NCBI RefSeq assembly: GCF_000346485.2
Contig: NZ_KQ976354.1
Location: 10,994,341 to 11,058,340 of the forward strand
Length of the DNA: 64,000 bases
Direction of reading: 5' to 3'
Source of the DNA: Scytonema hofmannii PCC 7110
GTDB lineage: Bacteria; Cyanobacteriota; Cyanobacteriia; Cyanobacteriales; Nostocaceae
A program made the translations under genes and the position numbers. The notes beneath the pieces were generated by a model. That model had not been told where the DNA came from. It made no database searches and was given only the letters and a program-made list of their open reading frames with translations. This document shows positions 1 through 64,000 of the stretch, in pieces. The stretch's first letter is position 1. Each line of letters opens with the position of its first letter.

Positions 1-147
1 ACAGCGAGAAACCGGGTTTTTTGCCTACTTTTTGACTATTGTACCGTCGCTCTAGATAAAGCGCTCACAGAGGAGAAGGAAAACAATCATTTTATGGTTG
101 ACTCCGGTAAACTACGTTTTTTGGTTACACGAGAGCAAGTTAGCTAG
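1..147 (+). other. Possible C-terminal end of a gene cut by the left edge
   Basis: One frame is open from the first base to a TAG at 145-147 (48 codons). The second half reads like protein (ALDKALTEEKENNHF, then a terminal segment ending REQVS), but the first 20 bases are the common dispersed sequence GAGAAACCGGGTTTT. I do not recognise a family. It could be chance. Confidence 0.2.
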
Positions 148-712
148 GGGAGAGTGTCGTTAGGCGGGTGGGGTAAATTTGGGAATTATAATTAATTAAG
201 CGGACATGATATTAGTGATTGTATTGCTATTAAACATTTTTATTATCTTTTAATTGCACAATAAATGGGATCATCCCAAATTTGCAAAAGTCTGCAAGAA
301 TAGAATTCTCTTGCTATACAAACAAAGTCCACCTACGTGGATTTCGTATTCAGTCCTTGTCTTGCGGACGAGCGCTTGTATAGCCGTGATTTCCAATCAC
401 AAGCGTGTTTTTTCCAAATTGGGATGCTCCCCAATAAATCTGCAATAAATATTTCATATTTAAAAATCTAGGATGGGCAATGCCCACTACATATATTTCA
501 AAATTTAGTGTTTTTATAATATAAAAAATAAACACACTAAAATGTTAACACATAACATTTAAACCATAAAAACTAACTATAATCTTCGTTTTTTACTAAC
601 ATTTTGAGAACAAAAGAAAAAATGAAAAATACATTGAATCTGTTAACGATTAACATAAGTGATAAAAAAAATGGGTTAAAAAATGGATGAACACTAATAA
701 TAACGAAACATC
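148..712. other. AT-rich intergenic region with one dispersed repeat
   Basis: No convincing gene. Bases 314-402 hold a repeat whose second copy is at 2941-3033; both contain ACCTACGTGG and GCGGACGAGCG followed by TTGTATAG. The last 200 bases are very AT-rich and should hold the promoter of the downstream propeller gene. No Shine-Dalgarno sequence is visible before the ATG at 713. Confidence 0.5.
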
Positions 713-1954
713 ATGACGGGATCTCTCGATACAACTATCAAGACAAATATTTCTAATACCTCCCCTATTAATGACAGCCAAAGCAACCAATATGTTGGCG
801 TAACAAACGATTTAAATACTCAGAGTTTTTATGGCTCTTCAGAATCATCTTTGGAATCAGGATTAATACCCGATAACATTCTTACTCCATCGAAAAACGC
901 CAATCCCCTCATGACCAGTTCCGCAATTTTTGCTGATTTTAATGGTGATGGGAAGAACGATAAGCTCTGGTATAACACTCAGACTGGAGAAACCGCTCTT
1001 TGGTTGATGGATGGTAGCAATATTCTTGCTGAAGCTTCTCTTAAAACATTGGTTCCTGGCGCAACATTGAATATTGCTGATTTCAATGCTGATAACAAAA
1101 CCGATCTCCTCATACACAATTCTCAAACAGGCGAAAGCACTATTTGGGTCATGGATGGGACAACAATTGTCTCCGAGGCTCCTCTAACGCCGTTAACTGG
1201 TGGATGGAGTCCTACCCTTGTTGATTTTAACGGCGACAGCAAAACTGATATTTTCTGGCGCAACACTCAAACAGGCGAAAACAAAGCTTGGTTGATGGAT
1301 GGCACCAGTGTCATATCTGAAGCTGCTTTAGAGACTTTTGATACAAATTGGACAGCTAAAGCAGGCTTTTTCAACGGTGATACCAATACAGACATTTTGT
1401 GGCGCAATAATACAACCGGCGAGAATATCATTTGGTCTATGAATGGTACAACTGCCTCTGCATCTGTAGCGCCTACTCTGGGTACAGAATGGGAAATTGC
1501 TAGCTTTGGCGATTTTAACTTTGGTCTTCAGACTTTCGAGACTGATATTGTCTGGCGCAATACTGCAACTGGAGAGAACAAAGTTTGGCTATTCGATGAT
1601 GGAAACGTTGTCACTGATGCTGCCTTACCTACACTTGCTGGTTCTGGTTGGAAGTCTTTAATTGGTGATTTCGACGGCAATGGCAATACCGATATCTTCT
1701 GGTACAACGAAGAAACGGGCGAGAATAAAGTTTGGACAATGGATGGTGCAACTGTAACCAGTGACGTTTCTCTACAAACTCAAAGCCCTGGTGCTGCTTG
1801 GAAAGCTAGTATTTCTGATGTCAATGGAGATGGCAAATCTGACATCTTCTGGCGGAATTATCAAACAGGCGAGAACAAGGTTTGGACAATGGATGGTACT
1901 ACCTATAGTGAATCTCCTGTCGCAACACGTTCTCCTGAGTGGTATACCGCTTAA
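713..1954 (+). CDS. VCBS/FG-GAP-like seven-repeat beta-propeller protein
   Basis: 413 residues. After a 65-residue low-complexity Ser/Asn/Thr-rich leader, the protein is built from seven repeats of about 48 residues. Each opens with DFNGDGKxDIxWRN-like sequence and continues QTGENKVWxMDGT. The Asp/Asn/Gly loops look like calcium-binding DxDG loops of FG-GAP/VCBS propellers; repeat 5 (around residue 280) is degenerate. Seven units fit a seven-bladed propeller. There is no signal peptide, no transmembrane segment and no C-terminal RTX-type repeat, so the export route is unclear. Such proteins are usually cell-surface or matrix-binding in bacteria. The gene stands alone; a palindrome follows 55 bases after the stop. 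The family assignment is firm, the role is not known. Confidence 0.85.
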   Translation: MTGSLDTTIKTNISNTSPINDSQSNQYVGVTNDLNTQSFYGSSESSLESGLIPDNILTPSKNANPLMTSSAIFADFNGDGKNDKLWYNTQTGETALWLMDGSNILAEASLKTLVPGATLNIADFNADNKTDLLIHNSQTGESTIWVMDGTTIVSEAPLTPLTGGWSPTLVDFNGDSKTDIFWRNTQTGENKAWLMDGTSVISEAALETFDTNWTAKAGFFNGDTNTDILWRNNTTGENIIWSMNGTTASASVAPTLGTEWEIASFGDFNFGLQTFETDIVWRNTATGENKVWLFDDGNVVTDAALPTLAGSGWKSLIGDFDGNGNTDIFWYNEETGENKVWTMDGATVTSDVSLQTQSPGAAWKASISDVNGDGKSDIFWRNYQTGENKVWTMDGTTYSESPVATRSPEWYTA

Positions 1955-2008
1955 TAATTCAGTAGTTTGCTAAATTAATCTTGCGGGTTAAGTTGGCTCA
2001 GATACCTC

Positions 2009-2041
2009 AGATCCCCCACTTCTCAAAGAAGTCGGGGATCT
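2009..2041. repeat. Palindromic dispersed repeat, possible terminator
   Basis: Two 15-base arms (2009-2023 and 2027-2041) pair with one C-C mismatch around a CAA loop. A near-copy is at 26849-26881 and pairs perfectly. It lies just after the propeller gene and could end transcription, but no T-run follows, so it is better called a REP-like palindrome. Confidence 0.6.
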
Positions 2042-2132
2042 TGCAGCCTATCTGTAGAATCTCTATGGGACATATTAAGAACGCCCACTCCACAAGATGT
2101 AGTCTACTACTTCCTTTCAGCTAAAAGATTAC

Positions 2133-2765
2133 TTATCTAAACGTTAATTGCCCTCCAGCTTGAAAAATTTGTTCAGCAGTCACATTCAATTCTGGGAAAG
2201 CTAGCGACACAATGCGGTCATTATCTCTAAACAGTCGAACTTGATATTCTTCACCTACTAATTGATAAACAGAAATCGTTGGCTGTTTTGGATTGCCAAT
2301 AAATTTTTGACCACCTAGCCCCAAATAATCTACTATCCAATATTCTTTTATTCCTATGTCTTCATATTCACCAAGCTTTTTATGATAGTCATCGCGCCAG
2401 TTAGTGCTGACAACTTCAATAACTAAAGGAATTGAATCAGCTAGCTCGACGGTTGAATATTGTTCCCATAACTGTTCCAATGCCAAGGCTGGAAGGTTTA
2501 ACAGTAGTACATCAGGGGAATAACAGGATTCGCTACTAGGGGACTGAATTAATGCTGTTTTAGGAATGAAATAAGGGAAATTTAATCGGTCATATTCAAG
2601 CGTTAGCAAACGTATTAAAAAACCTATAATGACTTCATGCTTCCCTATAGGCTGTGCCATTTCAACAATTGCTCCATTGTGTAGTTCATATCGTTTACTT
2701 GAGTTTTCTGGATACCATTCCAGAAAATCCCTAATTGTTATTGGCTTTCTTAAAGCTTGTGTCAT
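2133..2765 (-). CDS. Uma2 family (DUF820) putative endonuclease
   Basis: 210 residues, the usual size for this family, which is greatly expanded in filamentous cyanobacteria. The PD-(D/E)XK nuclease-like core is visible: SPDVLLL near residue 110, PLVIEVVSTNWRDD near 145 and the KLGEYEDIGIKEYWIVD stretch near 160. The N-terminal motif with RYELHNGAIVEM is also typical. The family is structurally related to restriction endonucleases, but its cellular role is not established and members are rarely linked to a methylase; none is seen here. The gene is isolated, with repeats on both sides. The reading frame is complete. Confidence 0.85.
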   Translation of the reverse strand: MTQALRKPITIRDFLEWYPENSSKRYELHNGAIVEMAQPIGKHEVIIGFLIRLLTLEYDRLNFPYFIPKTALIQSPSSESCYSPDVLLLNLPALALEQLWEQYSTVELADSIPLVIEVVSTNWRDDYHKKLGEYEDIGIKEYWIVDYLGLGGQKFIGNPKQPTISVYQLVGEEYQVRLFRDNDRIVSLAFPELNVTAEQIFQAGGQLTFR

Positions 2766-2879
2766 CTAAAACCTCCTATTTATAAGCTTTTAGTTTTTGT
2801 AGAGCTTAGCTATAAATACAACACTTTTTACCACTATATCTCAGAGGATGTTTGTAAAGTTCTAATTTATACTAGTTCT

Positions 2880-3120
2880 AGCGATTAGAAATCGCACGGC
2901 AGGTGCTACAACGGGGGAAACCCCCGCAACGCACTGCCTCGACTATACAAGCGAAACCCACCTACGTGGGTTTCAAAACCTTAATTTCTCGTTAGTCCGC
3001 GTAGGCGGACGAGCGTTTGTATAGTCGCGAATTATATGAGACCAAAACTTTTAAAACATCCTCTTATATAGCCGCGAATTCTATTCGCTAGGTATTTTTC
3101 CAAAATTGGGATGCTCCTTC
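2880..3120. repeat. Composite of dispersed intergenic repeats
   Basis: The 410-base gap holds no gene. It contains AATCGCACGGCAGGTGCTAC (related copy near 20070-20090), the ACCTACGTGG repeat shared with 314-402, and two versions of a TATAG-C-GCGAATT motif. These are mobile or dispersed intergenic sequences typical of this genome. Confidence 0.6.
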
Positions 3121-3176
3121 CCTACCGATACATCTCTAATAGTTCACCACATTCATTTTAATAAGCTGATAAACTA

Positions 3177-4415
3177 CTAGTTGCTTTGCAATAAATCAAA
3201 AATATGATGAGCCATTTGTAATTTGGAACAAGGAGGAATCTCCAACTGTCGTCCTTGCTTATCTAAAAAAATGGCTTGATTGCTGTCACCACCAAACCCA
3301 CTCCCCGGTTCATCGATTGGATTAGCGACGATCGCATCTAAATTTTTCCTGTTTAATTTCTCTAATGCTGGCTTGACTATATCCCCTGTTTGTGCTGCAA
3401 ATCCAATTAAACGCTGATGGGGTTGTTTGAGTTGTGCTAATTCAGCAACAATATCCGGTACGGGTTCTAGAGGTAAGGCTTCAGGAAGCTCTTTCTTTGC
3501 TAATTTCTCTTGACTGTAATCTCTTGGCTTAACATCTGCTACTGCTGCTGACATAATAATAACATCTGCATTTGGCAAACACCTCACCATATGCGATCGC
3601 ATTTCTTCGGCACTCACAACAGGAATTGCCTTAACGCCCAAAGGAATATCCCAACTAGCCGAACCGTGTACCAGCGTCACATTTGCGCCTCGGTGAAGTG
3701 CTGCTTGTGCTAACGCTAACCCCATTTTTCCAGTAGAAGGATTGCCAATAAATCTGACTGGATCGAGATACTCTCGCGTTCCACCAGCACTAATCAAAAC
3801 CTGCTTTCCTGCTAAATCTGTTTGCCCTGCAGTATGTAGCAACGATTGGACGTAAGCGGCAATCTCCCAAGGTTCTGCCATTCTACCCGCCCCAACGCGA
3901 TCGCATGCCAGCAATCCCGATCCTGTTCCGATCCCATGAAATCGTTGCTCTGTTAAAAGTTGCTGCCAGTTCCTCTGTACAACTGTTTGCTCCCACATAT
4001 CAGTATTCATTGCTGGGGCTAACAGTACCGGACACTTAGAAGCCAAAACAGTGTTTGTCAGCAAATTGTCAGCCAAACCATAAACTAACTTTGCCAACGT
4101 ATTTGCCGTCAAAGGAGCAATTAAAATCAGATCTGCCCACTCTCCCAAATCTATATGTAATGGGCGAGAGCGATCGGATTGCCAAAAAGCTTCATCTGTG
4201 TAAGCTGGATGACGAGAAAGCGTTGCCAGAGTTAAAGGCGTGATAAATTTTTGTGCTGAATTTGTGAGAATAACTTTCACTTCCACACCACTTTTAAACA
4301 GTGTAGATACAACCTCACAGATTTTATAAGCTGCTATACCGCCGCCCACGCCTACGATTAATCTTTTCAATTTTGGATTTTGGATGAGTGGATGAGTGGA
4401 TTTGTCATAAGTCAA
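3177..4415 (-). CDS. coaBC: Bifunctional phosphopantothenoylcysteine decarboxylase / phosphopantothenate-cysteine ligase
   Basis: 412 residues, normal for the fused enzyme. It performs two successive steps of coenzyme A synthesis: joining cysteine to 4'-phosphopantothenate and decarboxylating the product to 4'-phosphopantetheine, in the cytosol. The N-terminal FMN-binding CoaC half shows [10 protein letters not shown] near residue 22, the active-site His in [12 protein letters not shown] and the substrate motif PAMNTDMW near 135. The C-terminal CoaB half shows [20 protein letters not shown] near 215 and the conserved Asn in AIVANPID near 360. The first 15 residues are partly encoded by a GATGAGTG heptamer repeat, so the exact start is uncertain. 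It is followed on the same strand by an esterase gene further upstream and the small DUF2555 gene. Confidence 0.95.
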
Positions 4416-4487
4416 GAATCAATAGTTAAGGCTGTTCTGCTTCTTCAATAGACAGATCCAGATATTAATTGTATACAATCCGAATAA

Positions 4488-4507
4488 AGACGCGCCATGG
4501 CGCGTCT
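4488..4507. repeat. Perfect 20-bp palindrome
   Basis: AGACGCGCCATGGCGCGTCT is perfectly self-complementary. It lies between coaBC and the DUF2555 gene; the form GCGCGTCTCTAC is a familiar dispersed cyanobacterial repeat. It could form a hairpin in either direction but lacks a T-run. Confidence 0.6.
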
Positions 4508-4565
4508 CTACATTGTTTTTTGGAGATGTTCAATCCAAAATCATCAATCTAAAATCCACGCATCG

Positions 4566-4778
4566 TTACGCTTCATCATATGGTTCTAGATCTAACAGAT
4601 GAATGTATGGTTCGACTAACTCAGGGCGTTGGAAAGCGATCGCCCGGAGGAGATGCCAATCATTCAAACCCTCAAAAGCGCCACTGTAGTTATCTTGTTC
4701 TAGACGTGTTGCTAATTCTTCCACCTCTTGTGGAGTCATAGCAGCAATGTCTTTCTTAGAAATGCTTAGAGTTGTCAT
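4566..4778 (-). CDS. DUF2555-like small cyanobacterial protein
   Basis: 70 residues from the chosen start. Sequence features are AAMTPQEVEELATRLEQDNY, then a conserved DWHLLRAIAFQRPELVEPYI block and an acidic C-terminus. This matches what I recall of DUF2555, a family of unknown function found across cyanobacteria and often near coaBC. An ATG nine codons further upstream is in frame, but the purine-rich GAGGACA directly before the inner ATG looks like its ribosome binding site, so the inner start is preferred. No membrane segment or metal site is visible. Confidence 0.75.
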   Translation of the reverse strand: MTTLSISKKDIAAMTPQEVEELATRLEQDNYSGAFEGLNDWHLLRAIAFQRPELVEPYIHLLDLEPYDEA

Positions 4779-4985
4779 TGTCCTCGCCCCTCCCTTTTGC
4801 AGCATTCGCCAACAGCATGGGTTTTAGTTGCGATCGTCGCAGCCACCCAATATATATTACTCATTCAAAAGAGTAGTTTTCGTGAAATTATTCAGGATTT
4901 CTACCCGATTTTGTAAAAATTTTGTAATCTCAACAACACAATCTTTAAATTCAAGCCAAATTGTGGGGTTTAAGAAATCCAGTGC

Positions 4986-5642
4986 TTAAGTATTAGCAAC
5001 TATAAAATTGCGTAATAGCTCTAGCATTTCCGGACGGATTTCATGACCTATGTCAAATTCATGGTAGTCAACTGCGAACCCAGAAGATTCTAGAGTTTGC
5101 CTTGCTATAACTGCTGCTTGCAGTGGCACAACTGTATCTTGTGTGCCATGCATAATTAAAACTGGAGGTAGAGGTGCATTTGTGGAGATGTTTGAAGAAG
5201 AATCATTTTGTGTTTCATCTTTTTTTGCAACCGGATGTAAATATCCACTCATGGAAATTAACCCAGCCAGAGGTAGCGTGACTCCCACATCCAAAGTCAT
5301 TGCGCCACCTTGAGAAAAACCACTCAAAATTGTGCGAGATAAAGGCACACCCGTGCTACTTTCTAAAGATTTCAACCAATCTATTAGCTGTTGGCGACTT
5401 TCTAACAATCCTTGATACAAATTTTCCGTTTGCAGGTCATACCAAGCTCTTCCTATAGCAGAATAAGGATAAGGATACGGCGCATTAGGAAATATGAATT
5501 GATACTCAGGTAACCTAAAAAAAGGTAAAAGATATGCCACATCCTCAGCATTTGCTCCCCACCCATGTAAAGTCACAATTAGACCTTTTGGAGGCTGGTC
5601 TATTTTTGGAGGTATGTTGATAAATTGTAAAGTAGAAGTCAT
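4986..5642 (-). CDS. Alpha/beta hydrolase, phospholipase/carboxylesterase family
   Basis: 218 residues, normal for the cytosolic carboxylesterase/lysophospholipase group (PF02230 type). The catalytic triad can be placed: Ser in GFSQGG near residue 115, Asp in HGTQDTVVP near 168, His in DIGHEI near 200. The oxyanion-hole segment TLHGWG is near residue 25. It probably hydrolyses short-chain esters or lysophospholipids; the natural substrate cannot be read from the sequence. The gene is divergent from purH, with about 200 bases of repeat-rich DNA between them. No signal peptide. Confidence 0.85.
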   Translation of the reverse strand: MTSTLQFINIPPKIDQPPKGLIVTLHGWGANAEDVAYLLPFFRLPEYQFIFPNAPYPYPYSAIGRAWYDLQTENLYQGLLESRQQLIDWLKSLESSTGVPLSRTILSGFSQGGAMTLDVGVTLPLAGLISMSGYLHPVAKKDETQNDSSSNISTNAPLPPVLIMHGTQDTVVPLQAAVIARQTLESSGFAVDYHEFDIGHEIRPEMLELLRNFIVANT

Positions 5643-5840
5643 GAGTCAAGAATTAACGCTCAACAGTCAATAGTTAATAGTCAGTGGTTTAGTGCTCAAC
5701 AGTCAATAGGTAGGACAAAGGGCATGCAACAAAAGAGAGAAAATTTTGTATCTTTAAACTCTATCTTCGCGTTCTTTGCGCCTTCGTGGTTTATAAAATA
5801 GACTTCTGCCCTCATTTTTATACAAACGAGACTTGGAATT

Positions 5841-7391
5841 ATGGCACGTTTAGCACTGCTGAGTGTATCTAACAAAACTGGTATAATTGACCTTGCCCGT
5901 AGCTTGGTGGAAGAATTTGACTTTGAAATCATCAGCAGTGGAGGTACAGCTAAAGCTTTGAAAGATGCAGGGATTTCAGTCACAAAAGTTGCTGATTATA
6001 CAGGTTCACCAGAAATCTTAGGTGGACGAGTCAAAACACTGCATCCTCGGATTCATGGCGGTATTCTGGCTCGGAGAGACATAGCCGAAGATTTAACAGA
6101 TTTGGAAAATAACCAGATTCGCCCCATTGATTTGGTGGTGGTGAATCTTTATCCTTTCGAGGAAACTATATCTACTGAAGGTGTGACTCTACCTGAGGCG
6201 ATTGAGCAAATAGATATTGGCGGTCCTGCTATGCTCAGGGCCGCATCAAAAAACTTTGCCCATGTTACGATTTTATGCGATCCAGGGCAGTATGAGGAAT
6301 ATTTACAAGAAATGTGCCATTCGAGTGGCAATCCATCTTTTGAATTTCGTCAAAGATGCGCTTTAAAAGGATTTTTACATACTTCTGGCTACGATCGCGT
6401 GATCGCTGAGTATCTCAGTCAGAACCTCTCCCCTACTCAAGAGGAGAAAGTTTTCGACACCTACAATCTTTCTGGCAAACAACTGCAATCCCTTCGCTAC
6501 GGAGAAAATCCCCATCAAAATGCAGCTTGGTATCAAACAGGGACTCATCCAACTGGATGGGCTGCAGCAACTAAACTGCAAGGCAAAGAACTCAGTTACA
6601 ATAACCTAGTTGACTTAGAAGCATCTCGAACCCTGATTGCTGAGTTTACCGATTCTCCCGCCGCAGCAATTATCAAACATAACAATCCTTGTGGTGTTGC
6701 GCTGGGAAATACTCTCCACGAAGCTTACCAAAAAGCATTCAATGCTGACTCTATGTCTGCTTTTGGTGGAATTGTTGCCTTCAACCGTACCATTGATGCT
6801 GAAACTGCAACTGAATTAACAAAGACTTTTCTAGAATGCGTAGTTGCGCCCGATTGTGACACTCAAGCACAAGAGATTTTGGCAACTAAATCAAAGGTGC
6901 GGGTATTAACATTACCACAGCTAAGCAACGGACCAAGAGATTTGGTGAAACTTATTGCAGGCGGTTTTCTCGTGCAAGCGGCTGATGATATAGTTGCTGA
7001 TACAAGTCAATGGCAATTTGTCACGGACAAGAAACCTACACAACAAGAGTTAGAAGAGTTGCTGTTCGCTTGGAAAGTCTGCAAACACGTCAAGTCTAAT
7101 GCTATTGTTGTTAGTCGCGATCGCACAACCTTGGGTGTAGGTGCAGGTCAAATGAACCGTGTTGGCTCTGTCAAAATAGCCTTAGAACAAGCAGGGGAAA
7201 AAACAAAGGGGGCATTCCTAGCGAGTGATGGTTTCTTTCCCTTTGATGATTCGGTCAGAACTGCATCCGCCGCCGGGATCGCTGCTATTATCCAGCCAGG
7301 AGGCAGTTTGCGCGACCAAGATTCTATCAAAGCTGCTAATGAATTGGGTTTAGTTATGGTGTTAACAGGTATTCGCCACTTTTTACATTGA
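5841..7391 (+). CDS. purH: Bifunctional AICAR transformylase / IMP cyclohydrolase
   Basis: 516 residues. It catalyses the last two steps of purine synthesis: formylation of AICAR with 10-formyl-tetrahydrofolate, then ring closure to IMP. The N-terminal MGS-like cyclohydrolase domain (about residues 1-145) shows SVSNKTGIIDLARSL and GGRVKTLHPRIHGGILARRD. The C-terminal transformylase domain carries KHNNPCGVALG near residue 275, with the catalytic Lys-His pair, and KVCKHVKSNAIVVS near 415. The full length is intact. The region just upstream (5760-5810) holds a dispersed repeat of the CGCGTTCTTTGCGCC type. It is monocistronic as far as the sequence shows. Confidence 0.97.
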   Translation: MARLALLSVSNKTGIIDLARSLVEEFDFEIISSGGTAKALKDAGISVTKVADYTGSPEILGGRVKTLHPRIHGGILARRDIAEDLTDLENNQIRPIDLVVVNLYPFEETISTEGVTLPEAIEQIDIGGPAMLRAASKNFAHVTILCDPGQYEEYLQEMCHSSGNPSFEFRQRCALKGFLHTSGYDRVIAEYLSQNLSPTQEEKVFDTYNLSGKQLQSLRYGENPHQNAAWYQTGTHPTGWAAATKLQGKELSYNNLVDLEASRTLIAEFTDSPAAAIIKHNNPCGVALGNTLHEAYQKAFNADSMSAFGGIVAFNRTIDAETATELTKTFLECVVAPDCDTQAQEILATKSKVRVLTLPQLSNGPRDLVKLIAGGFLVQAADDIVADTSQWQFVTDKKPTQQELEELLFAWKVCKHVKSNAIVVSRDRTTLGVGAGQMNRVGSVKIALEQAGEKTKGAFLASDGFFPFDDSVRTASAAGIAAIIQPGGSLRDQDSIKAANELGLVMVLTGIRHFLH

Positions 7392-7440
7392 GTTAGTAGT
7401 TAATAGTGTAGGATAGGCGTCTCGCCTGTCATCGTTAGTT

Positions 7441-7478
7441 GTTCTCCCTACTCCCTACTCCCTACTCCCTACTCCCTT
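7441..7478. repeat. Heptamer tandem repeat (CTCCCTA)n
   Basis: About five head-to-tail copies of a CTCCCTA unit just after purH. Related arrays are at 23021-23052, 43191-43232 and 46004-46031. These are the short tandemly repeated repetitive (STRR) sequences of heterocystous cyanobacteria. Confidence 0.85.
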
Positions 7479-7513
7479 TTTAAGAAGGTACACTTTCTAA
7501 AGTGTCACCGTTC

Positions 7514-7624
7514 CCACTTGCTCTTAGACAAAGACGGTGATATTCTCTAGTTGTGTGTGAGGAGCAAGTATAAATCAAAAAACGTCTGGGGTGGAAACAC
7601 GGCAACACTCCCGGACGTTTTTTG
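7514..7624 (+). ncRNA. Yfr2/Cyano-1-like small RNA, copy 1
   Basis: The sequence predicts two stems. A 5' stem pairs ACTTGCTC (7516-7523) with GAGCAAGT (7562-7569). A 3' stem pairs CGTCTGGG-GTG (7583-7593) with CAC-T-CCCGGACG (7606-7617) around a loop GAAACACGGCAA, and ends in six T, so it doubles as a terminator. The unpaired GGAAACA loop and flanking GGGTGG/CACTC are the hallmark of the Yfr2 family of cyanobacterial sRNAs. It has a near-identical copy 226 bases downstream. Ends are estimated from the structure; the promoter was not located. Confidence 0.75.
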
Positions 7625-7683
7625 CATTAAAGATATTTTAGACAACTGCAAAAAAAACCTGGTTAGTGGTGAGTGGTTCTCCC

Positions 7684-7711
7684 AATAACAACTAACAACT
7701 AACAACTAACC
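7684..7711. repeat. Heptamer tandem repeat (TAACAAC)n
   Basis: Three to four copies of TAACAAC in the spacer between the two sRNA copies, a fourth heptamer family in the window. Confidence 0.7.
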
Positions 7712-7739
7712 AAGTACAGTTTGTAAAGTGTCACCTTTC

Positions 7740-7850
7740 CCACTTGCTCTTGGACAAAGACGATGATATTCTCTAGTTGTGTGTGAGGAGCAAGTGTAAA
7801 TCAAAAAGCGTCTGGGGTGGAAACACGGCAACACTCCCGGATGTTTTTTG
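7740..7850 (+). ncRNA. Yfr2/Cyano-1-like small RNA, copy 2
   Basis: Same two-stem design as copy 1: 5' stem arms at 7742-7749 and 7788-7795, 3' stem arms at 7809-7819 and 7832-7842, and a T-run at 7844-7849. Differences from copy 1 are few and mostly preserve pairing (for example a G-to-A change in the last arm leaves a G-U type pair). About 15 bases upstream of the first stem (TAAAGTGTCACC) are also shared, so the duplicated unit probably includes the promoter or its core. Confidence 0.75.
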
Positions 7851-7889
7851 TTTTGAGTGTAAACGTGCATGACAAGAACACGCCTACTA

Positions 7890-8528
7890 CTAAAATTTCA
7901 AACCAATACCATTGGTATTAAAATCTTCAACAGTTTTTTCCGATAGTTCGTGAGTGGTCATGTCTTGCAACATTGCTAAAGGAAGTGTCAGATGATCCGC
8001 TCCTGCTTGGAGAGATGCAGCAGCTTCTTGTGGCGATTTGATGCTAGCTGCCAAAATTTCTACGTTGCTTCCACGAAGTACACTCGCCATATCTCTCACT
8101 AAAGCAATTCCGTCACCTAACAATTTGGTGGCACGATTGACATAGGCGATCGCAATCCTAGCACCTGCTTCCCGTGCGACGGCTGCTTGCGCTGTACTGT
8201 AAATTGCTGTTACCGAACAAGTTATTTCTGGGGACAAACACGCCACAACTTGAAATCCAAGGGATGTTGCTGGAATCTTTAATATAGTTGGCTCACCAAT
8301 AATTTCATAAGCTGTTCTTCCCTCTGCCACCATTCCATCAAAATCAGATGTCGTCAACTGATAGTATAAAGGTCCGGTTGTCAACTGTGCTAATTTTTTT
8401 AGGGTAATTTCTGGTGGTTCATTGCTTTTCGCTAAAAGCGTTGGATTTGTTGTAATGCCTTTAACCCATCCCATTTTACTGGCAATTTCAGCTTCCGAGA
8501 CTATTGCCGAGTCTAAATAAAGTGCCAT
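7890..8528 (-). CDS. Transaldolase-family protein (short, FSA/TalC-like)
   Basis: 212 residues, the size of the short transaldolase / fructose-6-phosphate aldolase group. Visible motifs: KGITTNPTLLAKS near residue 20, the Schiff-base lysine in TILKIPAT near 80, and IAYVNRATKLLGDG near 130. The enzyme should move a dihydroxyacetone unit between sugar phosphates in the non-oxidative pentose phosphate pathway, or cleave fructose 6-phosphate; the two activities cannot be told apart here. An in-frame ATG 12 codons upstream exists, but MALYLDSA is the conserved beginning. The gene converges on the sRNA pair. Confidence 0.88.
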   Translation of the reverse strand: MALYLDSAIVSEAEIASKMGWVKGITTNPTLLAKSNEPPEITLKKLAQLTTGPLYYQLTTSDFDGMVAEGRTAYEIIGEPTILKIPATSLGFQVVACLSPEITCSVTAIYSTAQAAVAREAGARIAIAYVNRATKLLGDGIALVRDMASVLRGSNVEILAASIKSPQEAAASLQAGADHLTLPLAMLQDMTTHELSEKTVEDFNTNGIGLKF

Positions 8529-9204
8529 AGATTTCCCAATGCGCCCTAAATACTTGTTGTGCAATACTATAAACTTTGTATTAAGTCCTTTGACAAAAAT
8601 AGATAAATTTTATAAAATCTCTCTTAAGGAAGAGGTAAAACAAAAAATATTTCTATAATTTGATAGAATTCGACTTAACATTAAATGATAATTCTTTTAA
8701 GAGGAACTACTTAATCAGCATTTAGTGCTAATACTCTTGTTTTTCCGTACATATACAATGTTTTATTGTAAAAAAAATCTTTAGAATTATAGATATCAAA
8801 CATCAAGATTTTATAAAACGTTTAAAAAACAAGGTGAAAGTAACTAAGTTGACACAGTCAGTTATGACAAATGTTAACTGGTATTAGTGAATACTGAGCA
8901 TTAAATATTAGTCAGAAACAGAGAGCAGTTCTAGGTATTTACGGATAACTGCAAATAGTTGTTTCTTGGTATATTGTTCTCTGTTTATTGATATCAAAAC
9001 ATTGAAACGAAGGGGTGCAAGTAGCAACAAACTACAGAAGTTGTCACAAGCTTCAGGTGGCTATGCTTCCTTAAGGATAGACTCAAAGGGCGATCGCATT
9101 TATTTCTATTTCGTTGCTACCTATCAACAAGAAATTTGAGTATTTGATGGTTTAGCGATAAACCAGACAAGTGCTTGCTCAGCATTAGGGTGGAGCGAAA
9201 TTTT
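8529..9204. other. Intergenic region, nothing recognised
   Basis: About 680 AT-rich bases between the divergent transaldolase and response-regulator genes. It should contain both promoters. A single GTA-N8-TAC match (8881-8894) is discussed under rejected items. A purine stretch GGGTGGAGCG (9188-9197) before the ATG at 9205 can serve as ribosome binding site. Confidence 0.5.
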
Positions 9205-12009
9205 ATGATAAACACTGTGGTTGAACTCACTCAAGAATCAGGATGTTATTCAGGTAGTGCGGGTAGTAAATTCCAACAAAAAGTGAATATTCTTCTCGTT
9301 GATAACGATTTATCCAATCTAGAGACTCTAGAACAGACACTCAACCAGTTAGGACATAACTTAGTGACAGCTAATTCTCAAGAAGAAGCGTTGTACTCTC
9401 TTTCCAAGCATGAATTTGCTGTTATTTTGCTTGATATGCAAATGCTTGGTATTGACGAATTGGCAACACCAGAGTTTTTGAGGAAACATCCAAAGAATCA
9501 CAATACCCCAATGATTTTGCTGACAACTTTCAGCAATCTCCAACAAGTCCTATTGAAAGGCTCTAAGATGGGTACGGTTGATTACCTGTTGAAGCCAATT
9601 GTACCGGAAATTTTGCTGGCAAAGGTATCAGTCTTTATTAGCCTGTTTGTCAAAACATTAGAATTAGCTCAAGCAGAAGAAGCACTACTTGCTTGTGGCG
9701 TTCGTTTATCTGGGATTTTAGATAATTCTTCGGATGCTGTTATTTTAGTAAACTCTGCCCAACTCATTACAATATTTAATAGAGAAGCAGAAAGGATTTT
9801 TGGCTACACAGCTTCTCAAGTTTTGGGACAATCAATTGATATTCTCTTTCCAGATTGTGCGGCTAATCAGGAATTTCAAAATATTTTTGCATCTTTTCGC
9901 TCTGACACATCTTTTTATAAGATGGGAGAACGCTGTGAAATCACCTGTTTTCGCCAAGATGGAACGGAATTTCCCTCGGAAGCTTCCATGTTTCAACTAG
10001 AGTTGGTTAACGGTAATTACTTTACTATTATCCTCAGAGATGTCAGCGAGCGCAAAGCAACGGAAGCCGCCTTACGGAAAACAGAAGCCAATTTTCAGGC
10101 TTTTATGAATCATAGCCCGCTTTTGTGCTGGATAACAGATGGCAATGGTCAATTTGTTTATTGTAATAAAAGCTTTGAAAACTGGTGCGAGCAACCAGTA
10201 TCAGAGGTAATGGGAAAGACAATTTTTGACCTCTATCCACCAGAAATTGCTCAACAACAACTTAACTGTATTAAATATGTTATCAGTACTGGGAATGTCT
10301 TTGAATTAAACGAGTCTATCTTGAACCCCAATGGAAAAATTTATGAGTTTTTGATATATCAGTTTCCATTATTTGACGTGAACGGGCAAACTTTAATAGG
10401 TGGTGTAGCTGTTGATATCAGCGAACGCAAACGAGCAGAAGCAGACCTTTTGTTACGAAATCAACAATTACTCACCCTTCATAAAATTTCTGAAATAGCT
10501 CTGAACACAGAATCTCTCGAAGCAGCAGTTCAAGAAACAGTCACAGAAATTAGTCTAGCGACTTGTTTTCCTGCTGTGGCGATTGAACTTTACAATCGCG
10601 ATCGTCAAGTTATGGAATTTATTGGGGCGACAGGAATTCCTGCACTAGCTTCTTGTAACAGTCTGGAAGTTCCCATAGACCAAACGCTTTCTGGAACAGT
10701 TGTTTTGACAGGACAGCCTTTGGTTAAACTGTATCAACCAGAAGGAATTACTATAGATTCTACCAATCCAATCTTACAACAACTAAATGTCCAAGCGTTC
10801 GTATGTCAGCCAATGGTAGTTAACCAACAAGTTATTGGAACTTTGAGTTTGGCTCATCTCGAACGAATTCAACCAGATGCATTATTTCTAAGATGGGTAG
10901 CGAGTTTGGCAAACTTTGTCGCATCTTTAGTGGAACGCAAACAAGCGCAGCAAGCATTGCAGCAAGCTAATACGCAACTCAATAAATGGGTCAAAGAATT
11001 AGAAGTACGCAATCGCGAAATTGCATCGTTAGGTGAACTTAGAGATATTTTACAGGCTTGTGTGTCTGTTGAAGAAGCACATCAAGCATTAGCTAGATTA
11101 GTTCAACATTTGTTTCTTGACATATCGGGTGCAATCTTTGTGCTGAACCGCGCAAAAAACCTGTTGGAAGTAGTGGCGGTTTGGGGAAACCCTGGTGCTA
11201 CAACTGAGTTGCTTTTTGAAGCGCAGGATTGTTGGGGACTGCGGCGGGGAAGGGTACATTTAGCGGATGCAAATCTTTTGAGTATACCGTGTCATCACAG
11301 GAAACAAAAAAGTTATTCTCCATCTTTTGAATCACTTTGCATTCCCATGATGGCTCAAGGAGAAGCCTTAGGGTTGCTGTATTTAAGTTCTGAAGAGCCA
11401 GAAAAACTGGTAGCAAAACAGCAATTTGCTGTAACAACAGCCGAACACATCGCTGTGGGATTAGCTAACTTAAAGCTGCATGAAGCTCTTAAGCAACAGA
11501 GTATTTGCGATCCCTTGACTGGTTTATTCAATAGACGCTACCTCGAAGACACTTTAGAACGGGAAATTCAGCATGCGGAACGCCAGCAAACCACTATTGG
11601 GATCGTAATGATAGACATTGACCACTTTAAACACTTCAATGACACTTTTGGTCATGATGCTGGTGATGCTGTATTGCAAGAATTAGCCACATTCTTGAAA
11701 AAACATATTCGAGAAGCTGATATTGCTTGTCGTTATGGTGGTGAGGAAATGATGTTAATCCTACCATTGGCTTCTTTGGCAACAACTCTAGAGCGTGCTG
11801 AACTAATTCGAGAAAGTGTCAAGGATTTGGTTATGCAACATCACAACCAAAGCTTGGGTGCTATATCCTTATCGTTGGGAGTTGCTTGCTATCCAGAACA
11901 CGGTTTGACAGAAGGGGCTGTGATGAAAGCTGCAGATGCTGCTTTGTATCGCGCCAAACAAGAAGGTCGCGATCGCGTTTGCGTTGCTTACCCTTTACTA
12001 AATACTTGA
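9205..12009 (+). CDS. Response regulator / PAS / GAF diguanylate cyclase
   Basis: 934 residues from the chosen ATG, which follows GGTGGAG; a start ten codons upstream is possible. Domains in order: receiver (about 25-140) with phosphoacceptor Asp in VILLDMQM and Lys in LLKP; two PAS (160-285 and 290-405); GAF (420-575); coiled coil; GAF (620-765); GGDEF (770-930). The catalytic signature is RYGGEEM, so cyclase activity is expected, and RxxD (READ) five residues before it is a product-inhibition I-site. The protein is soluble. It is a close relative of the 1201-residue protein at 16223-19828 and probably arose by duplication and inversion. It is expected to make cyclic-di-GMP on a phosphorelay or ligand signal. 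Confidence 0.92.
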   Translation: MINTVVELTQESGCYSGSAGSKFQQKVNILLVDNDLSNLETLEQTLNQLGHNLVTANSQEEALYSLSKHEFAVILLDMQMLGIDELATPEFLRKHPKNHNTPMILLTTFSNLQQVLLKGSKMGTVDYLLKPIVPEILLAKVSVFISLFVKTLELAQAEEALLACGVRLSGILDNSSDAVILVNSAQLITIFNREAERIFGYTASQVLGQSIDILFPDCAANQEFQNIFASFRSDTSFYKMGERCEITCFRQDGTEFPSEASMFQLELVNGNYFTIILRDVSERKATEAALRKTEANFQAFMNHSPLLCWITDGNGQFVYCNKSFENWCEQPVSEVMGKTIFDLYPPEIAQQQLNCIKYVISTGNVFELNESILNPNGKIYEFLIYQFPLFDVNGQTLIGGVAVDISERKRAEADLLLRNQQLLTLHKISEIALNTESLEAAVQETVTEISLATCFPAVAIELYNRDRQVMEFIGATGIPALASCNSLEVPIDQTLSGTVVLTGQPLVKLYQPEGITIDSTNPILQQLNVQAFVCQPMVVNQQVIGTLSLAHLERIQPDALFLRWVASLANFVASLVERKQAQQALQQANTQLNKWVKELEVRNREIASLGELRDILQACVSVEEAHQALARLVQHLFLDISGAIFVLNRAKNLLEVVAVWGNPGATTELLFEAQDCWGLRRGRVHLADANLLSIPCHHRKQKSYSPSFESLCIPMMAQGEALGLLYLSSEEPEKLVAKQQFAVTTAEHIAVGLANLKLHEALKQQSICDPLTGLFNRRYLEDTLEREIQHAERQQTTIGIVMIDIDHFKHFNDTFGHDAGDAVLQELATFLKKHIREADIACRYGGEEMMLILPLASLATTLERAELIRESVKDLVMQHHNQSLGAISLSLGVACYPEHGLTEGAVMKAADAALYRAKQEGRDRVCVAYPLLNT

Positions 12010-12233
12010 TGCTCAACAATAGTGAGTTCTGGAGGCTGGCACCACTTAACCTGGGCAAACATCACTTGAGATCCTTCTTGTTCTAAGTCTTCGATGTAGC
12101 CAGCTTTCGATCTATCTGCTTCCTCGGCACTCATAAAAGGGCCAAAGAAATAACTACAACGCGGAAATACAGTCATAATCTCCACCCACCAAGCTAATTC
12201 CAACGGCTCTGTTATCGTTTCTGTTGAGTGCAT
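11988..12233 (-). CDS. DUF1816 domain protein
   Basis: 81 residues. The pattern WWVEIMTVFPRCSYFFGPF, followed by a GYIEDLEQEGSQ segment, is that of DUF1816, a small cyanobacterial family of unknown function. The 3' end overlaps the end of the convergent diguanylate cyclase gene by 22 bases, and the C-terminal residues HQVFSKG are encoded opposite the cyclase stop region. No membrane segment is visible. Confidence 0.8.
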   Translation of the reverse strand: MHSTETITEPLELAWWVEIMTVFPRCSYFFGPFMSAEEADRSKAGYIEDLEQEGSQVMFAQVKWCQPPELTIVEHQVFSKG

Positions 12234-12264
12234 AATAACCTTCTATTTGTTAGGAGATTTCAGC

Positions 12265-12411
12265 TTGATAATACATCATCAATCGATTGGTTATCTGATT
12301 GACTTAAATGCAATCAGAGCAGCGATCGCTGCTCTCAAACCTTTCAGTCATAAAATCCTGACAATTCCTGAAAAAGAAGCACTGAATTGGGAAGATTTTG
12401 ATAAACTTTAA
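12265..12411 (+). CDS. Possible 48-residue small protein with TTG start
   Basis: An open frame starts at TTG with TAGGAG nine bases before it. It encodes a plausible amphipathic segment (GYLIDLNAIRAAIAALKPF) and an acidic C-terminus ending NWEDFDKL. The HIP1 octamer lies inside it. I do not recognise a family. It may be a real small gene or the tail of a decayed one. The rest of the gap (12412-12644) shows nothing. Confidence 0.35.
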   Translation: MIIHHQSIGYLIDLNAIRAAIAALKPFSHKILTIPEKEALNWEDFDKL

Positions 12412-12644
12412 ATCTTCTTAAAAATTGACGATACGGGAAGTCATATGAAAATCCAATGGTTAATCTACCCAATTTATCAAAAACAGATAGGGAATTTTAC
12501 CCAGGAATTGTAAATTTGTGTAAAGCGAATAGAATTCACTGCTATAGGAATCCTATTTGATTTTTTGATTTTTGAACTACATCGGGGAGAGGTCAATTCT
12601 TGAATTTGTAGAGACGTATCCTACATCCTACATCCCTACCTAAA

Positions 12645-14000
12645 TTACAAACGCTGAAAACCTTTTGCTGACTTTTGATGCTTACCCTTAGGCTTAGATT
12701 TACTCATCTCAACCACTACTTTCTGAAATAAATTATGCAGATGTATTGGGACACTGGCAATTTCTGGTAACTCTGGTTCTAGAGGCTTATCGAATGTTAC
12801 TAACAGTGCATCTAAATCCGTTTGCAGTCGAAACTTTGGATGTTGCAGAACTATTTGTAACACTTTTTCTAACTGTGTTGGATACTGTTGGGCTAATCGA
12901 TGCCAAATAGAAGCATTTATACTTTTATCTTCCAAGTAAAAACGAATGAGTTTTTTAGCCCCTTCTATACTTTGCCAATCCTCTGCTGCTAAAATAGCTT
13001 TTATCTTGGCATAGGTTGGGAGAAACATCTGTCCCCAACGAGGATGAGAAAGGGCTGTCAACTGTTCTGCTTTCTTAAGTTCCGCAGGTAAATCCACTTT
13101 TGGAATCACCATTTTACTGGTGCCTTTTTGAGGATTAAACATTTGCGTTACTGTGTTGATTCCATCACCCAATTCTTCAGTGACTTTTTTGATTTTTTCC
13201 TCATCAACACCAGCTTTTTTTGCTATTTCTTCCAATGATTTTGAAGAGTCTATACCTGCTGCCTTCAGGTATGTTTGTATTAGGATTTCTTGAAAATCAG
13301 TAATTTTTTGATTGAGTCGATATCCCGGCATTGTGACTTCGTCACTACCAAAGAATTCCACAAATTGCTGATGATAGTACCCCACTGATTGCCAAGCTTC
13401 TTCTAACAACTCCGGTGCATCGCCGTAAAGTTGGTCTTTATAATTGTCCTTAAAGTTACCAATAGCTACAGCCAGTTTTGGTTTACCTAACTTTCCCATC
13501 AGCGTGTAAAAACCGGAGAAAGTCCAGTAAGTATCAGTGACAGGAGCAATGCGAGTCAGTATAATTTCTCCTTTTCCTAATCGAGATGTATCTTTTTTGG
13601 CTCGATTATTGTTTAACTTGACTATATAGTGTTTGGCTGTTAACCAGTTTATCAGTTCAAAGCCATCGGGTAAGATGTTTTGAACAGCGAATAAGCCAGT
13701 AAATGTACGGTGCCAATTTTTAATCAGTTGACGCTCTTCATTCGTCAACTGAGGATGGCTTTGGATAAATAAATCCAGCACAGTGGAGTTTCCTAATCTC
13801 CCTTCTGTAATAAAGGAGTCAATGACGTGGTCTTTGTGGAAATTATCCCCATTACCACTTTTTGACTTTTTCGCAGCATAGATTTCTAGCGCTTTTGCAA
13901 GTTCATCGTCTGCATCAAAAACAAAATTTGTTAAGGCTTGTTGTAGTTGGTGCGATCGCTCTAGTATGGCATCCACTCGTTTATCTCTATGACCCGACAT
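12645..14000 (-). CDS. Conserved-looking hypothetical protein, 451 residues
   Basis: I do not recognise the family. The protein is soluble and mixed alpha/beta in the first half (hydrophobic FTGLFAVQNILPDGFELINW, TDTYWTFSGFYTLMGKLGK), mostly helical after residue 260, and ends in a Lys-rich tail (KSKPKGKHQKSAK) that could bind nucleic acid or acidic surfaces. There is no signal peptide, membrane helix or nucleotide-binding motif. Codon use and HIP1 sites match the neighbours, so it does not look recently acquired. It lies between two diguanylate cyclase genes and is transcribed in the same direction as the downstream one, about 107 bases away, but no functional link is evident. Confidence 0.7.
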   Translation of the reverse strand: MSGHRDKRVDAILERSHQLQQALTNFVFDADDELAKALEIYAAKKSKSGNGDNFHKDHVIDSFITEGRLGNSTVLDLFIQSHPQLTNEERQLIKNWHRTFTGLFAVQNILPDGFELINWLTAKHYIVKLNNNRAKKDTSRLGKGEIILTRIAPVTDTYWTFSGFYTLMGKLGKPKLAVAIGNFKDNYKDQLYGDAPELLEEAWQSVGYYHQQFVEFFGSDEVTMPGYRLNQKITDFQEILIQTYLKAAGIDSSKSLEEIAKKAGVDEEKIKKVTEELGDGINTVTQMFNPQKGTSKMVIPKVDLPAELKKAEQLTALSHPRWGQMFLPTYAKIKAILAAEDWQSIEGAKKLIRFYLEDKSINASIWHRLAQQYPTQLEKVLQIVLQHPKFRLQTDLDALLVTFDKPLEPELPEIASVPIHLHNLFQKVVVEMSKSKPKGKHQKSAKGFQRL

Positions 14001-14107
14001 TATGTAGATTAGAGGTTCACGGATAGATTAAGCATCTGCGTTAAGTAAGATACAAGCTGAAACCTCATACTACATTTGTAATATGAGTTTAAGGAGTTCC
14101 TCAATCC

Positions 14108-16156
14108 CTATTCCCTATTTTCAGAACAAACAACCCGATCACGCCCCTCTTTTTTGGCACGGTACAAAGCTTCATCAGCTGCATGAATAACTGATTCTGC
14201 TGTCAAACCATGTTCTGGGAAACACGCAACTCCCACAGACAAGGTCATAGTGCCAAGGTTTTGATTGCGATTTTGCAATTTGAGATGCTTTACACCTTCC
14301 CGGATTTGTTCGGCTCTTTCTTTCGCAACTTCTAAAGATGTTTCCGGCAGAATTAATGTCATCTCCTCACCCCCATAACGACAAGCAATATCCGATCCCC
14401 GCACCTGTTTCTTTAAAAATCTCCCTAACTCCCGCAGAACCATATCACCAGCCTCGTGGCTGAATGTATCGTTAAATCGCTTGAAGTAGTCAACGTCAAG
14501 CATCATAACTCCCAAACAAAGCTGCTTGCGTTTGGCTCGTTGAATTTCCCGTTCTAAAGACTCTTCTAAGTAACGACGATTAAACAATCCTGTAAGAGGA
14601 TCGCGAATATTTTGCTCCTGAATCGTTTCGTGAAGCTTTAAGTTTGCCAATGCCAATGCAATATGTTCGGCAACTGTGATTGCTAGCTGTTTTTTTGCTG
14701 TGGTTAGCTGTCCTTGCACTTGGGAACTTAGATGCAGTACACCCATCGCCTTTCCCTGTGCCATCATTGGGACACACAGAGTGTCTGTGAAAAAAGCATT
14801 CGGGATTATATGCTTGCACTCTAAACTACAAGCATCAACTGCAAATAAGTGGGTGCGTCCGCGTCGCAATCCCCAACATTCTCTTGGGGTAAAGATTTTC
14901 TGACTTACAAGGGTTTCTTTACCCCAGGTAGCAACAGCCTCTACTAAGTTTTTTGAAGCGTTTATCAAAAACACACCTCCTGACATATTGGGAAATAAAG
15001 ATTGAATGAGTCGAGATAAAGTGTAATATGCTTCTTCAACCGTCAAACAAGCTTGTAGCATATCGCTCAACTTACCCATCAAAACAATTTCATGATTGCG
15101 TTGCTCCAATTCTTTTACCCAGTTAGTCAGTTGTGCATTCAACTGTTGAAGTTGGACGGTACGTTCTGCCACTCGCGTTTCTAAATCAGCTTTTGCTCGT
15201 TGTAATTCCAGTTCTGCTTGTTTGCGAAACGTAATATCTGTAAGCGTTAAAATACAACCTTTTAAACTGCTTTCTGGGTTAGAAAGCAAACGAGCATTGA
15301 GTAGTAAATTAAATTGCTGTCCATCTTTTTGTTGGAAAAAAACTTCAATTCCTTGAAAACTTTCTCCATTAAGAACAGTGGCAACAGAAAACAATTTTTT
15401 TGTTGCCAAATTGTTTTCTTCTTTAACTGTAACTTCTAATTGTCCCGAAGATTTTGGTTGCCAGTTACTCTGACAAAGTTGTAAGGGAAAAATCACATCA
15501 AAGGGTTGAAACAAAAGATTGTGTCCGCAAAGCTGATGAGCCGCTATACTTGCGCGAATAATCTGTCCGTTTTCATCACAAACAACAATAGCTTCAGCCG
15601 CTTGTTCCACAATGGAACGAGCAAGTTTTTCAGCAACAATAATTTCTTCATTTCGTTTTTGTTCTGTCAAATCTGTAACAATAAGGTAGTTAGCTTTGAC
15701 ATCATTCATTGTCAAAGAACTAATACATAAATGGACGGGTATCGTGGTTAAATCATTAGCAATCAGGTCAAATTCTCCTTGATAATGTCCTCGATTTTGC
15801 TGTAATAATGTCTGCAATAGAGGTTTTTGACTGGGTATAATATATTGATTAAAGTCCGAACCGATAACTTTTTTTATGGATCTCTTTAAGAGACGCGCCA
15901 AACTTTTATTACAGTATAAAATAAATCCATCATCTGTTAGTGTAGCAGCCCCTTCTTTCATCTCTTCTATCAACAGTAGATAAAGAGAATCAGTACTTTG
16001 TAAAGTAAAAATCTGTGTGCCTTGACTTCCCGAAACCACTAAAGCATCTGCCTCTCCTTGACAGATAGCCCGCAGAGTTTCTTCAGCAATTTCAAGGCGA
16101 TCGCTCAGTTCTTGAACTTCTTGTTGTAATTCTTCCCTTGATTTGTCATTTGTCAT
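14108..16156 (-). CDS. PAS-PAS-GAF diguanylate cyclase
   Basis: 682 residues. An N-terminal coiled coil (5-30) is followed by two PAS domains (about 45-165 and 180-320), a second coiled coil, a GAF (370-505) and a GGDEF domain (515-675). The catalytic motif is RYGGEEM with an I-site RGSD five residues before it, so it should synthesise cyclic-di-GMP. Unlike its neighbours it has no receiver domain, so the input is likely a ligand or cofactor in PAS or GAF. The start codon ATGACAAATGAC lies inside a TTGTCAT heptamer array, and no in-frame Met follows for more than 80 residues. It is read after the 1201-residue cyclase from the same strand, 66 bases apart, and is probably co-transcribed. Confidence 0.92.
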   Translation of the reverse strand: MTNDKSREELQQEVQELSDRLEIAEETLRAICQGEADALVVSGSQGTQIFTLQSTDSLYLLLIEEMKEGAATLTDDGFILYCNKSLARLLKRSIKKVIGSDFNQYIIPSQKPLLQTLLQQNRGHYQGEFDLIANDLTTIPVHLCISSLTMNDVKANYLIVTDLTEQKRNEEIIVAEKLARSIVEQAAEAIVVCDENGQIIRASIAAHQLCGHNLLFQPFDVIFPLQLCQSNWQPKSSGQLEVTVKEENNLATKKLFSVATVLNGESFQGIEVFFQQKDGQQFNLLLNARLLSNPESSLKGCILTLTDITFRKQAELELQRAKADLETRVAERTVQLQQLNAQLTNWVKELEQRNHEIVLMGKLSDMLQACLTVEEAYYTLSRLIQSLFPNMSGGVFLINASKNLVEAVATWGKETLVSQKIFTPRECWGLRRGRTHLFAVDACSLECKHIIPNAFFTDTLCVPMMAQGKAMGVLHLSSQVQGQLTTAKKQLAITVAEHIALALANLKLHETIQEQNIRDPLTGLFNRRYLEESLEREIQRAKRKQLCLGVMMLDVDYFKRFNDTFSHEAGDMVLRELGRFLKKQVRGSDIACRYGGEEMTLILPETSLEVAKERAEQIREGVKHLKLQNRNQNLGTMTLSVGVACFPEHGLTAESVIHAADEALYRAKKEGRDRVVCSENRE

Positions 16157-16244
16157 TTGTCATTTGTCATTTGTCACTGGTCACTGGTCACTGGTCACTG
16201 GTCACTGGTCACTGGTCACTGGTCACTGGTCATTGGTCACTGAT
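16143..16244. repeat. Heptamer array TTGTCAT then TGGTCAC, about 14 units
   Basis: Five TTGTCAT-type units are followed by about nine TGGTCAC units, filling the entire gap between two diguanylate cyclase genes. The array supplies the start codon of the downstream gene and the last codons and TGA stop of the upstream gene. Other TGGTCAC arrays are at 26929-26961, 32604-32634, 50389-50440, 55249-55262 and 57585-57602. Confidence 0.9.
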
Positions 16245-19200
16245 TCTGCAGCAGTTATCACCCGATCGCGACCTTCTTGTTTAGCATGATATAAAGCTGC
16301 ATTAGCAGCATCAATAATTGCTTCTCCTGTCAAGCCGTCTTCTGGAAAAACTGCCACTCCCAACGATATGGCGATCGTACCGAGAGAATGGTATCGGTTA
16401 TGCCAACAAAGGTGCTTGACATCTTCTCGTATTTGCTCGGCTCGTTTTTTAGTGGCGTCTAAACATGCTTCCGGTAGAATTAACACGATTTCTTCACCTC
16501 CATAACGACAAGCTATATCACCTCCGCGAATATTTTTTTCCAAAAACTTACCTAATTCTTGCAACACGGTGTCACCCGCGTCTTGTCCAAAAGTATCGTT
16601 AAAACGTTTGAAATTGTCTATATCCAGCATGATAATGCCTACAGATTGCTGTTTGCGATCGGCGCGGCTAATCTCCCGTTCTAAGGATTCTTCTAAATAA
16701 CGGCGATTGAACAATCCAGTAAGAGGATCGCGGATGCTTTGTTGCTGAAGGGCTTCATGCAATTGTAGGTTTGCTAGCCCCAAGGCGATGTGTTCGGCAG
16801 CTGTTACAGCAAATTGCTGTTTAGCTTCTGTTAGTTTTTCTGGTTGATTGGAACTTAAATACAATACCCCTAGTGCTTCCCCCTGTGCCATCATGGGAAT
16901 GCAGAGTGATTCAATGGGGGTGGAAGATTTGCAACAATCTTTTTTTCTATGTTGACATAGTATACTTTCTGTAGTCCTATCTGCTAAGTGCGATCGCCCT
17001 CTACGAAGTCCCCAACATTCTCCTGGTGCGAATATCAACTCTGTAGCTTCATTGACGTCTCCCCAAGTTGCTACGGCTTCAAGTAAGTTTTCTGAATGGT
17101 TCAGTACAAACACTGCACCCGATACATCAGGAAATAAAAGTTGGACTAATCGAGCCAGAGCTTGATGTGCTTCATCAATGGACAAACATGCTTGGAGAAT
17201 ATCGCTTAATTGACTCAGTAAAGCAATTTCGCGATTGCGTATTTCCAATTCCTCCACCCAGTTATTAAGTTGAACATTAGCTTGTTCCAATGCACTTTTT
17301 GCCTGTTTCAATGCACTAATATCATGAACAACTGAGTAAAGTAGTGTTTTTCCTTGCCGAGTTACCGGGCAAGAGTAAATTTCCACATCTCGAATTTCTC
17401 CACTGGCTAGTTTGTGGCGAAACTGAAAGTAACTTTGTTGATTGAATAGATGTTGCTGCATGAGAGAAAACACCTGTTCGGAAGGTAAAACATTGATGTC
17501 TGTAATCATCATTTGTTTGAGATGTTGTAAGTTATAACCGTAGAAACGACAAGCCGCTGGATTGGCATCAACAATAGCTCCAGTATCGCGCTCAATAAGC
17601 AACTTAATTGCCAAGTTATTTTGAAACATTTGGCGGTAAAGTTCTTCGCTTTCGTGTAAAGCAACTTCAGCTTGCTTTCGTTCTACTAAAGAGGCAACAA
17701 AGTTAGCTAAACTAGTTAACCATCTGAGAAATGATGCATCTAGTTGTACTGGTTCGGGATGCGCTAAACTCAATACACCAATGACTTGTTGATTGACAAT
17801 CATTGGTTGACAGACAAAAGTCCGAATATTCAGTTGACCGATTGTTTGATGAGAATCATAGATTCTGATTTGGGAAGACTCCATTTCATGAGAGTTAAAA
17901 ATTTTAATCATGGGCTTTCCTGTCAGAACAACTGTTCCAGAAAGAGTCCGATCTACGAAAACTTCTGGTATATCGCAAGAAGCGAGTGAAGGAATTCCCG
18001 TCGTTCCAACAAATCTCATCATTTGACTTGCTGGATCGTAAAGTTCAATTGTCACTCTGGGAAACCCAGTTGCATAACTAATTTCTGCTACAGCATCTTG
18101 AGCGGCTAGTTTCAAAGAATCAGTCCGTAGTGCAACTTCAGAAAGTTTATAAAGAGTGAGCAATTCTTGATTTCTTATCTGCAGATCTGCTTCTGCTTGT
18201 TTGCGTTCGGTAATGTCAATTGCTACACCCCCTACTAAAAGTTGTTCTTCTGTGTCAAACACGGGAAACTTATAGACTAAAAACTCACCAAGTGTCCCAT
18301 CTGGATAAATAGCAGACTCATTCACTTCAAGAACTTGTCCTGTTTGTAAAACTTGTTTGATATGTTCGAGGTGTTGTTGAGCAAGATGGGGTGGATTAAA
18401 GTCAAAAATTGATTTTCCAATAATTTCCCACGTCGAGCGCTGACACCAACGTTCAAAACTTTTATTGCAATAAAGTAACTGACCTTCATCATCGGTAATC
18501 CAAGATAAAGGGGGAATGTGATTCATAAAAGCTTGAAACTGGGCTTCAGTTCTCCGCAAGGCAGCTTCAGTTGCTTTAAGCTCTGTTAGATCCCGCAAAA
18601 TCAGGGTAAATACGTTACTGCTGACTAATTCCAACGGAGACATCGACACTTCTATGGGGAAGAATGTCCCATTTTTACGACAACCCGTCATCTGCCGACG
18701 TTCTCCTATCTTGCCGTTTGCTATATTTGAGTGGCAAGAGTCAAAAATGTATTGGCAATCTCCATTTGCCAACTGTTTTGGCAATAGCAAATCAAGTGTT
18801 TGTCCTAAAACCTCTGATGTTGCGTAGCCAAAAATCTTTTCTGCTTCTTTACTAAAAAGTGCAATCTTGTGGGCAGAGTCTACTGAAATAATAGCATCTG
18901 AAGCATTATCCAAAATTCCCACTAAACGGACACCAGCAGTCAGTAGGGCTTCTTCAGTTTGCTTGTACTTTGTAATATTTCTATTGATTTCCACAATCTC
19001 AGGTTCACCCCAATTGTTTTGTCGTACTACCCAGCTACTAGCAACCATAATCTCTGTCCCATCCCTTTGACTGTGAATGAGATCCCCTTCCCATCTTCCG
19101 TTTTCAAATAAGAAATTATTTAATTCTGACAATGGTTTGGGAAATTGTGCTTTAATTAACGAACAATACTCTTTTCCTACAGCTTCTTGTTGAGAAAAGC

Positions 19201-19828
19201 CATACATTGTTTCAGCACCATGGTTCCAAAAGGTAATCGCGCCATCTAGCTCTCGAACGATTATTGCTTCTTGCACTAAATCAAGAATTTCTACTTGCTT
19301 CTGTAGTCTCTGCTCTCGGAGTAAACTCTCTTTTAGTTTAGTTTGCAGTTGTTCATTAGCATGGTTTAATTCTAACTTTTCCTTAAAGGAATTGACAAAT
19401 ACTGCAACTTTTGATAGTAAAATTTCTGGTTGAATTGGCATGAATAGATAATCTACCGCACCAATCTCATAACCTTTGAGAATCATTTGTTCGCGATCGC
19501 TGGAGGTAGTGAAAAATATAATAGGAGTTTGTTGGTTCTTAGGGCGTTTTCTAATTAACTCGGCTGTTTCAAACCCATTAATTCCTGGCATTTGAACATT
19601 CATTAAAATTACGGCAAACTCTCGTTCGAGAAGTTGATATAAGGCTTTTTCCCCAGACAAGGCTTTAACTAAGTTTTCTCCCAATTGATTAAGGACTTCT
19701 TCTAAAACTAGTAAATTCGCTAAGTGGTTTTCTACAAGAAGAATATTAACCTTCTGTTCAGTTGGTTTCTCCGCACTACACAAACATGGTTCTAATTCTT
19801 GGCTGCATTGAATAATAAACGTGTTCAT
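16223..19828 (-). CDS. Pseudo-receiver / multi-PAS / GAF diguanylate cyclase
   Basis: 1201 residues. Order: receiver (27-145), three PAS (about 175-290, 300-420, 425-545), GAF (560-720), PAS (730-850), GAF (880-1025), GGDEF (1030-1195). The cyclase signature RYGGEEI and I-site RGGD are intact. The receiver is degenerate: Asn replaces the phosphoacceptor Asp (VILMNVQMPG) and Met replaces the conserved Lys (YLFMPIQP), so it is probably not phosphorylated. The last residues, SVTNDQ, and the stop come from the heptamer array. It is strongly similar to the 934-residue cyclase at 9205, especially across GAF-GAF-GGDEF, and heads a two-gene unit with 14108-16156. Confidence 0.92.
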   Translation of the reverse strand: MNTFIIQCSQELEPCLCSAEKPTEQKVNILLVENHLANLLVLEEVLNQLGENLVKALSGEKALYQLLEREFAVILMNVQMPGINGFETAELIRKRPKNQQTPIIFFTTSSDREQMILKGYEIGAVDYLFMPIQPEILLSKVAVFVNSFKEKLELNHANEQLQTKLKESLLREQRLQKQVEILDLVQEAIIVRELDGAITFWNHGAETMYGFSQQEAVGKEYCSLIKAQFPKPLSELNNFLFENGRWEGDLIHSQRDGTEIMVASSWVVRQNNWGEPEIVEINRNITKYKQTEEALLTAGVRLVGILDNASDAIISVDSAHKIALFSKEAEKIFGYATSEVLGQTLDLLLPKQLANGDCQYIFDSCHSNIANGKIGERRQMTGCRKNGTFFPIEVSMSPLELVSSNVFTLILRDLTELKATEAALRRTEAQFQAFMNHIPPLSWITDDEGQLLYCNKSFERWCQRSTWEIIGKSIFDFNPPHLAQQHLEHIKQVLQTGQVLEVNESAIYPDGTLGEFLVYKFPVFDTEEQLLVGGVAIDITERKQAEADLQIRNQELLTLYKLSEVALRTDSLKLAAQDAVAEISYATGFPRVTIELYDPASQMMRFVGTTGIPSLASCDIPEVFVDRTLSGTVVLTGKPMIKIFNSHEMESSQIRIYDSHQTIGQLNIRTFVCQPMIVNQQVIGVLSLAHPEPVQLDASFLRWLTSLANFVASLVERKQAEVALHESEELYRQMFQNNLAIKLLIERDTGAIVDANPAACRFYGYNLQHLKQMMITDINVLPSEQVFSLMQQHLFNQQSYFQFRHKLASGEIRDVEIYSCPVTRQGKTLLYSVVHDISALKQAKSALEQANVQLNNWVEELEIRNREIALLSQLSDILQACLSIDEAHQALARLVQLLFPDVSGAVFVLNHSENLLEAVATWGDVNEATELIFAPGECWGLRRGRSHLADRTTESILCQHRKKDCCKSSTPIESLCIPMMAQGEALGVLYLSSNQPEKLTEAKQQFAVTAAEHIALGLANLQLHEALQQQSIRDPLTGLFNRRYLEESLEREISRADRKQQSVGIIMLDIDNFKRFNDTFGQDAGDTVLQELGKFLEKNIRGGDIACRYGGEEIVLILPEACLDATKKRAEQIREDVKHLCWHNRYHSLGTIAISLGVAVFPEDGLTGEAIIDAANAALYHAKQEGRDRVITAAESVTNDQ

Positions 19829-20246
19829 AAGGCTTAATATGGATTTTAAAGTCTGAAAACGTATTTATTTATATATCTATGCTCAGTCATTGATATATAA
19901 ATAAATATTAAGATAATGAGGATTTGTAAAAAATCCCGATGTATATAAATAATCAATAATTCTGACAGATAACTTAGTATTTGTAATAGTGAATTATACA
20001 AGCTTAATGAAGTTTTTAGAATTTGTCTTAAAAACCTATTATAAGAGGATGTCTGAGAAGGAGAATAGAATTCGCACAGCAGGTGCTACAACTCTAGAGC
20101 GCCGGTACAGAAATCACAAAAACCCGGTAACTTCATCGTTGAGCATACGAGATATCAAGCTTTCCAACAGAGAGAAACCGGGTTTCTAAATAACTGCTTA
20201 ACTGAACTGTATTGAATTATGGAAGAATTATTTTTTGAGCAAAAAT
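19829..20246. other. Intergenic region with a dispersed repeat
   Basis: 418 bases. The block 20041-20190 is a dispersed repeat: it contains GAATTCGCACAGCAGGTGCT (similar to 2890-2910) and ends with GAGAAACCGGGTTTCT (as at the window start and near 40733). A short open frame across it is only repeat sequence. The rest is AT-rich and should hold the promoter of the 1201-residue cyclase. Confidence 0.55.
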
Positions 20247-22475
20247 TCAAGGTTTCGCTCCCATTAAGGCGGTAACTGCTTCACTATTTAGTGCTTTGGA
20301 GAAAAAGTATCCTTGCCCATATTCACATCCTAGCGATCGCAAATGAATTAATTGTTCTTCTGTCTCAACTCCTTCTGCAATGACATCTAACTCCAAACTA
20401 TGGGCTAAGTTAACAATTGTCCTGACTATATCGGAATTTTTACTCCCAACAGCTATTTGACGGATGAACGAACGGTCAATCTTCAAAGCATTGATGGGAA
20501 GACAGTGTAAGTAAGACAAAGAAGAATAACCAGTACCAAAATCGTCAAGCAACAGTTGAATTTGTCTTTCTTGCAGTTGCTTCAAGACGGTGGCTGCTTT
20601 ATCAGCATTATTCATCAAAACACTTTCAGTAATTTCTATCTTTAAAAAAGAGCTATTCAAACCCACCGCTTGTAAAATCTGGTCAATTTGTTCCACCAAA
20701 TCAGGTTGAACCAGTTGAATGCCAGATAAATTCACACTGATGGAAACAGGCAAGCGTTTGGGTAATTTCTCTTGCCAGTGACGTAATTGCCGACAAGCTT
20801 CCATTAAAACCCATTGACCGAGGGCAATAATTAGCCCTGTTTCTTCTGCAACTGGAATAAAATCATTTGGGGAAATCAGCCCTTGTTTGGGGTGCTGCCA
20901 TCTAACCAACGCTTCAAAACCAGTGATTTCTCCAGTTATGAGTGACACTATGGGCTGGTAGTTGAGATGTAACTTCTGGAGTTGAATTGCTTGAGCAAGC
21001 TCTGCTTCCATTTGCAGTCTGGCAACAACTTGCAACTGCATATTCGTATTAAACACCGCCGTGTTGCACGTTAAGTGCTTTTTGGCATAATGCATTGCAG
21101 TATCTGCCGCCTGCAGAAAATCTTCAGCTTGACTGTAATCAATCTCGTTATGAACGATGCCAATGCTAGCAGTACAAGATTCCACAGACTCCATAAGTTT
21201 AAAAGGTAATTTCATGGCTTGATGGATGCGTTTTGCTGCAAACTCTGCATCCTGTGCATTGGGAGTATATGCCAGCAAGATAGCAAACTCTTCTTCTCCC
21301 ACTCGTGCGAGTATGTCTACAGGACACAAGTACGTCAAAAAACGACATGCTGCCTCAATGAGCAGTTGTTCGCCTTGGTAGTGACCGAGGCTGTACTTAA
21401 TCATTTGGTAGCGGTTCAGGCTGATATACAACACAGCAAAATGATAGTCATAGTTAGTTTGAGTCCGCTTGATACATTGATTTAAGCAATCTAAAAACTT
21501 GACACGGTTGGGTAAACCTGTGAGGGAGTCATAAAAAACTTGGTGCTGTAGTTTTTCCTGTGCTTGTTTGTGTGAAGTGATGTCAAAGCGAATCGCTAAA
21601 TATTGAAACGGTTTTCCCTCACTATCGAGAAATGGAACGATAACAGTGTCAACCCAATAATATGTTCCGTCTTTAGCTTTATTCTTAATTTCTCCTTGCC
21701 AAACTTTTCCTTGGGAAATAGTTGACCAAAGGTTTTGAAAAAAAGCTTTGGAATGATAACCAGAATTGACAAGTTGATGGGTTTTTCCAATGAGTTCTTC
21801 TCGAAAGTATTGGGAAATTTCACAGAACTTATCATTTACATAGGTGATAACTCCCTTAGCATCAGTAATGACCACAATAGTAGCTCTATCTAAAGCAAAT
21901 TGAATATCTGATAAGTTTTTGAGAGACTTGCTTAGCTCCGATTCTACAGCTTGGCGAGCAGCAATTTGAGTTTGAAGTTCTTTGTGAATAGTTTTGAAGT
22001 GCATTGCTTGTTGTTCTAACTTCATCGTCATCTTAAACAAATTTACAAATACTTTAACTTTGGCTATCAGTACTTCTGCGGAAATAGGTTTCAAGACATA
22101 ATCTACTAAACCTAACGCATAACCTTTAAAGATAGAATCTTCAGATTGGCTAAATGTCGGAAGAATGAAAATGATTGGCGTTAGCTCAGTTTTCTGTCGT
22201 TGTCGAATAAGCTTGGCTGTCTCAAATCCATCCATTTCCGTCATTTGAGCATTCAGTAAAATCACGGCAAATTCCTCATTTAGAAGAAATCGCAAGGCTT
22301 CATAACCAGAGTTTGCTTTTACCAAATTTTGTTTGAGACAACCCAGAATTGCTTCTAAAGCAAGTAAATTTTTACGGCAATTATCTACCAGAAGAATGTT
22401 AATTTTATTTTCTTTGTAAGTGGTTTTACTGATTTCATAATTAGCTAGAGATAATTCCATATTCTGGATAATCAT
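20247..22475 (-). CDS. Pseudo-receiver / PAS / degenerate GGDEF / EAL phosphodiesterase
   Basis: 742 residues: receiver (22-145), coiled coil, PAS with PAC (190-305), GGDEF (310-475), EAL (480-735). The GGDEF signature is altered to RVGEEEF, so cyclase activity is doubtful. The EAL domain has the known catalytic set: [40 protein letters not shown] and EGVETEEQL. It should therefore hydrolyse cyclic-di-GMP, perhaps with GTP sensing by the GGDEF part. The receiver has Asn in place of the phosphoacceptor ([13 protein letters not shown]) while the Lys in VLKP is kept. It would oppose the neighbouring cyclases. The intact frame suggests it is functional. Confidence 0.92.
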
Positions 22476-23141
22476 AGAATGCCCTTTACAAACTTCATAA
22501 GTGACTGCGTGATTTTACTGATGACTTTATAACAGGTTTAAAAAAAGTGTTTGTTAACAAAGAGAATTTATATATTTTAAGAAATTTACCCTCTTTTATA
22601 ACCTAAATCAAGGTATAAATTGTAATATTACAAAAGCCAAGAAGTCAATTCACAAATGAAGTCATATAAAATGAGATTAATTATCTTTTGCCTTATCAGA
22701 AATAATGCAGAGGGTAGAAGGTAAAAAAAAACACCGTCACAACACTATCTGCTGTGGCGGTGGGTGCTTTGCTAAACTACCTTTGTATATAAGAAGTGAG
22801 GCAGGCCTTGACGCCCACCCCATTCATAGTTAGGTTGACTGAGGCTATGCAAGTTATAAAATTATATTAAGAAGTGAGGCAGGCCTTGACGCCCACCCCA
22901 CAAGATGGATAAATTTTTTGGCAAGATCTTCAGCAGAAGCCAAGAATAATAAGACGTTCAGACGCTCTCGTTCCCAGCCGAGGCTTCTAAATTTTCACTT
23001 GCCTTACATGAAAATCCCTCTTCCCCACTCCCCACTCCCTATTCCCTATTTTCAAGTCAGAGCCACCAGAACGAGAAATGAGGCGAGATAATTAAATAAT
23101 TTTAAAGATAACAGGATTCAGCGAGCAACTTCCAAACCTTT
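22476..23141. other. Repeat-rich intergenic region
   Basis: 666 bases with no gene. It holds a direct repeat: AGTGAGGCAGGCCTTGACGC and the following CCACCCCA occur at about 22796-22823 and again at 22871-22899. A CTCCCTA/CTCCCCA heptamer array is at 23021-23052, and a minus-strand hairpin with T-run is at 22722-22762 (separate entry). Confidence 0.6.
22722..22762 (-). terminator. Intrinsic-terminator-like hairpin with T-run
   Basis: Read on the minus strand, arms at 22753-22762 and 22732-22741 pair over 10 base pairs (one G-U) and are followed by nine T (22723-22731 as A on the plus strand). No recognised gene ends next to it; the nearest upstream minus-strand gene stops 380 bases away, so an unannotated transcript may end here. 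Confidence 0.55.
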
Positions 23142-23357
23142 TTATGAAGCCAAAACTTTTTCAGCTTTTCTTGACCTGTTGATCTTAAATTCGGCAACTT
23201 TGCAAGGATTTTTAATATTTATTTCAAGCAAGTTAATTTTTTTAACTTCTTTGCTAAAGTTTGGCATCTCTTGCCGACAGGATGGGCAAAACCAATAAAC
23301 TCCTTGAGAGCGGACGTGGCGCAATAACTGGTCGGTGCAGCAAGGGCAGTAATTCAT
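23142..23357 (-). CDS. Small zinc-ribbon protein
   Basis: 71 residues. The first 30 carry two knuckles, CPCC and CPSC, 20 residues apart (MNYCPCCTDQLLRHVRSQGV then YWFCPSCRQEMP), a clear zinc-ribbon pattern. The remainder is basic (NRSRKAEKVLAS) and could touch nucleic acid. Similar short zinc-ribbon proteins are common in cyanobacteria next to response-regulator genes, but their function is unknown. It lies on the same strand as, and downstream of, the large regulator at 23949, with 590 bases between. Confidence 0.75.
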   Translation of the reverse strand: MNYCPCCTDQLLRHVRSQGVYWFCPSCRQEMPNFSKEVKKINLLEINIKNPCKVAEFKINRSRKAEKVLAS

Positions 23358-23948
23358 GGTATTTTTGACCTCCAGTCGCGGGTAGATTAAGAAATCGTTG
23401 ATAAAGCAGTTGATATTAAAATTGGGTAGAGCATGACTGCGATCGCCAGCCCCTAAACTTGATATCTTGACGGTTTTCAGGACGCGTTGTTTTTACCGGA
23501 ATGCTTTCATGCTAAGGTAACAATGTGAGAATCTTGTGAGGATGAAGTAGCAACATCATCAGTCGAGTTACGTGTTAACTCCGTTAAAAATACTCTCTTC
23601 GTCAATGTGACTTACGTAGGTCTTCGCAATTCTGTACCATCAAGTCAATTGCAAGAAAGCAGAAAAATGTATAAGTTTAGAAAATGCAATATTGTTGACT
23701 ATTGTTAACCACCTAATTTAAGATTAATTAAGATTCAACCCATACCAACTCATAGCTGATGAGAGGCGGCGCAATCGCTGTGGTTGTGAAGGGAAAATTT
23801 ACCGATACAACTTAAAACCAAAATTTGCCGATGTTATTTTTAATGCAAGTATAGGAGAATTAATAGGACTGATGAGCACGGAGAGAGGGAGCCATTTATT
23901 AATGGTTGAATGGATGCTGCAACGTAACAATTCTGAAGAGTTGTAAAG
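23358..23948. other. Intergenic region, no gene recognised
   Basis: 591 bases. One HIP1-like site and some AT-rich stretches (23660-23730) are visible. No open frame with coding character, no tRNA and no clear terminator were found. Confidence 0.45.
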
Positions 23949-26285
23949 TCAATTTTCTATGAGTGCAGGTAACACGCAGTTGCATCCAGTTGCTTTAGCG
24001 CGATCGAGAGCAATATTGGCAGATTTGTATAAAGATTGCAAATCATCGCCATCCTCAGAATATTGGGCTATACCTGCACTGGCAGTTACCTGAAACTTGC
24101 TGTTATTGCTGGCAATAAACTCGTGCTCGTGTAGTGTTTCTAGAATTTGAACAACCCGTTGGAGTCCGTGACTTCGAGTCATACCATACATACCAACTAC
24201 AAATTCCTCTGCGCCCCAACGCGATACAACATCTTCCCCACGAAATGATTGCTGTAGAAGTTGTCCGAGTTGACGCAGCACGGCATCACCAGATGCATGA
24301 CCAAAATCACTGTTAATTTGCTTGAAGTGGTCTAATTCTAGAATAGCCAAGCACATGGGTTGATTGTGCCTCAAACTCAAGCGTAGTAGTTTGTTCAAGT
24401 CTTGAGTGGCTCGATAACGGTTATACACTCTAGTTAGTGGGTCAATTTCTGCTAAACTCTGTTGCAGTTTAGTCCGTTCTAACCGATGGAGGATGCGAGT
24501 GACTAGTTCCGATCCCACGATGGGGTTGCTGACAAAGTCATCTGCACCTGCAGCAAAAATTTGATGAATAGTTGTGGTATCTATATTCTTGGCAAGGAAT
24601 AAAATTGGCAATCCACCCCACCGTACATCATTTCGCACCACTTGACACAGTTCAATTCCATTCAAGTTGGGCATATCGAGGTTCACGATCAGCAAATCCG
24701 GTGCAGATGCTTCTAGAGTTTCCCAAAACTGTTGAGGATCGTTCTCTACTATTGCTTTCAGTCCCCAAGGCTCTATTAAAGCTCGTAAAGTGGCTGGGGT
24801 TTGGGGATTGTTGTCTGCAACCATCACCACTGCTTCTGAACCGACGTTAGTTGGTTGCAAGATGTGCGTGACGACTTGTATCACATCATTTGCAGGTATT
24901 GGCTTTTGTAAAAAAGTGCGTCCCCCCAATCGAGCCACTTTCAAACGAGCATCCAAATTGCTATGGGCTGTAAAGACTACAACAGGTACTGGTGGCGTTT
25001 GTAACAAAAGTTCTGCTAACAGGGCAAAACTCTCTTCAGTTGTATTGCCAACAATGGGGTCAAGTAAAACCGCATCAGGACGGACACAGTCAATTTTATC
25101 CCTAACTTCAAATAAGGTTGTAGCTACTTCTGCAATAATTCCTTGAGCTTCAGCCCTAATCACTAATTCACGCGCCAGTTGGCGATCGCTATCAACTACT
25201 AATAACTTGGGACGCCCGTCTTTTGAATTTGCCAACTTTGACACCGCTCCTTGGGATGAAGACTCAATCTCTTTACGTAAAGCCATCACCAACTTATGCA
25301 AGTATTTGGCTTCTTTAGTTGAAGGTTGGCTGAGTTGGAGATGATGTTTGATTGTACGAGCTAACTGTGCGCCTTTGTTCAAACCATAATGAGACAATGA
25401 ACCCACTAGTATCTGAGCTTCTCGTTCAGCAAGAGTCCGTAGTTCCTGATTCAGTGTCTCTTGTAAATACGCTGTAGCCGCTTGTTCGAGGACAGCTATA
25501 TGCTGGTTAATTCTTTTTTTAAACCGACTCTGAACTTCAGTCAATGCAGATGATGTCTGCTGTTGCTGTTTACTTTCCCCCTTAAGAGAGATGTTACTGA
25601 TTGGTTTTGTTGGTAAAGCTTTGAGACGATACCCAATACCATAAACAGTTTCAATCAAATCGGCGGCGGCTCCCACAGCCTTTAGCTTTTGTCGCAATCC
25701 TTTGATTTGAGTTCTAACTGCTTCTTCTGTCGGTGTGTTTTCAAATGACCAAATATGTTCGAGAATTACATCACAACTAAACACTCTTTTAGGATATCGC
25801 ATCAGCAACTCTAAAAGAGCATACTCTTTGGATGTTAACTGTATGGGTTGTGTTTCATAGCGCACTTCAAGATTGCTGGGGTCAAGGCGCAATTTACCCC
25901 ACTCTAATATAGGTGATAGAGTGGAGCTATTCCGACGCAGTAAAGCGCGGATACGAGCAACTAATTCTTTGGAATCAAAAGGTTTTACCACATAATCATC
26001 TGCTCCTGCATCTAGCCCCATTGCTTTATCATGACCACTATCTCGACCTGTTAACAAAAGAATGGGGACTTTAGAACCGTGCGATCGCAACTGGCGACAC
26101 AGGCTAATACCATCAAGTCCCGGTAACATGATATCGAGTAGTATCAAATCGTAGTTGAAAGCTTGTACTAAGTCCCAAGCTACTTGACCATTTGTTGCCA
26201 CTTCAACTGCATAACTTTGATAATGGAGGAGTGCAGTGAGTGATTTCACGATCAATTCATTATCCTCTACAATGAGAATCCTCAT
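23949..26285 (-). CDS. Multi-receiver winged-helix regulator with C-terminal GGDEF domain
   Basis: 778 residues. Receiver 1 (1-120) has intact Asp (LLDIMLPG) and Lys (VVKPF). An OmpR-type winged helix follows (125-228; LTSKEYALLELL, VYGIGYRLK). Residues 250-350 resemble an HPt helical domain, but the phospho-His position reads Gln (REAQILVGSL). Receiver 2 (365-485) keeps Asp (AVLLDPIV) and Lys (LQKP). Receiver 3 (495-610) has Asn in the Asp position (LIVNLDMPN) and Asn for Lys (VSNP). The GGDEF domain (620-775) has signature RWGAEEF and an RGED I-site, so cyclase activity is uncertain. The protein combines DNA binding with phosphorelay-like and second-messenger-like modules. It is transcribed away from the polysaccharide cluster. 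Confidence 0.92.
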   Translation of the reverse strand: MRILIVEDNELIVKSLTALLHYQSYAVEVATNGQVAWDLVQAFNYDLILLDIMLPGLDGISLCRQLRSHGSKVPILLLTGRDSGHDKAMGLDAGADDYVVKPFDSKELVARIRALLRRNSSTLSPILEWGKLRLDPSNLEVRYETQPIQLTSKEYALLELLMRYPKRVFSCDVILEHIWSFENTPTEEAVRTQIKGLRQKLKAVGAAADLIETVYGIGYRLKALPTKPISNISLKGESKQQQQTSSALTEVQSRFKKRINQHIAVLEQAATAYLQETLNQELRTLAEREAQILVGSLSHYGLNKGAQLARTIKHHLQLSQPSTKEAKYLHKLVMALRKEIESSSQGAVSKLANSKDGRPKLLVVDSDRQLARELVIRAEAQGIIAEVATTLFEVRDKIDCVRPDAVLLDPIVGNTTEESFALLAELLLQTPPVPVVVFTAHSNLDARLKVARLGGRTFLQKPIPANDVIQVVTHILQPTNVGSEAVVMVADNNPQTPATLRALIEPWGLKAIVENDPQQFWETLEASAPDLLIVNLDMPNLNGIELCQVVRNDVRWGGLPILFLAKNIDTTTIHQIFAAGADDFVSNPIVGSELVTRILHRLERTKLQQSLAEIDPLTRVYNRYRATQDLNKLLRLSLRHNQPMCLAILELDHFKQINSDFGHASGDAVLRQLGQLLQQSFRGEDVVSRWGAEEFVVGMYGMTRSHGLQRVVQILETLHEHEFIASNNSKFQVTASAGIAQYSEDGDDLQSLYKSANIALDRAKATGCNCVLPALIEN

Positions 26286-26848
26286 GATTACTCATCCCTC
26301 TAATTTTTGTTTTTATCTGCGTTAAGAGTTTGTAACAATTTTTAGACTAAGACACAGCCAGTCAAAATCGCGCTTGAAGCTCAGCTTCAAACATACTAAA
26401 ATGACAAAAATTTTGTTGAATTCAGCGACAATAACTGATTTTACATCACTTACTAGCCCAAGTTATTACACACTTTGGCTGCGTTTTTTATACATAAACC
26501 CATAACACCTAGACTGCAGTTTAATATAAAAATTCTCTGACTGCAACTTTAATTTAAACTTTAGGGATAAAGATTTGATGAATACAAAAATCTTAGAGAG
26601 TCTCAATCACCGTAGATATAACTATTAGGTTGCCGACCATTTTATACTTTATGGTGATGAACATCTTTAAAGTAAGAACAACCTATTTAACTGTTATCAA
26701 TCAATCCCCTCAGACTTAAATTATATTTCACCTACACCGTTAAATTACTGAAAAGCCAGTATCAGAATCTTATAATTATTCTATCTTTGGAAGAATAAGA
26801 AAGAAATGTAATAATTTCATAAAGATAAAATTACAATATGTTAAGTGC

Positions 26849-26881
26849 AGATTCCCGACTTCTTAGAGAAGTCGGGAATCT
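26849..26881. repeat. Perfect 15-bp-arm palindrome
   Basis: Arms 26849-26863 and 26867-26881 pair perfectly around TAG. It is the same family as 2009-2041 (shared core ACTTCT...AGAAGTCGGG). Confidence 0.75.
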
Positions 26882-26928
26882 TGCGCCGTCAGCCTTATTC
26901 AAATCCCCTGCTTTGAAGTATGGGATTA

Positions 26929-26961
26929 ACTGGTCACTGGTCACTGGTCACTGGTCACTGT
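26929..26961. repeat. Heptamer array (TGGTCAC)4
   Basis: Four head-to-tail TGGTCAC units in the gap before the polysaccharide cluster. Confidence 0.85.
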
Positions 26962-27325
26962 TAATCGTAATGACTCCCTTAATATTTTCTTAAGAATTTC
27001 CTCACAAGTGTCCCAACTTTGACCTTTATGTTGGAAATTAAAGAGATTCTAATATCTACGTCATTAAAAATATTGTGGCTTTTGAGTTGTCTAGCTGTAA
27101 CTAATAGTTCTCAGCGTCTTCAAGAGTATTTTCAAACTCACATTAACAAAAAGTAGTCGCCGTGGAGGTACTCTATGTCGGGCATCAAATTTCATATCTT
27201 GTACCACGAGACCTTCAGACTAAAAGTTTAGGGCTAATGCCTTATGTTCCTTGAAATCCTACCCGTTCTGGTTGTGGGATGATCTGAATTTTTGTCTCTT
27301 CAACACATAGAAAACATACTTATTT

Positions 27326-29341
27326 ATGACTTCTCAATGGCTCGGTCAAAAATCAATCAATTCTTTGCTGAGCAGCTTGCTCAATCTGAGAAACCGTCAT
27401 TTGTTTATTTGCGATCTTGTTATTTTCTCCATCACTCCAATACTTGCATTAATCCTGCGTTTAGATGGCAATCTAGCTTTAGAACCATATGTTTCAGATT
27501 TAACAGCAGTGACAATACTGTTTTTAACAGTGAAACTCAGTGTATTTTGGAACTGTGGTTTTTACAGACGTTACTGGCGCTATGCTAGTGTTGAAGAACT
27601 CTCTTTTCTAGCCATGCTGATGTCAGCAGCCGCGATCGTTCAAACTTTAGTTTTTTACGTTGTTTACTATATATTTCATCATACTGTAGACAATCTGCCA
27701 CATTCACTACCATTCATTGATGGTTTGCTTTCATGTATCTTTATAGGGGCATTGCGTTTTAGTGTTAGAGCTTTGGAAAGCGTTAACCCAAAACATACAT
27801 TTAACCCACAAAAACGGGTGTTAGTTATTGGTGCAGGCAGTGCCGGGGTGTCTCTAGTTCAAGAAATGCAAAGAAATCCGCAACTTGGTTTTCATCCTGT
27901 TGCTTTCATTGACGATAATCCTCGAAAATTTCATGCACGGATTCGCGGTATTCCTGTTGTTGGCGATCGCGATCGCATTGCTGATGTTGTAAAATCTTTT
28001 GACATTCATAAAGTTATCATCGCTATGCCGACAGTTGCAGGACAAGTGATTCGAGAAATTGTAGATATTTGCAAAGCTACTGGAATACAACCCAGTACTC
28101 TACCTGGAATACATGAAATTCTCAACGGGCGCGTGCGAGTAGATAGCATTCGGGATGTGCGAATTGAGGATTTGCTCAGACGCGAACCCATAGAAACAGA
28201 TATTGTAGAAGTTTCGCAATTTCTCAAAGATAAGAAAGTTCTGATTACAGGGGCGGGTGGATCGATTGGCAGTGAATTGTGCCGTCAAATCTTTAGATGC
28301 TGTCCTGCTAAAATGATACTGATAGGACACGGAGAAAATTCTGTATTCAATATTCAGCAAGAACTCGAACAGTTTGTTCAAGGTTTGAAAAAAAATGGTG
28401 TTTCACAAATAGAAACTCCCTGTATTTCTACCTTCATTGCCGATATCCGCTTTCAAGACAGGCTGAAATACGCTTTTGAGGAATTCCGTCCTGATGTGAT
28501 TTTTCATGCAGCCGCACACAAACACGTTCCTCTGATGGAATTAAATTCACCAGAAGCAATCACCAACAATGTGCTAGGAACCAAAAATCTGTTGGATCTT
28601 GCCTTACAGTATGATGTGAAACACTTTGTGATGATTTCTACAGATAAGGCAGTCAATCCAACCAATATCATGGGCGCAAGCAAGAGAGTTGCTGAAATGC
28701 TAGTCTTACAAGCTGCTAGAGAAAGTAGTAAACCTTTTGTTGCTGTGCGTTTTGGCAATGTTTTAGGTAGTCGTGGAAGTGTTGTACCGACGTTTAAAAA
28801 GCAAATTGCTGCGGGTGGTCCGGTTACGGTGACTCATCCTGATATCTGTCGTTACTTTATGACTATTCCAGAGGCTGTTCAACTTGTTTTACAGGCTGCA
28901 ATTCTTGGTCGTGGAGGTGAGGTGTTAATGCTGAATATGGGTGAACCTGTGAAAATTGTAGACTTGGCAAAGGAATTGATTCGTCTTTCTGGATATGAGG
29001 TTAATAAGGATATTGATATTGTGTTTACAGGTTTGCGTCCGGGAGAAAAGCTGTTTGAGGAGTTGTTTATTCCTGGAGAGGAGTATGAGGATACCGAACA
29101 CGAAAATTTATTTGTTGTGAAGAATGCCAGTCGCATTATTTCTAAGAATTTGAATTGTCAAATAAATGCTTTGTGTCAAGCTGCTTATCAGAATGATTGT
29201 AATACTATCAAATTGTTGCTTGAAGAAATTGTTTCTGGATATAGCTCGGAATCTTTGAGGATTTATGCGCCTTTGGGTAATAAGTGGGGTGTTACAGTTC
29301 AGGAAAGTTTTCACGGGTTAGGAACTTTAAAATCGCTATAA
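27326..29341 (+). CDS. Membrane nucleotide-sugar 4,6-dehydratase (FlaA1/WbpM/PglF/CapD-like)
   Basis: 671 residues. Four hydrophobic segments in the first 130 residues anchor it in the inner membrane. A CoA-binding-like Rossmann segment follows (RVLVIGAGSAG near 157), then the SDR dehydratase domain with KVLITGAGGSIGSELCRQ near 308 and the catalytic stretch MISTDKAVNPTNIMGASKR near 455. Tyr is absent, as in long membrane dehydratases of this type, which use an Asp-Lys pair. It should turn UDP-GlcNAc into the 4-keto-6-deoxy sugar in the first step to a diamino or amino-deoxy sugar. It is the first gene of the plus-strand cluster, and the DegT aminotransferase at 41911 would act next. Confidence 0.92.
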   Translation: MTSQWLGQKSINSLLSSLLNLRNRHLFICDLVIFSITPILALILRLDGNLALEPYVSDLTAVTILFLTVKLSVFWNCGFYRRYWRYASVEELSFLAMLMSAAAIVQTLVFYVVYYIFHHTVDNLPHSLPFIDGLLSCIFIGALRFSVRALESVNPKHTFNPQKRVLVIGAGSAGVSLVQEMQRNPQLGFHPVAFIDDNPRKFHARIRGIPVVGDRDRIADVVKSFDIHKVIIAMPTVAGQVIREIVDICKATGIQPSTLPGIHEILNGRVRVDSIRDVRIEDLLRREPIETDIVEVSQFLKDKKVLITGAGGSIGSELCRQIFRCCPAKMILIGHGENSVFNIQQELEQFVQGLKKNGVSQIETPCISTFIADIRFQDRLKYAFEEFRPDVIFHAAAHKHVPLMELNSPEAITNNVLGTKNLLDLALQYDVKHFVMISTDKAVNPTNIMGASKRVAEMLVLQAARESSKPFVAVRFGNVLGSRGSVVPTFKKQIAAGGPVTVTHPDICRYFMTIPEAVQLVLQAAILGRGGEVLMLNMGEPVKIVDLAKELIRLSGYEVNKDIDIVFTGLRPGEKLFEELFIPGEEYEDTEHENLFVVKNASRIISKNLNCQINALCQAAYQNDCNTIKLLLEEIVSGYSSESLRIYAPLGNKWGVTVQESFHGLGTLKSL

Positions 29342-29356
29342 GATTACCGATTTCTT

Positions 29357-29490
29357 TTCCTCTTTCTTTGCGCTCTTTGCGTCTTTGCGGTTCATTTAAA
29401 TAAACAGTCTTCGAGTGGGAAAGGAGTAATTTGAATTATGAATTTTTCTTTTTTAACCGCAAAGACGCAAAGGACACAAAGAAAGAGGAA
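29357..29490. repeat. Inverted pair of dispersed AAAGACGCAAAGG repeats
   Basis: 29357-29392 and 29455-29490 are inverted copies of a sequence built on AACCGCAAAGACGCAAAGG. The segment 29427-29490 (starting TAATTTGAATTATGAATTTT) is nearly identical to 33809-33870. Both copies end just before an ATG and supply the purine-rich ribosome binding region. Confidence 0.8.
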
Positions 29491-29519
29491 GAGAAAGTGC
29501 AGATACAAAGGAAGGAATC

Positions 29520-30521
29520 ATGAGTATTGGGTTGGGGTTACATAATATATTTCAAAGGTTTGATACTCTCTCTGTGGGTGATGGGAAAAGTATTGCTTAT
29601 TTTAAGAGGTTTGTTAGGTCTGTTATTAGAAGAAGATGTGAGTGGTCTATTGGGATTTATGTGGGTGAATCTCTGTTTGATTTTGGTTCGCCTGATGGGA
29701 TGATTAATCCTGTTTTGACTGCAAAGGATGTCACGGATGTACCAGCCCTCTTTGTTGCTGACCCGTTTATGGTTTGCGATCGCAACACGTGGTATATGTT
29801 TTTTGAGGTGTTAAATGGTCGAGATAATAAGGGAGATATAGGTTTAGCGACGAGTGATGATAGTTTTAAGTGGCATTATCGACAAATTGTTCTTGATGAA
29901 CCTTTTCATTTATCTTATCCCTATGTGTTTAAAGTGGATAATGACTATTACATGATTCCGGAAAGTTATGAGGCCAATTCTGTTCGGTTATATAAGGCGA
30001 TCAATTTTCCGAATCAATGGTCTTTTGTAAAAATTTTACTGGATGGTTCTGATTATGTAGATTCTTCTATTTTTTATGACAAGGGAATGTGGTGGATGTT
30101 TACCACTTCTTTTAAGGGGAATATCTTGCGTCTTTATTATGCTAGTGAGTTAATGGGGAATTGGATTGAACATCCTAATAGCCCTGTTATTCAAGAAAAT
30201 TTAAATATCGCTAGACCGGGAGGTAGAGTTGTTGTATCTGATGGAAAAATTTTTCGATATACTCAAGATGTTGAGGGCTTTTATGGCAATCAAGTTCGAG
30301 TTGTTGAAATTACTGATCTGACAAAAACAACTTATAAAGAAGTCGCAGTTACAAACAATTCTATCCTTAAAGCTAGCGGTCATGGTTGGAATAAAATTGG
30401 AATGCACAATATTGACCCCCATCAAACTGAGAAAGGTCAATGGTTGGCTTGTGTGGATGGATATCGTATAGTTTTTGTTTTTGGATTTGATAATAATTAT
30501 AACTTGATTTGGAGATATTAG
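29520..30521 (+). CDS. GINT1 N-terminal-like five-bladed propeller protein
   Basis: 333 residues. From residue 75 the protein shows the repeating pattern of GH43/GH32-like propellers: VADPFMVCDRNTWYMFFE, then DIGLATSDDSFKWHY, SYPYVFKVDNDYYMIPES and SSIFYDKGMWWMFTT. This matches the N-terminal domain named after plant glucosamine inositolphosphorylceramide transferase 1, often found alone in bacterial polysaccharide clusters. The reaction is not known; it may bind or modify a glycan. No signal peptide, so it is probably cytosolic. SD-like GGAAGGA precedes the ATG. The next gene starts 11 bases after the stop. Confidence 0.75.
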   Translation: MSIGLGLHNIFQRFDTLSVGDGKSIAYFKRFVRSVIRRRCEWSIGIYVGESLFDFGSPDGMINPVLTAKDVTDVPALFVADPFMVCDRNTWYMFFEVLNGRDNKGDIGLATSDDSFKWHYRQIVLDEPFHLSYPYVFKVDNDYYMIPESYEANSVRLYKAINFPNQWSFVKILLDGSDYVDSSIFYDKGMWWMFTTSFKGNILRLYYASELMGNWIEHPNSPVIQENLNIARPGGRVVVSDGKIFRYTQDVEGFYGNQVRVVEITDLTKTTYKEVAVTNNSILKASGHGWNKIGMHNIDPHQTEKGQWLACVDGYRIVFVFGFDNNYNLIWRY

Positions 30522-30532
30522 GTAGGAGAAAA

Positions 30533-31285
30533 ATGGCTCTTCTGAGAAAAGAAATTATCTCAATAGCAGAAGTTTGGTTTGATGAAGAACTTCAAGATAC
30601 GAGTTTTGTAGATTTGGTTTACTATCTTCAAAGAACAAATCCTATTGAAAAATTTGAATATCAGGATTTTTACACAATTTTAATTGATTTAACAAAAAAT
30701 GAGGATGAACTTTGGAAAAAACTTCATGGAAATAATAAATATAAGATTAGACGGGCATCTCAAAAGGATAAAGTTATTTATCAGTTTTGGGATGGCGATC
30801 GCGTTGATGCTAAACTGGTGAATAACTTTTCAAATGCCTACGACAGTTTTGCTTTGGAAAAAGGTCTAAGCAAACTCAAAAGGAATCGCCTAATGCAATA
30901 TGCAGAGGCTAGCATTTTAAATATTTCTACAGTCCAATTACCCGACGAGCGACCATTAGTTTGGCACGTTTATTATCGGGGAGAAAACCGAGTTCGTCTT
31001 TTACATTCTGTATCAATTAAGAAAAACAGCGAAATAGCAACCCAAATCATTGGACGTGCAAATCGTTATCTTCACTGGCAAGATATTTTGAAGTTTAAAA
31101 GTTTGGGAATAGCCGCTTACGATTTAGGAGGATGGTATGCAGGAAACACAGATCAAGAAAGACTAAATATAAATAAATTCAAAGAAGAATTTGGTGGTGA
31201 AATTGTGAAAAATTTTAACCAGAGTTATGCCACCACGATGAAAGGCAAGTTGTATTTACTCGCACGAAAAATGAGGGGGTTATAA
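30533..31285 (+). CDS. FemAB/GNAT-like acyl- or aminoacyltransferase
   Basis: 250 residues. The segment KLHGNNKYKIRRASQKD near residue 65, and the later sequence LGIAAYDLGGWYAGN followed by FKEEFGG, are the signature of the FemAB / BioF2-like acetyltransferase fold, which in cell-wall enzymes adds amino acids and in capsule clusters is thought to acylate sugars. Substrate unknown. The chosen ATG follows TAGGAGAAAA, a good ribosome binding site; an earlier start overlapping the previous gene is less likely. Coupled to wzx by an 8-base gap. Confidence 0.75.
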   Translation: MALLRKEIISIAEVWFDEELQDTSFVDLVYYLQRTNPIEKFEYQDFYTILIDLTKNEDELWKKLHGNNKYKIRRASQKDKVIYQFWDGDRVDAKLVNNFSNAYDSFALEKGLSKLKRNRLMQYAEASILNISTVQLPDERPLVWHVYYRGENRVRLLHSVSIKKNSEIATQIIGRANRYLHWQDILKFKSLGIAAYDLGGWYAGNTDQERLNINKFKEEFGGEIVKNFNQSYATTMKGKLYLLARKMRGL

Positions 31286-31293
31286 GTTATAAA

Positions 31294-32544
31294 ATGCAAC
31301 ACCACAAGCCACTCACATTAGGTCGAAATTTTTCTTGGACTTTTGCAGGTAATCTTGTCTATGCAGCTTGCCAGTGGTGTATTTTGGTAGCATTGGCAAA
31401 ACTTGGCACACCAGAAATGGTGGGACAGTTTACCTTGGGGCTAGCGGTGACTGCACCAATCGTACTGTTTGCGAATTTACAGTTGCGGGCTGTTCAGGTT
31501 ACAGATGCCAAAAACCAGTATCTTTTCAGCGACTACTTGGGGCTAAGGTTGGTGACAACAGCTTTGGCACTTGTGATGATTGTATTTGTAACTATCATTG
31601 CCGGATATCGTTGGGAGACATCTATTATTATCTTGGTAATTGGTTTGGCTAAGGCATTGGAGTCTTTTTGTGATTTGATTTACGGGCTTGTTCAGCAACA
31701 CGAACGTATGGATTGTATTGCTATCTCTTTGATGCTGAGAGGTTTGCTGTCACTGGTGTTGTTAAGTGGTGGGGTATATCTTGCTGGGAGTGTGATGTGG
31801 GGGGCGGTAGGTTTGGCTGTTGGGTGGGCTGTTGTTTTGGTTTTTTACGACATCCGCAATGCTGTCTTGATTCTGAATAATTCCATCGCATTGCAACCGC
31901 GTTGGAGGTTAAAAACATTACTACAGTTAGTCTGGCTTGCTCTACCACTCGGTTTTGTGATGATGCTAATTTCTTTGAACACAAACATACCCCGTTACAT
32001 TATTGAACAATATTTAGGTGAACGGGAACTAGGTGTGTTTGCTGCTATGGCTTATCTGACAGTCGTAGGGGGTATGGTGGTGAATGCACTTGGTGAATCA
32101 GCTAGCGCACGATTGGCAAAATATTATGCAGATGAAGATGGTGCCGCTTTCTGGCAACTCCTTCTTAAGTTAGTTGCGATCGGTTTTCTACTTGGTGTAT
32201 TTGGTGTTTTAGTGGCTGTTGTTATGGGTCGGGAAATTCTGACACTCCTCTATCAGTCTGAGTATGCTTTGCAAGCTGATGTCTTTGTTTGGTTGATGGT
32301 GGCTGCGGGTATAGGATATGTCGGTTCTTTTTTGGGAAGTGGAGTGACTGCAACGAGACAATTTGACCAATTTCCTATTCCTTTTTTGGTTGCAACTATA
32401 ATGACTGCGGGGTTTTCGTGGTTGCTAATACCTAGATATTCGCTTGTGGGAGCGGCTTGGGCTGTTTGTGCTTCTGCCTTCTTTAGCTGTGCTATGACAA
32501 TTTTTATTCTTTTTTCGATTGAGCGTAAAAAACAAAAACTGTGA
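31294..32544 (+). CDS. Wzx-like oligosaccharide flippase
   Basis: 416 residues with about 12 hydrophobic helices (for example 17-37, 42-64, 85-105, 147-180, 205-225, 285-310, 355-405) and few charged residues between them. It belongs to the polysaccharide transporter (MATE/MVF-like) family that moves lipid-linked repeat units across the inner membrane. GAGGGGGTT lies before the start. It sits between an acyltransferase and a glycosyltransferase, as expected for a Wzx/Wzy-dependent pathway. The stop overlaps a GTG that opens the following reading frame. Confidence 0.88.
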   Translation: MQHHKPLTLGRNFSWTFAGNLVYAACQWCILVALAKLGTPEMVGQFTLGLAVTAPIVLFANLQLRAVQVTDAKNQYLFSDYLGLRLVTTALALVMIVFVTIIAGYRWETSIIILVIGLAKALESFCDLIYGLVQQHERMDCIAISLMLRGLLSLVLLSGGVYLAGSVMWGAVGLAVGWAVVLVFYDIRNAVLILNNSIALQPRWRLKTLLQLVWLALPLGFVMMLISLNTNIPRYIIEQYLGERELGVFAAMAYLTVVGGMVVNALGESASARLAKYYADEDGAAFWQLLLKLVAIGFLLGVFGVLVAVVMGREILTLLYQSEYALQADVFVWLMVAAGIGYVGSFLGSGVTATRQFDQFPIPFLVATIMTAGFSWLLIPRYSLVGAAWAVCASAFFSCAMTIFILFSIERKKQKL

Positions 32545-33773
32545 AGGTTGTTATGGGGGTGGATATGAAACCGCAGATGAACGCAGATGAACGCGGACAA
32601 TTATTGGTCACTGGTCACCGATCGCTGGTCACTGAAGAAATTCGCATCCTTCATGTTCTTGGAAGCATGAATCGGGGTGGTATTGAAACTTGGTTGATGG
32701 AGATTTTAAGGCATATCGATCGCGATCGCTACAGGATGGACTTTTTAGTTCATACAACTCAACCGGGTGCTTATGATGAGGAGATTCGCGCGATGGGGTG
32801 TCGAATTTTTCCCTGTCTTGCTCCATCTCGCCCTTGGGCTTATGCCGTAAATTTTCAACGTATTCTGCGTGAGTTTGGACCTTATGATATTGTCCACAGC
32901 CACGTCCATCACTTTAGTGGTTATGTTCTTCGTCTAGCAAAGTATGCTGGTGTACCGATTCGGATTGCCCATACTCATACAGATACAGTTTCTAGCGAGC
33001 AGAGGGGAGGGTTTTATCGACGTATATATTTCCATTTAATGAAGTCTTGGATTAACGGCTTTGCAACAGTTGGTTTGGGGAGTAGTTATAAGGCGCTAGC
33101 AGCTATATTTGGTTCGGATTGCGATCGCGATTTGCGTTGGCGGGTGATTGATTATGGATTTGATTTGACTCAATTTCATGGGTATATCGATTCAGCCCAA
33201 GTGCGTGCTGAGTTGGGTATACCAGCTGATGCTTTTGTTATCGGTCATGTTGGTCGCTTTGCATCTGTGAAAAATCATACATTTATTTTGGATATTGCTG
33301 CGGAGGTTATTCAACGAGAACCAAAAATGTATCTCTTGCTTGTGGGTGATGGACCCCTGCGCCCAGATATAGAGCAAAAAGCCGTAGAATTGGGTTTAGG
33401 CGATCGTGTTATTTTTGCAGGTGTTCGGTCTGACATACCGCGACTGATGCGTGGTGCCATGGATGTTTTTCTCTTTCCCTCTTTGTATGAAGGATTGGGA
33501 AATGTCCGGCTTGAGGCGCAGGCTGCGGGGCTTCCCAGTGTTATTTCAGATGTTGTTCCAGAACAAGGAGATATTGTTCTACCTTTGGTGAAGCGGGTTT
33601 CTCTATCTTTGCCTGCTTTTTTGTGGGCTGAGATGCTTTTGCTACACAGAGATGCGGTTTCTAGAGTCAGTCCGTCGGATGCTTTCGCACAAATGGTAGA
33701 TAGTCAGTTCAATATTAAAACAGCAGTAAAGCAGTTGGAGAATACTTATTTGAGTCAATTCATTGGTTTGTAG
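32541..33773 (+). CDS. GT4-family glycosyltransferase (EpsF-like)
   Basis: Up to 410 residues. The conserved protein begins about residue 33 (ILHVLGSMNRGGIETWL). GT-B fold features include HSHVHHFSGYVLRLAK near 118, IGHVGRFASVKNH near 238 and the donor-binding FPSLYEGLGNVRLEAQAAGLP near 320 (ExxxxxxxE). It should add a sugar to the lipid-linked repeat unit at the inner face of the membrane. The start is unclear: GTG 32541 and ATGs at 32553, 32565 and 32577 are all inside repeat DNA (CGCAGATGAACGCAGATGAA and TGGTCAC units), so the first 30 residues are repeat-encoded or part of an untranslated leader. Confidence 0.88.
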   Translation: MKVVMGVDMKPQMNADERGQLLVTGHRSLVTEEIRILHVLGSMNRGGIETWLMEILRHIDRDRYRMDFLVHTTQPGAYDEEIRAMGCRIFPCLAPSRPWAYAVNFQRILREFGPYDIVHSHVHHFSGYVLRLAKYAGVPIRIAHTHTDTVSSEQRGGFYRRIYFHLMKSWINGFATVGLGSSYKALAAIFGSDCDRDLRWRVIDYGFDLTQFHGYIDSAQVRAELGIPADAFVIGHVGRFASVKNHTFILDIAAEVIQREPKMYLLLVGDGPLRPDIEQKAVELGLGDRVIFAGVRSDIPRLMRGAMDVFLFPSLYEGLGNVRLEAQAAGLPSVISDVVPEQGDIVLPLVKRVSLSLPAFLWAEMLLLHRDAVSRVSPSDAFAQMVDSQFNIKTAVKQLENTYLSQFIGL

Positions 33774-33808
33774 TTGCGCTTTAGCGCATATATTGTCACT
33801 ACAAACTA

Positions 33809-33870
33809 ATTTGAATTATAAATTTTTCTTTTTGAACCGCAAAGACGCAAAGGACGCAAAGAAAGAGGGA
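33809..33870. repeat. Second copy of the TAATTTGAATTAT...AAAGACGCAAAGG repeat
   Basis: Nearly identical to 29427-29490 and again ends at a start codon (33883). Related weaker copies precede other cluster genes: 35430-35475, 36776-36812 (inverted) and 38783-38817. Confidence 0.8.
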
Positions 33871-33882
33871 AGGAAGTATAAC

Positions 33883-35367
33883 ATGAATCAACAAAATATT
33901 AAGACTCAATCTCGTAACGATAGTGTTATCTTTGCTATCTTGATTTGTATTCTCACATTGGTCTTTTTCTTTCAAACTTCAGAGCAATTCCTTCATTGGT
34001 TTGTGATTCCGGTGACGTTGTGTGGAATCTTAATTTGTATTGATGCTATTGAATGGTTTCGGGGTCGGTTAGATATTTTTTCTCCTATCGGTGTCCTGGG
34101 TTTATTGGGTTTTCATTTTTTCTTTTTAGCGCCTTTACTTCATGTTGGTTGGGATAAATGGTTTGATGGTATTACGCCTCCTAACGATTGGCGACCTTGG
34201 TTGGGCGGTATGGCAATTCTTAACTTTTTGGGTTTGTTAATGTATCGCTTCTCCAGGGAGATTTATTTAAAGCCTGCTCAGGGAAAGCTAGCACAGACGG
34301 TTTGGATAATAAATAAGCAGCACTTTGCTATTGTTCTTAGTTTTGCTCTGACTCTTTGTGGTGTTTTGCAGTTACTGGTTTACAAACAATATGGAGGGCT
34401 TGCAGGATATATCAATGCTTTTGCCGATCTAGAAAGTCAGGCTGGGGTAGGTCAGGGCTGGTTATTGATGATTTGTGAAAGTTTCCCAATTATAGCAATG
34501 ATGGGGTTTACAATCTATGCTCGCAATAAGAAATATTTGCAAAATTGGTGCGTACTACTCATCGTTCTAATTGTATTTTTTGGACTGAAGTTACTTTTTG
34601 GCGGTCTGCGAGGGAGTCGGAGTAATACAGTTTGGGCGCTGTTATGGGCTGTGGGTATGATTCATTTGTGGATTCGACCCATTAATAAAAAACAGATTGG
34701 TCTTGTCCTTGTCTTTGTGTTTCTTTTCATGTTCTTTTATGGTTTTTTAAAATCAGGAGGTATCGAAGGAGTTGAAGTTGCTTTCCAAGGACAGGAAGCA
34801 CGACAAGAGTACATACAAGAAAAAGGTCGAACTTGGGATAATGTCATACTTGGGGATTTAGGTAGAAGCGATTTACATGCTTTTATGCTCTACAGAATTA
34901 TGCATCCTGATACTGATTATCAACTAGCGTGGGGCAGAACATATTTTGCTGCATTTAGCATTTTAATACCCAAACCACTATGGCCTTTACCTGAAAAGCC
35001 ATTTAACAAGTCTCAAGAAGGAACAGATTTACAATACGGAATGGGTTCATATGCTCCTGAAGACTTTGTATCCTCTAAGGTTTACGGGTTAGCTGGAGAA
35101 ACTATGCTAAACTTCGGTCCTTTTGCTATTCCATTTGCTTTTATATTATTGGGGATTGTTGTTGGATATATTGAACGTTGGTTTCAGACCTTGTCTGCTT
35201 TAGATACTCGTTTGCTTATGCTACCAATGCTCGTCAATTTTAACTTTATTATTCTTGTTGGTGACTTAGATAATATCATCTTTTTTCTAGTCACAGTTGG
35301 TGCAGTTCCTTTTTTAGTGCTTCTTTTAAGTTCTAAAAAAACAATTGTGAATTTTAGGTTGGGTTGA
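33883..35367 (+). CDS. Wzy-like oligosaccharide repeat-unit polymerase
   Basis: 494 residues from the ATG after GGAAGG. About 11-12 membrane helices are spread along the protein (for example 17-60, 75-95, 110-130, 150-175, 200-222, 230-260, 275-300, 405-430, 440-480). A long loop with LGDLGRSDLHAFMLYRIMHPD near 320 and the GGLRGSRSNTVWALLW segment are typical of O-antigen-type polymerases that join flipped repeat units at the outer face of the inner membrane. Wzy proteins vary widely, so assignment rests on topology, these segments and the place next to wzx. A longer frame starts 40 codons upstream but only through repeat DNA. Confidence 0.8.
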   Translation: MNQQNIKTQSRNDSVIFAILICILTLVFFFQTSEQFLHWFVIPVTLCGILICIDAIEWFRGRLDIFSPIGVLGLLGFHFFFLAPLLHVGWDKWFDGITPPNDWRPWLGGMAILNFLGLLMYRFSREIYLKPAQGKLAQTVWIINKQHFAIVLSFALTLCGVLQLLVYKQYGGLAGYINAFADLESQAGVGQGWLLMICESFPIIAMMGFTIYARNKKYLQNWCVLLIVLIVFFGLKLLFGGLRGSRSNTVWALLWAVGMIHLWIRPINKKQIGLVLVFVFLFMFFYGFLKSGGIEGVEVAFQGQEARQEYIQEKGRTWDNVILGDLGRSDLHAFMLYRIMHPDTDYQLAWGRTYFAAFSILIPKPLWPLPEKPFNKSQEGTDLQYGMGSYAPEDFVSSKVYGLAGETMLNFGPFAIPFAFILLGIVVGYIERWFQTLSALDTRLLMLPMLVNFNFIILVGDLDNIIFFLVTVGAVPFLVLLLSSKKTIVNFRLG

Positions 35368-35500
35368 AGTACGAACCTAACATTGATTAAGCATTTGTCG
35401 TATGGCAGTCCTATTTGATAGATAAAAATTATCAACCGCTAAGACGCTAAGAGCGCCAAGAAAAGAAAGAAGAGAGAAATTTCAAGATTTTTCAATCTAA

Positions 35501-35540
35501 AATCCAAAATCCAAAATCCAAAATCCAAAATCCAAAATTT
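35501..35540. repeat. Heptamer array (AAAATCC)n
   Basis: About six copies of AAAATCC directly before the next glycosyltransferase start codon. The same family occurs inverted at 62398-62465 and 63420-63498. Confidence 0.85.
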
Positions 35541-35543
35541 TAT

Positions 35544-36764
35544 ATGCGTGTATTAGTCACAACCAGTGCTCGTTTTGCTATTATAAAAGATGGAACATTA
35601 TGGACTTCCGATCCATCTGTATCTTATCAATTTTGGTCTCGATATCTAGACGTATATGATGAAGTTCATCTGCTAGTACGTGCAACACCACGTGACATAC
35701 CACCGTTAGGATGGAAAATGGCGTCGGGAGTGGGAATTAAGCCAGTACCACTACCAGACTATCGAGGTGTATGGCAGTATGCCAAAAATTATCGTTGCGT
35801 CAAACAGATTGTCAATGACGCTATAGCCAATGCAGAAGCCGTACATTTACGCATACCTTGTGAAATTGGTGGAATGGTTCAACATTCACTAGAATCTTCA
35901 AGACCTTACGGTGTGGAGGTGATAGGTGACCCATATGATGTTTTTGCACCTGGTGCTTACAAACATCTGTTGCGTCCAGCTTTCCGTTGGTGGTTTACAA
36001 AACGATTACAGCATCAATGCAAACAAGCTACTGCGGCTGCTTACGTTACGGAAAAAGCTCTTCAACGTCGATATCCTCCTAACGCTGAGGCATTTTCTAC
36101 TCATTTTTCCAGTATTCATTTGCCAACTTCAACCTTTGTCACTGCACCACCTTCACGAGGTGAAGTTCCACCATACATTCTCGTATGCGTAGGTACTTTA
36201 GCTCAACTCTATAAAGCTCCAGACATACTCATTGATGCGATCGCTATTTGTGTTCAACAAGGATTAGACCTGCGATTAATTTGGGTAGGAGATGGCAAAT
36301 ACAAGCAAGAATTGGAAGCAAGAACTCAAATGAGAGGCTTGAGCAAGCAAGTTACTTTTTGCGGTCAATTGCATAGCAGAGATGAAGTTATTAAACAGTT
36401 AGATCGAGCCGATCTTTTCGTTTTGCCATCTCGACAAGAAGGCTTACCCAGAGCCACAATTGAGGCGATGGCGCGAGGTTTACCTTGCATTGGTTCCTCT
36501 GTAGGGGGCTTCCCCGAACTACTACTCCCAGAGGAAATGGTACCTCCCAACGATGTAGCTAGTTTAGCAGCCAAAATTTCCGAAATCTTAGCAGACCCAC
36601 AACGCATGGCTGTCATGTCAGCCCGCAATCTAGAAAAAGCCCAACTCTACAGAGATGACATCTTACGCCAACGCCGGATTAAATTTTACAAATATGTGCG
36701 CGATCGCACTCAAGAATGGCTGACCTATCGATCTTACACTCAACCTGAAATCACCCTCCTCTAA
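35544..36764 (+). CDS. GT4-family glycosyltransferase
   Basis: 406 residues. GT-B features: acceptor-side N-terminal domain (EVIGDPYDVFAPGAYKH near 120), ILVCVGTLAQLYKAPDILIDA near 212 opening the C-terminal domain, and RADLFVLPSRQEGLPRATIEAMARGLP near 290 with the nucleotide-sugar-binding Glu pair and GLP. The ATG immediately follows the AAAATCC array, with no clear Shine-Dalgarno sequence. It should transfer one sugar of the repeat unit; donor and linkage cannot be read. Confidence 0.9.
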   Translation: MRVLVTTSARFAIIKDGTLWTSDPSVSYQFWSRYLDVYDEVHLLVRATPRDIPPLGWKMASGVGIKPVPLPDYRGVWQYAKNYRCVKQIVNDAIANAEAVHLRIPCEIGGMVQHSLESSRPYGVEVIGDPYDVFAPGAYKHLLRPAFRWWFTKRLQHQCKQATAAAYVTEKALQRRYPPNAEAFSTHFSSIHLPTSTFVTAPPSRGEVPPYILVCVGTLAQLYKAPDILIDAIAICVQQGLDLRLIWVGDGKYKQELEARTQMRGLSKQVTFCGQLHSRDEVIKQLDRADLFVLPSRQEGLPRATIEAMARGLPCIGSSVGGFPELLLPEEMVPPNDVASLAAKISEILADPQRMAVMSARNLEKAQLYRDDILRQRRIKFYKYVRDRTQEWLTYRSYTQPEITLL

Positions 36765-36827
36765 TTCTTCTTTATCCGCGTTCGTCCGCGTTCATCTGCG
36801 GTTTATATTTCAACAGGAGCAAAAACA

Positions 36828-38042
36828 ATGTCCAAAAACATTAAACTACTCCACATTACTACCGTACCCGAATCATTCAACTTTTTTAAAGGACAAATAG
36901 GCTACATGAAGGCACGAGGAGTTGAAATTCATGCCCTATCCTCTCCCGGAGACCTTCTAGAAGAATTCGGCAAGCGCGAGCAAGTGCCTACATATGCAGT
37001 TACAATGCCACGAAGCATTACCCCATTAAAAGACATTTACTCTATATTTCAAATTTGGCAGCACATACGACGTATTTGTCCCCATATAGTTCATACTCAC
37101 ACTCCCAAAGGTGGTCTATTAGGAACGATCGCTGCTTGGCTTGCAGGAGTACCTGTTCTGATTTACCATATTCATGGTTTACCACTGATGACGGCAAAAG
37201 GCTACAAGCGCGTATTGCTGACCTGGAGTGAAAAAGTTTCTTGCTTGCTAGCACATCGAGTTATTAGCGTCAGTCACTCAATTCGTAAAGTTGCCATTAG
37301 GGAAGGTCTTTGTCCACCAGAAAAGATAACAGTGATGTTAGGAGGTAGCTACAATGGTGTAGACGCATCAGATCGGTTTAACCTTGCCAATTTACCTTCC
37401 AACACCCGTCTAGAAATACGCAGAAAATACAGTATTCCAAAAGATGCGATCGTCCTTGGGTTTGTTGGTCGCCTCGTTCGCGATAAAGGCGTAGAAGAAT
37501 TAGTAGGAGCATGGCAAATCTTACGAGAAGAATTTCCCAACCTGCATTTACTTGTTGTTGGCTATTTTGAACCCCAAGATCCACTCTCTGACGATGCCAA
37601 AGAATTACTCATGAGCGACCCGCGCATTCATATGACTGGAAGAATGAGTCATATGCCACCATTGTATGCAGCAATGGACATCTTTACCTTACCTACTTAT
37701 CGTGAAGGATTGGGCGACGTTCTTTTAGAAGCATCAGCAATGAAATTACCTGTAGTCGCCACTGATATTCCAGGCTGTGTGGATGCCGTAGAAGATGGCT
37801 ATACGGGACTACTAGTCCCACCTTGCGATCCTGAGGTATTAGCCGAGAAAATTCGGAAATATATACAAAATGCTAAATTACGCTACCAACACGGAAACGC
37901 AGGACGCGATCGCATTTTACAAAAATTCCGTCAAGAACCCATTTGGGAAGCCTTATACCAAGAGTATTTAAAACTTTTACCTCCCGATTCTGCATCAGGT
38001 ATTGAAGAAGAGATAGTGCTGCTTCATTCCAAACTTTTTTAG
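36828..38042 (+). CDS. GT4-family glycosyltransferase (PglA/CapM-like)
   Basis: 404 residues. The N-terminus KLLHITTVPESFNFFKGQIG and HTHTPKGGLLGTIAAWLAGV near 90 are characteristic of the PglA/WbnK-type group, which often adds the second sugar to a lipid-linked first sugar. The C-terminal GT-B half shows GFVGRLVRDKGVEELVGAW near 205 and IFTLPTYREGLGDVLLEASA near 285. CAGGAGCAAAAACA before the ATG is a good ribosome binding site. It is followed 18 bases later by the PglC-like initiating transferase, a common pairing. Confidence 0.9.
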   Translation: MSKNIKLLHITTVPESFNFFKGQIGYMKARGVEIHALSSPGDLLEEFGKREQVPTYAVTMPRSITPLKDIYSIFQIWQHIRRICPHIVHTHTPKGGLLGTIAAWLAGVPVLIYHIHGLPLMTAKGYKRVLLTWSEKVSCLLAHRVISVSHSIRKVAIREGLCPPEKITVMLGGSYNGVDASDRFNLANLPSNTRLEIRRKYSIPKDAIVLGFVGRLVRDKGVEELVGAWQILREEFPNLHLLVVGYFEPQDPLSDDAKELLMSDPRIHMTGRMSHMPPLYAAMDIFTLPTYREGLGDVLLEASAMKLPVVATDIPGCVDAVEDGYTGLLVPPCDPEVLAEKIRKYIQNAKLRYQHGNAGRDRILQKFRQEPIWEALYQEYLKLLPPDSASGIEEEIVLLHSKLF

Positions 38043-38060
38043 AAAACAGAGGATACATCA

Positions 38061-38726
38061 ATGATTACCAAATATTTACCAGGTGCTTATTTCTCTAGAC
38101 ATAGCAAAATCATCAAGTCTCTGCTAGATAAAGTTGTTGCAGCAATTGCACTACTAATTCTTTCGCCACTGATGTTGATACTGGCGATCGCCATCTACAT
38201 TCAGATGGGTCACCCAATTTTCTTCACCCAACCCCGTCCCGGTAAAAACGCTCGTATTTTTACCTTCTATAAATTTCGGACAATGACAGACCATCGCGAT
38301 GAAAAAGGCAATCTTCTTCCTGATGAAAAACGCCTGACAGCATTTGGGCAATTTCTCCGCAAAACCAGTTTAGACGAACTTCCTCAATTATGGAATGTCC
38401 TCAAAGGAGACATGAGTTTTGTCGGTCCCCGCCCATTATTAGTGAGATACCTCGATCGCTACACATCCGAACAAGCACACCGCCACGAAGTCAAACCAGG
38501 TATCACGGGTTTAGCACAAATTAAAGGTCGTAACGCTATTAGTTGGGAGGAAAAATTTAAACTTGATGTTTGGTACGTAAATAATTGGAGTTTATGGCTG
38601 GACTTAAAAATTCTTTATCTAACAGCCTTTAAAGTTTTGCAGCAAGAAGGAATCAGCCAACAAGGCTATATTTCATCAGAAGAATTTAGAGGTCAGTTGA
38701 ATCCCACAGTCAGTAAATTGAGTTAA
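38061..38726 (+). CDS. Initiating sugar-phosphate transferase (PglC-like, bacterial sugar transferase)
   Basis: 221 residues, the short monotopic form. A single re-entrant hydrophobic segment (about 22-48) is followed by FTFYKFRTM near 73, the catalytic Asp-Glu pair in SLDELPQLWNVLKGDMSFVG near 110, GPRPL and a KPGITGLAQIKGRN block near 150. It should attach the first sugar phosphate to undecaprenyl phosphate. With the dehydratase, aminotransferase and PglA-like enzyme in the same cluster, a bacillosamine-type or other amino-deoxy sugar is a plausible first sugar (inference). It is the one initiating enzyme seen in the cluster. Confidence 0.93.
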   Translation: MITKYLPGAYFSRHSKIIKSLLDKVVAAIALLILSPLMLILAIAIYIQMGHPIFFTQPRPGKNARIFTFYKFRTMTDHRDEKGNLLPDEKRLTAFGQFLRKTSLDELPQLWNVLKGDMSFVGPRPLLVRYLDRYTSEQAHRHEVKPGITGLAQIKGRNAISWEEKFKLDVWYVNNWSLWLDLKILYLTAFKVLQQEGISQQGYISSEEFRGQLNPTVSKLS

Positions 38727-38782
38727 GCGATCGCCTACTCTCTGGGTACTCTGCGCCTAGTAAGGTTAAAAAATAATTTGTT

Positions 38783-38817
38783 GAACCGCAGAGGACGCAG
38801 AGAACACAGAGAAAAGA
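38783..38817. repeat. Dispersed GAGGACGCAGAGAA-type repeat before a secreted enzyme gene
   Basis: AACCGCAGAGGACGCAGAGA and following bases are a variant of the repeat before other cluster genes. A TTG-initiated extension of the downstream gene would translate it, which is unlikely. Confidence 0.7.
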
Positions 38818-38873
38818 GAAATAATGCTACCAAACTTTCTTCTTCGCAACGAGTGCGTGAGACAAAAATATAT

Positions 38874-40772
38874 ATGCAAAACTTCACCGCATTTACCAGA
38901 GCTATAGCCATAACTACAGCCTTATGGCTCAGTACTATACTACCAACCGTACCATCAAAAACGGTAAGAACAGTCATAGACAATGAAAGAGGATTGTACT
39001 ACGTATTTCCCCACGATCAAGACTGGACAAAAGTTGGTGCTTACATAGGTTTACCTCATTATAATGATATTTTCTCCGCCATGAATCCCGAAGCCATTCA
39101 AGGTATTCATGGGCGTTTTCAACACTTTCATCCCCAGGATGAAGATGACTATGTTTATTTTCCATATGCTGAGTTAAAAAAATATGAATTAGATGAGTTA
39201 GCCCAACGCCGTCCTCCTCTTTGGATAACTGCCACTTATCAAGGAAAGAAAAGACCTGTCATTTTTGAGTGGCAATCAAAAGAAAAAGCACAAGCAGTTA
39301 ATATTGGCGACCAACGCTATATTGATTTTTTTATTAAAAACTATATCCGCAACAGACTTCAAAAAGGTTCATATCAAAATTTGTGGGTGGGATTAGACAA
39401 TTGTGCTTTTATCTACAATCTTTATGGTGTATTTGATGATCGAGGCAATTATACTAACAAAATAAAATGGGATAAATCGTTTCCACAAAATGATAGAGAA
39501 TTTTTACAAGCAGTTCAATACTTTTTTAAACGTTTAAAAGAACTTGCACCAGATATCAAAACTATTTGTAATGAAGGAAGCATCTCTGATGAGAGCCAGT
39601 ATAAAGAAATCTTTGCTCATACTGATGGAGTATTACTAGAAGATTTTCTTGGCGAAATTTATAGTTCTGGTAGCGATTATGCAAGGTTAAGAACTTATCG
39701 TTCTTACAGACGAATGCAAAATTTTTCAGCCAATAAAGTACAGATATATCAACCTAACACGCGTAACAAAGATGAACTTATTCGCAATATGTATCTTGCT
39801 TATTTGATTTTTGCAGGCGAAAACCGCTTTTATAGTGGTGATGATGGTCACAGTCTAGAAATCGATCCAAAACGCTATACAAAAATTAAGAATTTACTTG
39901 GCAATTCTACAAATCCAGCACAAGACAAACAAGAGCTAGGCAAAGGTGAAGGATACCGTCTTTATTGGAGAATTTTTGAGGGAGGAATTGCTTATTTTAA
40001 TTTAACAGGAAAAACTCAGATAATAAATTTAAACTCAGGTAAGAAATACTTTGATGAAAATGGAAATTCTATAAAACGTATTTCCATTAAGGATAAAGAA
40101 GCAAAGTATACGCTTTTCACTGCTGGAAGTCGAACTGCAAAACCTGTATTTTATCCAATCAGAACAACATCTGTGGCTGATTCAGTTTCTGTTCAACTCA
40201 GCACAACAGCACCAAATGCATCTATTCGGTACACTCTTGATGGTAGTGAACCCAGTCAAAAATCTTTACTTTATACAAGCTCAATTAAGCTAACTAAAAG
40301 TACAGTACTGAAAGCTAAAGCTTTTGGCTTAAATTTACACGAAAGCTTTGTTTCTACAACTCTTTATAGTATTACAAATAAACAACCATCTGTAGAATTT
40401 TATCTCAATAGCAACAGTGGTAGCGAATTTCTTAAAGCCGATTATCCCTTAGTATCGCTCAGCCATCTTTCAGCAAAACCTATAACAGTTAATTATTCTG
40501 TCACAGGTGGAACAGCAACAAGCAATGAAGATTATAACTTACTTTCCGGAACTCTCACCTTTTTACCAGGAGAAAAGTATAAGTATTTTCCTATTGAAAT
40601 TAGAAATGATAGCAAAATCGAAAACAATGAAACTATCAAAGTATCACTTTTGCAATCTAATAATGCAAATTTAGGAAATCAGAGACTGTATACATACACT
40701 ATTCAAGATAACGATCGCTCATCTTTCAAAAAAACCGGGTTTCTTACAAATTATACAATCTCTATCCCTTGA
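38874..40772 (+). CDS. Secreted glycosidase-like protein with chitobiase C-terminal-like and Calx-beta domains
   Basis: 632 residues from the ATG that begins a signal-peptide-like stretch (AIAITTALWLSTILPTVPS). Residues about 30-385 look like a TIM-barrel hydrolase of the hypothetical glycosyl hydrolase group: IFEWQSKEKAQAVN, NLWVGLDNCAF, TICNEGSIS and GVLLEDFLGE offer acidic candidates for catalysis. Residues about 420-500 resemble the chitobiase/beta-hexosaminidase C-terminal domain (SIRYTLDGSEPSQKS), and about 505-620 a Calx-beta domain (VTGGTATSNEDYNLLSGTLTFL). It probably trims or releases exopolysaccharide outside the inner membrane. The catalytic class is inferred. Confidence 0.72.
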   Translation: MQNFTAFTRAIAITTALWLSTILPTVPSKTVRTVIDNERGLYYVFPHDQDWTKVGAYIGLPHYNDIFSAMNPEAIQGIHGRFQHFHPQDEDDYVYFPYAELKKYELDELAQRRPPLWITATYQGKKRPVIFEWQSKEKAQAVNIGDQRYIDFFIKNYIRNRLQKGSYQNLWVGLDNCAFIYNLYGVFDDRGNYTNKIKWDKSFPQNDREFLQAVQYFFKRLKELAPDIKTICNEGSISDESQYKEIFAHTDGVLLEDFLGEIYSSGSDYARLRTYRSYRRMQNFSANKVQIYQPNTRNKDELIRNMYLAYLIFAGENRFYSGDDGHSLEIDPKRYTKIKNLLGNSTNPAQDKQELGKGEGYRLYWRIFEGGIAYFNLTGKTQIINLNSGKKYFDENGNSIKRISIKDKEAKYTLFTAGSRTAKPVFYPIRTTSVADSVSVQLSTTAPNASIRYTLDGSEPSQKSLLYTSSIKLTKSTVLKAKAFGLNLHESFVSTTLYSITNKQPSVEFYLNSNSGSEFLKADYPLVSLSHLSAKPITVNYSVTGGTATSNEDYNLLSGTLTFLPGEKYKYFPIEIRNDSKIENNETIKVSLLQSNNANLGNQRLYTYTIQDNDRSSFKKTGFLTNYTISIP

Positions 40773-40831
40773 TTGTTCGCCCAGAAACTCTGTTTTTGAA
40801 GTATCTAGTCAATTAAATTAGGAATCAAACC

Positions 40832-41893
40832 ATGGTAACTCAAATTATTACTTTATCCAGTGACTTATGGATGAACACCTTGAAAACACTTCCACATGAT
40901 ATTTATCACGAACCGGAGTATATATACGTGGATGCCATTAGAACTAACACAATACCAGAAGCTATTTTATTGACTCAAGATGATAAACTCTTCTTTTTAC
41001 CTTATTTACTACGCTGTTGCGCTCCAGAGGAAAAAGAAGTTTTTGATGTTATCTCTCCTTATGGATATCCCGGAATTTTGTTCAATGAAGCAGCAACTCA
41101 TTCACCTCAGTTTTTAAAACAAGCAATTGAAGAGTTAAAGACTGTATTGTTTTATAAAAACGTGTGCTCGGCATTTTTTCGACTTCACCCAATTCTTAAT
41201 CAAGGTTTAGACAAGCTTTTACCTCCTCGTGTTTGTCAAGTCAGTGGTGAAACTATTTCTATCAATTTAGAGCTTTCTGAAGTAGAAATATGGCAACAAA
41301 CGCGCAATAGCGATCGCACGAGAATTAGTAAGTGCAAACGTGCGGGTATGGTAGCCAAAATGGTTCCATTTATGGAGTACATCGATGATTTTATTGAAAT
41401 ATATGAAGAAACAATGCATCGCGTGGAGGCTAATAATTCCTATTACTTTGATTATAGCTACTATTTAAATTTGGCAATCTTAGGCAAAAAAATTCATTTA
41501 TGTATTGTTGAATGGCAAGGGGAAGTCACTTGTGCTGGGTTGTTCACAGAATGCTGTGGTATTGTACAATTCCATCTTTCAGGAACAAGAGAGCGATTTT
41601 TGAAACAAGCACCAAGTAAACTCATGTTAGATTATGTGAGATTTTGGGCTAAAGAACGAGGCAATAAAGTTTTCCATTTGGGCGGTGGAGTGGGAAGTTC
41701 TCATGATAGCCTTTATGAGTTTAAATCAGGTTTTTCCAAACAAAGACACAATTTTTTAACCATGCGCCTGATTATTAATGAAAAAAAGTATCTGGATCTA
41801 GTTAATTTCCAAGCACAAATGTTGGAGACAGAACCTGAAAAATTACTCGTCAATGGTTTTTTCCCCGCATATCGTTGCACAGCCATCAAATAG
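40832..41893 (+). CDS. FemAB/BioF2-like acyltransferase
   Basis: 353 residues, a full double-GNAT FemAB-type protein. Visible features are IWQQTRNSDRTRISKCKRAG near 155, where basic residues bind the acyl donor, VEWQGEVTCAGLFTECCGIVQFHLSGT near 225, and KVFHLGGGVGSSHDSLYEFKSGF near 275, the fold's conserved end. Members in capsule clusters are thought to acylate or aminoacylate amino sugars. It is a second, longer relative of the protein at 30533-31285. The stop lies 17 bases before the chosen start of the aminotransferase. Confidence 0.8.
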   Translation: MVTQIITLSSDLWMNTLKTLPHDIYHEPEYIYVDAIRTNTIPEAILLTQDDKLFFLPYLLRCCAPEEKEVFDVISPYGYPGILFNEAATHSPQFLKQAIEELKTVLFYKNVCSAFFRLHPILNQGLDKLLPPRVCQVSGETISINLELSEVEIWQQTRNSDRTRISKCKRAGMVAKMVPFMEYIDDFIEIYEETMHRVEANNSYYFDYSYYLNLAILGKKIHLCIVEWQGEVTCAGLFTECCGIVQFHLSGTRERFLKQAPSKLMLDYVRFWAKERGNKVFHLGGGVGSSHDSLYEFKSGFSKQRHNFLTMRLIINEKKYLDLVNFQAQMLETEPEKLLVNGFFPAYRCTAIK

Positions 41894-41910
41894 TAAAGAG
41901 GGAGATGGAG

Positions 41911-43137
41911 ATGATAAAACCTATTTTACTTTCAACACCCCACATGGGCGATCGCGAACTGGAATTTGTGAAAGAGGCGTTTGACACAAACTGGATTGCC
42001 CCTGTAGGACCCCATGTCGATGCTTTCGAGCAAGAATTTTGTCAACTGACTGGTGCGCGTCATGCGGCTGCTTTAAGTTCTGGAACAGCAGCACTTCATT
42101 TAGCGTTAAGATTAGTTGGCGTTGAACGTGGCGATGAAGTTTTTTGTTCGACACTCACATTTATTGCCACTGCTAACCCAATAACATATCTAGGCGCAAA
42201 ACCAGTTTTTATCGATAGCGATCTGATGACTTGGAACATGAATCCCGACTTATTGTGGGAAGCATTAGAACGCCGTTCCAGACGCGGTAAATTCCCTAAA
42301 GCCGTTGTTCTGGTGCATCTCTACGGTCAAAGTGCAGATATCGATCCCATTGTGGAAATTTGCGCTCATTATGAGATTCCTTTGATAGAAGATGCGGCTG
42401 AATCGTTAGGAGCAACTTACAAAGGTCGAGCAACGGGTACTTTTGGGCGCATTGGGATATACTCGTTCAACGGGAATAAAATTATTACTACCTCTGGTGG
42501 TGGAATGTTAGTTTCTGATGACGAAAAACTCGTAGCCAAAGCCCGTTTTCTAGCAACCCAAGCACGAGATTTAGCTCCTCATTACCAACACTCCGACATA
42601 GGCTATAACTATCGCCTCAGTAATGTTTTAGCAGGAATTGGTCGGGGTCAATTGCGTGTTTTGAATGAGCGAATAGCTGCTAGACGCCGAAACTATGAGA
42701 CTTACGCAGCAGCGTTGGGAAATTTACCAGGAATTGAATTCATGCCTGAAGCTGATTTTGGACGAGCCACGCGATGGTTGACCTGTTTAACCATTGACCC
42801 AGAAGCTTTTGGCGCAGATCGAGAACAGGTTCGGTTAGCACTTGCCAAACAGCAGATAGAAACTCGTCCTGTATGGAAGCCCCTGCATTTACAACCCGTA
42901 TTTACTAAAAGTAAATGTATTGACGGTGTGATTGCTGAATATTTATTTGCACGCGGTTTGTGCTTGCCCTCTGGATCTAATCTTACAGTAGAAGACTTAG
43001 AGAGAGTAATTTCTGTGATCGAGTTTGTACATAACTGTCACTCTCTGGTCTCTCGTCCCCAGGCGGAGCCTGGGAATGCAGTCTGCGAGACTCTGCCTCA
43101 CCAGCTTTTGCTGAATGCAGGAGGCGGAGCCTCTTAA
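41911..43137 (+). CDS. DegT/DnrJ/EryC1/StrS aminotransferase (PglE-like)
   Basis: 408 residues from the ATG six bases after AGAGGGAG. PLP-enzyme features: SSGTAALHLALRLVGV near 55, LIEDAAESLGATYKGR near 158, and the Schiff-base lysine in YSFNGNKIITTSGGGML near 190. It should aminate the 4-keto sugar made by the dehydratase at 27326, giving a 4-amino-4,6-dideoxy sugar. The normal end is near VISVIEFVHN; the last 30 or so residues (SRPQAEPGNAV..., NAGGGAS) are translated from an intergenic repeat, so the C-terminal tail is probably unstructured and recently acquired. Confidence 0.92.
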   Translation: MIKPILLSTPHMGDRELEFVKEAFDTNWIAPVGPHVDAFEQEFCQLTGARHAAALSSGTAALHLALRLVGVERGDEVFCSTLTFIATANPITYLGAKPVFIDSDLMTWNMNPDLLWEALERRSRRGKFPKAVVLVHLYGQSADIDPIVEICAHYEIPLIEDAAESLGATYKGRATGTFGRIGIYSFNGNKIITTSGGGMLVSDDEKLVAKARFLATQARDLAPHYQHSDIGYNYRLSNVLAGIGRGQLRVLNERIAARRRNYETYAAALGNLPGIEFMPEADFGRATRWLTCLTIDPEAFGADREQVRLALAKQQIETRPVWKPLHLQPVFTKSKCIDGVIAEYLFARGLCLPSGSNLTVEDLERVISVIEFVHNCHSLVSRPQAEPGNAVCETLPHQLLLNAGGGAS

Positions 43138-43150
43138 GAAGATATTCCCA
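43051..43150. repeat. Palindromic repeat cluster overlapping the aminotransferase 3' end
   Basis: CCCAGGCGGAGCCTGGGAAT and AGGCGGAGCCTC are hairpin-forming units of a dispersed repeat; the same TTCCCAGGC element recurs at 43144-43152. The stop TAA of the aminotransferase gene lies within it. Confidence 0.75.
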
Positions 43151-43241
43151 GGCAGTCGCGATGAAAAAATTTCATCACCAATCATGAAAATCTTCCTCCC
43201 CTACTCCCTACTCCCCACTCCCCACTCCCTATTTTTAAATT

Positions 43242-45449
43242 ATGGAATTCCAAGAATCTTCCTTCATACTTGATAAATATTGGTACATAGCCAAACGCCG
43301 TTGGCTAACTATCATAGCAGTATTTTTTCCAGTTTTTCTAGTGTTTACTTTAGCTTCATTTATGCTGAAAAAACCATTTTATGCAGCAGAAGGAAAGCTC
43401 ATTTTTGAAAGAACAAATACAATTTCTGCCCTTACAGGAGTAGGAGCAGAAATTGGGAAGTTAGAGTCAGTGGTACAGGAGAAAAGTAACCCTCTTAACA
43501 CAGAAGCAGAAATTATACGTTCTATTCCTATTGTCAAAAAAGTTATTAATCAACTTAACTTACAAGAGAAGAACGGGCAGCCTCTAAAATATAAGGATTT
43601 TCTGAAACAACTAACTGTAAATGATATTCAAAGAACCGACATACTCAAGGTGTCCTATATGGATACTAACCCTGCAAAGGCTGCACGAGTTGTTAACGCT
43701 TTGATGGAGAATTATTTAGAGCAGAATATTTATGCCCACAGAACCCAAGCAACAGTTGCCCGTAAGTTTTTGGAAAAACAGGTTCCCAATGCAGAATTAA
43801 TTGTCAAGAGAGCAGAAGCGGAACTGCGTGAGTTCAAAGAAAAAAACAAAGTTGTTGCCCTAGGACAAGAAGCAACCAAAGCAGTAGAAGTGATTGCAGA
43901 GTTGCACAAACAACTCGGAAACACTGCATCTGAAATCGTCAATGTCGATTTTCAGGCTGAAACAATTCGCCAACAATTAAGCATGAACCTGAAAAAGGCA
44001 GTCACCACGACTTCCCTCAGCCAGTCTCCAGGGGTACAGGATATTCTCAAAGAAGTTCAGCAAACCGAGTCTCAACTTGCAGTTAGGCGGACTGTTCTCC
44101 AAGAAGAACATCCCGAAATCCAAAATTTAGAAAACAAGTTAACAGTTTTACAACAGATACTGCAAAGGCGAACAAAACAGGTTGCAGGAACAACACCTGT
44201 AAATCAAAATGATAACCTTCAAGTAGGGATTTTGCAACAGCAACTCTCTGCTAAATTAGTAGAATTAGAGTCAACTCACCAAGGGTTAAGTCATAAATTA
44301 TCAGCTTTAAACAAGTTAGAAACAATTTACAGAGAACGGCTCAAAAATTTGCCTCAGCTAGAACAGCAACAGCGTGAAGCTGAACGCAACGTACAAGTGG
44401 CGCAATCTACTTATTTACTTCTTCAACAAAAGCTGCAAGAGAGTAGAATTGCAGAAAATCAAAATATAGGTAATGCTAGGATGGCATCTGCGGCAGAAAT
44501 TCCAGATGAACCCGTGTCTTCTAGAACGCTTGTCTATGTAAGTGCAGCTTTAGTAGCTAGTTTGGCTTCTTTGGCGACTATTTATCTATTGGAAGCAACA
44601 GATAAATCAATCAAAACCATTGATGAAGCAAAGCAGTTATTGGGATTGACTTTATTAGGAGTTATTCCTTCTTTTTATAAGTCGAAAAAATTGCCTCGCA
44701 GTTATCAACAGCTAGAATTACAAGCACATCAACTTGTAGTTAGGGATACTCCTCGCTCATATCTTAGTGAGGCTTTCCGGATGCTGCGGGCAAATTTGAA
44801 ATTTGTGAGTGCTGATAAAGAAATTAGAGTAATAGTTGTGACTAGCTCTATACCTAAAGAAGGAAAATCAACAATTGCTGCTAATTTAGCCATAGCTATG
44901 GCTCAAATGGAACGAAAAGTCTTACTGATAGATGGAGATTTACATCGTCCAGTTCAACAGCAGATTTGGGAGTTACCTAATAACAAAGGTTTAAGCAATG
45001 CGATCGTGGGACAGGTTGATGTTAAGACAGCGATCGCAAAAGTTATGGATAATTTATATGTCCTCACTTCTGGAGTTGTACCTCCTTCTCCAGGGTCTCT
45101 CCTTGACTCAAAACGCATGGCTGGTTTAATTGACAGTTTTGCATCTCAGTACGACTTTGTCATCATTGATGCTCCATCCTTAACTGTTGCGGCTGATGCG
45201 GTGACGTTAGGTCAAATGGCTGACGGTGTATTGTTTGTGGTGCGACCTGGGGTCATTGATGCTACCAATGCTATCTTTGCTAAAGAACTTTTGGAAAAAT
45301 CAGGGCAGAATGTTTTGGGGCAAGTGGTGAATGGAGTAATTTCCAACAATGAACGCTATAGTTACTACTTTACTGAAGAATACAGTTCTGATACTCAGGT
45401 CATTAGAAATCGGGTGTCTCGATTGGGTAATATGAGCAGAAGAGTCTAA
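43242..45449 (+). CDS. Wzc-like polysaccharide co-polymerase and tyrosine autokinase
   Basis: 735 residues. An N-terminal Wzz domain is bounded by membrane helices near 20-40 and 425-447, with a long coiled coil (about 165-400) in the periplasm. The cytosolic BY-kinase domain has Walker A SSIPKEGKSTIAANLAI near 533, A' VLLIDGDLHRP near 563 and B FVIIDAPS near 640. A C-terminal tyrosine cluster (YSYYFTEEYS) is the expected autophosphorylation site. It controls chain length and export of capsule or exopolysaccharide. No wza-like outer membrane gene or wzb phosphatase is in the cluster. It is the last gene on the plus strand. CCCTA/CCCCA heptamers precede the start. Confidence 0.95.
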   Translation: MEFQESSFILDKYWYIAKRRWLTIIAVFFPVFLVFTLASFMLKKPFYAAEGKLIFERTNTISALTGVGAEIGKLESVVQEKSNPLNTEAEIIRSIPIVKKVINQLNLQEKNGQPLKYKDFLKQLTVNDIQRTDILKVSYMDTNPAKAARVVNALMENYLEQNIYAHRTQATVARKFLEKQVPNAELIVKRAEAELREFKEKNKVVALGQEATKAVEVIAELHKQLGNTASEIVNVDFQAETIRQQLSMNLKKAVTTTSLSQSPGVQDILKEVQQTESQLAVRRTVLQEEHPEIQNLENKLTVLQQILQRRTKQVAGTTPVNQNDNLQVGILQQQLSAKLVELESTHQGLSHKLSALNKLETIYRERLKNLPQLEQQQREAERNVQVAQSTYLLLQQKLQESRIAENQNIGNARMASAAEIPDEPVSSRTLVYVSAALVASLASLATIYLLEATDKSIKTIDEAKQLLGLTLLGVIPSFYKSKKLPRSYQQLELQAHQLVVRDTPRSYLSEAFRMLRANLKFVSADKEIRVIVVTSSIPKEGKSTIAANLAIAMAQMERKVLLIDGDLHRPVQQQIWELPNNKGLSNAIVGQVDVKTAIAKVMDNLYVLTSGVVPPSPGSLLDSKRMAGLIDSFASQYDFVIIDAPSLTVAADAVTLGQMADGVLFVVRPGVIDATNAIFAKELLEKSGQNVLGQVVNGVISNNERYSYYFTEEYSSDTQVIRNRVSRLGNMSRRV

Positions 45450-45534
45450 GAAACTTGACTAACTCTTGGGCTATCGAAACCATTGGGTTGAAGTGTCCAG
45501 TTGCTGGCAAGGTTGCTATCAGGATACGAGCCAT
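45450..45534 (-). pseudogene. N-terminal remnant of a GT1 (UGT/MGT-type) glycosyltransferase
   Basis: From an ATG preceded by AGGAGAATACAA, the minus strand reads MARILIATLPATGHFNPMVS and IAQELVKF, the conserved start of GT1 glycosyltransferases acting on small molecules. After 28 codons the homology stops exactly where the wzc stop codon lies. The frame then runs antisense into wzc. So a gene was cut by the rearrangement that brought in the end of the polysaccharide cluster. Confidence 0.75.
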
Positions 45535-45562
45535 TTGTATTCTCCTGCTATCAAGACTGAAG

Positions 45563-45766
45563 CTATTTTTCCGTGAGCTTGAGGTTAAGAGGTACTGCTT
45601 GTTGTGCTTGGTATTTTAAAACACCTACAAGTACTGGTAAACGAAACTCAGCACCACCCAAACCGATTAAACCTCCTAGCACACCAATTGGTATGGCATA
45701 GGTAAAAGCCAAGCGAGAAAGGTGTTTTTGAAAGATACCACCCAAAAAAGATGTATTTTTGCCCAT
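45563..45766 (-). pseudogene. N-terminal remnant of a TauE/SafE permease
   Basis: 67 codons. IPIGVLGGLIGLGGAEFRLP and the following VLVGVLKYQAQQAVPLNL are the first membrane helix and signature of TauE/SafE family sulfite/sulfonate exporters, normally about 260 residues. Homology ends at PLNL and a stop follows a few codons later. About three quarters of the protein is missing, so it is not expected to work. The start codon and N-terminus look intact. Confidence 0.75.
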
Positions 45767-46125
45767 TTGTGCTTGTTAGTCTTTTTGCTAAGTTTACCAG
45801 TTATCTACTTGATGGCGATCTTGGTACATTGTGTACTTATGACAATTGCAAGGAAAAACGTGCTCTGTCGTTTTCGTTTCTGTTTGTAAATTTTTGCTTG
45901 AAAAATCAATTTTTTTTGAAATAATGATGATCGTGCCTCTACTTAGGAGCGTCCCACAGGCGGCGTGCCACCTCTTATGAATGAAAGAAACACTCTTTTC
46001 CCACTCCCTACTCCCTACTCCCCACTCCCCGTGTTTCTTGAGAGTGATGTATGCGATCGCCCAAATTCCCAGAAACACTTAGTCTCAGTATGTACGAAAT
46101 ACACTTACTTGGCTTGAGATAGTAG
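45767..46125. other. Intergenic debris
   Basis: 359 bases with a CTCCCTA/CTCCCCA heptamer array (46004-46031) and the dispersed GCGTCCCACAGGCGGCGTGC motif near 45950. No intact gene. Confidence 0.5.
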
Positions 46126-46803
46126 ACTTCTGGGCAAAGGATGTGACGGTAGCAGAACTGAAAAAAGTTTGGGACAAAGCAGCCCAGGGTAAAGTGACTA
46201 ATTGGAATCAAATACGAGCAACATATCCCAATCGGCCATTAAAACTTTATGGTGCAGGCAAAGACTCTGGTACATACGACTACTTTAACGAAGCTATTGT
46301 GGGTAATAAAAGCAATAGTTGTTCTGACTACACAGGTAGTGAAGATGATAATCGATGGGATAAGCAAAGATCCAAATGCACTTGGTTATATTCCTTTTGC
46401 CTACTTTGAATCTAACCAAAACAAACTGAAAGCACTAGCAATTGATAACGACAAACGTTCAGTTTCTCCTTCATCTGAAGTCGTGAAAAATGCTCAGTAT
46501 CAACCTTTGTCTCGCCCGCTCTTTATTTATGTCAATTCAAAGTCCACTCAAGATAAGCCATAATTGCGAGCTTTTGTTGAGTTTTATCTGAACAATGCTA
46601 AAAACTTAGCAACTACTGTAGGCTATATTCCGTTACCAGATGAAGGCTATCAACTGGCAAAAGTTCAATACCATAAAGCTGAAATCGGAACTACCTTTGA
46701 AGGAGTTCCAGAGCCAAATGTAACCATTGCGGAAGTATTACGCAGACAAGCTAAGTTCCAAACTGAACAAGAGGCTAAAAGAGCTAGTAACAGTAATCAG
46801 TGA
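46126..46803 (+). pseudogene. Broken pstS-like phosphate-binding protein gene
   Basis: The region encodes the C-terminal two thirds of a PstS-type protein in pieces. It begins at WAKDVTVAELKKVWDKAAQG, matching residues from about 140 of the intact paralog at 53383-54444. After GSEDDN the frame shifts by one near 46350 (continuing DGISKDPNALGYIPFAYFES), and a TAA at 46561-46563 interrupts before LRAFVEFYLNNAKNL. The final TGA lies in a TGACCAG heptamer motif. Signal peptide and N-terminal lobe are missing. Clear pseudogene, about 60 percent similar by eye to the intact gene. Confidence 0.9.
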
Positions 46804-47018
46804 CCAGTGAATACTTTGACTGGTTAGCTTTACTAGTGCTGATTTACTTAATATATATAATCAAACAACACTTTGTCTGTCATTAATACAGATTTGGAAT
46901 GGATGTTTACCTTCCTATTTCTGTAAATCGATTGCAGACACTTTTTTATATAAAAAAATAATTTATCTCATAATTAATATATCAAAGAAATCAGAAAAAC
47001 TACTGATTTTTTCAAAAA

Positions 47019-47059
47019 ATTAACCCAAATTTAACCTAAACAGAAATTAATTTTAACTT
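47019..47059 (+). promoter_or_regulatory. Pho-box-like array upstream of phoX
   Basis: Three matches to the cyanobacterial Pho-box half-site (T/CTTAACCT-like) are in 11-bp phase: ATTAACCC (47019-47026), TTTAACCT (47030-47037) and, after one degenerate unit, TTTAACTT (47052-47059). TAGGAT at 47065-47070 could be a -10 element. The array is 200 bases before the phosphatase start codon and suggests control by the SphS-SphR phosphate-sensing system. Confidence 0.6.
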
Positions 47060-47261
47060 TAATCTAGGATTCTAATTATTGAAGGCAAATATTCTAATAA
47101 GTAAGTGAATAGAGAAGCTTTTTGCCTATCTTTAAAAATAGGAATTTATGTAGTTAAGAATGAAATTTGTTTGAATGTGTACCCGAAATTTAACTTTTGG
47201 CGATTACCAACAAGAGGACTTTTAACACATCCTCTTATACCCATTACATGGAGCAATCAAA

Positions 47262-49430
47262 ATGAAAGGTTCCCTTCACCCTAAAAATGATGTCACAATC
47301 AACCCATCAAACAACGAGTCAATTCTTGATGTGATTGGGCGCATGGGTATGAATCGTCGGCAGTTCATACTAACGGCAGCAACTACATCAGCGCTTACCG
47401 TTATAGGTGAGGTGTCTATTGGTGGCTTTCTCCGCACTGTCGAGGCAGCACCAATCCCACCCGGAGCAGGCTTTGGCGGTATTGGCTTTGAGAGCATACC
47501 ACCGAATTTAAATAACTCAAGTACAGGTCTCTTGGAAAAGGATCTTGTTAGTGTTCCTGCTGGATATAAAGCTGAAGTGTTGGTTGCTTGGGGTGACCCC
47601 ATCGCACCTGGTGGACCGGAGTGGCAAGCAGATGCATCCCAGGATGCTGCAACACAGGAAAAGCAGTTTGGGATGCATGCGGATGGTATGCATTACTTCT
47701 CACTGAAAAAACGTGGTTTTTTTGGTCGCTCCCAAGAGCGCGGTTTGTTGTGTGTAAACCATGAGTATACCCATGAAGAAATTCTTCATTCTGATGGTCT
47801 GACCTTTGTTCCAGCAACAGGGACTGCTGCACAGCGAGGGTTGCCCGGTTCGCAAGTGACAATTCAGAAGGTGCGGAAATCTCAAGCTGCTCACGGTGTT
47901 TCTGTTGTGGAAATTGTCAAGAGTGGGAATAAGTGGAGTGTAGATCGCTACTCCCCTTATGGTCGTCGTATCACTGGAAACACTGAGATGTACGTTTCGG
48001 GACCAGCAGCAGGCGATGCACTCTTGAAATCTAAGAAGTTCCAGATTACACCAAACGGTTCAATTGATACTGTCCGGTTGAATAACGGTTACACTACATA
48101 CGGCACCCTCAACAACTGTGCTCACGGATATACGCCTTGGGGTACTTACTTGACCTGTGAGGAAAACTGGAACGGTTATTTTGCAAACCCCGCAGGAGAT
48201 GTAGAGCCAATTCCAGGTGTAGACAAAGCTGATATCCTAGCAGGACAGAATCGGTACGGAATTTCCGGAACAGGATCTGGCTACCGTTGGCATGAGGTCG
48301 ATCCACGCTTTAATGCCAGCACAAATCCACTCGAACCTCATTTATTTGGTTGGGTTGTTGAGATCGATCCGTACAATCCTAAGAGCACGCCAGTCAAGCG
48401 TACCGGGCTTGGTCGTTTCAAACACGAAAGCGCTCAAGTTGTGGTTGACGGGAGCGATCGTGTAGCTTTTTACATGGGCGATGACGAGCGTAACGAGTAT
48501 ATCTATAAGTTCGTTTGTGCCAGATCTTTGAACAAGTACGATCGCAACGCCAACCGCGATATGTTAGATTACGGCACTCTGTACGTTGCTAAATTTAAAG
48601 ACGATGGTACTGGCGAGTGGATTCCTCTCGTCTACGGTCAAAACGGTCTCACACCTGAAAATGGATTCAGAAGCCAAGCTGAAGTGCTGATTAAGACACG
48701 ACAAGCGGCAGATCGAGTTGGAGCAACCATGATGGATCGCCCAGAGTGGACTGCGGTACGTCCCCGGATAGGAGGATTTGAGGAGATTGAAGTCTACTGT
48801 ACCTTAACCAACAACAATCGTCGCGGAACAACTCCAGTCTCCTCTAACCAAGCAGACGGTACGACAGGTGCAGGTAGCGCACGTCCTCCAGTCGATGCTG
48901 CCAATCCACGCCCCGACAATCGTTACGGTCATATCATCCGTTGGCGCGAGGATGGACGAACTGTTACAGCCTCTACTTTCACCTGGGATCTTTTTGTTGA
49001 ATGCGGTGACAGCCTCAATCCTGCGGAAAATTTGACTGGCAACATCAACGGTGACGCCTTTGGCGCACCAGATGGTCTCTGGTTTGATGACTTTGGTCGC
49101 CTGTGGATTCAAACTGACCAAGAGGGTAATGGTCTTGGAGATTGGAAAAACATCGGTAGCAACGTCATGATGTGTGCCGATCCCAACACCAAACAGATTA
49201 GACGATTCCTAACTAGCCCAACGAACTGTGAAGTCACTGGCGTTATTACCACACCTGATGGCAAAGCCATGTTCATTAACATTCAACACCCAGGAGATGA
49301 TGCAGTCGCCTCTAATCCAACCCAGTATAGCAACTGGCCGCACAGTCAAGGCTACGGTCTTTCTGGACGCCCACGTTCTGCGACGGTAGTCATTACACGC
49401 GATGATGGGGGCATAATCGGTGGGCTTTAA
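47262..49430 (+). CDS. phoX: PhoX family (DUF839) alkaline phosphatase, Tat-exported
   Basis: 722 residues. A twin-arginine signal is present at NRRQFILTAATTSALTV (Arg 32 and 33), so the folded enzyme should be exported by Tat. The rest matches PhoX/DUF839: HADGMHYFSL near 145, LCVNHEYTHEE near 165, NCAHGYTPWGTYLTCEENWNG near 285, HLFGWVVEIDPYNP near 360, KHESAQVVVDG near 388 and DGLWFDDFGRLWIQTDQEGN near 605. PhoX enzymes use calcium and iron to release phosphate from organic monoesters in the periplasm. It lies next to a dead pstS copy and behind a Pho-box-like array, consistent with phosphate starvation induction. A TTTTAACACAT stretch and an upstream SD-poor leader precede the ATG. Confidence 0.88.
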   Translation: MKGSLHPKNDVTINPSNNESILDVIGRMGMNRRQFILTAATTSALTVIGEVSIGGFLRTVEAAPIPPGAGFGGIGFESIPPNLNNSSTGLLEKDLVSVPAGYKAEVLVAWGDPIAPGGPEWQADASQDAATQEKQFGMHADGMHYFSLKKRGFFGRSQERGLLCVNHEYTHEEILHSDGLTFVPATGTAAQRGLPGSQVTIQKVRKSQAAHGVSVVEIVKSGNKWSVDRYSPYGRRITGNTEMYVSGPAAGDALLKSKKFQITPNGSIDTVRLNNGYTTYGTLNNCAHGYTPWGTYLTCEENWNGYFANPAGDVEPIPGVDKADILAGQNRYGISGTGSGYRWHEVDPRFNASTNPLEPHLFGWVVEIDPYNPKSTPVKRTGLGRFKHESAQVVVDGSDRVAFYMGDDERNEYIYKFVCARSLNKYDRNANRDMLDYGTLYVAKFKDDGTGEWIPLVYGQNGLTPENGFRSQAEVLIKTRQAADRVGATMMDRPEWTAVRPRIGGFEEIEVYCTLTNNNRRGTTPVSSNQADGTTGAGSARPPVDAANPRPDNRYGHIIRWREDGRTVTASTFTWDLFVECGDSLNPAENLTGNINGDAFGAPDGLWFDDFGRLWIQTDQEGNGLGDWKNIGSNVMMCADPNTKQIRRFLTSPTNCEVTGVITTPDGKAMFINIQHPGDDAVASNPTQYSNWPHSQGYGLSGRPRSATVVITRDDGGIIGGL

Positions 49431-49583
49431 CGGATTCTTTCACGTTTTGATTGTCAAGTGAAAATTTACAGCCATTTTCAGGTAAATAGACTAAATAGAC
49501 CACAGATGTAGGGGCGCAAGGCATTGTGTCCTTACAAACAGTGTGGTTCATTTAGGTGAAAACTGCTGTAATAGACTGCAAGT

Positions 49584-49616
49584 ACAACCAGAGTTCCTTA
49601 TAGGAACTCTGGTTGT
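49584..49616. terminator. Long palindrome between convergent phoX and arsH
   Basis: 15-bp perfect arms (49584-49598 and 49602-49616) around TAT, in the gap between two converging genes. No T-run follows on either strand, so it may be a bidirectional RNA-end stabiliser or a weak terminator. Confidence 0.55.
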
Positions 49617-49697
49617 GGCTTAAAAGAAGCTCTTGTGGGGTAGGCGTCCTCGCCAGCCCAGTTCATCCCATCCCACAAGAAATGTAATTTATGTAGT

Positions 49698-50351
49698 TTA
49701 GTTCATCTCAAGAGCCTTATTCGCGACTGCTGTTATCTCTTTGGCTGCTTTTTCCTTACGTTCGCTATAACGGTCTGTTAAGTAGTCAACCTGATCGCGT
49801 AACAATAAAGTAAACTTATAAAGTTCTTCCATGACATCAATGACGCGATCGCGGTAAGGTGAATCCTTCATCGTTCCGTCTTCATTAAACTCCTGATAAG
49901 CTTTAGCGACACTAGACTGATTGGGAATTGTAAACATTCGCATCCAACGCCCCAAAATCCTCAAAGTGTTCACAGCATTAAAAGACTGAGAACCCCCACT
50001 CACTTGCATGACTGCTAAGGTTCTGCCTTGAGTTGGTCTGACTGCGCCTAGAGATAGAGGAATCCAGTCGATTTGGTTTTTCATAATACCAGTAATATTG
50101 CCATGCATTTCCGGTGAAGACCAGACTTGACCTTCAGACCACAGGCTCAACTCGCGTAATTCCTGTACCTTGGGATGAGTATCCGGTACACTGTTGTGAA
50201 TAGGTAACTCACGAGGGTCAAAAAATCGGATTTCAGCACCAAATCCCTCGATGATTCGAGCGGCTTCTTCTGCTAAAAGACGACTATAGGAACGCTCCCG
50301 CAAAGAGCCATATAAAAACAAGATTCTGGGTGGATGATCGAAAGTTGTCAT
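49698..50351 (-). CDS. arsH: ArsH-type NADPH-dependent FMN reductase
   Basis: 217 residues. The flavodoxin-like fold is recognised from [20 protein letters not shown] near 10 (phosphate loop binding FMN), [21 protein letters not shown] near 78 and [27 protein letters not shown] near 113. ArsH reduces quinones and oxidises organoarsenicals, protecting against trivalent methylated or aromatic arsenic. The frame also has a TTG three codons earlier; the ATG is chosen. It is the last gene of the minus-strand ars locus, about 55 bases after the ACR3 stop with a TGGTCAC array between them. Confidence 0.95.
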
Positions 50352-50388
50352 GAAAATCAACGATAAGCTTCTAACTGAGGTTTAAATC

Positions 50389-50440
50389 TGGTCACTGGTC
50401 ACTGGTCACTGGTTACTGTTAAACCTGGTCACTGTTAAAC
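50389..50440. repeat. TGGTCAC heptamer array overlapping the ACR3 3' end
   Basis: About six exact or degenerate TGGTCAC/TGTTAAAC units, the first of them in the arsH-ACR3 gap and the rest translated as the last residues of ACR3. Confidence 0.85.
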
Positions 50441-51575
50441 AACGGGGGTCTCGTAAAGTTGCCTTTTCAGGTTCCCGTGGAAACCAAGCTGCTGTACGTT
50501 TGCAAAACTCAACCAACATCAACATCACTGGCACTTCAATCAAAACACCAACGACCGTAGCTAACGCTGCACCAGAATTTAAACCAAATAACATCACTGC
50601 CGTAGCTATAGCAACTTCAAAATGATTGCTAGCTCCTATCAAGGCTGCTGGTGCAGCATCTTCATAAAAGAGATTAAGCTTTAACGCGGCTACATAACTC
50701 ATCAAGAAAATGAAATTAGTTTGAATAAAGAGCGGTACGGCTATTAACAAGATATGCGAAGGATTATTGACAATCAGTTCTCCTTTAAAAGCAAATAGCA
50801 GTACCAATGTAATTAACAAGGCAGCGATCGAAATAGGAGTGAGATACTTCAAAAATCTCCGTTCAAACCACTCTCTACCTTTATTCTTTAAGATCCAGTA
50901 ACGGCTGTACATTCCAGCAACTAACGGCAAACCTACATAAATGAGTACTGACAAAAATATTGTTTGCCACGGTACTGCTAAATCATTTGCTGCTAATAAC
51001 CATCTACCTAAGGGTGCATACAAAAACAGCATTGCTAAAGAATTCACTGCCACCATGACCAAAGTATGCCCTTGGTTGCCATAGGAAAGATACCCCCACA
51101 TTAATACCATTGCCGTACAAGGAGCTATTCCAAGTAAAATTGTACCCGCAATGTAGGAATTAGAAAGTGCAACTTCAGTGCCGCGAACGATTTCAGATCC
51201 ACTTATCAAAGGACGGAACAACCATCCTAAGAAAAACTGTGCGAAAACCACCATTGTGAATGGTTTGATTAACCAGTTCACTACCAAGGTGAGAACAACC
51301 GGTTTTGGAGCACGAATGGCATTCGTCGCTTGAGAAAAGTCAATCTTCACCATGATGGGATACATCATGAAGAACAAACAAACAGCAATTGGGATAGATA
51401 CCTGGTAAATGCTCATGCTATCGAGAGCCACTGCTACCCCAGGAAACAATCTTCCCAGTGCAATTCCCGCAATAATGCATAAAAAGACCCAAACGGTAAG
51501 GTACTTTTCAAAAAAACTGAGATTGCTCCCAGCTTTTACTTGGGTTGTACTGGCTTGTGGATTGTGTATACCCAT
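50406..51575 (-). CDS. ACR3 family arsenite efflux permease
   Basis: 389 residues with ten membrane helices (first at about 28-48, last near 350). ACR3 signature segments are visible: [20 protein letters not shown] near 62, [17 protein letters not shown] near 145 with the essential cysteine, and [16 protein letters not shown] near 307. It pumps arsenite out through the inner membrane. The ATG is preceded by AAAAGGAAATTTTG. The C-terminal residues TVTRFNSNQ and the TGA come from a TGGTCAC-type heptamer array, an extension beyond the normal end. It follows the phosphatase gene on the same strand. Confidence 0.93.
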
Positions 51576-51674
51576 CAAAATTTCCTTTTAAACCTAAAAA
51601 GAACTGACTTCTGGTTGATTTTGACGTAAATTGTTCAAATATGTAAAATTGTTGCAAAGTGAGTCATGGCGTGC

Positions 51675-52154
51675 TTATTCTCCTGCCAACTCTCGCAAAA
51701 AAGTGGTTTGAGCTTCTCGCAGTTCGACTTCAGGGTTTGCACTGTGAATTGTTTGGATGGCATCGTCATAAGATGCGCCCGTACAAATCAGGTAAGCAGC
51801 TAGGATTGTTCCCGTCCTCCGTCTTCCACTTGTGCAATGAACGGCAACTGCATTGCTAAGGTTATTTTGAGTATCAATAAAATTCTGTAATTCCTGAAGC
51901 TGTTCCTCGTTAGGGGCAGTACCTCCTTTAATCGGTACCCAGAGATGAGGAATGTTTGCCTGCTGATACACATCCAGGTTGGAGGGGTCATCCATTACAG
52001 AGACAATCGCTCCAACTCCAGACGCTTGCAGTTCAGGCAGTTCCTGTGCCATTGGCTTACGAACACCCGCAAGTTTGTTAGGAATCACCCACCACAGGTT
52101 TTCTGAAATGGGTTCGATGAGTTGCTGCTCCATTGGTTTAAACCTTTGTCTCAT
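51675..52154 (-). CDS. Dual-specificity/tyrosine phosphatase-like protein in the ars locus
   Basis: 159 residues. The Cx5R phosphatase loop HCTSGRRRTG is near residue 107, and the segment VIPNKLAGVRKPMAQE near 25 with VSVMDDPSN near 52 fits small cysteine-dependent phosphatases. The general acid Asp cannot be fixed with certainty. The genetic context (arsC upstream, ACR3 downstream) suggests a role in arsenic or phosphate metabolism, such as an arsenate-reductase-like or phosphoprotein function; this is inference. An in-frame Met at position 8 is another possible start. Confidence 0.8.
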   Translation of the reverse strand: MRQRFKPMEQQLIEPISENLWWVIPNKLAGVRKPMAQELPELQASGVGAIVSVMDDPSNLDVYQQANIPHLWVPIKGGTAPNEEQLQELQNFIDTQNNLSNAVAVHCTSGRRRTGTILAAYLICTGASYDDAIQTIHSANPEVELREAQTTFLRELAGE

Positions 52155-52209
52155 TTGTTAACAACGACTTGACCGAACAAGGTGAACCTCAGCTGGCAGA
52201 AGTGAGTTC

Positions 52210-52602
52210 TTAATTGAGAGACGCAATCAGTTGCACAACCCGGTCTTTAATTTCATCACGCACCTGGGGAAAAATTTCAGGTTGTTCTGCTGGGTCATCC
52301 AACTGCCAGTCTTCAAATACTTCCCTCACTACCCACTCCGATGGCAAATTCACGCCACAGCCACACAGTGAAATCACTGCATCAAAATCTTCGGCGTTAA
52401 AGTCACTCAGAGGTTTGGAATATTGGTCAGTGATGTCAATACCAACTTCTTGCATGGCAGAGATCGCCTCTGGTCTGACTTGGCTTGCTTCTAACCCAGA
52501 GCTAGTTACATCAATCTTTCCCTTGCCAAGAGTTTTGGCAAAGCCTTCCGCCATTTGAGAACGGGCAGAATTCTTCTTGCAGACAAACATGACACGTTTC
52601 AT
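52210..52602 (-). CDS. arsC: Arsenate reductase, low-molecular-weight phosphatase-like (glutaredoxin-dependent cyanobacterial type)
   Basis: 130 residues. The P-loop cysteine is in VMFVCKKNSARSQMAEGF near residue 8, and a second redox cysteine pair in VISLCGCGVNLP near 80, with DWQLDDPAEQP near 98 carrying the catalytic Asp. This is the cyanobacterial ArsI-type arsenate reductase, which uses a glutathione/glutaredoxin system. It reduces arsenate to arsenite for export by ACR3. It lies 56 bases before the phosphatase gene on the same strand. Confidence 0.92.
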   Translation of the reverse strand: MKRVMFVCKKNSARSQMAEGFAKTLGKGKIDVTSSGLEASQVRPEAISAMQEVGIDITDQYSKPLSDFNAEDFDAVISLCGCGVNLPSEWVVREVFEDWQLDDPAEQPEIFPQVRDEIKDRVVQLIASLN

Positions 52603-52655
52603 GGTTGAATTTCTCCGTTGAGATCGCGAAATTTATTTGGAATTGGTTATTGAAG

Positions 52656-52850
52656 AAGGCAGGAGGCAGGAGGCAGAGGCTTGATTGCTCACTTCTGTTG
52701 GGGATTCTGACTCCAACCGATTGTAGACACCGTATAGACGGTGGGGTTTTATACCCCATTGGCAGAGGTCAGACGGTACAAAGGGTATTACTTGATACCT
52801 TCTTAACTTATTCCTCCCTTCTGCCCTCTGCCCTCTGCCCTCTGCCTTTC
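52656..52850. repeat. Inverted GGAGGCA / CCCTCTG heptamer arrays
   Basis: GGCAGGA-type units (52656-52680) and CTGCCCT units (52815-52850) flank 130 bases of unrecognised sequence. They occupy the place where the rest of the ACR3 copy should be. Confidence 0.75.
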
Positions 52851-52853
52851 CCA

Positions 52854-52979
52854 GATAAAGGTATCGACTCCAGGGACGAAATAACCGATGCAGACTCCAA
52901 TAGCCATTGCTAAAAAAATCCACAGGGTTAGGAAGCGGTCAAGAAACGAAAGCTGCGCTATAAGATTTTTTCTCTTCAT
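52854..52979 (-). pseudogene. N-terminal fragment of a second ACR3 gene
   Basis: From [16 protein letters not shown] the fragment reads [20 protein letters not shown] and PGVDTFI, the first helix of an ACR3 permease of another subfamily than 50406-51575. Homology ends at residue 42 where a heptamer array begins, so about 330 residues are gone. The frame could be extended to an ATG at 53030 but only the part named is homologous. Confidence 0.8.
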
Positions 52980-53147
52980 CACTAATTCCGCATAATATCT
53001 AGGTGGATGCAATTTTCGGAAATCGGTCAATCTTCAAGTAATATTTTTTACTTTTTTAGAGAAGTGAGTTGGGAGAAATGCGTAAATTTTAGCCTCATGC
53101 CTCCTTTTACTTCCAAGACTCCTTAATCTTTAAAAAATTTGATACTT

Positions 53148-53166
53148 TTATGCTAAATTAGCATAA
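53148..53166. promoter_or_regulatory. Perfect palindrome, possible operator
   Basis: TTATGCTAA-A-TTAGCATAA has nine-base arms and one central base. It lies 170 bases upstream of the truncated ACR3 start, in the gap after the pstS gene. It resembles a regulator binding site rather than a terminator (AT-rich, no loop). The factor is unknown. Confidence 0.5.
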
Positions 53167-53382
53167 TCGGTTTTCAAGTGATTTGCCCATTTAAGTTTTA
53201 AGTGTAGCTTGTTTGGTAATTAACTTAAAAAAATTGATAAATTCTCCTTTCGAGAGCGCCGCTCAAATGCTTTATTAAGCAATCAAAGCGACAACGGTAT
53301 CAAACGCTCATCTGTACCCACTTAAGTACCTGCACAACTGCTGATGATACTTAGCGTCACTGCGTCAGTACCTGAACTCTCT

Positions 53383-54444
53383 TTAAAACTGCTTTCGTTT
53401 CCTTAATAACTCCCCGATTGTCAGATCGAACTGAGCTTTTCCTGCAAACACTGTTCCCACTTTGCCTTGATGCAAGTGAACATAATCGATATGGTAAGCT
53501 TCTGCAGGCAAAGGTACATAACCTACAGAGCTTGAGACTTTTGGTGCTCTCTTAATATAAAAATCTACAAATTGGTATACTGCTTGTTTGTGCTCGCTAG
53601 ACCAAGGATTAACATAGATAAATAGAGGTCTCGATAGTGGTTGATACTTGGCTTTCTCTACAGTTTCACGCGAAGGCAGCACCACTCCTTTACCACTATC
53701 TACACCTAGTGCTTTTAACTTAGTTTTGTGTTCTTCAAGATAGGCATAACCAAAGTAACCTAGAGCTTCTGGATCTTTACTAATTCCCTCTGCTAAGACT
53801 TCATCGTCTTCGCTGGCTACGTAGTCTGTTCGACTGGCTCTGGATTTTCCAACAATTGCTTCTGTAAAGTAGTCAAAAGTACCAGACTTGTTACCTGCAC
53901 CATACAATTTTAAGGGACGGTTGGGCCATGATGCACGTACTTGATTCCAACGAGTGATTTTGCCTTGAGCCGCAGGTGCCCAAATCTTTTTCAACTCCGC
54001 TATGGTAATGTCTTTTGCCCAGTCATTTTGTGGATTTACAACTATGGTAAGAGCATCAAAGGCAATGGGAAGTTCTATGTACCTTACACCATTTTTCTTA
54101 CAAACTTCCATCTCCGAAGTCACAATCGGTCGAGAGGCGTTGCTGATGTCTGTTTTTCCAGCACAGAATTTTTCAAAACCACCTGTTGTACCGGACACAC
54201 CAACTGTCACTTGCACCTGATTGTTTCGGTTTGACTGATACTCTTTTGCGATCGCCTGTGTTATCGGATAAACCGTACTAGAACCATCGATATTAATCGT
54301 TGGTGCTTGCGCTATCTTTGACGGCTCTGTTGCTGGTATCTGTAATTGCGATCGCTTAGCTTCCGATAAGCTAGGTGTTGCCAACCAACTAGGCATCACA
54401 AGCAACATTCCCATTGCAAAAGCCAACTTCACTGACCTTTTCAT
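53383..54444 (-). CDS. PstS-like periplasmic phosphate-binding protein in the ars locus
   Basis: 353 residues with a Sec signal (KLAFAMGMLLVMPSWLATPS). Phosphate-binding elements are visible: INIDGSSTVYPITQAIA near 50, SGTTGGFEKFCAGKTDISNA near 85 and LYGAGNKSGTFDYFTEAIV near 175. It should bind phosphate, or distinguish it from arsenate, for an ABC importer; no pstCAB genes are near. Its location directly after arsR is notable. A close paralog lies dead at 46126-46803. A normal PstS is about 350 residues, so this is full length. A weak TTGA-N4-TCAA motif sits upstream near 54493-54504. Confidence 0.88.
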   Translation of the reverse strand: MKRSVKLAFAMGMLLVMPSWLATPSLSEAKRSQLQIPATEPSKIAQAPTINIDGSSTVYPITQAIAKEYQSNRNNQVQVTVGVSGTTGGFEKFCAGKTDISNASRPIVTSEMEVCKKNGVRYIELPIAFDALTIVVNPQNDWAKDITIAELKKIWAPAAQGKITRWNQVRASWPNRPLKLYGAGNKSGTFDYFTEAIVGKSRASRTDYVASEDDEVLAEGISKDPEALGYFGYAYLEEHKTKLKALGVDSGKGVVLPSRETVEKAKYQPLSRPLFIYVNPWSSEHKQAVYQFVDFYIKRAPKVSSSVGYVPLPAEAYHIDYVHLHQGKVGTVFAGKAQFDLTIGELLRKRKQF

Positions 54445-54553
54445 GGCTTATTTCTATGACATTTAAGAATATACTTCTATCATTTCAAAAAAAATTGATT
54501 TGTCAACAAAAATCTTGTATCTGTTTACAGAAATTTATCAAAAAAATTAATAT

Positions 54554-54883
54554 TTAGGATAACTCGTTACAGGCACGAGTAGGCAAGATCTGGCTGAAGC
54601 GGCGGAACTCTGATAAGTACTGCTCAAGGACAACAAATTGAGGTAGATTAAGGCTGTAATAAATCCAGCGTCCTTCCTGACGCGAACGGACTAAACCTGC
54701 TTCTTTGAGGGTTTTGAGGTGAAAAGACAATTTTGATTGGGTTACCCCTAACGCTTCGCATAAGTCACATACACAAAATTCGTTGTCTCGAAGGAGTTCC
54801 AATATACTAACTCGTAGCGGCTCGGAAAGGGCATGGAATCCAGAAACAACTAAATCGGGAATCGTAGGAGAAGAGGGTTGCAT
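54554..54883 (-). CDS. arsR: ArsR-family metalloregulator
   Basis: 109 residues from the second Met. Winged-helix features: SEPLRVSILELLRDNE near 22, the arsenic-type cysteine motif CVCDLCEALGV near 39 and the recognition helix TQSKLSFHLKTLKEAGL near 50. It represses ars genes and lets go on binding arsenite. A start 14 codons upstream is also open, but the palindromic operator at 54882-54897 falls at the second Met, which suggests that transcription starts there or just above. It is the first gene of the ars group on this strand. Confidence 0.9.
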   Translation of the reverse strand: MQPSSPTIPDLVVSGFHALSEPLRVSILELLRDNEFCVCDLCEALGVTQSKLSFHLKTLKEAGLVRSRQEGRWIYYSLNLPQFVVLEQYLSEFRRFSQILPTRACNELS

Positions 54884-54897
54884 CAATATATTTTGAT
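54882..54897. promoter_or_regulatory. Candidate ArsR operator ATCAA-N6-TTGAT
   Basis: ATCAATATATTTTGAT is a perfect inverted repeat with a six-base spacer, matching the ATCAA-N6-TTGAT pattern reported for ArsR/SmtB sites. It overlaps the chosen arsR start, consistent with autoregulation. Confidence 0.65.
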
Positions 54898-54970
54898 AAA
54901 AAAGTCTCTCTCTATTCTGAACCATAAACTATGAACTTGGCTTAGTTTAGAGCGATCGCAGGCTAACCTT

Positions 54971-55243
54971 TCAACCACCAATACTTACATCATTCTCTGA
55001 ATTTATACCAACAACCAACTCGTATTTGCGGCGTTCCAACTGTTCCCAGAGTGTCTCAATCTGCTTGTAAGCTTCTTCAGGAGCTAATTTTCCCCCAGTT
55101 TTTAAACAAGTAATGTATGTAACCTTCTGTGCAAATTCTTGGAGGTTAGCATTAAAGACTAAATTCTCTGGTTTAACTTGACCGTAGTAACGACGGCGAG
55201 AGTAAAGGAAGTTGTTCAAGTCTTTCAATTGAGTCTGTGTCAT
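54971..55243 (-). CDS. DUF7219-like small cyanobacterial protein
   Basis: 90 residues from the chosen ATG. The block TQLKDLNNFLYSRRRYYGQV, then PENLVFNANLQEFAQKVTYI and a Glu-rich helical end, match what I recall of DUF7219, a cyanobacterial family of unknown function. The protein is soluble and mainly helical. A GTG four codons further upstream lies in a TGGTCAC heptamer array and is not preferred. Confidence 0.65.
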   Translation of the reverse strand: MTQTQLKDLNNFLYSRRRYYGQVKPENLVFNANLQEFAQKVTYITCLKTGGKLAPEEAYKQIETLWEQLERRKYELVVGINSENDVSIGG

Positions 55244-55731
55244 AGCCCTGGTCACTGGTCAGGTGACTATCCAATAGTACATGAAAGCTGTGTAGTCAGA
55301 AAGGCGAGCAGCTTGCAGTCCTTGAAGTGGAAATGAAGTTTTCATAAGTTGCATAACATATTATGAAGTTAAACAGCGTTCAGATCTCCGCTCGCTCCAC
55401 CTCTGCCGTTGGGTTGTTCAGCATATAGATATTTTAAAATCTCTCTAATCCTTTCATTGTTTGCTGTAGCTAAGTTTAGAGCTAGATTGGTATTGGCGGT
55501 TAGCTGTGCGATACGGCTTTAGCCGTTAAGCTTCGCTTATCGCTTCGGCGCAAGCTGAAAGAGCGCTTATCGCGCTCTCAATTCTAGTGAGCGCTCTACT
55601 TCAATTTGACAATGCGGTCTTAGTACAATCTCTCCTTAAGCATTTAAAAGCTCAGGATTATGTTCATAGTTAGCGTTGTGTTACCTTGGTATTAATTGTA
55701 GAACAACGTGTTGAACAAGTAAGAGGAAATC
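55244..55731. other. Repeat-rich gap with a possible gene remnant
   Basis: The minus strand at 55369-55518 has a 49-codon open frame without start codon (beginning SRIAQLTANTNLALNL, ending GGASGDLNAV) that looks coding. It is cut off by the palindromic repeat block 55509-55600 (GAGCGCTTATCGCGCTC and related units). The gap also contains the leader of the IF-3 gene. Confidence 0.4.
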
Positions 55732-56223
55732 ATTATCGTAATCCAAAAGCAACCCATTAACTCACAAATCAAGTCACCTCAAGTCTTCTTGATTGACCAT
55801 GAGAATAACAATCGTGGGCTGAGCGACACCCGTGAGGCTCTAGAGCTAGCCCAGAGCGTAGATCTTGACCTAGTTGTCGTCTCCGAAGGCAAAGAGGCCC
55901 CAGTGGCGAAGATTCTCAACTATGGCAAGCTTCAGTATCAAAAGAAAAAACGTCAGAGCCAGAGTGCTAGACCGATACTTAAGGAAGTTCGGCTGCGTCC
56001 AAATGTGGGTGTGGCTGATTACAATTTACGCATCAATCAAGCCATTGAGTGGTTGAGTAAAGGCGATTCAGTAAAGTTTGTCATTCGTTTGCGAGGTCGA
56101 GAACATCAAAATCGCGGTCATGCTGGAGAACTGCTAGACCGCATTGTAACTAATCTAAGTTCAGTGGGTAAAGTCCAGTCGCTTGATAAACGCTCACTTA
56201 TTGTTCAAGTGATTCCTGCCTAA
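55732..56223 (+). CDS. Divergent translation initiation factor IF-3 paralog with probable AUU start
   Basis: 163 residues. The N-terminal IF-3 domain (INSQIKSPQVFLIDHENN, GLSDTREALELAQSVDLDLV) and C-terminal domain (KEVRLRPNVGVADYNLRINQ, FVIRLRGREHQNRGHAGELL) are both present. No ATG, GTG or TTG occurs between the upstream stop (55720-55722) and the conserved N-terminus, except a TTG at 55789 that would remove the first part. ATT at 55732 lies five bases after GAGG and is the best start, as in E. coli infC. The sequence is much diverged from the usual cyanobacterial IF-3 (ends IVQVIPA), so it is probably a second copy. Confidence 0.85.
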   Translation: MIVIQKQPINSQIKSPQVFLIDHENNNRGLSDTREALELAQSVDLDLVVVSEGKEAPVAKILNYGKLQYQKKKRQSQSARPILKEVRLRPNVGVADYNLRINQAIEWLSKGDSVKFVIRLRGREHQNRGHAGELLDRIVTNLSSVGKVQSLDKRSLIVQVIPA

Positions 56224-56420
56224 ATTAACCAGGAATCTCTTAAGGTTTTCTCAATAAAGGGATGAGGCTTCCGGAGCGATTTGAGTCTATCAATCAACTA
56301 TCTAATTTGTATATTTCTATTGGGCATTAGTCACATAATTTAACATAGCCTACTTGTCCACAGCGACAGCCCAATAGAAGATTTACACTACGCGTTGGCT
56401 TTAGAAAAAATGGTGAGCTT

Positions 56421-56609
56421 GTGGCAACAGTAAATTATAAACAAACAGGGAAATATCTCCCACCTAAGATATTTATTTTGGGAATATGTTTTGTTCCTGG
56501 AATAACTGAAATTAGCGGCGAACAGTTAACTGAAATCCGGCAATTTATCAAGAGCGATCGTTTGCTTCAGCATTATTTGGAGCAGAAAATTTTGATCCTC
56601 CACGATTGA
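56421..56609 (+). CDS. Hypothetical 62-residue protein, GTG start
   Basis: The frame starts GTG after TGGTGAGCTT. The sequence YKQTGKYLPPKIFILGICF then VPGITEISGEQLTEIRQFIK has hydrophobic and amphipathic parts, and its end (LLQHYLEQKILILHD) recalls short phage-tail-associated proteins of the VPGxNEV type. I do not assign a function. Expression is uncertain. Confidence 0.4.
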   Translation: MATVNYKQTGKYLPPKIFILGICFVPGITEISGEQLTEIRQFIKSDRLLQHYLEQKILILHD

Positions 56610-56703
56610 AGATTTCGCCCCTTAAACTTGTTTCGCTTGAGCTTAACTTGTTGGCTGTACCACAAAAGGTTTACCCCCACATACGGTACGGGGGCAATAA
56701 GAG

Positions 56704-57087
56704 CTATGAGTACAAAATTGCTATACTCTCAAAAGGATTCAACAACTGTAAGCTCTCAATCCATTGAAAATCTTTCATGTTTCGCGTAACCAGCTTTAGA
56801 TTATGCGATAATGCAGTTCCCGCAATAATGGCATCCCCTAAGCTCATGCGTCGTATTTGTCGTAACGCGACTGCTCGATCCAGTACGGGTTGGGAAATAG
56901 GGATAACTAGCGATACCGAGAAAAATTCTTCAAGAAACTGTTGTTCTATATCGCTCAGGCGATGATAACCTAGTGTTTCCACGTAGCTCAAAGCTGAAAC
57001 CGCAGGCTCCTGTTCTGCAATAAACTCACGTAGCCTGCTATTTTCAAGTTGAGCCGCATAAATAATAATATTGCTATCCAGAAGCAT
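56704..57087 (-). CDS. PIN-domain toxin (VapC-like)
   Basis: 127 residues. The PIN core has acidic residues expected to bind metal: Asp in MLLDSNIIIY at residue 4, Glu in SYVETLGYH near 38 and Asp in MSLGDAIIAGTAL near 83, plus Asp in TRNMKDF near 105. It is a predicted RNase toxin. The start overlaps the stop of the antitoxin gene (TAATG), as in a translationally coupled pair. Confidence 0.88.
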   Translation of the reverse strand: MLLDSNIIIYAAQLENSRLREFIAEQEPAVSALSYVETLGYHRLSDIEQQFLEEFFSVSLVIPISQPVLDRAVALRQIRRMSLGDAIIAGTALSHNLKLVTRNMKDFQWIESLQLLNPFESIAILYS

Positions 57088-57353
57088 TATTCATTCCGAC
57101 CAGGAAGTTCTCGATCTTGTCGCACATCTTGCTGCCAAGCTACTGGATCGATTTCTGCAAAAGCTTGTGCTTGTGCTAGCTTCTCCAACACTGCTGCCAT
57201 CCGTTGACCGCGCCCATTCTTCTCTTGCATTGGCTCTTCTTCGAGAATTGTAACTAGCACTTGCACTGGGCGACTGTCTTTAGACAAGCGCTGCACTTCT
57301 TCCCCCCACTCCAATGAGTCTCCCCTTAAGGTTGCTCTAAACGTTTGTAACAT
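57087..57353 (-). CDS. Antitoxin partner of the PIN toxin
   Basis: 88 residues. N-terminal segment MLQTFRATLRGDSLEWGEEV and VQVLVTILEEE is typical of cyanobacterial antitoxins paired with PIN proteins; the Glu-rich middle and basic QDVRQDRELPGRNE tail should wrap the toxin. DNA-binding class is not clear from the sequence. Coupled to the toxin by a TAATG overlap. Confidence 0.82.
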   Translation of the reverse strand: MLQTFRATLRGDSLEWGEEVQRLSKDSRPVQVLVTILEEEPMQEKNGRGQRMAAVLEKLAQAQAFAEIDPVAWQQDVRQDRELPGRNE

Positions 57354-57603
57354 AACGAAATTTTAGAATTTGATGGTGTACCAATAGCTCGATTCTAACC
57401 TTTCACATAATTTACACCAAACTTTTGTTGCACGAAGAATGCGATCGCATATTGACCGAGCGTTTCTAGCAGTTGGTTGGTAATGTTTGGATGCAGGCAT
57501 GGACAGTTAAAGAGGAGCAGGAGCAATGTGAACTACTCTTAAAATGCCCATTTCTCTCATCCTTCTAACTCACCAATTAAGTGTACTGGTCACTGGTCAC
57601 TGA
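57354..57603. other. Intergenic region with possible coding remnant and heptamers
   Basis: On the minus strand an open stretch ending at 57395 reads LHPNITNQLLETLGQYAIAF, then FVQQKFGVNYVKG and a stop. It has coding character but no start codon. TGGTCAC units at 57585-57602 end just before the SOD stop codon. Confidence 0.3.
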
Positions 57604-58410
57604 TTACTTGACTTGTGCTCGCTTGTTGACTTCCGACCAGTTCACTATATTCCACCACTTCTCTAAATACTCAGCGCGACGATTGCGGTATTTGAGGTAA
57701 TATGCATGTTCCCACACGTCATTACCCATAATCGGGTAAGAGCCTTCAGCAATCGGGTTGTCTTGATTGGGTGTGGGTACAATTTGCAGTTGACCTTGGG
57801 GATTACGCACTAACCAAACCCAACCACTACCGAATTGCTTTGCTCCTGCTTCGTTAAATTGTTTCTTAAAGGCATCAAAGCTACCGAAAGTTTGATTAAT
57901 TTCTGTTGCTATTGCTCCTGTTGGTTCCCCACCACCTTTGGGACTCATAAGCTGCCAAAAAATAGTATGGTTGAGATGTCCGCCACCGTTGTTGCGTACT
58001 GTGTTACGAATATCCTCAGGTACATTGTTTAAGTCACGCAATAAAGATTCTACACTTCTGTTTTGCAGTTCGGTATGCTTCTTTAATGCATCGTTCAGAT
58101 TGTTAACGTATGCTGCATGGTGCTTGTCGTGATGCAGTTTCATAGTTTCTGCATCAATAACTTTCTCTAGCGCTTCATAAGCATAGGGTAATGGCGGTAA
58201 CTGTGCGGGGGTTTCCAGTTCGCGATCGACATAGGCTACAGGTAGAGCTGGTGCGGTTTGAGCTTGTGTGGCTGCGGGTGTGGCTGCAGTTGTCTCTGCT
58301 GGAGATGGTGACTCAGCTGTTGGTGCTGTTGGCTGACAAGAAGCGAGTAGTGCAAACAGCAAGATTCCTATCAAAAGGTAATTTATTTTTTGCCACAAAA
58401 ACCTCACCAT
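57604..58410 (-). CDS. sodA: Membrane-anchored Fe/Mn superoxide dismutase (lipoprotein)
   Basis: 268 residues. A lipoprotein signal ends LLFALLASC, so the mature protein should start at a lipidated Cys 25; a Pro/Ala/Thr-rich linker follows. The enzyme domain (about 60-265) keeps the four metal ligands: His in [16 protein letters not shown] near 95, His in HLNHTIFW near 150, and Asp and His in [11 protein letters not shown] near 230. GGGHLNH is typical of manganese enzymes. It removes superoxide at the thylakoid or plasma membrane or in the periplasm. The gene is monocistronic. The heptamer array stops two bases before the TAA. Confidence 0.93.
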
Positions 58411-58579
58411 ATCTTAGGCTCCAAATCTATATACTAATACATTGCTGGCTATTATTAGCACTATATTCAGTATATTATTTTTCGTTGTTTTGGGATCTGT
58501 AAATTGTAAATTATAGGACTTACGCACTGTACAAATTACACACCATACGTATCAACGGATAATGGTCGTTTTAGACTAA

Positions 58580-58605
58580 TAGGGGCGCAAGGTCTTGCGC
58601 CCCTA
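58580..58605. repeat. Palindrome TAGGGGCGCAA...TTGCGCCCCTA
   Basis: 11-bp arms around GGTC. A related sequence is at 49508-49535. It is a dispersed hairpin repeat lying between two genes on the minus strand. Confidence 0.65.
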
Positions 58606-58644
58606 CGGTAGGTGGAGAAAGCTCTCATTCTTAAAAGACAGTTA

Positions 58645-60072
58645 TTACCTCTTCTTCTTCTGCTTGCCCTTTGAAGAATTATTTCTATCAAACAAATCTG
58701 CTGCTTGCATGAGCGGAGACTTACGTTTCTTGGGTGGCTTTTCTGATTTTATATCAGGTGGCTCAGATGGTCTTGGATTTGGCAAAAATTGTGATTCTTC
58801 CTCATCAGTTATATCCAAATCAAAATCTTTAAATTGATTGTAAAAGGACTCAAGATTACCTTTCCCTGGTTCAGTTGCAAGAGGAGTCACTTTTTCAATA
58901 CTCCTAGCAAACAAGGTAGCTTCAGCAGTAAAATCAGCCTCAGATACACTATCGGGAGGTAGCCAGCGATGGACAAAATCTAACTGCCACAAGTACTTAT
59001 CAAAAAATTCAATCATTTTTTGTTTAAGTACATTTGTCACAGCAATTGCCTGTTGATGTACTGCTTGTCCAATGACTTGCTTGTTCAATAAAAAGTCATA
59101 GACATAAGGAGTTCCCCAAAGTACGGCGGCTGCTTCTGCTTGACCATCAGATAGTAAACCTCCAATCAACTGGGCAATGTGTTTGTCTAGTGTTTCTTCA
59201 GAAAAAGTAAAGAATTGATCGGGATAGCTCAATTGGTTGCGTGGTAATTTTCGGGAACTCAGAAATTCAAAAAAGGCTCCCCAAAGTCTTTGGCTTGTGA
59301 TAAAACTGACTTGTTTTTGAACAGCCATATAGATAGAAAATGCCAATGATAAAGCACGTAGATTATCATCCCGTTTCTGCTCTGTTTTAAAATCAGCAAA
59401 AAATTGTTGATTGACTTCTATTTCTTTAGTTAAGTTGCGACGAACTTCCGCAATCCAAAGTTGAGACTCTTCTGTTACATACTGCTTGGCTGCATCACCA
59501 AATGCATCCCAATCAACTGTTTCACCTTGTTGCAACTGGCGATAAACTTTTTCCATAAGATCGATCAGGATGACACTAGCCAGTTCATCCTCTGTGCCAG
59601 GAAGCACTTCCTGTGAATTTTTGATCGGCTGATAAGTACTCTTGCATAAATCAACGATTTCTCGTGTTGCACCATAAAATCGCAGATACTCAACAAGGGA
59701 AGACATCATTTGATCGATGCTGCTAATAGGATCGTTCTTAAATTGAGCAAGACAGTAGCTCAAAAGTTCCGGTTGATTGGAAAAAAGGTAATACTTTACC
59801 TGTAGGGTATCAAGATATTGAAATTCTTGAGCATAAAGTTCTGGCTGCTGCTGCTGAACTTTTTCCATCAGTGCTAAAGCATCTGAAATGAGATTATTGC
59901 TACCCAACTCATCTACGAGTTCTACTAGCAATATCCCCAAATCGCTTTCCTCAATCACTTTTGATGGAATTGGGTTTTCTAGCGCCTCTACCATCAACAA
60001 ATGTTTGTCTTTAGCAGAAGCAGCTTCGTAGTCAAGGCACCACTGCTGGGTGTTAGTCAAAATTAAAGACAT
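58645..60072 (-). CDS. Hypothetical protein, 475 residues, paired with FHA gene
   Basis: No recognised family. The protein is soluble and almost entirely helical (for example 65-85, 95-135, 140-165, 180-200, 205-235, 250-280, 330-350), reminiscent of tetratricopeptide-like helical repeat proteins but without a clean consensus. It ends in a basic, Pro-rich tail (PKKRKSPLMQAADLFDR, then KGKQKKKR). It is read from the same strand right after the FHA gene (56-base gap), so a shared role is likely, perhaps as partner of phosphothreonine signalling; inference only. Confidence 0.7.
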   Translation of the reverse strand: MSLILTNTQQWCLDYEAASAKDKHLLMVEALENPIPSKVIEESDLGILLVELVDELGSNNLISDALALMEKVQQQQPELYAQEFQYLDTLQVKYYLFSNQPELLSYCLAQFKNDPISSIDQMMSSLVEYLRFYGATREIVDLCKSTYQPIKNSQEVLPGTEDELASVILIDLMEKVYRQLQQGETVDWDAFGDAAKQYVTEESQLWIAEVRRNLTKEIEVNQQFFADFKTEQKRDDNLRALSLAFSIYMAVQKQVSFITSQRLWGAFFEFLSSRKLPRNQLSYPDQFFTFSEETLDKHIAQLIGGLLSDGQAEAAAVLWGTPYVYDFLLNKQVIGQAVHQQAIAVTNVLKQKMIEFFDKYLWQLDFVHRWLPPDSVSEADFTAEATLFARSIEKVTPLATEPGKGNLESFYNQFKDFDLDITDEEESQFLPNPRPSEPPDIKSEKPPKKRKSPLMQAADLFDRNNSSKGKQKKKR

Positions 60073-60128
60073 AATTTAAACTGCAAGCATTGCGGCAATT
60101 AACATTGTATGCTTGACAATAACGCAGA

Positions 60129-60962
60129 TTATTTTTTTCGCCCCTTAACAGGGAAACTGAAGTTTAGTAGTTTCTCCGTCGTATACAAGTGATATCCAGC
60201 TATTATCAGGATGGAACCTGCAAGGATAGCTAGCAGGGGTATTGGTGCAAAGGCTTTTTCACTGAACAACATAATTGAGATTCCCAAGCCCATCAAAAGC
60301 CATCCTACATTTTGGTTGATACGAGGCAAAGATAAAGCTCCGACGGCAGCAGAGCATAGTATAACACCTGGAAGACCCATTTTCATATCAATGAGTATAT
60401 TCACTGCTAAAATCAAAACACCTAAAAGCATCACCATTATGCCTACAAATTTGTTAGAACGCTCCACAAGAGATGGTTTGGCGTTTGCCAACAATTCAAC
60501 CTGAATCACTGTAGGAAAGTGGTTTAATGCAGTTTTATCAGATTGAGCAACCGCACTCTGTTTATTCAAAAATAAAAATGTTACGTTCCCCCCAGACCCC
60601 AAATCAATTTTGTCGCCAAAGTTGAGCTTATGGCGCTTTCCTGGCTTTAGCCTAATATTGTTAACAAATGTACCATTAGCGCTTCCCAGATCGACAAGAC
60701 AGTATGTGCCTTTTTCTACATGAATTTCTGCATGAAGACGCGAAACAAAGTCAGCATTGGGTAAGTTAACAACATTGATATCTGGTACTATCTGGTCTTT
60801 TGGCTTACCAATACGAAGTACGGTAAAATTTAGTGGTAAGTCAAACGAAGTGTTCGTTTGAACGTGAAAAAGCTCTAAACTCAGTCCTGTTGGCTGTGCT
60901 CTAGTTGTGTTATGCATAACTTGTTCTACAGTTTCATGTATTAATTCATTTAAAAATAGCAA
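60129..60962 (-). CDS. FHA-domain protein with C-terminal membrane helices
   Basis: 277 residues. The forkhead-associated domain (about 45-128) shows LRIGKP, FVSRLHAEIHVEKGTYCLVD and GSANGTFVNNIRL, with the Arg, Ser and Asn residues that bind phosphothreonine. From residue 165 three to four hydrophobic segments (FVGIMVMLLGVLILAVNILI, GVILCSAAVGALSL, WLLMGLGISIMLF, IPLLAILAGSILIIAGYHLY) place it in a membrane with the FHA part in the cytosol. It may dock phosphorylated proteins. It is the first gene of a two-gene unit. No kinase is nearby. Confidence 0.88.
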   Translation of the reverse strand: MLFLNELIHETVEQVMHNTTRAQPTGLSLELFHVQTNTSFDLPLNFTVLRIGKPKDQIVPDINVVNLPNADFVSRLHAEIHVEKGTYCLVDLGSANGTFVNNIRLKPGKRHKLNFGDKIDLGSGGNVTFLFLNKQSAVAQSDKTALNHFPTVIQVELLANAKPSLVERSNKFVGIMVMLLGVLILAVNILIDMKMGLPGVILCSAAVGALSLPRINQNVGWLLMGLGISIMLFSEKAFAPIPLLAILAGSILIIAGYHLYTTEKLLNFSFPVKGRKK

Positions 60963-61276
60963 TTCTTGTGTCTCAATTGTAATACTTGTACTGCCTGTGG
61001 ATTATTATGTTTAGGTAATTTATTGTAGAAAATACGCAAAGTCAAATACCTTGTTAAAAAGCTTGCACCAAGCAGTCTTGAGGTCAATCGGTGCTTTAGT
61101 ACAGCTTCGGCTTTATGAAAACTTGATATAGACAAAGTTTGTATAAATGAAAACTTGTTATCTGATAGGAATGCGAATCGCACGATTGTACTTTCGTACA
61201 CCAAAACCAATGAAAATTTTCTTCTCCCATGCCCAATGCCCAATGCTCTATTTTTAAGTTAGTAGGCGTAATAGTA
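60963..61276. other. Intergenic region, nothing recognised
   Basis: 314 bases with dispersed repeat fragments near 61180-61200. No gene. A minus-strand open frame of 97 codons over it has no coding character. Confidence 0.4.
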
Positions 61277-61692
61277 TTAACCTATTTGTCTGTAGTTAAT
61301 TACAGATTGGCAAAACTCTAAAAGTTCTTCTTCTTTAAAATCTCTCTTAGCAAAATTAGCCATTACGCTAACAAATTGAACATTTCCTGGGATGTAACCA
61401 ATTGAGGAGTCTATTCTGTCCAAACTAGCAGTTCTGGGATGTAGCTTATGACTTTTAAGTGATACCTGTAGGGAGAAAAAGCATCCCTTCTAATGATGTT
61501 CCGTAAATAAGAAGTATCCTTATTTATCTTATCGCCAAAATTCATTAAACCTTTAAACTTTCCGTAACATGACTTAGAACAAAAATGCTGTCTTCCTAAT
61601 TTTTCACTTCTCTTAACTTCAGCCAATCGCTTGGTAAATTCTTTACTACAAGCTGGATTTTCACAAATAACAAAAATTTCTGATTTACTCAT
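61277..61692 (-). pseudogene. Frameshifted HNH-like phage-type protein gene
   Basis: The first frame (from 61692) encodes MSKSEIFVICENPACSKEF and a Cys4 zinc motif (CENPAC, CSKSC) to RYHLK, then runs off to a stop at 61411. In another frame the sequence continues HPRTASLDRIDSSIGY and IPGNVQFVSVMANFAKRDFK, ending at 61277. SLDRIDSS...NVQFVS is a hallmark of small phage-type HNH-like proteins. So one frameshift near 61450, and probably loss of the central Cys segment, has broken a mobile-type gene. Confidence 0.8.
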
Positions 61693-61905
61693 AGCGATGG
61701 CAATATTACTCGGATAAGCGGAAATTATAACCCCGGTTTCGTACTTATTTACCGGGGTTCTGACACCTCAATTATCTTAACCGAGCAGTATTGATAGCAA
61801 TCGTATTTTATTTTTAAATCTTACTCCCTTCTCGCCAGAAGATTACTTATGGAAGTTGGCAATGCCCACCCTACAAGTATCGATAATTTTAGAGAGGAAA
61901 AGGAG

Positions 61906-61945
61906 TAAAAGCAAACCCATCAGTAAAAGTTATCAACTGATGGGT
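61906..61945 (-). terminator. Intrinsic terminator of ssrA
   Basis: Read on the minus strand, ACCCATCAGT (61936-61945) pairs with ACTGATGGGT (61915-61924), 10 bp with a loop of 11, followed by TTTGCTTTTACTCC. It lies 20 bases after the 3' end of ssrA. Confidence 0.75.
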
Positions 61946-61964
61946 GCGCCTTTAGATTAACTTA

Positions 61965-62347
61965 TGGAGCTTATGGGAGTTGAACCCATGTCCGCAATGG
62001 GTATTCACCCCCCACTCATTCACAGGTTTAGCCCTTTTTACCCTCAGGGCGGGGATCGTTCTTTATCCCGAACGGTAGGATGCTCTGATTAAGTCTTAGC
62101 TAGTCAGCCAATCAGAGAACACTGCTAGCGCATCCGTTGGGGGTTGCCTCTAGCCTTTAACGGAGTCAGACTAGAAGCGCTCGAACCAGTTAGAGGTTAT
62201 TAGGCAGCTACAGGAGCTTGCTTACGAGCAAAAGGTACGATGTTGTTTGCATCTATTTTTTTGAGCCTTTGATTTTCGAGAGACGACTCACTCTCGACCT
62301 GAATCATAGAGCAGCTTTCGCCACCACGTCGAAACCGTTAAAGCCCC
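61965..62347 (-). ncRNA. ssrA: tmRNA (ssrA), one-piece
   Basis: The 5' end GGGGCTT pairs with AAGCTCC at the 3' end, with GGTTCAACTCCC as T-arm. The alanyl acceptor has the G3-U pair. The tag frame (62200-62250) encodes ANNIVPFARKQAPVAA and a TAA stop, the cyanobacterial tag type (ANNIVPFAR...). CCA is not encoded and must be added. The RNA rescues stalled ribosomes and marks their products for degradation. Length is 383 nucleotides. Confidence 0.96.
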
Positions 62348-62397
62348 GTGTGGTTTATATGTTCTATTGTAGTACGGAATTTTCAAATGTGCCACTA

Positions 62398-62465
62398 GAA
62401 ATTTTGGATTTTAGATTTTGGATTTTGGATTGAATCTAAAATCCAAAATCTAAAATCTAAAATCT
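62398..62465. repeat. Inverted heptamer arrays of ATTTTGG/AAAATCC type
   Basis: Several GATTTTG units face several AAAATCC/AAAATCT units and could form a long hairpin after atpG. Similar arrays are at 35501-35540 and 63420-63498. Confidence 0.8.
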
Positions 62466-62467
62466 AT

Positions 62468-63415
62468 TTATTTTAGCGCTTCTGCACCACTCACCACCTC
62501 AAGAATTTGATCGGTAATTGAGGCTTGGCGTGCTTTGTTGTATGACCGGGTGAGAGTATTGATGAGTTCTTTAGCGTTGTCGCTAGCGCTACTCATTGCT
62601 GTCATCCGCGCTGCTAATTCGCTAGCAGCAGATTCTTGCAGTGCTCGCAGTAACTGGTTACTCAGATACAGAGGTAGCAGAGAATCCAGAATTTGTACGG
62701 GGTCTTGCTCAAAAATCATGTCGCGAGGCAAAGTCCGTGTTGGGGTAGCTACTTTTGAGCGTTCTACCTCAAATTGACCGCCACGGGTTGTTAAGCGGAA
62801 AATTTCATCATCTTGTGCTTCCAAGCCCTGTGGGTCAAGAGGAAGCAGGGTCTGTACTACAGGACGAGAACTGACCAAAGAGACGAACTTGGTGTATACT
62901 AACTCAATCCGGTCTACTTTTTCAGACAAGAACAAGGAGAGTAGTTCGTCAGAAATCTTTGTGGCTTCTGCTGCAGTAGGAATTTGCTCTAAGCCAGTGT
63001 AGGTTGCATCAATAGGTTGCTCTCGGCGTTGGAAGTACTGACCGGCTTTGCGTCCTACAATGACAAATGTGTAATCAAGACCTTCTGCCTTGATTTCTTT
63101 GGCACGGTTTTCAGCACGCTTAATAATGTTGTTGTTGTAACCGCCGCACAATCCCCGATCGCCTGAAATCACGAGCATCCCTACTGACCGCACTTCTCTT
63201 TTCCGCAGTAGGGGGAGGTCTGCATCTTCAAACCGCAAGCGGGTTTGCAAACCATACAGTACCTGAGCCAAGCGGTCTGCAAAGGGGCGGGTTGCAATCA
63301 CCTGTTCTTGAGCGCGACGTACCCTAGCAGCAGCCACGAGCCGCATGGCTTCTGTAATTTTCTTGGTATTTTTGACCGACTGAATGCGATCGCGTATTGC
63401 TTTTAGATTTGGCAT
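62468..63415 (-). CDS. atpG: ATP synthase F1 gamma subunit (atpC in cyanobacterial usage)
   Basis: 315 residues, the length of cyanobacterial gamma. The N-terminal helix ([20 protein letters not shown]) and C-terminal helix ([20 protein letters not shown]) form the rotor coiled coil. The extra cyanobacterial segment is present between about 195 and 235 ([20 protein letters not shown]), without the regulatory cysteine pair of chloroplasts. It is the rotating shaft that couples proton flow to ATP synthesis on the thylakoid membrane. It follows atpA by 85 bases filled by AT-rich heptamers. Confidence 0.97.
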
Positions 63416-63419
63416 AATT

Positions 63420-63498
63420 CGATTTTAGATTTTAGATTTTAGATTTTGGATTTAGGACTTTAGATTCAATCCAAAATCCCAAATCCCAAATCCAAAAT
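63420..63498. repeat. GATTTTA/AAAATCC heptamer arrays between atpA and atpG
   Basis: The whole intergenic space between the two ATP synthase genes is filled with inverted heptamer units. Confidence 0.85.
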
Positions 63499-63500
63499 TG

Positions 63501-64000
63501 TTACGCTGTTGCTAAGAAGGTCTTCTTGAATTCGGTAATTGCTTCCTTGAGGGCTTTTTCCTCATCATCACCTAGAACTTTCTTTGCCTTTACGCTATCT
63601 GTATACTGAGGCTTCCCAGTCTTCAAATATTCGCGCAGACCCTTAGCAAAAGCAGTCACTTTGTTTGCTGGTACATCATCTAAGTAACCGTTAATACCAG
63701 CGTAAAGAAGAGCAACTTGCTCGTGAACTGATAGAGGCGAGTTTTGTGGCTGTTTCAAGAGTTCCCGCAAACGAGCACCTCTTGCCAACTGGTCTTGAGT
63801 GGCTTTATCTAGGTCAGAAGCGAATTGTGAGAAAGCTTGCAATTCGTCAAACTGAGCTAACTCCAACTTCAACTTACCAGCAACTTTTTTCATTGCCTTT
63901 GTTTGAGCAGCTGAACCCACCCGCGATACAGAAATACCGGGGTTAATCGCCGGACGGATACCAGCGTTAAACAAGTCAGAGGACAAGAATATCTGACCGT
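63501..64000 (-). CDS. atpA: ATP synthase F1 alpha subunit, C-terminal part (continues beyond window)
   Basis: The last 166 codons are inside the window and the frame is open to base 64000 ([18 protein letters not shown], then the conserved [13 protein letters not shown]). Characteristic is the Arg of SRVGSAAQ, near the catalytic interface, and a C-terminal helical bundle ending [12 protein letters not shown]. It forms the alpha-beta hexamer that holds the nucleotide sites. The rest lies to the right. It is the upstream gene of atpG on the minus strand. Confidence 0.97.

Follow-up and report, generated by a model that had tools for sequence, protein, structure and literature searches.

Where does translation of a bacterial IF-3 gene begin when its reading frame offers no ordinary start codon ahead of the conserved N-terminus? 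The question is raised by a gene in the window, the 64,000-nt stretch of Scytonema hofmannii PCC 7110 DNA analyzed here. A preliminary description made from the sequence had called it a divergent IF-3 paralog forced to start at a rare codon, and had placed that start at ATT 55732. The gene is intact in the window (TIGR00168, E 1.7e-37), and its features are listed below.

55676 to 55683, plus strand: conserved block TTGTGTTA, 59 nt before the AUC
55720 to 55722, plus strand: in-frame TAA closing the frame upstream; a stop lies at the same codon in 64/90 relatives
55723 to 55726, plus strand: Shine-Dalgarno core GAGG, 8 nt before ATC 55735 and 5 nt before ATT 55732
55732 to 55734, plus strand: ATT, the start first proposed; varies among relatives
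55735 to 55737, plus strand: ATC (AUC), predicted start codon; ATC in 85/85 and 90/90 unique close relatives
From AUC 55735: predicted N-terminus of the divergent IF-3, fMet-Val-Ile-Gln-Lys-Gln-Pro-Ile-Asn
55735 to 56223, plus strand: divergent IF-3 gene, 162 aa counted from the AUC; coordinates include the stop
55756 to 55962, plus strand: IF3_N domain, residues 9–77 counted from 55732
55789 to 55791, plus strand: TTG, an internal Leu codon; start in the ORF list, 144-aa product
55978 to 56184, plus strand: IF3_C domain, residues 83–151; profile positions 3–71 of 86

Domain searches, which used the product counted from 55732, revealed IF3_N (E 2.2e-21, 76.2 bits, cut-off 26.9; profile positions 1–69 of 70) followed in order by IF3_C (E 1.1e-17, 64.1 bits, Pfam curated cut-off 34.8), both above the curated cut-offs, together with the TIGR00168 equivalog (128.8 bits, NCBIfam cut-off 60); the protein also matched the sequences of solved IF-3 structures, with E up to 6.5e-24. 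The 12.3-Mb genome contains one canonical and two divergent IF-3 genes, all three free of internal stops. The canonical infC, found by the genome search that the preliminary description had suggested, lies at C1:7830822 and starts at ATG, and the other divergent copy (C1:2650270) is 86% identical to that in the window. The window protein is 37–39% identical to canonical cyanobacterial IF-3, and relatives of the divergent gene occur in Brasilonema, Scytonema, Chlorogloeopsis, Fischerella, Nostoc and other cyanobacteria. The domain matches and the presence of a canonical infC in the same genome bear out the assignment as a divergent paralog. The structure of the frame is likewise as described: the TAA is at 55720–55722, IF3_N matches from 55756, and the earliest ATG/GTG/TTG of the open frame (55723–56223) is TTG 55789, inside the conserved N-domain, so that a rare start is forced. 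The ATT and ATC codons in frame ahead of 55756 are ATC 55729, ATT 55732, ATC 55735 and ATC 55741. A start upstream of 55720 was rejected, given the TAA here and the stops of relatives at the same codon.

Nucleotide variation separated the coding part of the frame from the sequence upstream of it. In 115 rows, whose starts were assigned by the Shine-Dalgarno–anchored rule given below, mean heterozygosity at codon positions 1, 2 and 3 was 0.095, 0.107 and 0.31 in codons 55738–55788, as in coding sequence, and near-equal at all positions (0.497, 0.467 and 0.494) in the 17 codons upstream of the start; the start codon itself showed zero variation. This pattern indicates that codons 55738–55788 are under protein-level selection. 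Initiation at TTG 55789, which would give the publicly annotated 144-aa protein minus the first part of the N-domain, is the most improbable of the readings considered: TTG is an ordinary start codon, occupies this column in 110/178 loci across the class and is the annotated start of two Nostoc plasmid copies, but it lies behind the codons that appear selected, would cut into IF3_N, and is replaced by something other than a start codon in 68/178. In those two Nostoc plasmid copies the annotated CDS begins at the equivalent of TTG 55789, 54 nt after the AUC equivalent; the annotated start of a third copy lies 24 nt before the AUC, and a fourth Nostoc copy is partial and lies beside an IS630 transposase. 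The plasmid that bears one of the Nostoc copies was typed as conjugative; two of the copies are partial. Annotation can therefore clip the first 18 residues of proteins that would start at AUC. Alr0946 of Anabaena (144 aa) was considered as a divergent IF-3 and rejected, as it is CalA.

Comparison of close relatives distinguished the two adjacent candidates. In all 113 divergent loci, 85 of them with a unique start region, the column of 55735 was ATC, and the same held, with longer keys, for 90/90 unique relatives; both counts were made at a fixed column and are independent of the Shine-Dalgarno–anchored rule. The column of 55732 contained ATT 56, GTT 21, ACT 3, CTT 3, ATC 1 and CTC 1 among the 85, and ATT 57, GTT 25, ACT 3, CTT 3, ATC 1 and CTC 1 among the 90. 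Initiation at AUU 55732, as first proposed, would result in the same mechanism as initiation at the AUC, and the spacing of five bases after GAGG is as had been described and acceptable; still, this reading is improbable, since the 57 relatives with ATT stand against 33 with other codons, including the second divergent copy of the same genome (GTT), and since across the class the codon before the start is also CCT, GCT, ACA, GTC or GCC. With ATT 55732 not conserved and ATC 55735 fixed, the AUU is best taken as the codon preceding the start. ATG, which in relatives would have spoken for an ordinary start, occupied the fixed column in 0/90 and was absent from the 178 class-wide assignments.

The class-wide set comprised 210 loci, of which 179 were unique after removal of 31 duplicates; left out of the 179 were 32 canonical rows, L124 (two pieces, with an internal stop) and L128 (a C-terminal piece). 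A MAFFT alignment of the N-terminus misplaced a one-codon length difference in distant rows, with ATC in 118/179 at its column. In its place we used a rule anchored on the Shine-Dalgarno sequence, namely an ATN codon with a Shine-Dalgarno-like word upstream and A, V, T, S, G or L as the next residue, which cannot yield GTG or TTG. The rule assigned a start in 178/179 loci: ATC in 162, ATT in 10, ATA in 6 and ATG in 0. L185 failed because its next residue is Arg; read by eye, its start is ATT, which brings the class total of ATT to 11. The distance from the Shine-Dalgarno sequence to the start varied little: AGGA ending 7 nt before the start was the commonest pattern (95/178), and equals GAGG ending 8 nt before the start when a G precedes.

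Ordinary alternatives were missing from most of these frames. In 126/179 loci the stretch from the upstream stop to the conserved INxxI motif has no in-frame ATG, GTG or TTG, and in 29/178 none occurs from the upstream stop through the column of 55789. The other 53/179 do have such a codon before INxxI, and some of their frames extend far upstream, so another start far upstream is possible in some of them. Seven of the loci have the codon close by, no further upstream than two codons before the assigned start and ahead of INxxI (ATG in L077 and L201, TTG in the other five and also in L077), and the ATG of L077 is two codons upstream of its kept ATC and two bases after GGAGG; in the remaining loci of the 53 the ordinary codon is further upstream. 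A start of the AUU/AUC/AUA class without an ordinary alternative was accordingly found for the window gene and for most, not all, loci of the class. The recurrence of the pattern in 179 unique loci indicates more than chance, with the reservation that the counts are not independent because the loci are related. ATC, ATT and ATA are the three Ile codons, and third-base exchange alone is therefore no proof of use as a start; judged from sequence, the argument rests mostly on the shortness of the frame and on the absence of alternatives. Together these comparisons suggest that the second cyanobacterial IF-3 begins at the rare start codon AUC.

Canonical infC served as a control. This gene, represented in the genome of the window by C1:7830822 (L001), belongs to the same two-domain family, but an ordinary start codon was available within 25 codons before INxxI in 52/52 fetched loci (the best-scoring ones, not a random draw), in contrast to the AUC class of the divergent kind; 26 loci have ATG, and of the other 26, GTG is available in 24 and TTG in 2. 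Of the 52 loci, 32 were also inspected one by one. In some of the canonical GTG loci this codon aligns with Val 3 of the ATG-started copies, while their own codon at the Met column is ACA, ACG, TCA or CTG, so that some canonical genes may likewise have a rare start and the control is not clean. L214–L224 are among the canonical infC loci with ACA, ACG, TCA or CTG at the initiator-Met column and GTG two codons later.

The two kinds of IF-3 were also separated by phylogeny. In a tree of 124 rows, divergent and canonical proteins fell on opposite sides of a branch with 100/97 support, which places the window gene outside the canonical cyanobacterial infC ortholog group, although the bootstrap had not settled and E. 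coli forms a long branch. Read by eye on a tree with many unresolved forks, ATT or ATA interrupted the ATC rows up to nine times, and ATG never did; these substitutions fit selection to stay within the rejected class, though they are also exchanges among Ile codons. Genome counts, likewise made by eye, placed the divergent kind in 90/145 genomes of the family sample and 79/291 of the class sample, two of the 79 (G324 and G330) matching in the C-terminal part only. Outside the class, 104 of the 105 genomes of the phylum sample (counted by eye) had one IF-3 match with a canonical-like score and one had none; within the samples searched, the divergent kind was seen only in the class of the window. 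Four same-order genomes in the phylum sample (G481, G490, G492 and G532) had two IF-3 matches each, and the second match of G492 scores 220 bits and is therefore not of the divergent kind. Several divergent copies occur in G038, G097 and G143 (L121–L128), with four or five IF-3 matches per genome; an internal stop interrupts one divergent copy of G143, and one of those of G038 consists of a C-terminal piece only. A viral source was rejected, one scan of viral contigs having revealed no relative.

No canonical IF-3 was detected by TIGR00168 in 27 of the 79 genomes (27/291 of the class sample, by eye). Searching with the canonical protein gave the same outcome in each of the 27, and also in two more genomes, from the family sample, with the divergent copies as the best matches; two further matches of about 21 bits were noise, and the same search found the canonical gene at 75–76% identity in two control genomes. 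The 29 divergent-only genomes are 83–100% complete, several of them in two to ten contigs. Assembly gaps do occur, as indicated by 5/291 class genomes with no IF-3 match whatsoever, and G408 and G418, which scored weakly for IF-3 in both searches, were taken to carry fragments of the canonical gene. In family f23 the divergent kind alone was found in 25/33 genomes and both kinds in 8 (by eye). On the divergent tree the genomes' label of having only this IF-3, given also to any second divergent copy of such a genome, was scattered, with at least four changes forced by well-supported branches (switches counted by eye), suggesting that the canonical gene was lost several times. By genome content, the divergent kind appears able to serve as the only IF-3 of the cell, which the preliminary description had not anticipated.

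What would an AUC start entail? According to excerpts of published work, AUG, GUG and UUG, with G as the third base, escape IF3, whereas AUU, AUC and AUA are discriminated (PMC4611024), and a survey of codon–anticodon pairs found that those with weaker third-base pairing are excluded by IF3 (PMC10158994). The infC gene begins at ATT in E. coli and at ATC in Streptomyces, and through this start IF3 controls its own synthesis; in most Streptomyces species the infC start is misannotated, and Streptomyces sigR has a GTC start repressed by IF3 (PMC5472188, in part). Since AUC lacks a G at the third position, 30S complexes on it should be rejected by IF-3, and we infer that this would hold for the cyanobacterial IF-3s too. 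Our main reading, to which we assign a probability of roughly 0.75, is that the divergent IF-3 would be translated in vivo from AUC 55735 behind the GAGG Shine-Dalgarno sequence and be gated, with feedback, by IF-3 start-codon discrimination. Synthesis of the divergent IF-3 would be low while total IF-3 activity is sufficient, and would go up when IF-3 is short relative to 30S subunits, a negative feedback like that of E. coli infC. Where both kinds are present, the canonical gene, with an ordinary start available, is likely free of the gate and would act in trans to repress its divergent counterpart; a divergent copy that is the only IF-3 gene would close the loop on itself. Control of the divergent gene by start-codon discrimination is likely on these grounds, a shortage of IF-3 in the cell probably raises its production, and it is plausible, as suggested earlier, that the gene is autoregulated or responds when the main IF-3 is lost.

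The known systems resemble this arrangement in part. E. coli infC, like the divergent gene, encodes IF-3 from a start of the AUU/AUC/AUA class rejected by IF-3, but its codon is AUU, whereas here it would be AUC on a divergent second copy beside an ATG-started canonical infC, with regulation that is deduced by analogy. Streptomyces infC shares the ATC start for IF-3, often misannotated, and sigR is a precedent for the IF-3 level controlling a non-canonical start; the accessible part of that report (PMC5472188) does not mention a second, divergent IF-3, such as the cyanobacteria studied here have. Among the titles listed, drawn from open literature and few subscription journals, none concerned a second cyanobacterial IF-3 with a rare start, which is weak evidence of novelty. 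The Nodularia infC transcription starts in the accessible part of PMC3610870 could be ascribed to neither IF-3 copy in particular.

The region upstream of the gene bears on a different reading, in which the AUC is the start but acts as a constant brake without feedback, and control is transcriptional, through a conserved upstream block. The word TTGTGTTA was present in 81/114 close-relative rows, in comparison with 3/114 after one mononucleotide shuffle of each, and 64 of those 81 rows had it at −58 to −61; the block (55676–55700) has the pattern TTGTGTTA-N6-8-ATTACTTGC-like about 59 nt before the AUC, and is possibly a promoter or regulator site. In many rows it contains two TTAC words 11 bp apart, which we take to resemble OmpR/PhoB-type regulator sites. 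This block, and the presence in dual genomes of a canonical copy with an ordinary start available, favor a constant brake; however, ATC, ATT or ATA is kept even where the divergent gene is the sole IF-3 found, and is presumably needed in quantity, and the third-base changes stay within the discriminated set, so we consider this reading unlikely, though the likeliest of the alternatives to a feedback-gated AUC. A promoter scan of 55200–56500 gave 4 sites, versus 2.2 (sd 1.7) in shuffles, and none on the plus strand upstream of the gene, and no Rfam match above gathering was found at 50000–60000 of the window.

A conserved operon partner was considered and rejected, the most frequent neighbor being present in just 24/58 loci; this neighbor, in the flanks of L034–L113, is a DEAD-box-helicase-like gene upstream, mostly on the opposite strand. 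In the window, the sequence at 49698–54925 resembles, by eye, an arsenic/phosphate cluster with an ArsH-like reductase, an ACR3-like transporter, an arsenate-reductase-like gene, a PstS-like gene and an ArsR-like regulator. Within it a short ORF (52803–53030) begins, by eye, like an ACR3-like transporter and runs into repetitive RAEGRGQ-type sequence, and has the appearance of a disrupted duplicate next to the longer ACR3-like ORF at 50406–51578. Two adjacent small minus-strand ORFs at 56704–57353 have, by eye, the look of a PIN-domain toxin and antitoxin.

Comparison of C-domain residues (E. coli numbering) revealed a difference between the two kinds of protein. Among the 179 divergent rows, Y107, R131, R133 and E134 were present in all, R129 in 178, R147 in 175 and R99 in 153; some of these conserved residues bind the 30S subunit. 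R116, present in 50/52 canonical rows, was kept in 3/179 divergent rows and replaced by E in 66, Q in 57 and G in 29, and K123, present in 52/52 canonical rows, was S in 165/179; canonical infC keeps both residues and most divergent copies lack both. As R116 is lost in nearly all divergent rows, the divergent protein may discriminate start codons differently, and a changed stringency is possible. A further scheme, which builds on the AUC gate and which we regard as doubtful, would have a housekeeping IF-3 with an ordinary start silence the AUC-started divergent IF-3, which would be made when the housekeeping factor falls relative to 30S (the triggers named being stress, starvation, cold and a resting cell type) and whose C-domain, without the conserved residues, would reset the start-codon stringency applied to other mRNAs; several lineages would have lost the housekeeping gene, with the self-gated factor taking over.

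The mechanism proposed is already known; what appears unusual is its location on a separate, widespread paralog that is apparently the sole IF-3 in several lineages. A textbook feedback loop would have moved onto this paralog, in some lineages the sole IF-3 detected, and the role of an AUC-gated factor beside one with an ordinary start thereby becomes open to test. The gene may also offer a natural reporter of IF-3 activity in photosynthetic bacteria.
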